A stretch of 64,000 nucleotides of DNA from Mesodorylaimus sp. YZB2_4 (lineage: Eukaryota > Nematoda > Enoplea > Dorylaimida > Dorylaimidae). The notes under the pieces were generated by a model that was given only the letters and a program-made list of their open reading frames with translations, was not told where the DNA came from and searched no databases. Shown piece after piece: positions 1-64,000 of the stretch. The stretch is from NCBI GenBank assembly GCA_030248295.1, contig JASANH010000304.1, positions 173,381 to 237,380 of the forward strand, written 5' to 3'. Every line of letters begins with the position of its first letter. Position 1 is the stretch's first letter. Position numbers and translations under genes: made by a program.

Positions 1-3000
1 TTTTCATTTCCTCAGTCAATTGTCGAGTTCGATCAGCCACTGTGGCCTCCAAATTTCCAGCGTACTTTTCCATCATTTTTAAGACGTGGTCCATAAGATT
101 CACAGTTCTAAATGAAAATGAACACCTTGGATAGTTCTGTCATGCACAGTGTGTGCTGCACAGCGAAAGTTGGCCAGGTGGTCCAGAACTCCTGGTAACA
201 GCTACAAAGAGACCAGCTTCACGCACCAATATCTGAGGGATGGCAAAAGCAAAGCAAAGAATACATTATATTCGAAAGTTTAAATTTAAAAGTGGCGGGA
301 AATTTGCATTTCCTTACAGCGCTCAGGATTCCCAAGTGAGAAACCCTCAAGGCTGTGGGTCTCTGAACTCGTTCCAGACCGAAAAAGGGGTAATGACGCT
401 AGCCCGATCTTTTCAGCAGACCTTGCGAGGATGAAAACGTGATTTATGAAGTTTAAAGTTCTATGGGTACACCGAAGAGTCGTCCAAGGAGCTTCCAGAT
501 CAACCTACCTTCCGCGAGTCATTTGACGAATCAGAGATTTGATTTGCTTGAAATCAGGGCGTAGATCAGGATCCTCCTTCCAGCAATCGTGCATGACTTG
601 AATCATGGCCGGGTCCGCATCCTGCTCGTTTCCTGTGTTCACATTTGGACGGAACGGCGGGCTTTCAGATTTTGAGACTCGTGCGATGATTTCTGGAATA
701 AAGTGTGGGGATGAAAACACAGAGAGTATTTCGAGTACTTGAAAAGCTTAATTTGAATTGGCGGCGCCGCCTTGGTGCCTGAACGTCAGAGAACCAACGC
801 GCAAGGCGCGAGGGTGTTTAAAACAGACTATAAGATGATTATGCTGGGGGAAAGAGGGCAGGGCGCACATGCGGAGGCTGAGATCTGACAAAAGGGCATA
901 CTGAAGCGCCTCACCAAGTTCTGGGCGGCTACTTGTTGTTGGCCTACAGTGTAAAAAGTACGATGGATGCAGCTTCACGTTGATGATCAGGCTGCTGCGG
1001 CAATACTGTGGTCTGATCAGATATGCCTTGCCTCAGCATGTTGTCGATCATTCCATTCCCTGGTAGCGCGTGGTGGCTAGCAATATAGGGTGAGCCACGC
1101 AATCGTCCATACACTTGTTCCATGCTGCGTCATTGAGACATCTCACTCGGCAAACGGCGAAGCACAAGGAAGCCTGAGAGAGTATGGCGGACATGAATAT
1201 GGCTGGCATTCTCAATTCGGAATGCATCTGTGGTCCGTGATGAATTCAAACTGGCCTGAGAGATAGAATGGTAGATAGCGTTGACTTTGGGACACTCCCA
1301 CCGACACTCCCAAGTCTTGATGTTGGTGGGTCTTTGCAGTACGCTTGAGCGCGTTTGTGACGCTTGCAGGAGGCGCATTGTGTAGGTGACATTACAACCA
1401 GCCCTGACCATAGTATCCATGTAGTGTCATGCTTTACGCACAGTAAGCCCAAGAGAGAATGGAAAAATATCCAATCAGCAGAAAATCAGACATTAGCAAT
1501 TGAGAAAGGACTACCTGGCTTGAAAGCGCAATGCTACCTAAGAGAAAACAGGCACGTCTCGCAGCGAAGGGTGTGATTATCAAATTTTCTGTACCCTGAC
1601 AAAGAAGGTCCGCATGGATATGTGAAGCTTTCCCCCCCGGTTTCTCGTCATTAGCTTCTACAGCCTGAAGCACTGAATCGCGAGTTACACGGACATTATG
1701 TGAACATATTGCACCCGGCACACGAGGCAGGCCCAAGGGCACCGCTTATGCCACTGAAAAAAAGGACTAACGCCGCAACTCACCTTCTGGAGTAACCGCT
1801 TCGCTGGCAAATGGGCGATCACGCATCAGAATTTCTTGCACGATCACAGCAAAACTGTACACGTCGCCTTTTACGGTACCCGCCAATGGCGGATCTTGCA
1901 TGCGAAGCAATTCGGGCGCAGTCCACAATTTGTCTAAATTCGTAACCTGATGACCTTTATAACCTGTCTTAAAAACCTTCATCAGCTACCTTTAGCCTCC
2001 TTCAATGGTTGTCGCATCTTATGCAATCCATAATCGGTCACTTTCAGCACCCATCGATTATCGACCACGCAATTGCTAGATCGCAATCGTCCGTGAGATT
2101 TAATCCCGCTCTCGATCAAATGCTCCATACCCTGCGTCAGCAAATAGTCCATCCCCTGGTGGTGTGTTGAATGAAAAGATTCTGAATTCAGGTGTGAACA
2201 CAAAGCGTGAGAATCCGGGGCACATGGAGCGATTATCGACAGAGCAGTGACAGGGATAGAGTACAATTGTTATGTGCAGGCACGTAGGCATATCTTACCC
2301 CCACAAGATCTTTGATGAGAGAATATTTGAAGAACCAATCCAATTTCACGTTTTCGTTGTGGATGACATCCTAAACAAGAGAACATTATGCCGAGTCTGC
2401 CTGACCACCCGATCAAAGCATAGCCCACCAGCCCGCCCAACCGCCTTATCACTAACTTACGTCCAAGCTGCCTTTGCTACAATATTTCCACAACGAGACT
2501 GGGTGAGGGGCGTCGATGCACAGACCTAAGAACGTGTTGATATTCTCGTGGGTAATATCACGCATCTGGAAAGAAAATTATGTAAAAATGACTTCAAAAA
2601 CCAAAAAAAGCAACTCACCATTTTCATGTGGACGTGGTCAGATTCGCTGCTGAGGACGGCACTCGTTTGATGTATCTTGGCCCAGACCAGGACGCTGCGG
2701 AAATGTGCCACGTTCTTGTCCCCTTTGGCGATAGCTTCAGCCGTTTCGTCCGACGCATTCGTGCTGATTGTGCGAAGGGAACCTAAGCTTTTACTGCGGC
2801 GACTTTTGTCATTCAGCCACACGATTTCTCGATAACTGATTTTCCACAACATTTTGGCCATCTCGTTGACGACAAGACGACGACGCACGTAGTACACGAT
2901 GCCAGTCACGAACAGACTCAGCATGATTGCAGTACAAACAACACCGATTATAATCCAGTGCACGTCTGAAAAGAAAAAGCAATTTGTAAAATTCGACCAC

Positions 3001-6000
3001 TGTCAAGGCAACTTAAATTTCAGTATTTGTCGCTGTGTTAAAGGAACTGTTGAAGGTTGATGCTCCTTGTGCGCAGGCACTTTTCTGAGGAGATGGCTGT
3101 TTGGCATACTGTAGGTTATTCGACTACTTCTATGATAGGGTGAGGAATGCAAAGCTAGGCCAGCTTCTGCACGTCCAGGTACCGAGACTATACAAGGATA
3201 TAAGATAGGCTGAACAGGTCACCAAGTTCTGTTTCTTAGAAAAGCATGGTGTAGGTCTCGATGCGAAAATTCATCCCATAAAGCATGTGAAAACTAAATT
3301 GTCGTATGGGCATATGCTTTAAAAGAACGTGGGTAAAGCTATTTTAGCAATGCAGTAGTATTGGTCAGAAAAATTGGGAAGGACAATATTGCCTTTAGAG
3401 CGTACTGGAAACTAAATACGAGCAAGCACGTGGATGGACTTACCAGAAGAATACACAACCGATTGCGATATAAAGCATTGTACACTAGGAAAAGAGTTTC
3501 AAACTTTGCTAACGTTGAACGCTATTGCAAACTTTGTTACAATAGATTGAGTGTCAAAACGGAGGAGGATGCGTTTCATGTATTTGTCGCTTGTTCTAGA
3601 TTAGACGGTTTCTGGCAAAAGATTGAGGCATTTCTGAGGCAGCTTGACTCACGCATAAGAGTGGAAAGCGAGAATAGAATTTTTAGTGTTCTGGGAGATT
3701 GGAACAGATACTACAGCTCTGGCAAACCTTGTGGTGCAATCTGCGCAACAAATCATTTGTTTCGCACCCGCAGACTTTAAGAATGACGACATAAAAAAAG
3801 GACATATGGTCTCTGCTACTATCGCGACGGAGCGCGATGGATTTCAAGGCTCACATTACAGCCCAGGAGAAGCATGGTCGATTTGTGACTTAACGATGTG
3901 ATTCTTTCCTTTTTATGCTTAGCTCGCTTTCCTGTGGCTCAGTTTCTTCGTTCTGTCTCCGACCAGAGTGGTCGCCTGCTTATCTTTGTCCGTAAAAGAC
4001 AGTGTAACGAAGCTGTGATATATTCAGTCTCTCTCCTCTAGCCGACCTGAGCAGTCGGTTCTCTCGTCGCTCTCTTCAACTACGCTTCCACAACGCCGCT
4101 CTCGCTACAGCTACTGAGGCGGCTTCGGTTCCTGGTAAAACGAGCTGAATGTATTCTCAGACCGCATCAGTATCGAGAAACTTTTGTAAAATCTGGTTTC
4201 CGAAACATTGTTGCAAATATGTGCTAATTAATGCTAGTTTTCGTTACGCAATTTTTTAGTTTGTCACGTTTTGTGGCTTCTTGTCAGTAGTAAACGAAGG
4301 GTATATAAAAGGAGCTGCTGTCCACAGCATTCCTAGCGGTAAAGATCGACACACTCCATATTTGGGAGACCCCGCTAGTGGATGTTTTAGCAGCAGGCGC
4401 AGACGCAGACTCGCCTTGCTTCGGTCTCTCATATCTCTTTCCCTCCATCCCCCAGGTGCGCTGGATGCTGCTCATTCTTCCCAGAATTTGGGAAAAATCG
4501 ATTTTCGAGTAGGAGCGATTTTGCAAATAAACTGAACGTTTGCAAACTGATTAAGAAATACAAGAGGCAGAAATAACCAAAAACTCCAGTCCTGTGTCAT
4601 CAGACACATCTCTAAAATTTGAGTTTCCCGCCAAATATAGAAGTGTTGCACTTACAGCTCCTGCCGGCCACTCTGCACTTCTCGCCCATGTAACCACATT
4701 CGGGCACGTCTTTGGGTATGACACCACCTCGGGTTTCCCACAACACGTGTTCCGGCACAAGCAAATTCACTGTCTGAATCAAGAAGTCGATGTGTGAGGA
4801 TGACGTACGTTACATCACCAATGACTTACTTGACCGTCAGCCTTGAACATTTGTGCTTGAGCCACTGGAATTAGTTTCATATCATTGTTGAATATACGGA
4901 CGACAAAACTAGGCTCACGCCCGGCAACGTCATCGATGACCACGTGACCAGAGTAGCCTGAAAACGACCACCAGTAAGTCTAGGCAAAGGTTCTCAACGT
5001 GAGCAGTCTTCACGTACCCATGAACTGAGTGTTCTTTGTACTATTCATGATCCATCGACCGTCTTTGATCGTGCCGCCTTGCCGATAGGTGCGGTTCAGT
5101 GCCAACCCGTATAAATAAACAGCATCGTGTAGGAATGGGCTGTAGAGAGCACCCTATATGAAAAGAAAGCAAGCTGCTTCCAGGTCATCCTGTCTAGCCG
5201 AGTTTGCCAGTTTTTGGTTGATAAGTGACCATTTTGACCTCAGTAACTTGCGCCAGGATACCCGCAGCATACAAGCAGCGTGAAAGTTTTATGTAGATAA
5301 GTTATCTGAGGTTTGTCAGCTTCAGCTTTTGTAACACGTGATCAGAGCCGGCAGTGTGCCCATCAAATGGCTCAAGTGACACTCCAGAATGCTTCACCAG
5401 TCTTATACTACTGTAGAGGTCTGACGATGCGACTGCTGCTCTGCTCTTACCGCGGCACCACCTACGCACAAACGATTCGTCTATCGGGGAGTCTGGTGTT
5501 AAGATTCAGGAGGGCTGTAGGTGGTGGGCGCGTGTTACGAGTACGTCTGTCGTAAGATGGTGTGCGCATCACAAGCGCAGAAACTCCATTCCTATGGACA
5601 ACTGTTCAGAAAAACTCATCATCGTCAGGTAAATCAGATTCAGAGAAAGTGACTGATATTAGTTTTGACAGGCTGCGTAACGGTCGACCAGGCAGCACAA
5701 AATGTTCAGCTTACGTATTGCTCATCTGGTTGATCACTGTCGTAGAAAAAGGGCCACTCCTTGACTCGTCGGATAACCTCTTTCTTGAAATAATGCAGTT
5801 CCTCGTTGCTCGCTAACTGCATTTCGATCTAAAAAAGCGTTTTCCAGTTTAGCGACGACAATTAATGGGTTCAGTTCTCAGTCGGGAACGTAGCTTCTGA
5901 TTGTGAGTTAAAAACCAAACGCAAATCTCCATTCTACGCTGTTGGGGAAAATGTTGGGTCGACGAAGCACATGTTGAGGCGTTCTACTGTCATACCATCA

Positions 6001-8728
6001 GTCGAGTACACTGTTTGCCGTGTCATATACTGTAGATAAACTTCACGCCCCAGGGTGGGTCAGGGAAGACAAGTAAGAACTATCAACCTTGAAGAACAGG
6101 CATGCCCGGCTGCACTTACGAACATAGCAGGGCGAAATCCATCTTTGGCCTCTTGATTCCGTCCATCGACGTTAGTATTTGATTCATAGTCGACCCACAG
6201 TTCGCTGCGGTTGTTATCACGGACATAGTCCGGCATGATCCACACGTAGTCCTTGCTTGCAAAACCTCGTTGAGCTGCTCGAAGCATAAAACGACGCATA
6301 TCGTGTTCGTGCTCGATGCACAGTACCACAACTAAAATATGGATCAACTTTACTGGGGATCAGAGAAAAAGATTGCGCTGTGTGCATCACTGCAGAGGCT
6401 GCGGCTGCACAGTGCCTGGGAAGTGGACAGCTGTATAATTTGCACTAATGCATAGGTGCCAGATTTTCCGAGCCTACATGATATGGCCCTGCAGGATGCG
6501 TCATAGAGCGTTAAATATCCATCTAGTGTGCAAAAAGATGAGCTACAGTATGAATATTGTCAAACTACAGTTTGCACAAGGAAGGCTAAGGTACAGTATG
6601 CTTAAGGATGGCTGAGGTACAGTATGCACAAATATGAGCTACAGTATGAATATTGTCACACTACAGTATGCACAAGCTTGAGGTACGACATGCGCACGGA
6701 TGAGCGCCAGTGATATATACCATACCAATTAGAGATGAGTATTACCAAACTAGAGTATGCTAAAAGTCGATCTACAGTATGTACAATGACACGCTACAGT
6801 ATGAGCATGGTCAAGCGACAGTATGCACAAGACTGAGCTAATGTATCCTAGAATGCGAAGCGATGCCCATCACCCACAGCCACCCGCAGTCATTGCCGCA
6901 CGCCCTTGCGCTGTATATTGACACCTATGGCGCTCATCATCAGGTAAGTGCCGAATCCTTATCATCCAGCACCAGGACTCACTTCTAGCTGCCCCTTCCA
7001 GCACATCCAAAAATCGTTCAATCTCCTCGTTAGTGATAGTTGCTCGATCTATGGCCGCATTGTGCACGTTGACGATCTCAGTGCTCGGCAAAATCTTCCT
7101 TAGCCCCTCAGCAATGGAGTAGCATCGCCTAGTGGTGCCGTCATCAGTGTACACCATGGCTATGCGACGCCAATTGAAATAGAGCAGAACTTCCTTGATC
7201 GCTCGACCCATGCGGATAGCCGAGCCAATTGTTCTGGCCATGGTCGGGAACCGTTTCGGGTTGGCTAGATCTGTGCTCGTGGCCGCCCAACTGATCATGG
7301 GTATGTCGTAGTATTTTGCCATTATGGCCACAACCAGAGCCGCTAAATCGAAACAGCAAATAAATTCTTAACATATTTTCTGCTCGATAGTTCTGCAGGG
7401 TTCCATTCTGCTAGCCACAAGAAAAATCAAACTTTCACCCAATCTTCTTCCTTATCCAGATTACTGTACCAGCAGAAGAAAACCATAAAGTTTGACTCAC
7501 AGTTAGCACAGGGTGGGCCGATAATGACGTCTATTCTATCCAGCATTTTGATGAAATGAGCAGCAGCGTACTCCTCGACACAGTCATCCATATACCAGAC
7601 AAAACTAGAAAACAGCACCCAATTATCAGGTGTCTACTCACTATTCGAACATGGTGGTCCTATAACCACATCGACTTTTTTATTGCCCAATAAATCGATT
7701 GCAAAACTGACTGCTAAGAGTTCATCGCACTCGTCATATTGCCATACAAAGCTAGAATCGCATGATGGCATGTACAACAGTGAGCTTGGCACGTTGCGCA
7801 GCGCCCGAGGGTTGGGGAGCGTCATTTGGCTCTGCACGCTTTCTCATACGCTCACCTCCAATTTGCTCCGGACAATAAATTTTCTCTTTTTATCCGATCC
7901 AGAGCCACGCCAATCGCACCAGCTGATGCGCCAAAACCCATTTTCGAAGCGAGATGTTTCTCTTTGTTGCTGGGCATGAGGATACCCACGCGGACGTTAT
8001 AGTTGGCTGGCATGACGACATGGTCTGAAATGAGAGAAGGTGACATGCCCGGTCCGAAAACGGGCCCTTCCATGAAGCTCATTTCCTCTTATCCATTATC
8101 TCTAAAATTTCTTCTCAGTTTCCTGCTTTGCAACAGCTGTTAGTCATAATCAGCGGGTCCGCAGGGCCACATTGTGTACTCGGGGCACTTCTTCGACTGC
8201 ATTTGGTGTCCACCTAAGGGCGTAATTTAGCGCAATGTGCAGTCAGCATTGGGTAGGATCTTTCAGCCCCCCCCCTCGCTAGCGCCCAGCTAAGCGACGG
8301 TTCTTGCTTCAAAAAACCAAAGCGCGGCCTAGGATAGACTGCGTAAAATGTAGTTTCAGATAGGATTTCTATAAAATCTGTTGTAGTCATTTGCTGTAGC
8401 TGCTGGTTTCTACATTTCTTGTAAGCCTGGCACAACTGTTGCCTGAATCTACTAGATTGCACTACATTATACCTAGCTTCAGAGACAGGGCATAGAGCTC
8501 TCTAAAAATTCCCTCCCCAATCCTTTCCTTACCAGAATTTGCTGGCGTATTATCGATTTTTGTCGCTTCCGTTTTTCGGGTCAATCCCACTTCGTCGGCG
8601 CTCCTTTCCACGCGGTGGTGCTCAGCCAGCAGAGTGCTCCAATCGCCATCGTGACCGATCGTACGCCCGTTTCCGAAGCGTATGCAAGTCAATAAGGAAC
8701 ACAACCATATAAATCTTATGCAAACCAT
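1..8728 (-). CDS. Receptor-type (natriuretic-peptide-receptor-like) guanylate cyclase, 3' truncated by window edge
   Basis: Single-pass receptor expected to make cGMP from GTP on ligand binding. Exons (- strand, transcript order): 8533-8728, 7856-8024, then 7642-7751 or 7501-7604, 6983-7342, 6120-6331, 5715-5828, 5018-5153, 4830-4957, 4656-4773, 2619-2965, 2461-2565, 2299-2370, 1990-2131 (or to 2155), 1784-1963, 509-692, <1-107. All junction phases agree, giving about 900 codons. Exon 1 carries a signal peptide ([15 protein letters not shown]). Exons 2-9 form the ANF-receptor ligand domain, ending in [15 protein letters not shown]. Exon 10 holds the membrane helix ([20 protein letters not shown]). 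Exons 10-15 are the kinase-homology domain ([55 protein letters not shown]). It lacks the HRD aspartate, as is usual for this inactive domain. Exon 16 begins the dimerisation coil ([20 protein letters not shown]). The cyclase domain lies outside the window. One junction (1964-1989) is odd; see findings. Confidence 0.93.
1964..1989 (-). other. 26-nt GT-AG interval: putative micro-intron or frameshift
   Basis: Between AAAG and GTTATAAAGG in the kinase-homology domain the frame changes by two. Removing the 26 nt from GTAGCTGATG to TTAAGACAG restores a family-like reading ([14 protein letters not shown]). Other introns in the window are 50 nt or longer, so splicing here is uncertain. Confidence 0.5.
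3070..3780 (+). mobile_element. Degraded LINE 3' end (RT-associated zinc-knuckle region)
   Basis: Lies on + inside the long intron (2966-4655) of the minus-strand cyclase gene. Broken frames read [19 protein letters not shown] and VPRLYKDIR followed by stops. An open stretch at 3361-3780 has the C-x2-C ... H-x4-C pattern of the zinc-binding tail of LINE reverse transcriptases ([29 protein letters not shown]). Several in-frame stops upstream mark it as a dead, 5'-truncated insertion. It is not related closely enough to the intact LINE at 43-46 kb to be called the same family. Confidence 0.65.
6535..6855. repeat. Degenerate minisatellite in guanylate cyclase intron
   Basis: About ten imperfect copies of a short motif around CTACAGTATGCACAAG, irregularly spaced by roughly 20-35 bp, in the intron between exons 4 and 5 of the cyclase gene. 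No coding content. Confidence 0.7.
7501..7604 (-). other. Alternative exon 3b, a diverged tandem duplicate of exon 3a
   Basis: 104 nt, bounded by TTCTAG and GTGAGT. It encodes [18 protein letters not shown] to [11 protein letters not shown]. Entry phase (2) and exit phase (1) are the same as exon 3a, so either exon restores the frame into exon 4. Both together (214 nt) or neither breaks it. Only 37 nt separate the two exons. Confidence 0.83.
7642..7751 (-). other. Alternative exon 3a of the guanylate cyclase ligand domain
   Basis: 110 nt, bounded by TTCTAG and GTGAGT. It encodes [17 protein letters not shown] to [11 protein letters not shown]. It enters in phase 2 from exon 2 and leaves in phase 1 to exon 4, where it gives ...[16 protein letters not shown]. 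It is a paralogue of the next exon downstream. Confidence 0.85.
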
Positions 8729-10430
8729 GATGGAATGAGGAATTATCGCTCAAAATTTTCGCGCAGTCGCTTGTCAGCGCTCGCTAACTCGAAAAGCTCA
8801 GAACAACCTTTTGCTGACCCGAGCTTGATGGAAAATTCTCGACACACGAGCGGCGTGTTGGTTAGGATCAAACGAAAATGTTAGCCCCAGGGGTCTAAAG
8901 CGTAGGCCCGGCCTTTTGGTGCACCCCCTGTTGCCCCCCGCATTTGTTTTGTCGAAACTAGTGACTCGCACGAAATTAATGAGCATGTTATTTCTTCCAT
9001 CAATTTCCAGTTCGTCGAAGATGAAAAGTGTCAGGACTCCTGTAGTGAATTTGCGCAGGGCTATGCTGGATACAGTATCTAAAGAAAATAGACTATTTTC
9101 ATGAGTTAAGATGAGCGTAAAAAATGTGCTCCTGCCAGGGGCTATTTTTCGCACCGAAATCATCATCTTCGTGAACTATTAGAAACATTTGCTGTATGGG
9201 TGCAATCTTTGACGTGCATTACAGCACCTTTCTCAGCTAGTCGTCGTTTCTAGCACGGCCGAGTAAGAAGAGATGTGCACACAGAATAAAATGTTTCAGT
9301 TTTCTTTCTAACTTCTGGCTTGAACAGAAGGAACAGCAATGGACGGATTGAGAGGTTAAAACTGCAGATATCGCTGATACCGTTACAGAAGTCTATCAAA
9401 AAATATCAAAAGTCCATCAAAAGCTTTTACAAAAACCTCCGAATAATAGATTTGAAAACGCCTTTCCACGACTGTTGTACTCAAGTTCTAGAACCATCAC
9501 AAACATGACGCAACTCTGGTGAACAATAAAACGGGTCCCTATCTCTGACAAAACAGTAGGTGAGCTCCTGTCAAGAAGTAACCGTGCATGCAGTCTAGCC
9601 TGCCAGGTCCAGATTGAAAGTTTTAACCTGGTTAAGCGGTTGAAATCAAGAAATATTAGTCATATTAGCTTTTTTATATGCATTAAACTGAAGAACTAGC
9701 TCCCTAAATAGTTGACTAGCTCACCACGATTGCTTTAGAAACGTTTGATCTTGTATTTTGGTGCGTTTTTCACTCGTGAGTGAGTGTAAATTTTTTTTGT
9801 GATGATTATCAACGAGCTCAGAGCCTTCTTCAGAAAGAATGACAATGCGACCTCTACCACCAGCAGAAAATAGTGATGGGGTCGGACAACAATCAGCATT
9901 GACAGTTGACAGTTGTTTGCCTTAACTGCAGATCATGTCGCTGGCCTTCCGAAATTTATTCAGCTGCGGGATGATCGTATTCGAAACCTTCAGACATCGA
10001 TGCGACGAGCTTTGCAGCATTTTTCTGAACTCCTTTCAATTTTGGAAGCAAATCTTCGCGCAAGCCATACTCTTTTTTCGAACAAAATTTAAAATTTTTT
10101 AGAGTTTGAATTTAACCAGGGAGGCGTAAGAAACGTGTAAGATTTGATTCGAAATCGACGTGAAAAAAGGGAACACTCCCACATGACAAATTTGAAATGT
10201 GACCTGACTCCCCGGGATCAGAGAATTCTTTTTTCTGCTGACGCGAGATCTCGCTATGACCATGCCATGAAGTCAGACATTCATTCTTCTTGTTGTCTGG
10301 AAGTGTGTAAATTTGATTAATCTGTCACCCACGGAGCCTCATGTCTGGCAAGTTGGCCACTCACCCAGGATCCTATGTTGCCTTTCCTGGAATGATGGAC
10401 ATCATGATGGGTCAAGAAAAATGGCTATTG
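8729..10430. other. Intergenic region, nothing recognised
   Basis: Upstream of the guanylate cyclase start and the lectin pseudogene. Short open frames on both strands lack motifs, splice context or similarity to anything else in the window. Confidence 0.5.
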
Positions 10431-10616
10431 ATGATATGCCCCACGCCCTAAAGCACTATGGTACCCTTTCTTTGTAGGCATACAGTACAACGACAATAGT
10501 AACGACCCCCACTACCATCACACACAAAAGGATTGACCTGTTACTGTGTGTATTCGAAATGGAACCAACTATTTTCGAGGCAAGGCAGGATGAAGAAGCA
10601 GCCCAGTATTGGCAGC

Positions 10617-11654
10617 ATGGATGTTGCTGGCTGCTGGCGATACAGCATGATTCCAGTCGTTCCAAATTTACTTTTATTTTCAGTATCATCCACCACAGCG
10701 ACATGTTAAGTACTGTGGAAAAATTACCATTTTCTGGTCTGATGGTGCTTTGCTTCAGGTCAAATATGTTACACAATTCAATGTGCGTTCCGTCAAAGTT
10801 GCACGAAAACTTTCAGTGGAGTCGCAAATGGAGGCCGCTGTTTCTTCTTGGCTTCTGTTCCCAATACTGGAAAATATGAATCGACCAATTACAGCACATC
10901 CAACTGCAATGATGCATTCGATATTTGTCGACGAGAAGGAAACAAGTTCGCCCAAATTCATCCAAGCATCGAATAGACATCGATCAAAACTGCTTAGAAC
11001 GAATTTTAGAGTACGAATTTTAGAGATGATGCTTCAGTACGAGGTAATATTGCTAAGAATTACATTTTAGAGCATACTTCAACTGCCAACCGGATGGATT
11101 TGGATCGCTCTAAGGCGAGACTCACCAGCCACCAGCGCCACTCGCCTTTTCGACCTGAATCACATGAGATGGTACCAGGGCGATGGCATCCCTCATCCAA
11201 AGCTGGCCAGCCGAAGCACATTCTATCGACTGCACATCAATGATCCATATGGGCAGAATAGCATCGCTCGATGCATGGATTTATACACGACCCAAGCGCA
11301 TTTCTCAGATTACTATTGCGACATGAGCACACTACTGATACATACTGTGCCATGTGTACAGTAAGACAGGTCAGACTGCAGCTCGCTGATCCTTGAAGTA
11401 ACCCTTCTTTTGGTGAGGCGCAGGATTTCGATCTTGTTCCCAACAAATGCATGAATGAAACCATAATCGACTCAACAACATACATTCAAAGTATCGATGA
11501 ATGCGCCACCTGGTGTTCGCGAAACATTTGGTGTCGCAGTTTCAACTTGTATCCCCAAAGCAAAAGTTGTGATTTCTTTTTCTGGCATTACAGCGATACC
11601 GCTAATATTGCTAATTCTTATCCAGATTGTTACCATTTTTTGTACAAGCCGTGA
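10617..11654 (+). pseudogene. Decayed C-type lectin + PAN gene (copy A)
   Basis: A sister of the gene at 14302-15316 with the same four-exon plan: 10617-10704 (signal peptide, MDVAGCWRYSMIPVV), 10759 onward (lectin, first half, GVANGGRCFFLASVPNTGKY), 11071-11360 (lectin, second half, WYQGDGIPHPKLAS), and about 11415-11654 (PAN, CATWCSRNIWCRSFN). Four lesions are visible against copy B. There is a TAG at 10974-10976 where copy B has Trp. The exon-2 donor is lost. An ATAC duplication near 11337-11344 shifts the frame before the last lectin cysteine. The acceptor before the PAN exon has lost its CAG. The 5' flank (from about 10440) is also duplicated from the region before copy B. A full-length product cannot be made without unusual splicing. 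Confidence 0.82.
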
Positions 11655-14025
11655 TTATATTGTGGCAGTTCCTTTAAGACTTCAGAATCGGCTGATAGAT
11701 GAAAACCTACTCATGGCTGCTGCCGTATGGCATGTTATCATCATAAATTAAATATCGAGGAGTTCCCAGTTGTGATACATTTCTATGGAAGTTTTATGGT
11801 CTCCTAGCGCGGTCACAGGCTTAGCGCGTTGGGTTGCGACATAAATTGGGGAGGGAAGACGCTTATGATCAATGATGCACATAAAATGACAAACAAGGCA
11901 ATAAATGTTGACAGCCTAGGAACATTTAGGACCCACATACTATACTGTATATCGTGTCTACAATTAAGCCGTCTCCATCCTTAGATTAATGCATTCTCGC
12001 TCCAATACTATGTCCGAGCCGCTCTTGGTTTGTGATCCGGGTAAGGAAAGTGCACCTGACCTGACACGAAACCTGAGATCCGAACAAGCCGTATTCCAGA
12101 AAGCTCGCTGGAAAATAGTGACATGAAAGGAAAATTCCAGTGAGGTGGCTGTGACTTATTCCAATGAGCTCGCTGTGAAAGTCAATCGAGATGATTGTAG
12201 AGAGGCCTAACTTTTTGCGCCTATCCCAGAAACATAACAGGGTCGTTGTGATTTTCTGGGGACAAGGCTCGCATATTCCAGCGACTTCCGCGTGCATTTT
12301 GCTGTCACCTCTGGTTTGTACACAGATACCCACGCTGACTGTGAGTGCATCCTTGCAATAGTGATTTTAGGGGTATTCGAAGAGGCTGTAGAGAAATGAG
12401 TGTGAATGTCAGGTAAAAGTAGAGAAAATAAATTGCATGGCATGATTTCTTCTATCTCCCCCCCCCCCCTCTCACGTTTATTCCTTCCTACTCCTGCACT
12501 TCTTACATTCATTTTTCTGAATTTTTTCACCTTTTTACATGACTTCATCCCCTTTTTGATGACGCTTCTAAGAGAGCTCAAAGTGCCAAGCAAAAGTACG
12601 AATCTTCCACCTCAAGAGTATATGCACAGGAGTGTAGCCAGCCCCTCGAAACTGCTCCTGTGAGGTATTAGGGAATCTAGGGAATGTTATGCTTGTGGAG
12701 CTGGATGGGAGAATTGAACTGTGCTTATCACGCGTAAATTGTCAGCGAAGGTTGAAGCTCTTTTTTTTTTTGAAGTGCAGAGGATCTGTCTATTGCCTGG
12801 ACTGTTGACCACCTACTACTTTGATCGCCCGATCGATGTCAAAACCAAGCTGAACACCACTGCGGCCAGGCAGAAAATCATGCGAAACAAACATTACAGT
12901 ACAGTATGTGGATGTAAAACGATCAGTCTTCTTTTATTCTACAGTCAGATCCTTACTCGTGCTAAAGACGCACTCGCTACATCGATAACATGTCCTCAAT
13001 CAATTGGGCAATTATACACTTCTGAAATTGTCTGAAGTGTTTATCTGTGGTCCTGAAATTCCCGCACCTCCTCACTTTCATTGGAAACCTGAAAAAATCC
13101 TACCTCGCATTGACCGCCATATCTCTGCTCTGCCATTGGGACAACTCACAGCAAAACTTTACTGTTTATATTGGGTAAAAGCTCGCTGGAAAACAGTTTC
13201 AGGCCATCGAGAGCACCTGAAGATTTTTCCCAGCCACCTTCGATAGTTCACTGGACTTTCCAAGCGACAAAGTTTTATGGAATAGCTTTTTAGGTATTTT
13301 TGCGCAGTGACTGTGTATCGGGCTCAGTGACTGGAACTATGTGACTGTATTTGTTGCTGTAATAGCAAACGCAGCCATCTCACTAGAATCCAGTCACCTC
13401 ACTGCAAAATCTCGCTGGAAAACGCTTGGGCCACCAGCAAAAATTTTCTGAGGAAGCTGTTATTCAGATGCAGACCTGGCTGTTCGCCATTTCTGAGCAT
13501 AATAAAAGGATCCGCTTTGCCTAGGCTCAAATTTTGAAGCCCCAGGGTGCCAGCTAGAGACTATACACTTCCGCTTTTCCTAATAAAATAGAAATTTCAA
13601 TAAACTAAAAACTTACCTTCACATTTCTCAATTTAATTTAGTTTCTCTTTCTATCGCCGAGAAAAACTTGTCTACCAGTAATAAATAATAAATTCTGCCA
13701 CAGTCATGCATATTCTACAAACACTTTTCCCTTCTTTTGTGCAATGCACGAAGAAATACTCGTAGAAATACTTCTATTCGTATTCTCCCGCGCGCCCAAC
13801 CGGAAGTCACCGGAAGCGGCACAGCCTTACTACGGCGTAAAAGTCAGTTTCGGCGCCTTAGCTGCAAGTGGTGGATAAGTGTGCAAGTTTTATTGATCTT
13901 TTACCCTCCAAGCTCGACGTCATACGAATACAAGGCGATCCCCCGCCTTGTGTTTGTATGACGTATCACCTGGAAGAATAAATACAATGATGAGCCACGC
14001 AACTGACGGTTGTCATGTGCCTCGC
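11655..14025. other. Spacer between tandem lectin copies
   Basis: No gene recognised. It holds a C-rich run (about 12459), scattered short echoes of CTCGCTGGAAA (near 12105, 12170, 13183 and 13410) and AT-rich stretches. AATAAA at 11900-11905 could be the former polyadenylation signal of copy A. Confidence 0.45.
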
Positions 14026-14301
14026 TCCCTAGAGCACTATGGCCCCTTTGTTTGTGGGGATACAACATTCATAGTGACGACCCTCAGTAGCCCAGACACG
14101 TAAGACTGAACTAGTTCTTCAGGCATTTCGAGCGAGGCCAACAACCTATGAGAGGCTTTGTAGTGTGTTCTTTGACTGAGCTGCTAATGCTATATTTCCT
14201 GTGTGTCCCACGATCTTACGATTAGTGCGCTGAAGAGTTTACGTGAGGAATAAACAGTGACAGTGGCAGTGAATGAACGAGCACAAGCAAGTATTAGCAG
14301 C

Positions 14302-15316
14302 ATGGATGTTGCTGGCTGCTGGCGACTCGGCTTAATTCTGGTCATTTCAAATTTAGTTTTTTTTTCGCAATTACTTAACAAAGCGACAGGTAACATATAT
14401 GAAAAAGTGATCATTTTTTGGTCTGATGGTGCTTTGCTCCAGGTCAAACATGTTACACAAGTCAAACTGTGTTCCAACAAAATTGCACAAAAATTTTTAA
14501 TGGAGTCGCAAATGGAGGCCGCTGTTTCTTTTTGGCTTCTGTTCCCAATACTAGAAAATATGGATCGACCAATTACAGCTTATCCAACTGGAATGATGCG
14601 TTCGATATCTGTCGACGACAAGGAGGCACGTTCGCCCAAATTCATACAAGCATCGAATGGACAATGATCAAAACTGCTTTCAAGGTACTAGCTTTAGGGA
14701 TAGTGCTACAGTAATTTTGGTAAGAGTCACGTTTCAGAATATACTACAGTCAAGCGGATCGATATGGATGGCTCTGAGGCGAGATTCACCAGCCACCACC
14801 GCCCCTCGCTTATTCGACTTGAACCATACAAGATGGTACCAGGGCGATGGCACCCCTCATCCAAAGCTGACCGGCCTGAACACGTATTACCGGCTGCGCA
14901 TTGATGACCCAAACGGACAGAACAACGTCGCTCGATGCATGAATTTATACTTGAGCCAAGGCTATTTTTCAGATTACTCTTGCGACAGTAGCACGTTTTT
15001 GATACTGTGCCATGTGTACAGTAAGACACGTCAGATTGCAGCTCATTGCTTCTTGAAGTAGCATTTCTTTTCAGGTGAAATGCAGGATTTTGATGTGGTT
15101 CCCAACAAGTGCTTGAACGAAACTTCAATCGATTCGATCACATACATCCAAAGCATGAACGAATGTGCCACCTGGTGTTCGCGAAACATTTGGTGTCGCA
15201 GTTTCAACTTGTATCCACAAAGCAAAAGTTGTGATTTCTTTCCGTGGCATCACAGCGATACCACCAATATCGCTAACGCTTATTCAGACTGCTACCATTA
15301 TTCGTATAGACCGTGA
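14302..15316 (+). CDS. Secreted C-type lectin-like + PAN/apple domain protein (copy B)
   Basis: Four exons, all phase-consistent: 14302-14389, 14443-14684, 14738-15020 and 15075-15316 (855 nt, 284 aa). Residues 1-29 form a signal peptide (MDVAGCWRLGLILVISNLVF). Residues about 30-205 form a C-type lectin-like fold (CYTSQTVFQQNC, NGGRCFFLASVP, WNDAFDICRRQGGTFAQIH, ARCMNLY, CDSSTFLILCHV). No EPN/QPD or WND calcium-sugar motif is evident, so the ligand is unpredictable. The last 80 residues form a PAN-like module (PNKCLNETSID, ECATWCSRNIWCRSFN, CDFFPWHHSD) ending ...YSYRP. PAN and lectin modules usually mediate protein or carbohydrate binding outside the cell. AATAAA at 15436-15441 is a plausible polyadenylation signal. 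The first intron is only 53 nt. The specific role is unknown. Confidence 0.85.
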
Positions 15317-15480
15317 TTATATTGTGACAGGTTCTGTCAGAGTATAAAGTTGGGTGTCAGAGTGCAAGATGAGTCTGAATTCTGAAACCTGGCTAGTGAC
15401 CGTCTGTAAGTGCCAGGTTTCACCCAGTCGCGAGCAATAAAAGTAACTAATTGACTGACTATAAGTGCACAAGCGACACA

Positions 15481-15646
15481 CCGGCCTCGTGGCCTTGTGG
15501 GTTAGGTGTCTGCCTCCCACGCCAGGTGCGCAGTTACGGGCGAGTGTTCGTCTCGCGGGCCAGTAAATCATTTCGTGTCAAATGTGTCCCTTCACCCTCG
15601 AGCGCGCATAAGCGTTTGGTTATGTGGTAACACATAAACATGAACT
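15481..15646 (+). mobile_element. tRNA-derived SINE (family 1, copy 1)
   Basis: Begins CCGGCCTCGTGGCCTTGTGG, with an A-box-like TGGCCTTGTGG and a B-box-like GAGTGTTCGTCTC, then a unique body (AAATCATTTCGTGT, TCACCCTCGAG) and ends in an ACATGAAC-type tail. A second copy with the same body is at 51086-51235, and a 5' fragment is near 49998. Confidence 0.7.
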
Positions 15647-15833
15647 CTAGTTTCACCATAGTGAATAATCCATTGGCACCTCCTAGAGACAAGACTTCTT
15701 ACAAAGAGCACGTAGGACGACTACTGTTCTGTGCGTGAATTCGGTCCCTTGTGCTTACAAGCTCTCAGAAAAAGTGGGCGGAGACTACGTAACAACTTGT
15801 AAAGAATTTCCTACGAGTTAGAGCGAGACAAGC

Positions 15834-15945
15834 AGGCACGTTTGCCCGAATTCATACAAGCATCGAATGCACATCGATCAAAACTACTTTTAAAGTACTA
15901 GCTTTAGGGATTGTGCTACAGTAATTTTGGCAAGAATCACCTTCC
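15834..15945 (+). pseudogene. Lectin exon-2 fragment
   Basis: About 110 bp nearly identical to the 3' end of exon 2 plus the following intron of copy B (14627-14736), including CATACAAGCATCGAATG and TACTAGCTTTAGGG. It has no flanking exon and is therefore a partial duplication. Confidence 0.75.
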
Positions 15946-18778
15946 GAAAAATCAATGCGATGCTGCCTTAGGCTCCTATGAAGCTGAATAATAGGTTATT
16001 TATTGGCCATTTTTCACTAACGGCAACGATATATAGGGCAAATGCGATATTATCCTCTTCTGAACAAAAGTACATCTTGCCGCAGACTTATTTTCTCAAA
16101 AGCATCTGCTTGTTTGAGTGATGCCTCATTTCATTCATGAACTGGCTACCATATACGTACCATACGTTTGTACCAGTTCTTGTCCCGCATTATTTACAGT
16201 ATACTTCTTTTGACCTTGCATGGTCTTACCCCATATCGCCAGTAAAGCCCACAAAAAAGTTATTTTTGCAACTTCACACGCCGTGGTCCCTATCTATGCT
16301 TTACTGGCTTTTTTTCTGTTTTGATTTCAAAACTTTTCCCAGTCAATTTATATTATTGAACATTACTTGCGATTGCGAGCCAAATAAGATTTTAGAGAGT
16401 GTAGCGCAAAATTCACACAGCAGGGGAAAAAATATTGTTTTTCCAGCGGTGCTATAACTCAGCCACTTTCACGTATTTAGCCTCCTTGATAAGGATTTCT
16501 CATTTAAATTAGAATAGCCAGAGTAGCGAATGGAAAAATGTGTATTTGACTCCACGAAGTGATTCGCTCAGAAGAGTGCTCAAAGTTGGCTTAATAAAGA
16601 TCTTCATAAAGCGAGCCAGCGGAAAACGCTCATAGGAGCGTCTATGTTTCTACCACTATCGGGCAGCCAAAGAATTGAGTTCCCACAAAGTGTTGTTGGC
16701 AATTGCACTAGAAGTTTCCAGGAGCTTGACTAGAAGGTTTTGTCACACAAGTTCAATTAGGCATTCCGGACTGTGGCTACATAGCAAAAGTCTGCTCAAG
16801 TTTTTTGAATTTGCGAGTAGAATATATGTGGCTGACCGCCAGCTCGTGCCCAAACTTTCATGGTGGTTCTGACCACCAGCACTGAACGAGTGTTTCAATA
16901 AGTACTGATATGGCATTGCAATATTGAGGCATCGGTTGGAATGTGAGTTCTTGGAAAGTACCCATTCTTATTGTCACCCACCAGAAAGTTTTCGCTTTAG
17001 AAGATTTCAGTTGACCCTGGCAGCAACATGCAATGCCGCGTGAAAATATCGGTGGACCTGCTATGCGGCTGATAATTTTGGTCGAAAATACATAATTAGT
17101 CCTTGACCAATACTCATTCTGGCAGTTTACAGTTTTTAATTGTTGTGCCCTCTCCCATGTCTTTCAATGACTGAGTGCAGTGTAACTGCTCCATTGAAAG
17201 TAAAGTCATAAGTCATAAGCCACAATACAGGACTAGAAACCGAGTGTAAAAAATACGCAATACGCAAACTTGTAGGCGTATTAATTAGAGGACGCAATTT
17301 GCATATTACGCAATATAAGCATACGCATTGAAGAGACGGGTGGCCCTACTGCGAGCATTCTCGTTCGTGTTCTGTTCACGTGAATAGCGCATTTGAGGAT
17401 TGCACTAAACAGAAAGAACAAACCATTGAACTTACTTGAAAGATTAAATTTATCTGTTGTTCGTAAAAGTGACGACTATGTGACAAGAAAGGCGTTTTCT
17501 CGACAAACCGTCGGTTTACATTAGCCAAGCGTAAAGGGGGGGCGTGCAGCATACTTACATGCAGCACGTACATTTCCATACATTAGGTGCATGCATAAAT
17601 CCAGCGATCAAGGATTTTCCGTGACTCGCATCACAATTGCCAATGCCGAGATGGAAAGCTCTCAATAAATTAGAAGAATGCTTCTAAAACAATAAAGCTA
17701 TCCGGCCAACAGATAATCGATTCGCAGTGCAGGGGCTTTTCTTTGCCAAAACAAAATCCAAGGATAATTTGTTGATGTTCAACACAATGCAATCCAAATT
17801 ATTAGGTACTCCGGATGCTTTTGATGTTTCAATGTCGGATTAGTCGGATTACTCACAATCAGTCCAGACGCACAAGCGTGCGCCTGAAGAGAAAGTCTTT
17901 GTATGCTAGGGGCGGAAGATTTTTGACGCAATGCGTACGCTAAATGCCTTCACCGCGTGTGTAAGCCGTGGTACCATACATGAAGACGCATAATTGTAAG
18001 TTGCCGCGACTACACTCTGTATTTTACGCTGGTGATTTTCTAGCGATGAAATGATTCATATTCGAAATCCTTCGAATCAGCAGAAATGCCTCTTTCGAAC
18101 AAATGGACTGTTTTGATCATATCGAATTTTTGGGACATGCAAGTTTTGACATGAATATCGGAAATTTGCGAGACTAGAAGTGGTTTCAAGTTTGAAGGGC
18201 TCAGTATGGTTTCAGATATGAATGATACGACTCCGATTCACAACTCCTGTCGCTACCTTCGTGGACTTTCCCAGTCAGCTCAAATTATAAAAACGCAATT
18301 TTCAAGTAAAAGACATTGTGTAAATGACGCGTTCGTCTATTCATGGCTATAAATTTAATCCAACTCACGACCAGTATGATTTTACCCCTGATTTCCTTCT
18401 GAAAAAGTCAGTACTTCTGGCACGCACGTGATTTTATCCATATTCGTGTCCACATCATTGCATGAATCTGTTTCCACAAGGAGGTCGGTATGCTCAACTT
18501 AACAGGCTCATACCAATAACATAGCTGCAATGACATGCAGTATTTCCATGATTTTCGTGATACTACGAATTAAAATTCGAAAATTTTGAACTTTTTCTGT
18601 TTGGAAAGATTGAGCTGTTCGTGCAGTGGATGCGCAGAAAAACGTATCAGAACAGCAGAATAATCAAATGCATTCTCATGTGTGCACTCTAAGAATTCTT
18701 AGGCTTCCTTGTCGAGATCTGCAGCTAATCAACATGCCTCACTCAAAACAATTATCATACCCAGGCGCAGTTATAAAT
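15946..18778. other. Intergenic, nothing recognised
   Basis: AT-rich spacer. No open frame shows family motifs or supporting splice sites, and no RNA gene was recognised. Confidence 0.45.
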
Positions 18779-18850
18779 CTGTTTTCTTTGGGAATGTACA
18801 CGCAGCCTATGCAGCAACGTGGAGAGCGTGTATATTCTCAAAGAAAACAG
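18779..18850. repeat. 25-bp inverted repeat (hairpin)
   Basis: Arms 18779-18803 and 18826-18850 pair with two mismatches (CTGTTTTCTTTG...TACACGC against its complement) around a 22-nt loop. It lies about 150 bp outside the Mutator-like element. Confidence 0.7.
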
Positions 18851-19001
18851 GTGTTAATTGGAAACAAACGCCGCCCCTAGCATAACAAAGATCCTGATCC
18901 ATGGGCCCCCGCGCCAGCCTTGCGTGGTGCATCGTAGTGCGTCTAAACTTGGTTATCCGACTATAGGCTAACCCAGCGGCCATGCAAGCAATGGTTAGGG
19001 C

Positions 19002-21957
19002 ACCCGGCACTAAGGAGAGCAGGTTTCCAGCATGAAACACGGCTAGCTGAGAACACCACGGCTAACAGAAAGAGTGCGACTGGGGTGGGTGGGTGCGTGG
19101 GTACGTGCGAGTGAATTATCGCGCACATGTAAGCATGTATGCAAGCTAAATATTGCTTCTGTAAGTATGTTAGCTAAGTAATGCTTCTGAATCATGATTG
19201 TTCTTTACCCTCTATAGTGCTTGCCTGACCACTAAGCAGCAGAGTATCGCCCAGACATATTTTCAAAACCCTTTCGTTATGCTCACTCAACACAAGAAAG
19301 ATTCAAAGACCGAGATCAAACACCCACACTGTTATCGTGACACCTAATATCTTCTTTGTCTTTTGATGTTTTTGTTTGCGGGCCCAGATTCCTCAGAAAA
19401 AGTTGGCGTAATGGGTGCAGCTGTTATCTTCGCCAAAAGCATGATTTCTTTACATTTCGTGTTAATCGCTGACAACGTAGCCGAGTCCACAGTTGGTGAT
19501 GATTTATACCATTGTGTAATCGCCACTAAATTATCTTCGAACTTATTAAGCTGTGCCAATTCAGCGGCGGTTTCATGATCTCTATACTGCCCACGTCGTC
19601 GTCATTGCCTTGATCCCGACTGTTCGTTGTCGCTGGTGAGTCGTCATAACTATTCTCGATCATGATTTGATCTGCTTGCGGATGTAGAATCGAATGAATC
19701 AAATGCATGTGCTTGCATGCAGTGGTTGGCATGACTGCATCAGGACAGCTGCAAAGATAGACGTCTGGGCAGACCCCACAGAGACGACAAATAAGCTGGC
19801 AGCTGCAGCCATTTTCTTCATGGTTTCGACGACGAAGCAAATAAAATCGACCTTGTTGACTTTCCGACGGTACCAACCATCCATTTTCCATCGCTTTCAC
19901 AGCATCCTTTTGTAAATTTAATGAAGCCTTGTGCCTCTGATGGATCATCCGTAATCGATAAGTACCAGCCGAGAGTCCAGATTCTTTGCCTAATCTGTAG
20001 TCTTGCGAGTAGGACACAGCCACGCGAAGCAATCGATCTAACAGGACATCCATCCTCCGATTTTGTCTCCCATCAAAATATTGATACTTCAACCGTTCGT
20101 GAAACGCCTCGAGGTGCATATTTGTATTTACCACCGATTGCAGCCGCGCGTACAAAGCCCATTCAGTTTGCCGCCAGGGCTTTCCACAATATACACGGAA
20201 GAAATAATTATGGAATTCATCGCATCCCCACTCGACTAAATTTCTTTTGAATGATGTCACCAGAACACGGAATTTTTCATCGGATTCTGCTGCCATCAGA
20301 TCGTTTAGATGACTCTGGACCAACTGCTGATATTCTGGCGGGACCTTGATTCGAATATTAAGCTTCCAATTGCGTGTGACATGCCACGTGCAAAGTAACT
20401 TTGTCGGGTGCAGTCCGCAATCTCTAAATGCTGCAATCCAAGCGTTCCAATAAGCAGGAGCATCATCCGACATGAAAATTTTTGCTGACAATGGCCCAAC
20501 TCTAAAATTACTTGAAGGTATCAGTTTCGCCAATACTGCTTTATGTCTGATTATAGGTCTTACCGTTCGCGCAAGGCCTTGAAACATTCTGTCAAAACTT
20601 CCTCTGTTTCATTGCTGACGACAAACCAAGCTGCTGGAAATCCTTTGCCCTGATCCGTGATGACCATAACCGTTGGCAGCAGGAAACCTTTGTAATGGGT
20701 TATTCCATGCGTAGCATCGACGCAAATTACAGAGGAGGCAAATTGAACAAGCTTTTCTTTTTGTCCGGCCGACTGAATGCCTAAAGACAAAAGTGAGTGA
20801 GTACACCTACTTTAGAACCGCAACAGAATAAAGTCTTTCATATTCTCACCTAATATGAAAATTCGATTTTCTTCAATTAGCGGATGATAGCAAAAGAAAG
20901 CTTCACCATCGTAATCAGCCACCCACATTGAGACACTAGTCATATCGTCCGAGTGCTTTTCTGCTCTCCTTAATCCATACTGTCGTTGGATATTAAAGAT
21001 GTCACTTTTTTTATCATTTGGCTCCGATTGATTACATCTTGATCTTGAAAGTTTCCTCAATTATCTGGGTTTCAAGGAGCAGTGACAGATGTAGCACACA
21101 TTCAATACCTCGTGTTTCGGTGATGATCCATTTGGGACTGCGTTCTTCCATAAGATATGTCGCTACCTCCTCTCTCGTCTTTTCGGGCAGCGGCAGACGG
21201 CTCAGTTCACGATCATGACCATAATGAACGAGGCAATAAGATACGTTCACGCGTCCATCCGGCAGAATTTTTGAAGTTATGAACGCCGAACACTGGAATT
21301 CACAACGATTTGATTCATGGTGTCTGGGGACTCGAACTCCTTTGCTTTTTGACGTAAATTTCCCAGATCGATGACAGTTATAATGTTGGACCCCAGCGTC
21401 CATGGCACGGGGAAGTGAATAAACGCATTTGCCTTTCTCTTCTTCCGCATTCTTCCAATATTGGAATTCCTCCATTGATCCAAATTCAGCATGTTGAATA
21501 TCAGCTTTGATCGAGTGTTTTTCCGACACGTGCTCGCAGATGTCAGTTTGAAACAAGAGCAAGTCCCCGCATAATCCGCATACCGGTACTAATGTTGGCT
21601 GACGAGTGGTCTTGGCAGCCACTTCGGCATGAAATTTCTTATTGTGCTTCCATAAACCCGCTCGATGAGAAAATTTGACATCACATATACAGCACTCATA
21701 CGTTTTTGAGAATACAGCGTTCTCAGATGATAGTCCACGTTGGTCCGAGTCATTTTCGTGTTATAATTCCATTTTTAAAGACTCAAATTTCCCAGTAATG
21801 AGAAATGACAAAGCTAAAGTGGCACACCAACAAGAAACGAACTGTGCTTACCCGCCAAAACGCACCCACGCACGCACCCAGTCGCAGTTTCTGTTAGCCC
21901 TTCTATTTTCAGTTAGCCGTGTTTTTGTGCGGGAACCTGCTCTCCTTAGTGCCGGGT
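19002..21957 (-). mobile_element. Mutator-like (MULE) DNA transposon
   Basis: Bounded by related terminal inverted repeats of about 105 bp: left about 19002-19107, right about 21853-21957 (shared ACCCGGCACTAAGGAGAGC, CACGGCTA, GGCTAACAGAAA, TGCGACTGGG). It encloses the transposase gene on -. A second transposon sits directly at its right end. Its own target duplication is not clear. Confidence 0.75.
19344..21720 (-). CDS. MULE-type transposase with SWIM zinc finger (possibly damaged)
   Basis: Cut-and-paste transposase. Exon-like blocks: A about 21083-21720, B 20850-21060, C 20564-20780, D to about 19590 from 20501, then a C-terminal frame to 19344. B-C and C-D join through good GT-AG introns of 69 and 62 nt. 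A C2H2-like finger (YECCICDVKF...H-x4-H) is open just upstream of the first ATG at 21622. The catalytic DDE set is recognisable: D in VICVDATHG, D in FMSDDAPAYWNAW and E in NMHLEAFHERL, with the C/H motif LCTWHVTRNW. The SWIM finger CSCPDAV...ACKHMH follows. A to B and D to the tail change frame without a clear splice solution, so a frameshift or an unseen intron is possible. The copy may be inactive. Confidence 0.8.
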
Positions 21958-21966
21958 TGGTTAGGG

Positions 21967-23146
21967 CATGGCTATATACTTAAGTAATCTAAGGCTCCCT
22001 GAACGCCTATAAAACCGGTTCAGCATGCTCCGACGGGTCGACCATCAAGCTGAAATTCAAAAAAATGGGCTTCCAAGGCCTCTTCTTGAAATGATATCGC
22101 AAAAATAGTGAGTGCTAAAGGTTTTTGAGCACAAATGAGAAAGTGACGTCGACATTTCGCTTCATTCCCTAAAATGGGCAAATCAGTTTGAATTTAGCGC
22201 CTCACAGGTATTCTTCCGCTAGCATTGCAATAAGGTGCGCGCTGGCGCGGGCATGTGATCACATATAGTATAGCCATGGGCGCAGGGCAGAAAAAGCGTG
22301 GAACAAGAAAGATTGAGGAGGGGGAAGCGGAAATGGTTGAGTAGCTGCCCTGCTTGGTTACGAAGTTTCTTAAGCTAAGTTGTGAATGCCAAAGGCAGGC
22401 AGTAAGAGCAAAACACGAACACGAACGTACTGTGTGCGCTAATGTTTTCGTGCCGATCAAAAAATGCCTTTTGTAAAAAACCTATTAAATTTCTTGTTGC
22501 ATGTTGAATAGCTAAGGGTCTAACCTCGACCGCTGTTTTGCTTGCTTCGAACATTGCCTTTCTCAGTGTGCCCCAGTGTGATTATGGATGCGACATCACA
22601 CTGACGAAAATGTATAGTAGCTAGTTTACGGTTGGGTGAAAGCGCTGTTTTCGCAGATTGTGCGCCATGCCAGAAAAAGTAAAATGTCAGGGCCACTTCG
22701 CAGAGGCAGGATAGCTCCAAAACTTTTACTCCTGCGTAGAGTCGAGCCTGGGTCACTCAGTTTGAAATCGGGCTCTCTACCTCACCGACTCCTCTCCGAA
22801 TTGTTTGTGGGTCTACCTTTGCTCATGCTGTGGGCGACAATAACCGCCAGTTGTTACTTTAAATCCATTTCGCAAGTCGAACAACCCTGTGTACCTGAGC
22901 ATCACAACAAAGGCGCCAAATTCAAACTGATTTGCCCATTTTAGGGAATGAAGCGAAATGTCGACGTCACTTCCTCATTTGTGCTTAAAAACCTTTCGCA
23001 CTCACTATTTTTGCGATATCATTTCTAGAAGAGGCCTTGGAAGCCCATTTTTTTGAATTTCAGCTTGATGGTCGACCCGTCGGAGCATGCTGAACCGGTT
23101 TTATAGCGGTTCAGGGAGCCTTAGAATACTTAAGTATATAGCCATG
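21967..23146. mobile_element. Long-TIR non-autonomous DNA transposon, copy 1
   Basis: 1180 bp, beginning CATGGCTATATACTTAAG and ending in its complement, with about 235-bp inverted repeats (ACCGGTTCAGCATGCTCC, ATGGGCTTCCAAGGCCTC). It is flanked by a perfect 8-bp duplication GGTTAGGG (21959-21966 and 23147-23154). The internal about 700 bp holds no convincing transposase. It is inserted at the right end of the MULE. Confidence 0.88.
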
Positions 23147-23154
23147 GGTTAGGG

Positions 23155-23940
23155 CCACCCGGTGGCCGCCAGGCGCGCACACTTTTCGATTATATCCATT
23201 CCCAACTGATATGTGGGAGGCTACTGACCCAAATAAAATAAACAACAGCGGTCAGCGACTGCATTGACCACAATGAAAATTAGGTTTTTTGAAAGTATTC
23301 TGATCGTGAAATCAAAGCATAGCTGGTAATTCTGCCGGTTTTCTGTGATTTTCATCCTGACTTGTGAAACAAAGTATTTAACATACCTTTATTCTGAAAG
23401 CGGGTACTAACAATAAGTGGCACATACGGGAAAATTTTCAGTTGGGGTTTCGTTTTTGATTTTGTTATTCGTGCAAGCTCGAAAAAATTTGAGCTTTGAC
23501 TTCAGGCGGGAATATCTCAATAATGGTAAGACATAGGAATAGAGATAAGTCTAAGAAAGCATTCGATAGCTTATCATCTTGCGGTCATTTCGATATATTC
23601 TGGACCATTCCAGGACAAAGGGTTGCGAAAATATGGGCGATATCGTCCAACAACACGCTTTTATGTGAATTTCCATAGAGAACTGGTGAAAATCATTTTT
23701 GACCCTCGCGTCACCATACACTCATTGGGTACTTACTACTACGCACAAAAAAAATCACAGTGTCCAAATTTTCGCTTAGCGTGTTTATCGGTCAACCCAG
23801 ACAGAAATCCTGCCTTAACTTTTTACATTCAATCATAAAGTAATGCAAGGGAATTTTAAAAAAGGGGAAAGAAATCAAAGCAAATTCCTCTGGTATAAAA
23901 TCTGTAAAACAGTCACATTATCTATCATTTGCGTCGTAGT
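23155..23940. other. Spacer with a dispersed repeat segment
   Basis: About 23690-23805 (GGTACTTACTACTACGCAC... GTCAACCCAGACAGAAA) resembles 63335-63425. Otherwise nothing recognised. Confidence 0.4.
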
Positions 23941-26900
23941 TCACCAAGCTCTGTTCTCCAACAAAGGACAGCACATACACCAAATCCCGATCAAAACCAG
24001 GGCAACAACCGGATAGCGAAAGGCTTTCAAATTCATCGCAGCTGAAACTGGCATTTCTAGCCATTCGGATAATTTTGCAGTCACATCTTTCCGCGCTTGT
24101 GTTAATTCTGGTGGGTCGTTGGGCAGAGCCTCATGCATGTCGTAACAGTGTGATGTACCTGCAATGACAGACGATCCTGTAGACGAAACTAGTTTCAATT
24201 CAGAAATAAAGATCGTGTTTGACAGAACAAAAGCACTAAGTGGGAGTCGAACCCGTGAACTCGGATTTCCTTCAGTGCTCTTTTTTGTTGCCGTAATCGG
24301 GCATCTCATCGACACACAGGCTGGCAGAAAACGCATGCCTGAATTTCCTTCACTAATTCACATAAATATCCTTGAACAAGCCTTTTAAAGGTTTCTTACC
24401 TTCGATGTACCGCGATGGCGACTCCTTATCAAGGTCACGGTCATAAATTCCCAGCGGGTGCCACGGATCGATGGAACCATTCAGAAGGAAGACCCTGGTT
24501 GCCTATAACACAACTCCAGTACCAAACAGCAATTTCGCTAGTCTTGCCGTACATTTGGTGACTTGCCGCCATATTTTTGATTGGTCAGTACAACACTTCG
24601 AGTGACGTCGAGGGATGTGATTCCGAACGGTTGAATGCAGTACAGATTTTCCAAGTACCTAGGAATACCAGCGTAGGGGAACCCACCACTCACCACCCGC
24701 AAGCATGACCTGGCAAAGTCTCACTTTATGTCAACTGTCCCAAACCCGAATGGCTGATTGCTGCTGTCCATCGATTGATAATAGGCGAATTCAGCGCAAG
24801 TTTGCCACAGCCATTGACGGGCTGAAAAGCATAACTTCACTTCGAAGAGCCTCCCAGCTGAATTCGCCGAAAAGCAAGGGGGGGGGGGGGAATTTGAAGA
24901 AACTATAAAAAACTTGGCTGAGTGGGCAAAGTCTCACAACTGACTGCGAGTGGGTGTGTCTTGGCAAAACCCACACCCACAAATCCTAGACAGAAGATTG
25001 AAGTCAAATTTTAGGCTCACTTCCTCCAGCTACGCTCGCAGAACTCCAAGAATCTTGTTTTATGAACTCGATGACAGCCTTGTAGTCGACGTCGACACAG
25101 GGCTCTTGAGTCGACTTGGTCTGGTTGTACCACTGCGCATATTTTTCCAAGGGAGTGTTCACATCTGTCCGGGTCATTTGGCGGCAGTAAGAAGCCAGTT
25201 GCGATGACGATCCCTGAAGTCGAGCAAAGGTCCTATTACCTGGTTTGAAATTCGTTTTTTTGCGTTAAAAATACATACCACTCCGTTGTATTGCGTAGCC
25301 CCCATCCAAGGACTTGTAATCGCGTCGTAAAACATTTCGATCTGGTATGGATCGTCGAAGCTGATTTTACTTCCGCAAAGTCTAGCAAAGAAAGAAACAA
25401 GGTTTCACTGAATGTCATGGAAAAAAGCATACCCGAAGAAAGAATTTAATTTTTTGTCATTTCTAGCCGCAACTAAATCTTGAACCGCCTTGATCGCTGC
25501 GTTTACCGCATCGTAGCAATTTGGATCAAAATATTTTTGCGCATTTCCAACAGTCTCTACGTATTCTGAAAAAATGTAAGTTTCCCGCGCAGAATACTCA
25601 TTGAAACCGGAATGGCTTACCAATGAAATCCACTTCCGCTAAAACTGGTGCACTGCTTGCCACACCACCCACAGTGGAATTCGGGTACAGAGACCTGTAC
25701 CAGACGACTAGGTTGCCTGAAAATGTTACCAATCCACCAAATGAATGAGTCGACAGACTATATACAGTTTTCAATACTTGAAAATCTGACAGCTCATATC
25801 AAATATACTCGACTAGCTCTCGATCGCCTGGCTAGACTCTCGATAGCCATGGCGACTCTGCACTATTGGGCAGGATGTGTTTCCTACCTGAAACTTGTTC
25901 TATCCGTTCCTCTGTGTCTTTTTGCATGTCTTGTCACTTTCTATCTAACCCTAAGCTTAGGGCTCAGGCTTAGGCTTAGTCTGGCGCTCCCGTGTTTGCA
26001 GATTCGTCTAATTAAAGCATGCGTGCTTTCGTTAGCCGTGCCTTCTAAAGCGTGCGGGGATAGTGTAAACATCCTGCTCGTTAGTGCCGCGTGGCATGGC
26101 GCTATGGATTTCGCACAGGACAAGGAGAAGGCATGGCGTGCTATAAAGTGCTAGAGCCACGCACGCGGGAAATTCAAATGTTCAAGCTGGCTTACAGTTC
26201 ACTTCTGACAGGGTATTGCAAATTGCCCAAGGATTTTCATGCTTGTTTGTGTTTTAGGGCAGGAAAAGCCCTCCTCCCCCGGTTAATGGGGTATCCGCGT
26301 CAGCAGCAGCACAAAAGGTCGTGGAAAAAGTAAGATTTAACCCTATAAAAACTTTTTCTCAGTATACTGCTTTACCTGAGTATGATCCACCAAAAACAAC
26401 AACTTTTGCGTCTGGACGATTGAATTTGGTCTTCATGCCGCTTATAAATGCGTCCAAATCAGCCAGTGCTTGGAGACTGCTTAGATAACGTAAACTCTCA
26501 ATGCTGGCATCGCTTAACGAAACAAAACGCCTTCAAAGAGTGAGTTGAAGACATGAATTTCACACCTCACCTCGTCGGATGACTCTGTCCATAAAATCGA
26601 TGCTCCAATTGAAACATCAATGCGCCATATATCTTTGCATTCTGATACATTTGCCCATATTTGAGCCATCCCTCATCAATTTCGCCTTCACCACTGATCA
26701 GAACGAAAAATGGGCCTCCTTTTCTGTATTCATAATCATTGACTTGATAACGCTAAAGAAACCTGGGATGGTGATTTTGATGGGAAAACAGATCGGTCGA
26801 AGAATTTGTTTGATTTGAGTACTAATCTTGACAAAATGACTACTCAAAATATTGATAGCGTGACCTTACTTGTTCCCAGGTGGAGTTGACTGACGTGTTG

Positions 26901-27100
26901 AAATGGTCTAGTGGTTGCGTAAAATGGAAAAGGTCACCACTTGGCTCTAGATTCCGTTGAATATTAGCCATTGAAGGTGGAATTGAAGGAGGAACTAATC
27001 CACGACCATGATATCGACCAGCGAAAAATTTTTTACTGCCACAAAAATGGATAGTAAAAAATACAAAAAATATGACACTGACTAGACATTTATTGCACAT
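23941..27100 (-). CDS. S28-family serine peptidase (PRCP / thymus-specific serine protease-like), membrane-anchored
   Basis: Secretory-pathway prolyl-type carboxy/aminopeptidase. Eleven exons, phase-consistent (1599 nt, 532 aa): 26870-27100, 26571-26752, 26376-26512, 25621-25716, 25433-25565, 25279-25381, 25021-25213, 24725-24821, 24553-24658, 24400-24502 and 23941-24158. A signal peptide leads (MCNKCLVSVIFFVFFTIHF). Family blocks follow in order: QPLDHFN, GGPFFVLISGEGE, LEHRFYGQSHPT, the nucleophile motif GGSYSG, VGGVASSAPV, RQWLWQTCAEF, the Asp motif NGSIDPWHPLG and the His motif GTSHCYDMH. The catalytic Ser-Asp-His triad is therefore complete. After the catalytic domain the C-terminus has a hydrophobic stretch (YPVVALVLIGIWCMCC) suggesting a type I membrane anchor, whereas many S28 enzymes are soluble. 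Several introns are 50-66 nt. The protein should be active from sequence; the substrate is unknown. Confidence 0.93.
25940..26110. repeat. MULE-terminus-like sequence in S28 intron
   Basis: GTTAGCCGTG, GTGCGGGGATAG and CCTGCTCGTTAGTGCCGCG echo the right TIR of the MULE at 21853-21957 with insertions. It may be a diverged MITE remnant. A short TTAGGC-like run precedes it. Confidence 0.3.
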
Positions 27101-28149
27101 TTCCTGGCAGCAGCAGCGAGTTTCGAATTGCTTGATTTTTGAGGGATGCTAGCTTATAAAATTTGTATCATGTGACAGCTGGCGCAAGAATGGCCTAATA
27201 CTTTTCCTTTAGTAATGACAAGAGCAAACAAAAGATATGATATAAGTTTTCGGCAAGCAGCTGGGTGGGTGCAATTTGATGTGCTCGACGTTTGGCTCTC
27301 ATCGAAAAAAAATTTGCCGACAAAAAACTGCCAGTAAGATACAGGATTTTAGATACTGTGGACGGGATGTTAGGCTTAACCCAAAAGGTTTTAATGCTAC
27401 GTCTTTGTGGAAGGCATAAAAACTATCTCACAGATAACGGATAAGGTAAAATTTGAATTTCCCGCTGACAGCCGCTTATGACAGTTTTACATAGATGAAA
27501 AGCTTCTCGCTTTAAAGCTTGTGCGCGTCACGCTGTTAAACGCTTTTTCAAAAGGTGAATAGCAACAATACAGCTGCTACTTTCACACTGCATACAAAAG
27601 CATATATATAACTGCATATATACATATATACAGTAAATATGCACATTTTTACGCATATACATGCTTGTATGAATATGTATGTATAACGCATCTGTACTGT
27701 AACATTGAAATTTTTACTTGAACCTAAAAACAAAGTGAAGACTCTTACAACGAAAAAACCTAGAAGTTTTGCTAGAGGTTAAAAAAACCTCTAAAAAGGT
27801 AATAGGACTCATCCTACCCATAACAACGATACGTATTTAACTCCAAAGAAAAACAGTTCTTAATACGTTCTGTCGGTGAAATTCCTAACGCCTGATGAAG
27901 AAATTTGAATTAGCGAAAAGGAAAATTCTGGTTTCTCTACCCGAGAATATATGTTGAACTTTGTTTTTCAACTTTTGGTGGAAGAATGAACTTGCCATTT
28001 TTACATGTGCTGTTACTCAACCATTTCGACTTGGTTTTTATAATTTTATTCCTCATCAACGTAATTATAATTTTTATTCTGTTAATATCACTCGGCCAGA
28101 GTTTTTGCTCAAAAATTATAAATTAGTAACGGGACAAATAAATTACAAT
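27101..28149. other. AT-rich intergenic region
   Basis: Upstream of the S28 gene. A TATAA-type sequence lies about 50 bp before its start codon on - (near 27153). AT dinucleotide-rich tracts occur near 27600-27690. No gene recognised. Confidence 0.4.
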
Positions 28150-28470
28150 ATCACCTAGCACGTGACATATGCATATATATATAGTTGTATGTATATAAAC
28201 ATGCATATATATAGATGCATATAAATATGCATATAAATGCATCTATATAGATGCATATATATTTGCATATAAATGCATCTATATAGATGCACATATATAG
28301 AAATGCATATATATATGCATCTATCCATATGCATATAGATTGATGCATATATATATGCATATATATATGCGTATATATATATGCATTCATATATATATAA
28401 ATATATATGTGTGTGCATACTGTACACATAAATAATCATACATGTATATGCATATATATATATATATGCT
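28150..28470. repeat. ATGCATATATAT microsatellite
   Basis: About 300 bp of interspersed TGCATATATA, TGCATCTATATAG and ATATATAT units. Long open frames on - here (rich in Tyr/Ile/His/Met) are products of the repeat. Confidence 0.9.
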
Positions 28471-28756
28471 TTGTCTGCTAGCTCTAATCCCAAGTGAACA
28501 GCACACCCAGACCATCCCACCCTAATATATGCCAATATACTGTGTATAAAATTTATCATATATAAAAATTCACTATAGATGTATAAACTAGAATATATTA
28601 CATGGAAAATTCCCGAGTTTTGCTTGTCTTTCCTATTAAATTCCATGAAAACTCGTTTTTTTAAAAACCCTGTCATTTTGGCATTGTGTGATGTGTTCGC
28701 TGTCAAAAGTATATTTTAGGACCCATTGCTAGATCCAACAGCAGTGATTGTTTTGT

Positions 28757-29499
28757 CTACATCTTACTTTCGGCAGAATTCATTCCCTGCTTTCTTAGCA
28801 TGCTTTGTGTAACTACTGGTCTGAAATAGGGTATTAATAGTTTTTGTAAACATATCAAGAAATATAAACTTCCCATTATCATAGTCAAACACTGGACAAA
28901 ATTTGTAAATACCCTACCGCATTCACTTTTGCAAAACAAATTCAAGAAAGGCAAAGTCTTTTTTCTGAGCACTTGGCTAATATAAGTTGTTCTATTGTTT
29001 AAAAAATGCTGCGAACTAGTCCAATCATCATGACCGTAAAAGTTTTTTGCACAATCGGAATAGTAGCACTTGAGGTCGTCACCAATAGTTTCTGCGTGGT
29101 GATCTGTTGTGCGTCGGTAGCGTCATCCGCTCTGAAAAATTCGAAAAATGCCAACTGCTAAACAACTCAGCTTACTCGTAGGACCTGTTTTCTTAGAAAA
29201 CAAAACTCAGTCCCAACAGAATGTAGTACTTTAAGTGCCCAATTATTCCAAATTTGTCAGATAGGGATTTATTCGAGGGAGACTATCATAGTTTGAAAAT
29301 TAGAAGATGGAACACAATTTGACATCGAAGTTTACCAATGTTGTGATTTTTGCCGCTTGAGGTGGGGCCCGGATCTTGAAGCCAAAAGTTACTCTCCCTT
29401 CTTGGGTTTTGGCTTATAGAAATTGACTTACCCACAGATTCCATGCTGACAGCATGAGAAAAAAGCCAAACAGAGCAAAACAACCAGGAAACGTTGCAT
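28757..29499 (-). CDS. Candidate small secreted protein, two or more exons
   Basis: An exon with a signal peptide, 29432-29499 (MQRFLVVLLCLAFFSCCQHG, donor GTAAGT), lies upstream of a 347-nt open stretch 28757-29103 without stops. That stretch encodes a cysteine-bearing protein (CYYSDCAKNFYGHDDW, LFCKSECGRVFTNFVQC) ending ...NSAESKM. Exon 1 ends in phase 2, whereas the best acceptor of the large exon (29104-29105) is phase 1. Either a small exon between them is missed or a boundary is wrong. Family not recognised. Confidence 0.42.
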
Positions 29500-30073
29500 A
29501 TTGAACTGAAATTGACGACTTGACGACCAACTGCTCAATGAAATGCACGTTTTAGAGCATGGCTTTTTATCGTAGGCAGTGAACTTTTAATCGCGACTCG
29601 CTCCAAGAAATATGCAAACAATTGTTGCAAGCGCAATTCGAGACAATTGTTTGCAAATTTTTCCTTCCTTACAATAGAATGACTGAGATTGATTCAGATT
29701 TGAAAGAGTAGGAGGTTTATCAGACAGCGTATAGAAAAATAGCAAAATTATCATTTTTGCTTGCTGTGACGCAAAGCCTCGTGACTTCGACTGAATACCC
29801 CTTCAGTCAGTTAATGCTGCGGCAGTTACTCACCAGCTGCTTGACCGTATTCGGCTGCTCTGGGCGCCAATCGCGTCAGTATCCGTTTATTAGGAGCGAG
29901 TCAGTCAGTTTTTTTAGTCGGCAGGAAACAGGAAAAGAAGCAGGCAATCTAAAATTTACAAACAGGACTAGGAATTTGATACAAGCTAATTAACGTTAGA
30001 TGTACTCCCGCCACCACTTACTGAAAAAAATTAGAACGTCGTCAGTCCATCTATAAGAGTTAGATAAGTGAGA

Positions 30074-30210
30074 TTAGAGATGAGCTAGATGATGGGGTGA
30101 GGGAGGGGGTGAGTGGGTGAGTGAGATTGGGGTCAGATGAGTTAGATGAGGGGTGAGGGGCTGGGAGATGAGGGGTGAGTGGGTGAGATGAGTTAGATGA
30201 GTTATATTGT
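30074..30210. repeat. G/A-rich minisatellite
   Basis: Imperfect units of GGGTGAGTGGGTGAG and GATGAGTTAGATGA over about 130 bp. Strongly strand-asymmetric (purine on +). Confidence 0.8.
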
Positions 30211-30274
30211 AGGGTTTATCTTCTTTGTTTATCAGTACTGTTGTAAGAATCAATATTCGAGAAGCCATCTGTCT

Positions 30275-31449
30275 TTACGAAAGTTTTTTATGTTTCACGA
30301 TAGAAGGGGTGGACGATCAGTCTTTGAATTACAATACTAAGCCAACCTCAGTCATACAGAATATACAATTGTTCCACTGGATGAATAGCCTAGCTCTATA
30401 AACGCACTAGAGCACTGACTGAAAGAAGAATCCTGTGTTTGACGACCTAAGGTGGAGGCTATAATGGAATTCTCAGAATTTGGAATGTAGTATAACCGTA
30501 CTTTTACAAATACTGACTGCCTATAGTTTAGCGGACGTATCAGACATGAACTGATCAGCAGGTCGGATCAGCCTTCTGTAGTCCAGACTGATAATTGATT
30601 GATCCATATTCTGTTGGTACTTAGTGAGAAGTATGCAGTGATGAACCGCGGGTCTAATGTCAAGGAAAGATGATATAGGCGACCACTCTGTCAGCTTAGG
30701 TTGGGGCTTTTCCATTGGCGCCCATTCCTGCAAAGTTCTATCCAAGACTGCACAATGTACTTCTTGGATGTGTCGTTTTTGAGGCTTTATGCCAAGCGTC
30801 GACAGCGTGGAAAGAATTATTGGAACACTGACAAGGTGCCCAGTGATATTGCTCTTGATTCATTCGATGCGTTCAGACTTCATGTTTCTCAGGTGATTTT
30901 CTAGACATTCAGTTCGTTTTATCGTTCTTTGTTCACATGTGCTCTGCCGTATAAGTGCACTGATAAGTGTTTGGCCAGAGAGAAAATAGCAATAGCGAAA
31001 CTAACAGTAATTCGCTTTTTTAGATGAGGTAATATCATCATCCGATCCTCGGGCCTATGCATTTGAGTGCCATGCGTGGCTTCATCCATGCCAACGCTCC
31101 CTCCAAGCAACCCCCGCCCCGATTTATGCCATTTTGACAATAATGAAACTGAGTCTGCATTGCCTTACGAGAGATGGGGGTTGGTAGGAAGACCACTCAG
31201 CTATGCCCTTCTAGCAAAGAACCTTTATAAAATGTGCACCAGTAATTTGCGGATCAGCGGTGCCTTGGGTGATAATGAAAAACAGGATGAGATTTAGAAA
31301 ATGATACCCCCTAGAGCAGACTTCAATGCGTCCGCAAAAGCTGGCGGACTACAGCATGATTCATGATACGATGTCATAAGGCGCTGACTTACGATGTATT
31401 TTCGCCAGGCACAGTTCTTGAGTCCAGCGACGTCTAATAATTATTAAGT
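30275..31449. other. Intergenic, nothing recognised
   Basis: Only short motif-free open frames; no repeat or RNA gene identified. Confidence 0.4.
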
Positions 31450-31769
31450 GTGTTTATTGCATTTTATCTCATTTTCACTGCAATCACTGCAATAAAGCTA
31501 TAAGCCCCATAAAAACGGATAAAACAATTTTGGCTTCGCTCTGCTTCATATTGACTTCCAGCCTTGAAACTGGACCATCGCGGGCTGCACCTCTGTAAGC
31601 GAGAAATCATATTGTTATTACATGCGGGAGTAAACATAGGCTCGAGGATTTGATGGAAAAACCCATCTTTTGAAAAATCTACACAACGAACTAGTGTTTG
31701 ACATCGACGAAGACAGTAATACACAAACACCTCCTCTATGTCTTCTGGTCCCATCGACTTTGGGTGGCT

Positions 31770-31919
31770 TCATCCGCATTGGCTAGATATTTCCGCATCA
31801 TCAACAAGTAAGTCAAATATAGACAGAAGCCGTGCATGAGTCTTTTCATTATCTGTCAATGCCTTGTTCGATAGCATCCCCTCGTGAGTATACACCAGTT
31901 TTCTTATCTTTAGCACCGT
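31770..31919 (-). CDS. Candidate terminal exon of an unidentified gene
   Basis: After a TTTGCAG acceptor a 150-nt frame reads TVLKIRKLVYTHEGMLSNKA to LLSIFDLLVDDAEISSQCG and stops. AATAAA on - lies about 310 nt downstream (31453-31458). A lysine-rich open segment upstream (about 31950-32060, GARKCPKKVKDEAVYPKNDA) could be an earlier exon. No family recognised, and no start exon found. Confidence 0.28.
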   Translation of the reverse strand, partial: TVLKIRKLVYTHEGMLSNKALTDNEKTHARLLSIFDLLVDDAEISSQCG

Positions 31920-32653
31920 CTGCAAATGTCAAAAAATCGAATTATAGCTGACTGCCTGAAGTACCGGCATCATTCTTGGGATAAACTGCTTCATCTTTCA
32001 CCTTTTTTGGACATTTTCGAGCTCCCTTTGTTCTCTTTTTGTCTCGATTTTTTCTGCCTTTTTTTGCCGCTCTCAGCTTTAAAAAGGATGCAATTTCAAT
32101 TTTAATTTGCTCTTTGTCTTTAATTTTTTTATTTTTTGCACGTTAACACACTTTGTGGCCTTTATTGACTGCTCGAGGTCTCAAACTCAAAAAAGGACCC
32201 ATAACCGTTCTTCCGCAATGCAACAGAGCGACCTTTCGCGGAAAAGCATTCTCAGGGAGGAGCATGAAAATCGATCTAAAGCCGATTACTCCTTCCATTT
32301 TCCAGTCTCCTATGCTCTCATCGTTCAACATTTGCCCTTCCTACTTCCCGGGGATTCATGGTTTACACATTCCCCATTGACCACACCCCATCGCGATTCT
32401 AAATAATGAAAACTGAGGATGGTAGGCGCCTGCAATTTAGCCTGGCGAAAACGCGTTAGCTGAGATTTTCTCGAAAAAAACCAGGTTTTAAATCATCAAC
32501 ATTTTTATGAAACCTTGCCTAGCTACCAACCTAGCCAACCCAGGCCTCTATTCCGGTTGCCATCCTATTTGCTTTAGGAAACAGGGCGCTGCGAGTTACG
32601 ATCAGGCGAAAAGTGCAAGCTTGACTTGATTCGAGTCGAGTTTTCATCAAGAA

Positions 32654-35600
32654 ATGATTCGGCTAGAAATCGGACTTATGATAATTTATTTCACAACAAA
32701 AATTTATGCTTTTCATCAAACTTCGAATGAAAAACAAGAATCGGCAAAAGCTATAATTGTGGGTGGTGATTTATTGATTGGTGGTTTATTTCCGATTCAT
32801 CAACAAGATCACACGGGCGATTGTTCTGATCGTGTATTTATCGATGGCGTCTTAGCATTGGAAGCATTTTTACACAGTTTGGATTCGGCTAATATTATTC
32901 TCAATGAACAATGCGGGTTTAAATTGGGTGCAATCGCATTGGATACGTGTAGCAGCGATAGAGTTGCTTTATTCAATGTAAGTACGAGTTTTGTTGAAAA
33001 ATGAACAGGATGCAGTCATTGAGAAAATATTCGAGAATACATCCAATATTTGTCCAGCAACTAGTTCACTGCACTTTCACAGCGCACGGCAAATAGTTCA
33101 CGAATTAAGGAACGGCGGGAAAATTAAAAACTCGTTTTTTACTTTTCAGCTTTAGTTTCATGCCGCCTTTTTAAATACTTCACTGCACATTCTTCATTGC
33201 GCAGCTGAATTTTTTCGAAGTGAAAAGTTGCGTTTGATTTGGCAAGAAATTTAAAAGCAGTATTTCACTAGCTATAATTTAACACAAGTTTTTCAATTTC
33301 TCCTTGCTGCTTGCTGTTTACACAAGCGATTACGTCACAATCCACCTGCACTGATAAGATAAATTTTATTATACGAAGGAACTGCGCCGTTGGCCAAAAT
33401 GCCACGTGTTGTATCTCGACAAATCTCTAAGTCATAAGCTTTGGTGGGCGAACTGTTATATCGAATATTGAGCAATGGGAAAAATGGTGTCTTGCCTGAG
33501 TGATAGTTTAAACTGGGTTTCTGTTAGGTTCGACCGGGAAATATAGGTTGCCAAGCTTCAGCTTTTGACCCCCTTTTTTTATGAGTGAATTCGATGCACC
33601 CATGAGGTGGTGATCGTGAGCATCCGTGCCTTTTTTGTTCAAACTCGATTTTCACGGGATTATTGCCTAAAAACTTTTTTTGAAAGTGGCTTGGCGATAT
33701 CGGCCATAACTCTAAAATTTTTCAGTTTTTCTCGATCAACGGCATATTAGCGTGTTCGGAATTGAACGAAAAATCGAATGCTTGTTGCAAAAATTGGAGC
33801 TTGGCAATCGCTAGGTCGACCCTAAATAAAGCCTGTCTTAAAAAGTTGTGCAGTAATAGTCTGGCGCTTTGCTCGAGGAGGGAAAAAGCTAACTTTTCTG
33901 TCAGTCGTGCCAAGTGCACTTTACACCTTCGATGTAGTCACATGCTCGCAATAGAGTTATCTGGTCATGATGAGTCGGAGCGAGCCATATTCGCATGTTT
34001 AGATTTACCAGATTGCGAAAAGAAAGCATGCCGAATGCAAGTTTCAACAGAAAAAGGAAACAATCCACTCTTCGCGTGTGGCTTTGTTGAAAACAGAGGA
34101 AATCAATTCCATAACACGATTAGGATGGTGATTAGAATGCGATAATTAAAAGGATGCCCTAATTAGGCTGACCGTGTTTCTGTCACACGCCATCAGCAGA
34201 TTGCGTTGAGTGAATTTGTCGACTTCGTGTTTAGAAAAGGTCAATGCAAATGGCATGATTGTGAGACCCAGGAAAAACTTAAATTTGCAGGATTTTTTTG
34301 GCAATTCAGTTTGAAAATGCTAATTTGATAAAATGGTAAATTACCTACGTCGACCCAAGCTAGGGCAGTCCAGTGTGCGAGACATTGATTATGTAATCGA
34401 TTCAGCTAAGGCACGCTCGGAAGAACGGGGTTTTTCCTTTTGTGCAAGAGGTACGTTTGGTGAAAAAGAAGCTACCCGTATTTAATCAAGGATGGGGATC
34501 GGGTGTTGGAAAAGGAAAACGATGGGTGTATTTGCGCCAGACCGACGTAATCCAAGTTTGCGCACCTCCTGCTGCTGTTGAACGATCGGGAAAAATATGA
34601 GGTCATAGGAAACCTTTTTACACATCCCCATGGTCACCCTACGCCTTGACGCACTTATGTTTCTCTTTGCGCAGTCTTCTCGAATTCGCTCCCCTCAAGC
34701 GTTCTTGCTTTCTCGCATGTCAAGGTTTTTTCAGGGCAGATTTCTGGAACGATTGAATACATTTCGTGTTTGTGTTGAAAGAGTTTAGGGAGCAAGGAAT
34801 TGGAGGGTTGCAGGGAAAAAGGGCCAAAGAAGCAAAAATTTCGCGACAGGATTTCCAGCTCTGCATTGTGTTGCAATACCGTGATCAGCGCCTTCTAATC
34901 TATATGACGAAACAAATTGTAAGTGTCGAATTCAATGATAAACTTTAACAGGCTTTGTTGCAAAATTTAGATTGATGTTTTTCGCGCTCAATGTAGGCAC
35001 GATAGTTCGGAACTGCTGCGGCATCGCGTGTAATTCTCTTTTCCCGCTATTATTATAACAAAATGAGCGAAGTTTAAATTTTTGGTGTTTTATAATCTCT
35101 GCGTGAGAACTAACCACCAAGAAAGTGACACTTGGAAAATTGAAACACTGGTCACAAACGTGAATAGCGCGTTCGCGTGCTGTGGCACCACAGACAGTCG
35201 CAGGTCATTATCGATCAATCGCCGCGTGAAAACTAGGGTCGAAGTGTGCTAAACATAGAGAGATGATGGCAGCTAAATCGTCGAGAGTGGAAGTGTGCAT
35301 GCCAGAAGACCTCTTTGAGGTGACATTGCTCAGGCGTTTGAGGCTTGGCGCACGCTACAGTTTTGCCTCGCGTTCTCTCAACTAGTCCTTATGGCTCTTG
35401 AAAGCAATTGTGCTGTGCGGGCCATTCCAAGTCTGCCTCGTGTTCATGTTTTTTAGTGTGTGTAGTATTAGTTGAGGAAACCTTTCTACCTTTGCCTTTT
35501 CGGATTACTTGGCCCTAAACAGCAATTCGATAGAACTGAAATTGTAAAGTCAGTAACTCTGGCGCCAAACTGATCACTAGTTGCCCACACAGCTCATCGT

Positions 35601-38600
35601 GTAATATGAGTTTTTTCGTATTCAAATTTCAAATTTCGTATTTTTATCCCAGCCGAATCCCCTCGAGAATGACAGATATAATGTTAAATTTGTCAATCTT
35701 CGATGTTTCACGCGCACATTGCACATATCCGCATTGAACCTGAGCATCACAGCCCGGTGTCATACTGTAACCGCTTTTAAAGAATTTGAAGGATGCATTG
35801 TTTTTTAGGCACTTAAATTTGTCATTCGAGATTACTTGAAACAAAAAGGACGAAGGAAATCTGACGTTCAACCAGAATTAGTTGTCGACTATGGGGCTGA
35901 CTATTCATTGTGGTCTCCAGCGGCAAGTTTAATGACGCAAAACACGAACGGAACTGGTGACTTGGACGTTATCGGTGTCGTGGGACCGTGGGCAAGTAGC
36001 GTCACTTTACAAGTGGCTAATTTACTCAGTCTTTTTCGAATGCCTCAAGTATGTTGACTTTTTACATGTTTGAGTGTGTTTTCGGTTACACAGTCTCAGG
36101 GGCGGTTTCAACAAGATGCCACTGGAATAATGCAGTCGTTGCGTCTACAAATGTGCTGAAGTACATCTACCCACTCACATTGGCAGTCTGAGGACATCAA
36201 GGATGCTTTCCTGGGCAGCATACGAAATTCTTGAAAAAACTGCACAGTGAAAAAGAAAAACGAAAAAAACTCGAGGATTGTCTGATCAGCATCCGAAAGC
36301 CCCAAGCCAGGTGGAAGAGTGGTCAAGGAAGCAAAAAAAGTTTCTAGCCATTAGGCTCTAAACTTTTCATCTTAGCAGGGTTCATTAAAAAGCGTGAAAA
36401 AAAATTTTTTCTTTGATTTTCCAGATTATCTAGTCAAAAATTTAAATTTTCCTCTCATAATTTTCACAATTGAACCATAAATTGCATCTTTTCGCGGTTT
36501 TCCATGATTTTTACTCAAAAATTCTCATTTTTTCAGATTTTGCTGACACTTCTCGTATTCCCTGGTTTTTTCAGGTTTTTCTGAACTTCAATGAACCCTT
36601 CTTATTGTTAGCGTTTATTGTCTGTTCCACCGAGAAAGCAGGTTGCGCCCTCAAAGTCTGTGAAACACAGCAGCGGCAGAAGCAATTTTTATTGCAATAT
36701 AAACAACAATGCAGGCAAAACTTATTTGCAGGCAGAAGACATTTTTCAATACAATTTTTAGCAGATTAAAAAAATTTTCTTGTAGATTAGCTACGCGGCC
36801 ACTACAACTTCGCTGAACAATCGCCGCACTTATCCATATTTCTTGAGAACTGTGCCATCAGACAGCAATCAAGCCAGAGTTCTTGTGGAAATCTTGCGGT
36901 ATTTCTTTAAAAAAACCTGCTACACCGTACAGCTTCTGAAATCCACTTCCACGAATCTTTGTTTCAGAGCGTGGAATTGGACTTATATTATCGGTGCATA
37001 CGAAGACACAAATTATGGTACTCAAGGATTTCATGAATTTGAGAAAGCCGTAGAAAACTCGGATATCTGCTTTGCTGATCGTTGGAAAATCAAAAACGAT
37101 AATATCGACACGACTACACAAGAAATTAGGACAAAATTACGAAAGTTAGCTGACGGAGCGAAAGAAGCGAGAGGTAAGACAAGCTGCGAGACTACCCCCA
37201 CCGTTTTATGGGGATGCGCGCACTCCTAGTCGCCAACTGCGTACAAAGTGGTCGAGGGTGGTAAAAGATTTGTGATTTTACTGTGAACTGCATCTTTCAG
37301 CATTTGTTCTTTACATGAATTCGAACCTCTTCGAAATGATTATTCGAGCTGCTATTGAAGAAAAATTGGAAAATCGATTCGTTTGGATTGGAGCAGACGC
37401 TTGGGGAAATCAGTTGATCCCTAACGTAAGGGAAATGCCCAGTATCTATTGTAGTACTGTACAAGTAGAGCAGGTGGTGAAGATAGTTTATGAAGCTTGA
37501 GAGGATCACCCATGACAGCTCTGACTGAGGAGATAAAGATATAAAAAATGTCATAGTCTGTGCGGAAAAAATATAAAATTTTGAGACCAGAATTCAAGTT
37601 AAAGTATTTTAGAAATCATTCCTGCTAAATTAATGGCTTTTTATTCTCTAATTTCACTTTGCAATTTCCAGCTGGTTTTTTATGCAGTCCTTTCTCCCTC
37701 ATAAGCTATTCTACTTTCACTAATAATTTTTTTCCACCCATAAATAGGGCTAATTCGATTTTTAAACTCAATAATCTTTGGTTTAAAATTTGACAGAAAC
37801 TAACTGACTGACAATGAGAGAGCTCCTTGTTATTATGTAAAACTAACAATACTGAAAGAATTTTTTAACTTTTTAGGATTTGAGCTTAGCAGTCGAAGGT
37901 GCCATCGTCAGTTTACCAGTTCAAAAAAAATTTACCACTTTCGCTAATTATTTTTACCCCCTAAAACCCAGCACAAACGAACGAAATATTTGGTTCCACG
38001 AATTTTGGCGGGCATTATTCAATTGCATAAACAAAAACGACGAGTCCGAATGCTACAACAAAGGGAGGATTAGAAAAAAAATAAGAAATTCCAAATTCGG
38101 ATCATTGCATAATGTTCGGGATGCTGTTTTTGCATTTTCTACAGCTCTGCAAAGAATGCATGAAAAAGCGTGCCCTGGCGGACGACGAGGAATATGCTAC
38201 AGGATGAACAGATGGCTAAGCGATCCTGATCGACAGATTTTGTTGGAGTATTTGAAAAACGCGACATTCCCAGGTAATGTTATTTGCAGTTCCAGCAATT
38301 TCATTGCTGTTATTTTAGGAAGCCCACTGTAAGATGAAGTAATGTTTTTTCCGAATCAGGAGTCCCGCAAGTGCGGGTGAATTCTTGTCATGCGTCCTCG
38401 TCGTTCCACGCGAGGAGGGAATTTTCCCGCAGACTAGGGGGCTCGGGAGTTGACTCTATCTTGTCATCGAAAAGGGCAATCAGAGATGCATGGGTACGGG
38501 CTCGCGGAGTCCGCAGGGTAACTATACCCAGCCTGTGGCCTGTGAGGGGACCCGGATTCGAGGGCCTTCCACCGCATAAGGCCTCATGGAGGAGGTAGGG

Positions 38601-41331
38601 TGAGCCACCCAAAAGGAGGCGTGCGAGGTACAGAGAGAACTTCACCAAGTTCTGAGAGAGCCAGAATTGAACCCAGGCCGCCGAGTTTCACCGCGACACA
38701 ATCAAGGCGGCATAAGTTGTGGGTGGATTAACCATAGGTCTCATTCTGTATTCCAGGGGCAGCATAAGGTATCATTCCACTGAACTGTAGTGCGCAAAAT
38801 ACGTATATTTTTCAGATGTGCCTTTTTTCGTTTTCTTGTTTTTTTCGTGGTTCGCTGTCCCTCAATCAGTGATTGCTGACTAGAAACCCGTGTAACCCGT
38901 GTTTTTGATTATTGGTTATATAATTCAGCACAAATTTTTATTGTGAATACAGTTGCTATCTACGTACTCTGACACTACTTAAATATAAAAAAATTTACAG
39001 CCTGGGTTTTAAAAAATTAGACCTCTGACAGTCACTCTCACACAAATTTGACTGTGTTTTAGGAATTGATGGTGCGGAAATATCATTTGCAGAAGGTTAC
39101 GATGGCTTGCCAAATTATACAATTTTAAATTATCAAAAAATTCCATTGAAAACTATGAACGAAAGTGAATTTGAGTGGGTCAATATTGGAGCTGTCAGAG
39201 GTGAATTAGGTAAGTTGTGAATCCTCTATCTCTGATTCTGAGTGCGTGAGTGAAGGCCTGCTTGTTGCTCGTCAAAGCTATCAATTTCACAAAAAAAACA
39301 TTGATCTTGCTAATTGCACTTGCATCTCCGATCGATATCCATATCTATCCCTGATCGATATCCATACATACCCGGATGGATATCCATATCTATCTCCGAT
39401 CGATATTTATGCCTATCCTCGATCGATATCCGTATCTGTCTCCGACCGATATCTGCACGTATCTCTGATCGATATCTGCACGTAGCTCTGATCGATATCT
39501 GCACCTATCTCCGACTGATATTTGTGCCTATCACCGATCCATCGATATCAGGGCATATATGATATGTGCGGGGGATATCATGGCATATACAGTATATCCA
39601 GACATATCTGCAGATATGTGTAGATATCAATGGATATCGATATCTTTGATATATGAATAGCTGTTTCTCGAATGCTGAGATTCGATAAACTGTAATTTGC
39701 TGTACTTTTTAGATTCTGGTCAAGACCAATTTCATTTCGACTTTAGTCAAAGAAGTAATCGATATATAAAAGCTCGTTTTAAACTCGACACCACTCCTGA
39801 TTTCCCTTCATCGATTTGTGGTCGCCCGTGTCCACCTGGCTCGATTCGTCGCCACTATCAGAACAGATGTTGTTGGACATGCGAACAGTGCGCATTTCCC
39901 ACATATCGCGTCAATGAATCTCAATGCGATTTATGCCCAGTCGTCAACCCTGATTCACCCTCGCCCACATATTATAAACCAGCAGATTCGCTGGATTATT
40001 GCATCAAGATCGAACCGATGTATGTGCATATTTTCAACAATGCAGTCGTGGCTGTTGTAACAGTCGCATCGACAGTCGGTTTAGTTATAACTTTTATGAC
40101 CTTAACTTTATTCCTTTATTACGCTCCTACACCCATCATTAAGGCCAGTGGACGGGAATTATCCATCGCTCTATTATCTGGTATCGCGCTTTGTTATTCC
40201 ACTGTTTTTATCATAGCTTCGACTCCGAACATGTACACTTGCGCATTGTCCAGATTTTTCTACAGTACAGGTTATACTACTTGTTATGGATCGATATTCA
40301 TAAAAACTAATCGAATCGCCAGAATATTTCGACCAGGCAACATTCATACATCATTTCGTAGAGCCTCCTTTCGACCAGGTGCCAAAAGGGCGTCTGTTGG
40401 GGCGGGAAGTTTAAAACGTATGCGATATATTAGTCCCCTATCGCAAGTATTATTCGTCCTTGGATTAGTCGGATTTCAAACAATTATAAATATTATATGG
40501 TTAATTTTAAGACCACCAATACCAGTGTCGAAATTACAAATCGATTATGAAAATTCAAAATTCAATTTATATAAATTTTGTCGCGCATTCGAAAATGAGG
40601 ATATGGTTATCGCTTTATTATTTCCAATTACTTTACTTTTATTCGCTTCATTTTATGCGTTCAAAACAAGAAAATGTCCTGGAAAATTTAACGAAATGAA
40701 ATATATCGCTGTAACCACATATACCACATGTATTGTGTGGTTAGCATTTATTCCTGTTTTTTTCGCAACAGAACAATTGAATTTACGAATTTACGCCATG
40801 TGCGCCTCGCTATGCATAAATGCTACGGTAACATTATTTTGTATGTTTGCACCAAAATTATTCGTTGCCGTTTATCGACCACAGAAAAATACGAAAGATG
40901 CAGTAATGGGGAAAAAAGATCGCGCCATTTCGGCTCCATCATCTCCGAGTCCATATAATGGAGCACAGTTTAGTGATCTCAACAGTTCGTTTCAGTTGAA
41001 TTGTCACTCGACGAGGTCGTCTATGGTCAGCGCACTGGGCTTCGATGCTGCGTTGTCAGAGGGCACGGGATTAGAAAATGATTCATTTTATAATCGACGA
41101 CCATTATTGCAAATTAGTCAATCCATGAAGCGAATTAGCGAGGAAAGTCACCGTCCCAGTGCCATCGACCATCTAACTGTACCCAAAACCAGATTCAAGT
41201 CGGAACACGGCGAGGCTAGTGCGAGACAAAGCATGGTCTCTATTGCAGCTAGGCCTGTTTTCTACAATGAAAATTGTGAGTGCATTGGTAGCGCGCATAA
41301 AACGAAGAAAAACAGAAGGAAGTCGTTTTGA
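32654..41331 (+). CDS. Class C GPCR, metabotropic glutamate receptor type
   Basis: Eight exons, phase-consistent (3171 nt, 1056 aa): 32654-32977, 35809-36048, 36786-36898, 36968-37173, 37301-37425, 37877-38273, 39063-39209 and 39713-41331. A signal peptide leads (MIRLEIGLMIIYFTTKIYA). The Venus-flytrap ligand domain follows (GVVGPWASSVTLQVANLL, MPQISYAATTTSL, RTVPSDSNQARVL, FVWIGADAWG). Then come the cysteine-rich linker (GRPCPPGSIRRHYQNRCCW, WTCEQCAFPTY) and the seven-helix domain (LFLYYAPTPIIKASGRELS, CALSRFFYSTGYTTCYGSI, KTNRIARIF, RYISPLSQV, CASLCINATVTLFCMF). The cytoplasmic tail is Ser-rich. Residues that bind the amino-acid backbone are kept, but those for the glutamate side chain are not (see findings). 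AATAAA at 41606-41611 is a likely polyadenylation signal. Confidence 0.94.
38360..38725 (-). mobile_element. GC-rich tRNA-like SINE in receptor intron
   Basis: A GC-rich island in an otherwise AT-rich intron. On - it has a B-box-like CTGGGTTCAATTCTGG (about 38670) after GGTGAAACTCGGCGG, followed by a GC-rich body. This suggests a tRNA-derived SINE of a family different from the one at 15481. Confidence 0.5.
39330..39545. repeat. 23-bp minisatellite, about nine units
   Basis: Tandem units of the form GATCGATATCYRYRYCTATCT (22-23 bp) in the last intron of the class C receptor gene, grading into GATATC/ATATATC-rich sequence to about 39650. Nearly every unit carries a GATCGATATC core. Confidence 0.88.
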
Positions 41332-41942
41332 TGACATGATGAACAGGTGACAATCATCCATTGTAAAACCTTTTCACGTATTTATTCGACATTGGTGAAA
41401 CGGAAATCTTGTTCTTTAAGTAAAGCTTTTGTTTCATACCCGCCCATACCCATTTCTTGATGGGGTGTGACAACTCGCGAGGGGACCTGTCTGACTGTGG
41501 CAACCAGAATTGGATAAAAGACTTACACAAATCACAATTGACCCTAGAAACGACTTGCCAAAATGTTGGCTGCAAATAGCCGTGTGGTCAGCTGTAACGA
41601 TCTAAAATAAACAACCCCTGTCCAGTAAAAACCAATGTGATAAGAAATAGGCATTCGATTGTGAAAGACAATTAGCCCCTGCGTATTAAGTTAGGAAATT
41701 CATGAACTTTGACCGCTAGTCACAACTGACCTCTCTGCAGCTAACATTTTCGCAAGTAGCTTTTATGGTCATTTAGGAGGTTCAAATTTTTTCTCTAATT
41801 TCGGTTGCCACAGTCAGATCTATTTTCCAGTCAGCGCGGCCTTAGGGTTCCAATTACCGCAAAAAATTTTCTTTACTGATATATAAAACCATCGGAGTTT
41901 TCACAGTACTCAAGCCGTGCATGAATATTTGTCACAGTGCTG

Positions 41943-42184
41943 TCATGGCACATAAGCATAGTGCGCACAACCAGCCGCATTCTCTACCATATTTGGACTA
42001 TCTTCATGATACCACGAGAATAATTCGCACGCGCCATTGTCCATACGCCAATTAAAACTTCGACACCAAATGCGATTAGCGCACACGGTGGCGCAATGAC
42101 TTGGCGATCCTTGATCAGGGACAGTCTCGATTGATTGTTCAGTCATGCATTTCACTGGCACAATGTCAAATGTTTGATATGAAT
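41943..42184 (-). pseudogene. Orphan PAN-domain exon (lectin/PAN family, copy E)
   Basis: A 242-nt exon identical in length and entry phase to the PAN exons of the sister genes: CTTGAAG acceptor, then TFDIVPVKCMTEQSIE, CATVCANRIWCRSFNW, CELFSWYHED and stop after YVP. The frame is intact, but no lectin or signal exon is found upstream before the LINE at 46.2 kb. It may be a gene split by the LINE and low-quality sequence, or an isolated remnant. Confidence 0.65.
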
Positions 42185-42659
42185 CTTCAAGAGAAAAAAG
42201 TCAATTTTCAGCATGGCAGATCGCAATTTTTGGTTCGCGTATTTCCTACGAGGTAAATATCGTTAATACACTTTCAGAAGAAAGATTAAGTTTCAGTTTA
42301 AGTTAACTGTATCTTAAAGATTCAGTTCTTTTTGGCAAAAAGTTTTTGTAATTAAAAAATGACCGCTCGGCTGGCAGAATTTTCACATTTTGTTTGAACC
42401 TCCTTATCTCCAAATATTCTTCATTCAGATACCACACTTTTACATTTAGACTTGAACAGCTCACAAGGGAATCTTGCCAACCATTAAAGTCGAACTTGGC
42501 AAAAGCAATAATTGTTGTTTATTTAGGGGCAAAAGAAGACTCTACGCAAGACATTGGGGCCGTCTGGTCAAGTGGTCAGCAGTGGTCAGCACCCGAAATT
42601 CTGCAAATTTTCCGAAACTTTCCTGCCTTGTCAGGTCTTCTGTGGGGAGACCCACACTG

Positions 42660-43105
42660 AAGTGAACCGGTCAAAATACCCTAAAACTATTTTTAACCCC
42701 CTTATTTTTTTTCTCTCCCTTTAAAAAAACCCTAAAAAATCTTAAAACTGTGGGGAGACCCACACTCGAGAGTCGGAACACGGAACTCAAACTCTGAACC
42801 TGTAAACCGAGTTTATACAAACCCTTCAATTTTTTTTCTATCTCCTCCCCCCTTTCACAAAAAAAAACAAAAACTTTTAGTACTCTGTTCTTGGCCCCCC
42901 GGCCCGGCCGGGGCCAAACTGATATTGACTGCAAAAAGCTTTTCTTTGTATCCAGTAGGAAAAAAATACAGTCATCAAATAAAATAAGGACCCAAAATAA
43001 AAACTCCTCACAAAAAAAAAAAAAAAAAAAAAACACCCCCAAAACTTTTTAACAACTCAAAAAACAAAAAATAAAAAAAAAAAAAAAAAAAAAATTAAAC
43101 TTGAA
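42660..43105. other. Homopolymer-rich, probably unreliable sequence
   Basis: Long A, T, C and G runs with repeated TGTGGGGAGACCCACACT at 42640 and 42752. It looks like stretched, low-quality base calls rather than biology. It flanks the LINE on its 3' side. Confidence 0.6.
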
Positions 43106-43172
43106 ATATGCTGACATTTTTTGAGGTGGAACTGGCTCAGAAAACTCTCTCACCACGCTAACGTAGAAGGAG

Positions 43173-46100
43173 CTGCTAAACTATTGTATTGTATTGTATT
43201 GTATGACTTCGACTGCGAAGCACAGATCGTGCACTGATAAAGCAGAAGGACACAAAAACGAAAGAAAATAAACAGCTCATGTCGAGTAAAACTAATCATA
43301 ACGGGGTCAAGGAATGTAATTCAGAACGTTTGTCTTAAAACTTGTCACATAATAAGTCCAGGCGACTTCGTTTGGTATTGAGTTCCATAAAACAATCGAT
43401 GAGTATTTGAATGCCTGTTTAAACGATTCAGTTCGAGGTCGAGAATTGTTGAGATGGTGTGGCGGCAATCCAATGCGGTGACTGCGGCGTAGTCCGGATT
43501 GGTCGGTGTGAGCAAAACGGGCATTTGGATAAGCATGGTAACCGTGATAGAACTTGTAAAATTGAACGAGTTTCAGTTGTTGACGGCGACGCTCGAGACT
43601 TGACCAATTCAAATCTTGAAGAATGCGGGAGTAATCGGAATGCCAGTCGTTCTTTATACATTGGGCTGCAAACTTTTGAGAGCGTTCAAGGTCTTTGATT
43701 GATTGTGATTGAATAGGATCCCACGCAGAGCAGCCGTATTCCAATTTTGGAAGTACGCAGGATGTGTAAACTGTTTGTAAAACATGGGTGGCGAATTTCC
43801 CAAATTTCTTCCTAAACGCACCAACCATACGCCGAGCCGCAGCCGCAATCAGATGACAATGATCTTTAAATGAGAGATCGAAAGTAAAATGCACCCCGAG
43901 GTATTTGACCACGTCGGTGAACAAGATCGGAACTCCTTTGAGAACGATTTGATGATAGTCATGCCTCTTATGATCAAGATGGAAGACGCACGCTTGTGTC
44001 TTTTGCGCGTTGAACTCGAGACCACTTTCACTTATGAGCTGATCTATGAAATCGATTGCAGGCTGAAGAGTTTCTGATATGGTTTCAGCCACTTTGGACG
44101 GTGCTAATAAAACGAGATCATCGGCGTATGCTTGTAGAAGTATGTCTGGTTTGAAATTTTCGGCAGACCATGCCTCGAACTTTTCCAAAATAGGATTCAT
44201 GAATGCAATAAATAAAGTTGGGGCCAAAACGGACCCTTGAGGTACACCGGATGGAACTGGAATCGTCCTTGAAACAGCTGAGTCCACGGCTACCATTTGT
44301 GAGCGACCACGTAAGTAGGACGATATCCAACGTACCAACTTTGGACAGAGTGAATGATGGTTTAATAAGACGCTGAGCAATCGGTTGTGATGAACACGGT
44401 CAAATGCTTTTCGAAGATCAAATAGCACAGCCCCCACTGCACGATAAGCTGGCCGAGGAGAGTTCAGCCAATCATGAATCGACTGTGACATTCGAATAAG
44501 TGCAGTAGATGTCGAATGACGAGGACGGAAGCCATGTTGATTTCTTGATAGTTTCAGACGAGGAAGTAATAATCGATTCACATGCTTCTCACAGATTTTG
44601 GAGATAAGAGGGAGCAGAGAGATCGGGCGGTAATTGGAAGCTACATCACGGCTCCCCGGTTTTGGGATGGGGACCACTTTAGCTAGTTTCCATGCCTCAG
44701 GGAAACTTTCTTCTTGCAGTGATCTATTGATAATGATGGTCACTGGGAGTACAATAGAACAAGAAATACGTTTAAGAACGGCGGCAGTAAGACCGTCCAG
44801 CCCTGGCGCGCTTCGAGATTTGAGTCCATTGATCATCTTTTTGACGAAGGCTTCATCAGTATAAAAATGACTGAAATCAAGATCATCCATGACAGGGAGC
44901 TCACATGAAATGTCGGGCTTATCGTTGAAGTTCATACAAAAAACAGATTGCAAAAGCTCAGCCTTTTCCACAGAAGAATGATAGAACCGATCGAAGTTGT
45001 CCTTCAGGGCGGGAATTGTTTGATCGTCCGGATCGAATTTTCGGAAAGCCCGCCAAAAGTCTGCTGGTGACTGGGCTGATTCGAAGATTTTGGTGACGTA
45101 GTTTCTCTTCGCTTGACGGAGCTCACGGCGACATCGGCGATTAAGAAAGAGAAACCACTGGCGATCGTTGTCAGAATCAGACAATTTCCATCGCTTATAA
45201 GATGCATTTTTTTCGCGAATGAGCCTTAGGAGACCGGACGATATCCAAGGATGACGCTTATGAGGTTTTCGCTGGCGCTTAGGAACAAGCTCGTCCAGAA
45301 TTGCCGCTAATCGCTGATGAAAGATCGAGCAAGCTTGACTCACCGAAGATGCAGATCGGATTTGGTGAGGCAGGTCCTCATCAATAATTCTTTGATTGAC
45401 GGTGTTCCAGTTTGCTAGCTGTAAACACCAAACTGTTCGAACATGATGTGGTCTTGGCAGAGGACGATCACGTAACTCAAGAGCAATGGTACAATGATCC
45501 GATGAGGCAATTGGCGGGAGAACAGAAGTTGAAATATGCCGAGAGATATCACCAATGATTGCAAGGTCGAGTAATGCATCACCACGAGTGGCGTTCTGAA
45601 CGGTCTGAGTAGCATCCAGATCTGCTAGCAGATGCAAAATGGCATTGGAGGCGGCCGACTTCTTCAGAAGATTTGCATTGAAATCGCCCAGGATGACTAA
45701 CTTACGCCCATTCAGACGAAAATAGTGAGCAGTGTAACGAGACAAGCAGTCGATAGCGTCAATGGAAGTATGAGGAATATAAACAGTAATACCAATGAAC
45801 GAACTTACACCTGTGCCGATTTTGAGAGCCAAGACTTCCAAATCAGGATGACCAAATCCGAGATCAGATGGTGATTTGAGTTTTGTGACAGGAATCGAGG
45901 ATCGAACCATGGCTCCAACACCCCCACCGTGTCGATCTCTATCCAAGCGATAAAATGAGTAACCTGGGATTCTTATGGTTTCTTCGAGAATCGATGAGTC
46001 CAATTTTGTTTCCGCCAAAGCAAAATAATCGAAATTCGTTGCAGCCAGCTCGGCACGGAGAAAATCGATTTTTCCGTAAAGACTGTTCAAGTTTGCAAAA

Positions 46101-46201
46101 CCAATTCGAAGATTTCCCATTGCTGCATTAATCATAATAATCAGAGAAATCGATAAGCAAAACAACAATAATACCGAAGCTGAGACTGAATACATTTTCA
46201 T
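43173..46201 (-). mobile_element. Non-LTR retrotransposon (LINE) with intact endonuclease-RT ORF
   Basis: ORF 43307-46201, 964 aa without stops. An APE-type endonuclease leads (LRIGFANLNSL, ALAETKLDSS, HGGGVGAMVRS, LVILGDFNANL, SSDHCTIAL). The reverse transcriptase follows (VVPIPKPGSRDVASNYRPIS, HGFRPRHSTSTALI, AVLFDLRKAFDRVHH, GVPQGSVLAPTLF, catalytic AYADDLVLLAPS). The C-terminal region is typical of CR1/Jockey-like elements (FKYSSIVLWNSIP). The N-terminus is unusually hydrophobic (VSASVLLLFCLSISLIIMI). The 3' end on - carries (ATACA)n repeats (about 43175-43205), a tail typical of elements without poly(A). With an intact ORF it may be recent or active. Exact clade and target duplication were not determined. 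Confidence 0.92.
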
Positions 46202-46529
46202 CAGTGTAAAACCAGTTTTATGTATGCTGACGATAGAACGAGAGAGAGAAAAGAGGAGACCCGACCGCGCTCCATCTCCCCCTGTTTTTCACCTACTACT
46301 TTGCGTTGACATTGACATCTTGTCCCCGCAACAGGTCACTGCCAAACGTTTTCAGCAAATATTGCCAGTCGGAAAAGAGGCCACCGTGCAATTTGTTGAA
46401 AATGGAATATCTGATTGCCTCCAAGCAACTCGTGAAAAGTGCTCGACTATTTTCGGGAACAATGCTCAAAGTAGAGCGGAGTCAACAATTCCTTTTAAAA
46501 CAAATAAAACCTTTAAACAAAGCTAAAAA

Positions 46530-46690
46530 GGCGGGGCCTTAACAACCCACAAAAAAAAAAAAACACCAAAAAAAAACAAAAAAAACCACAGCACCCCCCC
46601 CAAAAAGGAGACAAACAAGAAAAAAAACAAAAAAAAAAAAAAAAGAGAAAAAAAAAAAAAACCTTTTTTTCCCCCCTTCTTTTTTATTAC
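46530..46690. other. Homopolymer-rich, probably unreliable sequence
   Basis: Runs of A broken by single C or G, then T and C runs. Same character as 42660-43105, and on the other side of the LINE. Confidence 0.6.
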
Positions 46691-46888
46691 TGTATGTGCA
46701 TAGTATTTTGTGATATATAAAAGAGAGAAAACACACCAATATGCTAGCAGAAGGTGTTAAAAGACGTCCCCATATTGCCGTAAACTTTTTGCTCTGATCA
46801 CAAGAAAAACTAATAGATTTGAACACACCACGCAACACATGCAGTGAGAGAGATATACCGCCATCTACTGCAACCAAGCTGTCTTGGT

Positions 46889-49800
46889 TCATGGTCTATA
46901 AGCGTAGTGATGACAGTCGGGTATAGCAGTCGTAAAGGCGATATTCGAAGTGTCGTTGTAATGCCACGAGAACAAGTCGCATTTTTCGCTGTGATACCAG
47001 TTAAAACTTCGACACCACGCCTTCTCGGAGCAATAACTGGAGCAATCGATGACCGATGACACGCTAGCTATCGACTCGACAACAGTCTCGTTCATGCACT
47101 TGTCTGGGACCAAGTCGAACACTTGTCTTTCATCTGGTAAGAAAATAAAAGTCAGTCAGCATCATTGGCATGAGCAAGAAAATCAATTTTTTAAAAATTT
47201 TTAGTGACTGTTTTTCCAGGTACTACACGCTTTACAACTGATGGATAATTACTGTACTGTAACCATACGTAGAAAATGCTATCTCACTAGAAAGTCGTTT
47301 GAAGGAATGTTTGTTGCTAAAGAGCACAGGCTTTTCCCGAATTTAAGCTTCGCGGGCTCTAGCAATAACGTATATATCATTACAGGAAATCGATATCATT
47401 ATCGTTTTTCATTTTCGATATCATTATTAGGCATGCTGGCTATTTTTGCCCCAACGGCCCTAACCTTGCCCATCATGGTCCAACATTACACCAGCAACAC
47501 TGACACCAAGGAGAAGGACTTCCAAATTCATGTTCTCGCAAGCTTACTCCAACTCTTTTGAAGTACCGTTTGATTGATGGTCTGTACCTGCTATTTATAA
47601 GATAGGTTTCTTAATTTTATCATGCAGGTGCAAAATCACACTTCTGCCGTCCAAACACAAGTCTCATCAAAATACTGTCAACATGCCCCTTTCAATACCG
47701 TCAGTATTTTCAATTTCTGCTCCTTTATTTTGCACTTTTTTGACATATTGGCGAGCACTGGTGACATTTTTTCGAGATATAATGCAGGGGCCTTCTGACG
47801 CCGCGTCTGAATTGGAAAAAATAAAGTAAAAAGCTGTTCAAAAAATGAAATTGAATTTAAGTTGACTTATTTGCTTACATTTTATCCTTGTTGTCAATTG
47901 AATGAATTAATCCAATAAATATTTTGGGAAATTATTATTTTTTATTTCATTCCATCATGGGCCTCGCATGACGTCATACTAGGCGCGCACACGCTGACCT
48001 GGAAAGGTCAAAAGCACTGGCAAAAGTCTGCTAGAGCCCGCGAAGCCGAAATTTTAGAGAAGACAGTGCCCAATTGTTAAAACTTACTCTGCCTCTGACG
48101 ATAAGGTAGGTAGCTGGAATAGGTACTGAAAGATAGTGTTTCACAGCTTACTTGTCGTATGACACAAAGCAGCTCGTAGATCCTTGCAAGCTGCATCTGA
48201 AAAAACGCCCGAGAGCCCAATACGCATGAAAAGACATCGAGCTCCAGCTCCAACGTCATCGCTGTATTTTGAATTGTTAGTATGCTGCTGAAAGTACGTG
48301 TTCGCGCCAGTTAAAATCGGGTGAGGACTTCCATCTCCTTGGTACCATCGTGTATAATTCAACTGCAATAAGCTCTCTGCATCCGCTCCTATCGAATCTC
48401 GTCGTACTGCTATCCACAAGCGTTCATCGTTCTAAAACCGCGCCGCTGTCAGTGCATTATATTTAGACTCGTCCAATTCAACGAAATCAAGCAGGGTCAA
48501 ATACAAGAACGATTAATTTTTAATTACGATTAAAGCGAGGATAAAGGGGCGGGGGCTTTTTATCTGCCGCCAGTAAAAGTCGATCGCGGAAGACCGCGGT
48601 GGAGAGGGGGGCGGGCCGAGTATGTTCGGTAAGAAGCATACGAGAATTAGGGCCTGATTGAAGTTACTTTCTTCTCTGTTGTACGACAGGCGCTGGAAAA
48701 CTTTTTGCAAACTGGCCCCTCGCAGACTTAATTTCACACTAATTGCGCAAAATTGTAGGAAATTGCTGGACATACCTGTTTCAAGGCAAGAAATCACACT
48801 CAAACCCAGCCAAAAACTCTAGCCCACACCCTGCTAAAAAGCAAGAGGCTTCTTCATGGATTCTAACTGACCAAACTTTAAAACAGTCAAAATTTGGATT
48901 CGATTAGTCACGTCGAAGATCTTTGCAAGATACTTTTCTCGCCAGAAATTCATCAAGAAATCTTCCCCGCTCTTGCTTATGGCAAAACAGACGCTAGAAG
49001 TTCTACTTGCCAAGATTTTTTGATTTAATAAGACTTGGCCGAGACTTGCCAGTATTTGAGCATAATGGGGAATGCGGGCTGACCTGATCTCTGACTGCGA
49101 GTCGACAAGATATCAGGGTAAGAGCTCAATATCCTCCTGCTAAGCTGACAGACCATCCTCAATTCTGCCGCAAACTGACATGTCGAAGTAACTAGACTAA
49201 CAAGGCACTTGGCTCTCAAGCGGCCAGGGTCTTCGATCAGGACAATGATCCCGAGCACATGCACGTATTTTCAGGCTGATCCGAAGTGGAAATGTGGTTT
49301 ATTTGGGTTTGGTTAGGTTCTGGGACCCAATATCGGATATAGGCTTGCCTTGACCCTCTCCTCTTCTGTCTAGCATAGCGGACTTGCTGTCGGCGGCCCA
49401 CCCCCCCCCCCCCCCATGGTCTCGCTTCGACCATAAGTACTATTATCACAATGAGACCTTGTTTATCCTGCAATACTGTATATATTCACCGACCAACTGC
49501 AATCTGTTTTCTTGGGGAATATGCGCGCGTTTCGCCCAAGGTGCGAACCAGGTTGACAGTACACTTGGATCGCTGGCCTTCGCTTTGAATCACTTGAGCC
49601 ATTACGGAATCTGTTTGCTGATAGTGCGGGTTTGTCTTCTGTCAGGCGATGTCTCGATTGTTGTTCTTGAGCAAAAATTAGCGATGGAATTTAAAAAATC
49701 GCTCTGTCCCTATGAGTCGCGTTTATTCCCAGCACTCAGGAACTGCCCTAATGTTTTGGTGCTCTACACAATTTTTGAAAAGTGCAGGTCTTGTTCAGCA

Positions 49801-51665
49801 GTTAAGGCTGATGTGGCGTCGAAGTGTTGTTGCTGCCAGACTTTAAAAACACTCGTGGTGCCCGTGCACATATTCAAAGAAAACAGAGATATTTACTGCG
49901 ACTGATAAAAATTTGTATCAGAACCAGGCTTCTTGAACAGTTTTGAAAACATGGACGTGGGAAAAAGCTGACCAGACCCGAGCATTTGTGCACAAGCATT
50001 ACCGGCCTCGTGACCTATATCGGGTATAGTGGAATCAGCACAAAAGTGATGCTGTTGCTGGCTGTGTGCCTAGCATCTGTACAGTTTCTAAGCTGATGCA
50101 CAAGGGTAGATTAAAAAATATCACTCATTTGTCATTAGGATATTTAGTGCGATAACTCTAATTGCATTGTCTAAAAACAAGCGCGGTACAAGATATTATT
50201 TCCGAGCTCACTGTGCTTCTTGTAGGTCCTATTCGGTAAGAGTTTTAAAATGCCCCTTTCCGCGTCAGAAGTCGTTGATTTTCACCCGAGATATTGGGAA
50301 AAACTCAAATTTTGAAGGAGTGCCAGCAGTAAGCACCTTTTAAATTTCCCGCCCGCGTGCCGCTTGTGACATAAGAGCAGGGTTGGCTGCTTACTCTGGG
50401 AATCGCCAGTAAATTTATAACTTTTCTTAATTTTCATGAAAGACAGATAACCAGCACAGAATTAGAGCAGCAAGTGGTGAAAAAGTTATGGATCAACTGA
50501 CGATTCCCAGAGTGAGCACCCAACCCCGCTCTTATGCCATAAGCGGCTCGCGAGCGGGAAATTGAAAAAGTGTGTTTGCTGTAGTCGCTCCTTCCGTATT
50601 TGAGTTTTCTTCAATATTCCGCGTGAAAATCAACGATTTCTGACGCGGAAAGAAGCGTTTGAAAGCTCTTTCTAGGCGCTACATGATTTGCTATTACTGA
50701 TCAGAGCATCTGATCACCAGCGAAAATTATTGATAAATTTTGTCTAAATTGCCTAAATGGGGTTCAGTTATCACACATGTGCACAACAGGGCAGAGTTTC
50801 GAGCTGTTTTCTGATGAAGTGGCCCTAGGCTACTATTTCAGTGAGAACAACAGGACTGGCCAGCCCCGGGTCGAGTCTCTCAGAAACCCTCTCCTAAAAG
50901 AGAATGTAGACCCAAGACACAGTTTGAAGAAAAACAATATCAAGAGTTTTTATATCACCATAAGTGAACCACTTTCTGCTAAACGCACACCAAAGAAGCT
51001 GGGAAGTAGAAACACAGTGCATTTTTCAGGGGCAAAACTACAGAACCTCCCTGGCGTGAGAGGCAGACGCCTAACCCACCGGTCCAGGCGTCTGCCTCTC
51101 ACGCCAGGTGCGCAGTAATGGGCGAGTGTTCGACTCGCGGGCCAGGAAATCATTTCGTGTAAAATGTGTCCCTTCACCCTCGAGTTCGCATAAGCGTGTG
51201 GTGATGTGGTAAAACATGAACATGAACATGAAGCATTGATGCATCGGGATGAACACTTTTTTGATTCATCAGTTTTGGCGCTACCCTCTCCCGCCTTACA
51301 AAGCTATCGTGATGAGTAATTTTCAAAAAAGTTGCTCATACCTGGAATTTGCTCCTTATCGCGCTCCATTCGCTGCTTGTATGAATTTGAGCGAATTCGC
51401 CCCCAGCTCGCTGACAAACATCAAATGAGTCGTTCCAACTGCAGTTCGCGTTCGGAAGCGTCCCCGCAAAAAAACAACGTCCTCCGTTTGCAACTCCTTT
51501 GAGGGTGCTCGTGCACATTTGTGCAAAGGCCTCTTGACTAAGGTAACAGACCTGACCTAACATTGAAGAGAGAAATTTCTGGAATTCTCAACTAATTTTT
51601 TATTATTTATCACCTGATGTTAGCTTGCTGTAAATAGCAATAAATACCATGGAAAAATTAATCAT
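46889..51665 (-). CDS. Secreted C-type lectin-like + PAN domain protein (copy C)
   Basis: Four exons, phase-consistent (792 nt, 263 aa): 51614-51665 (signal peptide, MINFSMVFIAIYSKLTSG), 51342-51556, 48152-48431 and 46889-47133. The lectin halves read CYLSQEAFAQMC, GVANGGRCFFAGTLPN, WNDSFDVCQRAGGEFAQIH and WYQGDGSPHPILTG, ARCLFMRIG, ALCHTT. The PAN part reads PDKCMNETVVES, DCSSYCSEKAWCRSFNW and CDLFSWHYND, ending YAYRP. Exon lengths, phases and order match copy B on the opposite strand. The 57-nt first intron is also shared in style. The large intron (48432-51341) holds a foldback element, a SINE and a long motif-free open frame. All cysteines that pair in copy B are present, so the gene looks functional. 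Ligand unknown. Confidence 0.85.
50220..50692. mobile_element. Foldback/MITE-like element with about 200-bp inverted arms
   Basis: Arms about 50220-50415 and 50490-50692 are complementary (TTTCCGCGTCAGAA, GTTGATTTTCAC, CATAAGAGC-GGGTTGG, CTCTGGGAATCG) around a short centre. It lies in the large intron of lectin copy C. No open frame. Confidence 0.8.
51051..51235 (+). mobile_element. SINE family 1, copy 2, with snap-back head
   Basis: The body from 51086 (CGTCTGCCTCTCACGCCAGG, GAGTGTTCGACTCGCGGG, AAATCATTTCGTGT, tail ACATGAACATGAAC) matches 15505-15646. Its first 22 nt (51086-51107) are perfectly inverted at 51051-51072, with a 13-nt loop. Confidence 0.75.
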
Positions 51666-53035
51666 TTCCTAAGCTGTAACGTTGTTAGAAGCAGTAAAAA
51701 ATCATGCAGCTTGGAGTGTCTGCACCTCACCACGTCTGCTTGTTATCGATGCACCGCCTATCCGGTCACTTGTGCGTGTTTCGAGCTGGCTTCAACATGT
51801 ATTGTGAATGGCTCTTTCTAGTCCTTAGTTCACAAATTGATGGGGCATAAAAGCTTTCATACAAGGACAAGTGTGACACGGCGAGAAAATTTTGAAATAA
51901 CTCCACAAAATTGCTGTCGCGGATGAGCGTCCGAACCTTTTCAATGGAAAAGCGCAGGAGAGAGATTTGATGGAATTTCACAAACTTGGTAGAGCACTTA
52001 GTCCCTGAGCCTTTCAAATGGGGACAATCGAGCTTATGAGAAATTTAAAACTTCGTAGAGGACGGAAAGTTTACTTATATTGATTGCTAGAGAAGAAAGG
52101 GAGACATGAAGGGGTCGCAGGATCTGTGGGGTATATAAGCTACAAGGTGTGAAAACTACAAAGTATATACTCTATGAATGTGCGTCCCAGGGTTATTGCC
52201 CAAATCTCCCATCCCTGGTGAAATCCCACATTCATAGACAGAGCAGAAGGCCTTAGCCACAGGAACGAACCCACGAGCTACGAGACCTCGTGTATTGTTT
52301 TTCGTCAGCCACACACAAGGGCCTTACTAAAATGACCAGAAGTCTGTAAATATGTAAGCGGAACTTGACCGCTTTTTTGGAATTGTTGTTGCTTGTGAGA
52401 TGCTCCTACCATTTGCTAAATTCGAATTTCTCTCTCTTTCATGCGGATATCGCTCGATAACAAGTAGATGCATATTTTTACTGCTGCTTTTTTATTTACC
52501 CACAGAGTACTTACAAATCAGCTCAAAAAATCCTATTGCAGAAATTTTCTATTGTCTAGATTCTAGATTTCCTAGGAACGAGGTAATCATCTCCCACTCT
52601 GTACCCGCATGTAACAGTATGCTATGTACTGAGCTTCGTGATTTCAACAGGTATTCTGCTCCGGACGTCATTCATGTATCAGACACTAGCCTGGTCGATT
52701 ATAAACCATACATAACGTGAATAACGTGTTTGACAATTGATTGATGCAATTTTAATTGATAACGTAGACAATAGATGCAGTACAATTTTTTGCTTTTTTG
52801 TCTCACGATTATGCTATTTTTACCTTATTTTTAGCAACTACGATGCGAAAAATCTTTACTACATACAGTATGTTCTTGAGTGGTAGCTGAACTCCGCATG
52901 GAACTCACTGAAACGCGCATGCTTATCCTCAATTGTGCGTATGTATGTTTGATGATAAGATATAGCATGAACATGAACACTTGACACATTTGTGATTTTT
53001 TTCTTGGTGCTATCTTAAATCACAAAGTTCGAAAT
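51666..53035. other. Intergenic, nothing recognised
   Basis: Spacer between the two minus-strand lectin genes. Open frames lack motifs. Confidence 0.4.
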
Positions 53036-53610
53036 TTATGGTCTGTAAGCGTAGTGGTAGCAATTCGGGATATTGGTCGTGAGATTCGCATTGTCGTTGT
53101 GATGCCACGAAAACAATCACACTTTTCGCTTTCAAACCAATTGAAACTTCGACACCACGCCTTTTCGGAGCAATAACTGGAACAATCAACGATAGTTGGA
53201 ACATTTTTTATTCGATTCGACCACAGTTTCGTCCATGCATTGGCCATGGACCCAATCAAACTCTTGTCTTTCATCTGAATGAAAACAATAGGACCGGTTG
53301 TCAAACAAAACTTGTTTTGTTTTTGTTTTCTGGTGGATAATTTGAATGCTGGTTAAAGATTTTTCCCTAGTTTGCATAGAACTTGCTTTGTTAGTGAGAG
53401 ACTCAAGGACCATTTAAGAAAAAATCGACTTTTCGGCATATTATTCTCCCATGCTCCCTTTATTGATTTCCTTTTATTTCCAGTCCGCTAACTGAAATTA
53501 TCGTGAACCTTTACCCAGAACACAGTGTTTCGCTTGTTTTTGTTTTTTATGTCAATCCTGAACCTTACTATTATGCTAGGTTTTAAGTGTGCAACGCTTC
53601 ATGCTTTGCG

Positions 53611-54264
53611 CATGGCTATATACTTACGTAATCTAAGGCTCCCTGAACGCCTATAAAACCGGTTAAGCATGCTCCGACGGGTCGACCATCAAGCTGAAAT
53701 TCAAAAAAATGGGCTTCCAAGGCCTCTTCTTGAAATGATATCGCAAAAATAGTGAGTGCTGAAGGTTTTTAAGCACAAATGAGAGAGTGACGTCAACATT
53801 TCGCTTCATTTCCTAAAATGGGCAAATCAGTTTGAATTTGGCGCCTCGCAGGTATTCTTCCGCCAGCATTGCAATAAGGTGCGCGCTGGCGCGAGACCGA
53901 GAAAAGCATAAAGAGTGGAATAAAGATCATTCCAAGGCCGACCGAGATATCGATCGATACAACAGAAGGCTGCCACACAAATCCATTCTGTACGTGAAAC
54001 CCCTCGTCGTCCCTGAACATCACAACAAGTGCGCCAAATTCAAACTGATTTGCTCATTTTAGGGAATGAAGCGGAATGTCGACGTCACTTCCTCATTTGT
54101 GCTTAAAAACCTTTAGCACTCACTATTTTTGCGATATCATTCCAAGAAGAGGTCTTGGAAGCCCATTTTTTTGAATTTCAGCTTGATGGTCGACCCGTCG
54201 GAGCATGCTGAACCGGTTTTATAGGCGTTCAGGGAGCCTTAGATTACTTAAGTATATAGCCATG
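53611..54264. mobile_element. Long-TIR non-autonomous DNA transposon, copy 2
   Basis: 654 bp with the same ends as 21967-23146 (CATGGCTATATACTTA) and about 235-bp inverted repeats, flanked by a perfect 8-bp duplication GCTTTGCG (53603-53610 and 54265-54272). It sits in the last intron of lectin copy D. Confidence 0.9.
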
Positions 54265-54787
54265 GCTTTGCGCGCTCCTTCCTAAACGAGCTCGCGAAAT
54301 GGGAAGCGGACTTTTGACTGGTTCGACATTTGACCAGGCGCACCACATGCCGCAGGCAAGGAAGGTTGTCTGCTTGGAGCGCAGTTGCGAGGGATAATTT
54401 GCTGCTCTCATGGGGATAGCTTCGAGTCGATAGCTCATGCGTCGTCTTCAATCGTGATCGGATTTGCTGAAATGGCTAAGTTTTTGCAAACGAATCATGG
54501 CGGTCGAAAATTGATTGAAAAAGCAAAAAGAAGCCGGCTTAGTATTCTGTTTCTTCGGAGGGAGGGCTCAGAGGAAGGGAGGTTTAGACTACCCTGAGCA
54601 CGCCCTCCCAATGATGTTGAATCTATTCAGGTTCGGGAAGGGTCTGAGGGGGGGCAGAGCCGACCAGGGCCGAAATGCTCGGCACGCAATTGAGGGCCGT
54701 CAGTATTCAGGGCTCCTGCGCGCGCGTCCAGTTTCAATTGCATGACTATCCTCCAACCGTATGATCGACACAAAACCTCATAGTTTG

Positions 54788-54925
54788 TCTGACCGGCTAG
54801 CTCAATCGGTAGAGCGTCGGTTTAGCAGACCACCCAGTACGTGTAGATTACTCCAGCCCCAACGCAAGTCGGTCGATTGTCCAGTGTGTCTGCTCGCAAG
54901 GTTTGAATTTCGCGCCCCGAGGATG
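54788..54925 (+). repeat. tRNA-like sequence with intact A box
   Basis: TAGCTCAATCGGTAGAGCG is an excellent tRNA D-arm/A box. A weak B-box-like GGTTTGAATTTC lies about 100 nt later, too far for a normal tRNA, and the acceptor ends do not pair. Probably a tRNA-derived repeat. Confidence 0.5.
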
Positions 54926-55974
54926 CAACCAGTCCGACCAGGTCAAAACTCGGCAAAGCCGCGAAATGGTTGTGAGAGGCGAAACGAAGATGCTTACTTT
55001 TTGTATAACATAATGGAGATCGCAGATTCTGGCAAAGCGAATCCGAAAAAATACCTGCTGTACCTAAATGCATAAAAAGACATCGCGCCCCAGACCCAAC
55101 GTCGTCTTGGTAACTTTGATTATTTATGTGTTGCTTGAAATACGTGTTCTGACCCGTTAGGATCGGATGCGCCTCGCCATTGCCTCGGTACCAACGTGTA
55201 TAATTTAACTGCAGTAAGCTAGCGGCATCCAATCCGGGAGAATCTCTTCTCACTGCCATCCATAAGCGCAAGGTGGAGTTCGAGTTCTAAAAGCAGGTCG
55301 CAATATTTTGTACAAGAAACACTATGGGTAGGTTTCCAATGGTTCAGGCAGACTTTTTTTATGCTAACCCACTCATTTGTGCTGTAAACAAAAAGGAGAA
55401 GTGTATGCTTTTTCAACTCGACTCTGCCTAATTTTATTCGCCAGCTTTTATTTTTAGTTCGCCCCAGCCTCATACATATTGTACTGCCAAAATCGATTTC
55501 TAGGATGGATCCCTCGCGAAATCCACGTGCAGAGCGTGAAATTTCATTCCACGTGAAGCCATATAGGACCATATTGGAAACGCATGGAATGGAAGTCTGT
55601 GTGCGCTCTGTTAAATAACAAGAATTAAACAGTATTTACTTCGACTTTGCTTTTTATCGCTCTCCATTCGCTGCTCGAGTGAATGTTGGCGAATTCGCCT
55701 CCTGCGAGTTGACATCTTTGGAAACAGTCGTCCCAGGTGGATTCGGCATTAGTAGAAGTATTAGGAGCCGCTGGTACAAAAAAGCAACGACCCCCATTTA
55801 TGACCCCGTTGAAAATATTTGTGCAACCTGTCTCAAATTCTTTTTGACTTGGGTAACAAAGCTGGCCTGAAAATCTAAGAAAAATGATGCCTTTACAAAA
55901 AAATCTGAATTTAATAGTTTATTACCATCGATAAGTTCGAGTTGCGTAATAAATACCATGGCATAAAGAAACAT

Positions 55975-58316
55975 CGTTTATCATAAGGTAGCTACAGTGC
56001 TGTGGACTTGTCCCAAACACCCAATGGAAAGTAGTAAATCAGGAAATCAGGACGACAGTGCTCTGCCAAAAAAGTCCGAATTGAACCTCCTATAGCAATT
56101 TTTGAAATTACCTAATCGTAGATCGGCCCTTTTGTTAAAATAATTACGTCAAATGGGACCAAGCAGCTTCGTGAGCGCTTTAGTTAATGGATACTCCTTT
56201 TCTCTTTGCTGAAATGTCAATTTTTCGTTTTAGCAATTACATATGAGGCTTTCAAGCTGGTATATGCACCAGATTACAAAAACGCACGTGCACAGGCCAT
56301 AAAATCCTTCGAAGGTCGAATCAAATCGAATGCACAACAGTGCACACAGACAAATGGTCAGGATACAGTATAGTCTTATGCCAAAGCAGCTGGTGGCCAT
56401 GGACGAGGTAGTAATCGAACCGCTACCATTGACTTCAAGCCTCCCTCTTTGTGCAAAGCAATGTAAACAGGAAATTGGGTGCATGTGAATTTTTCCCATA
56501 GCATCTAGCGATTCTAAAAACGCTATTTCGAACGATCTTGGCTGTGATCGCCTCGAATGAGCTACAGTAGAGAAATATTTCGCCTCTGAAATCTCAAAAA
56601 CTGAAGATCCAAAGGTTTTGTGAGCGGAAAACCGAAACATACAAAGCACTACATATTTGAAGCAGAATTCTGGGTTGTATCTTCTACGGTTACTAACTTA
56701 ATAATGTACCGTTACTGACGTATATTTGTTTCTTGCCTCAGAATTATTTACACAGTTTTGCTTTTTTATTTTGTAATTTATATAAATTGCATGCTTGCAT
56801 GCACATATAAACATATGCATTCCCACATACATATGAAAGCTTATATTCCTGCTCTATTTTTCGGCCATAAAATCGTATTATCACTGATCCAGATTGACGT
56901 CTAAGCCAACAGGGCTTGATCAGCCATCACTAAATACTCGAACACTATTTTGTTATAACCTGTTAATCAATCAACAGCTCTGCAACCATTTTTTGATCAT
57001 TCATAACTCGACTGTGTCTCGCTGTTACTGCTTACAGAAGCTAGTGATTAGAACATGCGATGGCCGCCGAGAAATTACAGTATATCCGGATCACAGAAAT
57101 ATTTAGCTTCAAAATCGTCAAGCCTTCTCATAATCACCTGATATTTCAATGATCGATCACAAAATACCTTGTAAATCGAAACCACTTAGATTTATGCCGC
57201 TAAGTCAGGCTTCCAGGCTTTCAAAAAACTCCTTCGCGTACAAGTTGTGTAAAGCCATTGAGCACACAAGTGCCAAACGTATTTTTGTATAGGAATGTAT
57301 CATCTATTTTGTCTTTACATGTAAGCCCAAGAAGTTCATCACCAAAAAAGCCCTTAAAACAAAAAAAGCAAAACCCCCACCTTAGGGCCAAATCGCAAAA
57401 ACGTCTAAAATAGCGAGCTATGTGTTTTATCGATCTTTCGAATTCGATCGCAGGTTCATATCGACGCCAAACATAGCCTGTCTTGTACAGCAGGCTCACT
57501 CGCTCAGCTCACCAAGGACTGTTGGCCATGGCGTCTTACGGACAAAAATCTACTCGGCAACTTCAGCCAAAATTTTTGTGTTCGCATCCAGTCAACTTAT
57601 TTCTTTCCTCTAAATCATCCATAAAGTCTTGTCAGTTCTGTCTTCAATGGAAATTCGATTTGGAGAAGGGTTTTATGTCTGTGATGATGATTGTCGGCTA
57701 GTGTTCGAATATGCTTTCGTAGCGTTTCGGTTAGCTGGCTTAACTATTCTAATTACTGTATACGGTAATTACTGGCCAGGTCAGACAATACTGTAGGTTC
57801 ACAGCAAAACTAACCAGAGTGAGTTCTGGAGATCGAGCTATTAATTACGTTCCACATGCCCGTCTCCATGACTAACAAAGGTGTAGGTTGAGTATCGATT
57901 GACGTCACTGCACTAAATTTACTAGCGAAAAAGGTCTATAGAAAACTTTTGTCCAATACTGTTAGACAAATAGGTTAATGTACGAGCACATATTTGAAAG
58001 CCTGAAACAAAAATTATCGGCTCTCATCTCTTATCCTGAGACATCACCAGCTTTCGATGCAAAAACTTCGAGCTCGGGAAGGATGAACCCGCGACTCTGA
58101 TTCCTTGTCCAGCGATCATACTATCACAAAATCATTTAAAACTACCAGCACTGCAGCATGAAGCGACATGGAGGGATAGTTTATTGTCAGACCTGGTTTT
58201 CCTCAGTTTTGAAGGCTCCGTGTGCGAGAAAAATTAGTCAGGCGTAATCTAAGACAGCATTGTACTGATGCAGCACAAATAGCACGTCAACAACAAGCAC
58301 TGATCGCGCATTTGTG
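55975..58316. other. Intergenic, no gene recognised
   Basis: Open frames at 56230-56649 and 57221-57499 (-) have no recognisable motif. AATAAA on - at 58180-58185 is a likely polyadenylation signal for the GPCR next door. Confidence 0.4.
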
Positions 58317-59366
58317 CTAGCGACGCGGCAATTTATGGAACCGATGTCTCTGGTCATTAGTCCTGACCAGAGTCCTGTACAGGGTACGTACATGGCCATT
58401 CATCGCAGTATATAAAAGTGGAGAAAAAGCGCAGTTGATTAGAGGCAGTAAATGAACCAGTGATGCCAATATTTTTAACACAGCCAAAGTGTGTTCTTCC
58501 GGGTCAACTGTCTCGTGAATGGTTAAGGCCATGGTTGATAGCCAGAACGGTGTCCACGTGGCTGCGTAGAACCCAACCAAGACAGAAGCTGATCTCGCTG
58601 CTCTCCAGAAATGCTTGGGTGCCGCATTTCGCTCCAACGACATTGATCGACGGCGAACGTCATGAACTAGGGCGGCATAGAAACCTATCATGTAAATCAT
58701 GGGCACCAGGTAGGTGCTGAAGAAAGCGTCCAAAGTCAGATAGAAAGCGTCATTGCTTTTTGGGGGATTGAATGTACATTTTCTGCCAAAGGAAATAACG
58801 TAATCAGCATCGATGACTTCGATGAGATGATATGTGAAGGAATTATCAAAAAATGGTTTGGCCTTCCAGGCAAATATGACCAGGCTGCCAAGTATGTGCA
58901 GCAGAGCTATGGGATAGCTTTTGTACATTCGTTCCATTTGCGGTTGACTGACTGAACAATAGCACGAAACGGACAAGCAGGCGAGAATAAGTGAGGAAAC
59001 AGTCTTGTTCAAGGACTCAATCGTCCAATAAAGAGGGCATAGAAAGCTTGGCAAAAGCCACTGACCAGTCACCATATCGATCACAGCCACGGGCAAACTG
59101 GCCAACACGATCAGATTGATTATGCCCAGAGAGCCGATATAGACCATCACATTGACATTTCTTACTGAACATCGCTGAAGGACTGTCCCAATCACGCGCA
59201 GCACCCAGGCATTACTCAGGACACCGCAAACGAACAGCAGCACATACATGAACGCGCAGAATATTTCCATCCGGTGATCAGCTAGAGGATGTGGGGCGTT
59301 GATAATGGTTATGTTCTTGAATCGGGCGGTGAAGTTCTTCCATTCTTTTTCTGTTAGGAAAGCCAT
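58317..59366 (-). CDS. Rhodopsin-like (class A) GPCR, orphan, DRY motif absent
   Basis: Intronless, 349 aa, seven hydrophobic helices. The extracellular N-terminus has two N-glycosylation sites (NFTA, NITI). TM1 is FMYVLLFVCGVLSNAWVL with the conserved Asn. TM2 is around IGSLGIINLIVLASLPVAV. The TM3 cysteine is in SFLCPLYWT, and its extracellular-loop partner probably in RKCTFNPP. At the end of TM3 the usual DRY is replaced (ACLSVSCYCSVSQP). TM6 reads FYAATWTPFWLS in place of CWxP, and TM7 ends FSPLLYTAMNGHVR in place of NPxxY. The overall layout resembles invertebrate peptide or amine receptors, but the ligand cannot be assigned. A TATA-like ATATAAAAA on - (about 59513-59521) lies 150 nt upstream. 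AATAAA lies 130 nt after the stop. Confidence 0.85.
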   Translation of the reverse strand: MAFLTEKEWKNFTARFKNITIINAPHPLADHRMEIFCAFMYVLLFVCGVLSNAWVLRVIGTVLQRCSVRNVNVMVYIGSLGIINLIVLASLPVAVIDMVTGQWLLPSFLCPLYWTIESLNKTVSSLILACLSVSCYCSVSQPQMERMYKSYPIALLHILGSLVIFAWKAKPFFDNSFTYHLIEVIDADYVISFGRKCTFNPPKSNDAFYLTLDAFFSTYLVPMIYMIGFYAALVHDVRRRSMSLERNAAPKHFWRAARSASVLVGFYAATWTPFWLSTMALTIHETVDPEEHTLAVLKILASLVHLLPLINCAFSPLLYTAMNGHVRTLYRTLVRTNDQRHRFHKLPRR

Positions 59367-59435
59367 GACACCGTTGAGACTAGAATATGAAGTTACGTTA
59401 CAGCGAGTTCAAAGAGGCGAGCACTCTGGTGACCA

Positions 59436-59500
59436 TTTGCGGTTGCTGACTGAGTAATAACATGAAACAGACAAGCAGGGAGAAACGTGAGTTTTGCACG
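59436..59500 (-). pseudogene. Short duplicated fragment of the GPCR TM3 region
   Basis: About 60 bp (CCATTTGCGGTTG, GACTGA, AACAGACAAGCAGGGAGAA on +) closely matches 58935-58992 inside the GPCR gene in the same orientation, with base changes. It lies in the gene's 5' flank. Confidence 0.65.
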
Positions 59501-60559
59501 TGCGGACAACAGTTTTTATATCGAACTGCCTAGCCGGGCGATTAAGTTCTGGATCACAGGAGAACATGCCAGCACGATAAGCTTATAATTACTATAACGC
59601 TATTCAAATCTCATTCGGCAGGAGATAACAGGAACTTTACGCATGACTAAACTTTATTCTTTTCTAAATTAGGATATTAACACGTGTCGAGGTCGGTCGA
59701 CTGACGTGCGTGCCAAGGATGGAGTGTTTTTGTGTCAGAGCACAAGTACAAATTGGTGCATTACTTTCCTTCCTAACAACAAGAAGGAACTAGCCTCTTT
59801 GATTTTTTATATGGCTTATTCCCTCATTAGGACTCTGCTTAAGCAGCTTAGGTCACGTTCAGCAGACTGGAACATGATTTTTAATCAATTAGAAAACGTG
59901 AGTGAAGGAAAGACATGGCTACGCTGATATGTGAAAACATGGGTGGCACTACAGTCTGGCAAAACCTAGTGCGAGGGGTCTATAAAAACAGTTTCTAGCC
60001 CTAATTATAAACTAACGTCAAAAAGTCACAGCGGTCGGTAAGAAATGTCGGGATTACAGGCCCCCACAGCAGCCTGGATTGCAATCGCGCTGGCCTAACT
60101 CTGATCGCGTCATCATACACTACGTGTACAATGTACATACGAGTGCAAAATCAGCCAGCCCTTGATCGAGTATAAAAAATGTTTGATCCCCTTGTACAGT
60201 GTTTTCATGCTCATGCTTAGTTCAGCATATCACAGAGCGCAAGTATGACAAAAAGTAATTCGCCTGACCAATAGCACACCCGGCATTGCTCATAGCGTGA
60301 TATGCAGAGCATTAGCATGATGGACTACGAGTTGAGACTTTACTGTTTACATACTGTAGACCCCTGCTGTTGCACAGGCCTGACACAAAACTGCGTCCAG
60401 GACGCGCACTGTATGGTCCCCCCCCCCGCACCATAGGGAGGGCCATGGATACACTACTCAGGATACTTACAATTAGCAGCCAATGCCCACAGTGTGCGAG
60501 GTCGTCCGCGCAAGGCGCACGGTATTGGGAAACCAGGTTGGGAAATTGGTTTTTTTTCA

Positions 60560-60778
60560 CAGATCTCGATGAATTGCGAATGGAACTAAATATCCCTCGC
60601 CATCGCCCGAGGAAGTCGGTGTCCAATCCAGGATGCCCCCGCGTGGAGGTGCTCCTAGTGAAGACGCGCAGAGGGACGCTGCTGTGTGTGCCGGTCCCCG
60701 CACAGCCCTGCTTAGAAGGTTTGACTGGTTGCCGGCTAGAGGCAAAACGGGCTTTAGCCCACAAAAAATTTTTTGAGC
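60560..60778 (+). mobile_element. SINE family 2 body, truncated copy
   Basis: Contains CGAGGAAGTCGGTGTCC, GTGGAGGTGCTCCTAGTG, GTGCCGGTCCCCGCACAG and GAGGCAAAACGGGC, matching the inverse of 61543-61735. The tRNA-like head seen in the other copy is absent. Confidence 0.65.
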
Positions 60779-61542
60779 AAATAGGTTAAAGTTAATAAAG
60801 AAAAAAGTACTCTTGCCAGGGTGGAGTTCAACAAGCGGAAATATCGAGAAGCACACATAATTAATCCGAATGAAATCATGGCACGGGGCCATCCACGAAG
60901 GACGTCCACCAAACAATGCGATTTTTTGACTCCCCCCTCCCCCTATCCACCTTTCATCCATTTCGCCTGGACACCCCTAAAAAATGGCCGTCCACTTGAG
61001 CAGCCCCCCCGCCATAGGAAAACATTCACTTCAAAAAAGCATTGCTCCCACCATCGAATGATCCGCCGAAATGATGGGTCATTCAGTCTTCAGTTTGATC
61101 CGACTGCTGCATCAGCCAAATCGGGAACTAAAATTTTACGCTCTCTGAAAATGAGTCATGCCACATCCAATTTAAAACTTCTCCAATTTTCCTCTAAAAT
61201 CAGAATTGAATCCCGCTTTAGGTGCAAGGTAGTTCTCCTGAGTTTTTTGACTGGTTCGATGGAGAGTGACAGCGAGGAAGGGTAATATAGGGCAGGCTTA
61301 CTAGGGATGTCATCCCCATAAAGATATCTCATTTCTTGAACGGATCAGCCAGATCGAGATCGGGATTCACGTCGAGGGTCGGATCGATCGATGCTATCTA
61401 TAATTGTCCAACATCTTCAACATCCCCGATAAACCCCTGGCGCCTGGAATCTATCGCCCTGAACGAGGAGTTGCTCTTTCAGCCGCAAATATACGCTCAC
61501 TCTCACATTCAGAGTATTTTTCCAGCAAACCTCCTCTTCCAA

Positions 61543-61950
61543 GCCTGCAGGTCTTGGTTTTTGTGGGCCCAATCCCGTTTTGCCTCTATCTGGCCAGCAG
61601 TCGAACCTTATAAGCAGTGCTGTGCAGGGACCGGCACTCACATCAGCGTTGCTCTGCGTGTCTCCACTAGGAGCACCTCCATGCGAGGGCATACTGGACA
61701 GGACACCGACTTCCTCGGACGATGGCGGGCGGGCTTTGAACCCTATCGGTGCTCGACAGCCGAGACTGTCTACTCGTATGGCTTCCGTCTCTCCACTCGG
61801 AGCACCTCGACGGTACCGTGTGGGCCCCCACTCGGTTCGCTAACCGGCCTACATCACCGGGAATTGAACCCAGGACGAATCCAGCCACTCGCTCCCAAGC
61901 AGTATGTAGAGACCAAATCCGAACCGCTGCACCACCGCGGCCGCCTGCAG
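61543..61950 (-). mobile_element. SINE family 2, copy with tRNA-like head
   Basis: On - it starts with GGTGGTGCAGCGGTTCGG (A-box-like) and CTGGGTTCAATTCCCGG (a near-perfect B box), spaced as in a tRNA with a long variable arm. The GC-rich body shared with 60560-60778 follows. The + strand open frames here are read through the repeat. Confidence 0.7.
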
Positions 61951-61977
61951 GTCTTGTTTACCAAGGCACCTGATTGA

Positions 61978-63521
61978 GCGACAAAGCCACTGGCAGCACA
62001 ACTAAAATCGTTTTATCCACCTCAGAAAATAGATGCCAAAAGGATAAAAGTTGTTTGGGAAAACTGGAATATAATCGACCTGAGTCCTTGGATAGCCGTT
62101 TGATGATTTAAATATTAGTAATTTTCCTCGTATATCCAGCATTAATACCATGGTGATTGCGATAATTTTCCGAGATAACCCGCCGATTTTGTAAAATGGA
62201 CGTCCACTTGGCGGCAGCCTTCCTCCCTCCCCTATCCACTTCCGTCCAATTTCCGCTCACCCCCACCCTCCCCCCCCCTGGGGTGGACGTTCTTGATGGA
62301 TGGGCCTATTCGTTTAGCGAAGATATTCGAAGAGCGGCCGCAGTCGCTAACCGCAGACGACTAAGCAAAAAGTGCGGGAATTTTGAGTTTTGCGCGCCGA
62401 TTAGGTTATTTTTGTGTTTGGACGGGTCGTGACAATCTCCGATCCACTTATTTTTATTTTTATTATTTTTGGCGCGGATGGTCTCATTTGAAAGCCCATC
62501 TCTTTTCACTTGTTTTACAGCGAAATAAAGTGCTTCTTTGCACAAATGCGTGTATGAGATGAATTTTAGTGAAAATTCTTGTATTGAATTTTGTGTTCGA
62601 TCGAATTTCGTCGAGTATAGGAGGAGGCTGCTTCCTTAAAAATTTCAGTCTGCAAAAAGGAAGGTGCTGTTTTCAATTCGTCGCGTTCGAATCTGGTTTG
62701 CTGCATACTAGTTAAGCTATATTTGACACAAAAACTTTTTGAACGGGTCGTGTTCCATGAATATCGACCTGGCCGTGAAATGTTTATCGTTTTCGGGTCC
62801 TCATGGCGTGTACTTCCGAGATTTATGATAGAGGGAATCATTTTTCAAGGTTGGCCATTTTTTGGTCTAATTAGTCGATTCTTGCAGACAGTGCCTCTTA
62901 AATAAGAAACGTTCAGTAATTATGATCATGTGGTCATTATGATTTATTCTAGATCGACGTTGAACCGTGTCGACTTGAACCTGAGACCCGAGATCCATCA
63001 GCCTCACTGACCAAGCCTCACACTACCCGACCCTACCCCAAAAGTTATTGACAAGAAATTTCGGGTCAGGTTGACTCAACTTTGTCACGTGCAGCTGAAT
63101 TTGCTTGGGACAGAAACTTTGCACACTTCGCTGCGTCATGCGACCTTGTTGACCCAATGTTTCAAAAGATTAACCTGACCCGACCTGATCCTGTATCGGG
63201 TCAGCTTCACCCACGCGACCAGATATAGGATCTAATGCTAGATTCTTTCTGGACAAATGTAAGCGAGATTTCGACCAAACAACCCTTGTTTATGTGTATT
63301 TTTATAGGCAGGGCATAAAAAATTTTTTTTACGTGTACACCCATGAGGTACTTACTACTAGGCACAAAAATCATGGGTCAAAATTTTTACTTTGGCAAGA
63401 TCTTGTTCGACCCCAACAGAAAACCTAGAAAATTAAACATACAGTACACACAGTGCCATATTTTGCTACCACACGCGCAGGTGCTGTACCAACGAGAAAC
63501 TCAAGAGCGCGCAGATGCTTT
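61978..63521. other. Intergenic with dispersed repeats
   Basis: GGACGTCCACTTGGC with C-rich sequence (62195-62290) resembles 60900-61010. At 63045-63210 GGGTCAGGTT and AACCTGACCC form loose inverted pairs. 63335-63425 matches 23715-23805. No gene recognised. Confidence 0.4.
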
Positions 63522-63763
63522 CTAAGGAATATAGGTGTGAAGTGCGCAGTCATCCCGACTTGTGACCACATTCGGAGCATCATCCCGATGCCAGGCAAAG
63601 AACTCGCATCTGCTTGTTTGACGATAAAAATTAAAGCTCCGACACCAAACTTCTTTTGAACAAAATGTGGCGCATTCATTGGGCGATGACGCTTGTGTAC
63701 TCGAGGTGATTAGAGACTCGTTCATGCAAACGTCAGGAACGTGAGAAAACGTCTGCGCTTGAT
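63522..63763 (-). CDS. PAN-domain last exon of a lectin/PAN gene (copy F), 5' part beyond window
   Basis: A 242-nt exon after a CTTCCAG acceptor, in the same phase as its sisters: AQTFSHVPDVCMNESLI, NECATFCSKEVWCRSFNF, CEFFAWHRDD, and it stops after YIP. The frame is intact. The lectin and signal exons expected upstream would lie right of 64000; none is seen in the remaining 237 bp. As in the sister genes, this module is predicted to be secreted and to bind an unknown ligand. Confidence 0.78.
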
Positions 63764-64000
63764 CTGGAAGTGTCAGCGGGAATAAAAAACATTTAAATGG
63801 AGTCTAGGCATCAGGGCGCTAGTGGGACATGGACGATAGGACACAGTGTTTGCACAGTGGTTACATATCCAGCAGTTCCCGGTGTTAAACCTGTCCGCGA
63901 GAAAGTCACCCCATTCAATATTGCCGATATCTAGAGCTTACAAAGGAACATCGCCAACCGTCAAGTTGAACTTTAAAAAACGAAAAATTGCAATATGTTC

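Follow-up and report, generated by a model that had tools for sequence, protein, structure and literature searches.

Mutually exclusive exons retune the outside domain of several receptors, including FGFR2 (IIIb/IIIc), C. elegans egl-15 (5A/5B), insect Rdl and the AMPA receptors (flip/flop). These all belong to receptor families and folds other than the receptor guanylate cyclases (rGCs). Among the rGCs, C. elegans GCY-12 is likewise one gene giving two protein forms. GCY-12.a and GCY-12.b are described as keeping all predicted extracellular domains and differing by added C-terminal sequence (PMC12324235), while at the locus described here it is the ectodomain core that would be swapped. Nematodes enlarge the rGC family by many genes, with 27 rGCs in C. 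elegans (PMC5225109). For mutually exclusive exons in general, a human survey treats a donor-to-branch distance below 50 as possible steric interference, finds this in 57 clusters (9%), and also counts frame-shifting lengths of human exons as a control type (PMC5740500).

In an rGC gene of Mesodorylaimus sp. we found two adjacent homologous exons, 3a and 3b, with matching phases, as expected of this class. We put at roughly 0.8 the probability that they are a mutually exclusive pair whose choice alters one segment of the sensing domain. The exons resemble the human cases in being adjacent and homologous, in having lengths not divisible by three and in a candidate donor-to-branch distance below 50; they differ in that the human cases are read-supported whereas 3a and 3b are predicted from sequence, and 'guanyl' does not occur in the main text of that survey (PMC5740500). 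The first-pass annotation was aware of no described exons of this kind at this position, and we too found no precedent in the open-access literature. Queries of open-access full text for mutually exclusive exons in receptor guanylyl cyclases or guanylyl cyclases gave none on topic as judged from titles and the start of abstracts, and those for spliced natriuretic receptors and for alternative splicing of a tardigrade guanylate cyclase gave no match. By term search, 'splic', 'isoform' and 'exon' are absent from the C. elegans rGC review (PMC5225109), 'splic' and 'exon' from a survey of the guanylate cyclase family (PMC1435932), and 'splic' from PMC8416980. An alternative exon at the place of 3a/3b was thus not found for receptor guanylyl cyclases in the literature searched. 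A well-formed exclusive pair at this rGC position is new to us; the type of arrangement is known from other receptors. If the exons are used as predicted, the sensing domain of a receptor cyclase would be switched by splicing and not by adding genes.

The window, that is the whole stretch of DNA analyzed, is 64,000 nt long. The gene model runs on the minus strand from a start codon at 8728 to 509, with 15 exons and 855 stop-free codons. Exon borders in this gene were placed by eye, and the acceptor of exon 13 is uncertain. Its parts are as follows.

8533-8728, minus strand: exon 1, with the start codon and a signal-peptide-like N terminus (both by eye); open frame in phase with exon 2.
7856-8024, minus strand: exon 2, 169 nt, common to both isoforms; donor AG/GTGAGC.
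7642-7751, minus strand: exon 3a, 110 nt; adds 45 bits to the PF01094 match.
7605-7641, minus strand: gap between 3a and 3b, 37 nt, GT...AG, with a single branch-like CTGAT.
7501-7604, minus strand: exon 3b, 104 nt; adds 34 bits to the PF01094 match.
6983-7342, minus strand: exon 4, 360 nt; entered in frame from 3a or 3b.
4656-6331, minus strand: exons 5 to 9 (6331-6120, 5828-5715, 5153-5018, 4957-4830 and 4773-4656), the remaining ligand-binding ectodomain.
2619-2965, minus strand: exon 10, transmembrane segment and juxtamembrane region; hydrophobic stretch recognized by eye.
509-2565, minus strand: exons 11 to 15 with their introns, kinase-homology domain matching the intracellular part of NPR-A.
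1-107, minus strand: start of exon 16, which we take to be the linker helix of a receptor cyclase from its likeness to the rGC linker; open frame continuing past the window edge.

The gene had been called a receptor guanylate cyclase, and the profile and structure comparisons bear this out. Against PF01094 (ANF_receptor) the ectodomain scored 186.5 bits as isoform A (with 3a) and 175.5 bits as isoform B (with 3b). NPR-C was the top solved-structure match for both isoforms (E=2.5e-27 for A, 2.6e-26 for B), with NPR-A next (E=2.9e-25 and 5e-24). After one membrane segment, the kinase-homology region matched the intracellular part of NPR-A (E=9.4e-12) and PF07714 (25.7 bits, cut-off 23.1). The gene resembles NPR-A/GC-A, the nematode GCYs and, for the ectodomain, NPR-C in its ANF_receptor ectodomain, cysteine pair and GPxC motif, and the first two also in the single membrane segment and the kinase-homology domain. 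The name receptor guanylate cyclase is given on the strength of this predicted architecture, from the ANF_receptor ectodomain through the membrane segment to the kinase-homology domain; the gene leaves the window at position 1, and the cyclase catalytic domain would lie beyond it.

At exon 13 two in-frame acceptors lie 24 nt apart on the minus strand, giving exon starts at 2155 (before GMDYLLTQ) and 2131 (before GMEHL). Of the two starts, the one at GMEHL looks more like a typical kinase-homology sequence, which leaves the exon border in doubt. An imperfect 26-nt tandem repeat of 2.5 copies (6566-6631) lies within intron 4, and by eye motifs resembling it seem to extend past these positions.

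The lengths of 110 and 104 nt, the 37-nt gap, the GT/AG sites and the phases of the exon pair were all as first annotated. Identity of the splice sites held for the phases and for the shared donor GTGAGT, but the acceptors are merely similar (GATTCTAG versus TTTTCTAG). The last exon base before the donor is A in 3a and T in 3b, which makes the junction residue Thr in isoform A and Ser in isoform B. Either exon alone keeps the frame, with exon 2-3a-exon 4 and exon 2-3b-exon 4 both open. Including both or skipping both shifts the frame into stops, as had been proposed and as is also expected of mutually exclusive exons: the 3a-3b double product meets a stop 24 codons past the 3a-3b junction, and joining exon 2 directly to exon 4 is frame-shifted. 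Retention of the gap brings a stop within its first 8 nt.

The first-pass annotation had also described the gap as shorter than any well-supported intron here, and our measurements agree (37 nt against at least 50 nt in 21 other placed introns from three genes). These comprise the 14 introns of the receptor gene in its A form, each at least 53 nt, and seven introns of at least 50 nt from two neighboring genes, chosen by eye as a subset of the introns of those genes. A scan for the branch motif YTNAY 10-45 nt before the acceptor, a weak guide that gave no motif in three of 17 rows, located CTGAT in the gap, separated by 15 nt from the donor of 3a and by 21 nt from the acceptor of 3b. Elsewhere in the gene, branch candidates lie 17 and 42 nt from the donor in intron 7-8, and 34 and 35 nt from it in introns 8-9 and 10-11. 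In the short introns of this gene the candidates lie as little as 34-42 nt from the donor, so the human limit of 50 is not simply transferable. The short gap and the 15-nt distance nevertheless fit a steric exclusion of 3a-3b joining, which we regard as plausible. Splicing would connect exon 2 to one of the two exons and that exon to exon 4; as the 3a donor and the 3b branch site and acceptor would occupy one 37-nt stretch, U1 bound to the former would clash with U2 bound to the latter. The out-of-frame message from double inclusion or skipping would form a second barrier. Of the two controls, that of the reading frame applies to 3a/3b, and that of distance applies if about 15 nt is too short in Mesodorylaimus sp. 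too.

The two exons are clear duplicates, as claimed, with 18 of 36 aligned residues identical. Their alignment scores 95, while none of 5,000 shuffles reached this score (at most 23). With 3b as the tblastn query against the whole window, 3a was found at E=1.8e-9 and the next match was at 0.068. With 3a as the query, 3b was absent from the whole-window matches, also in a repeat run. The same query did match 3b in 7450-7640 alone (38.9 bits, 37 residues), so we attribute the omission to the heuristics of BLAST when the subject is one long sequence. In tblastn of the whole window no third copy of the exon was seen. An ectodomain match at 36786-36905, considered as a possible paralogous cyclase gene, was rejected because it sits in a class C G-protein-coupled receptor gene (PF00003). 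That gene lies at about 35800-41330 on the plus strand and has ANF_receptor and 7tm_3 matches, with NCD3G under the cut-off. In wider searches, exon 2 gave 22 pattern matches in viral_contigs and isoform A gave six in genome_contigs, none of them confirmed, which is expected for an animal gene in such collections.

Both exons contribute to the domain. In a test on the N-terminal half of the ANF_receptor domain, PF01094 scored 127.6 bits with 3a, 116.7 bits with 3b and 82.6 bits with the exon removed; a control with one hand-scrambled segment scored 83.4 bits. Each exon thus carries conserved profile positions. Differences between 3a and 3b at codon positions one, two and three number 14, 9 and 25 of 36 (second versus third position, Fisher p=3e-4). 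Only five of the 18 identical residues use the same codon, and the synonymous distance is saturated and not computable. With differences concentrated at third positions, both copies look long constrained, and the substitution pattern looks like the mark of a lasting constraint on the protein sequence of 3a and 3b.

This pattern bears on the other explanations of the pair. One exon might be functional and its neighbor a leftover of an ancient tandem duplication that has ceased to enter useful message. 3b does fit the Pfam models worse than 3a, falling 11 bits short on PF01094 and taking Peripla_BP_6 from 33 bits (with 3a) to 20.3 bits, under the cut-off. We simulated neutral drift of one copy with substitutions only, without insertions or deletions and with assumed base frequencies, in 3,000 runs for each value of K (neutral substitutions per site). 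After a recent loss of constraint the drifting copy would pass, looking as intact as observed in 40% of runs at K=0.2 and 14% at K=0.35, but this falls to 2.3% at K=0.5 and to none at K=0.95. Drift of one copy could therefore mimic the observed pattern only if it was short. Splice sites, phase, frame and cysteine pair are also intact in both copies despite the synonymous saturation, and we hold a relict exon to be unlikely. It is more improbable still that the pair is a switch of productivity, in which double inclusion or skipping is deliberate, the out-of-frame message is degraded and only one isoform is a functional receptor. The stops that follow double inclusion, skipping and gap retention would serve such a switch. 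A second exon kept for this purpose, however, has no need of a protein-like substitution pattern or a fit to the domain profile, and double inclusion would mean splicing out an intron of 37 nt, below the length of each of the 21 others.

If introns in this species can be very short, the gap might be a genuine intron and 3a and 3b independent cassette exons, in agreement with its GT...AG ends and branch-like motif. The 21 other introns placed in three genes, all of at least 50 nt, speak against this, as does the out-of-frame joint product, and we would be very surprised if it were correct. Exclusive use of 3a or 3b, with a plausible steric block and a predicted effect on function, is the reading we infer from the sequence.

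On that reading, exon choice would keep the cysteine pair and the GPPC turn and change the helix between them. In a MAFFT alignment with NPR-A the cassette starts with FVW just before the first cysteine and ends after GPPC. FVW, the two cysteines and DV-IGPPC are constant in both versions and the stretch between differs; by analogy with NPR-A this stretch is probably a helix. The cysteines are spaced by 26 in 3a, as in NPR-A, and by 24 in 3b. In NPR-A, Cys60 and Cys86 form a disulphide that belongs to the chloride site, close to the dimerization interface (PMC4049422), and the chloride-binding motif of rGCs is S(x)nGPxC (PMC5225109). The conserved GPPC motif reported earlier is present in both exons, each with an upstream partner cysteine, so that 3a and 3b both carry the GPxC and upstream-cysteine part of S(x)nGPxC; the cassette cysteines would by the same analogy form a disulphide. 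The serine of the motif, which we take to be Ser53 in NPR-A, aligns with Asp in both isoforms, although a gap close by leaves some doubt about this column. With Asp in place of the serine, a classical chloride site is doubtful in either isoform.

Opposite NPR-A Asp71 (counted from Cys60), 3a carries Asp and 3b Lys; opposite Trp74, 3a carries Gly, while 3b has a gap from a two-residue cut. In its local match, 3b is shifted by two residues relative to the MAFFT alignment, making the Asp71-Lys equivalence tentative, and the mapping of residues onto Asp71 and Trp74 is likewise tentative. Both NPR-A residues are presumably located in the head-to-head dimer interface. In a mutagenesis study of NPR-A, changing Asp71 or Trp74 to Arg reportedly raises resting cyclase activity; neither 'W74R' nor 'D71R' was found by name in our literature search. 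Reviews state that mutagenesis favors the head-to-head dimer.

The first-pass annotation had proposed two ectodomain versions with different binding surfaces. Two versions are indeed predicted; the difference is better described as a different helix, probably near the dimer contact, as judged by the NPR-A alignment. From this place, which would be beside the chloride site, the swap would most likely affect the response to ligand, the resting activity or the pairing of dimers. The cassette would then offer a natural pair of states in which to test how the geometry of the ectodomain determines guanylate cyclase activity, with the structural core kept and one helix near the dimer contact changed. 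A speculative extension, which we consider doubtful, is that exon choice acts as a dimer code: A and B would differ in a partner-facing helix and thus in resting activity or in selective pairing (A with B). If so, one gene would give receptors with separate set points or separate partners.

We also examined RNA folding around the pair. The stretch spanning exons 2 to 4 has a somewhat better fold than most shuffles (four of 100 do as well), while the folding of two longer pieces around the gap was equalled by 60 and 35 of 200 shuffles. A hairpin in the gap (-8.6 kcal/mol) was dropped as a candidate regulatory structure, being equalled by 19 of 200 shuffles; of 3,000 37-mers drawn at random from the window, 265 fold as well as the gap. 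The gap and the 3b-4 intron have an 8-base repeat in common that might pair with the gap; this too was rejected, as a shared stretch of at least 8 occurred in 288 of 3,000 random places. Since neither the folds nor the repeat is clearly beyond chance, we make no claim of docking or selector sequences.

The remainder of the window contains other genes. One of them, on the minus strand at about 23940-27000, encodes a serine carboxypeptidase S28 and has five measured introns of 50-65 nt. In the parts scanned, PAN_1 matches were found at 11424-11612 and 15086-15283 on the plus strand and at 47119-46940 and 42170-42009 on the minus strand. These four matches, on both strands, suggest that PAN-domain genes form a local family here. 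On the minus strand, 46093-43886 has endonuclease and reverse transcriptase matches and looks like a non-LTR retroelement.
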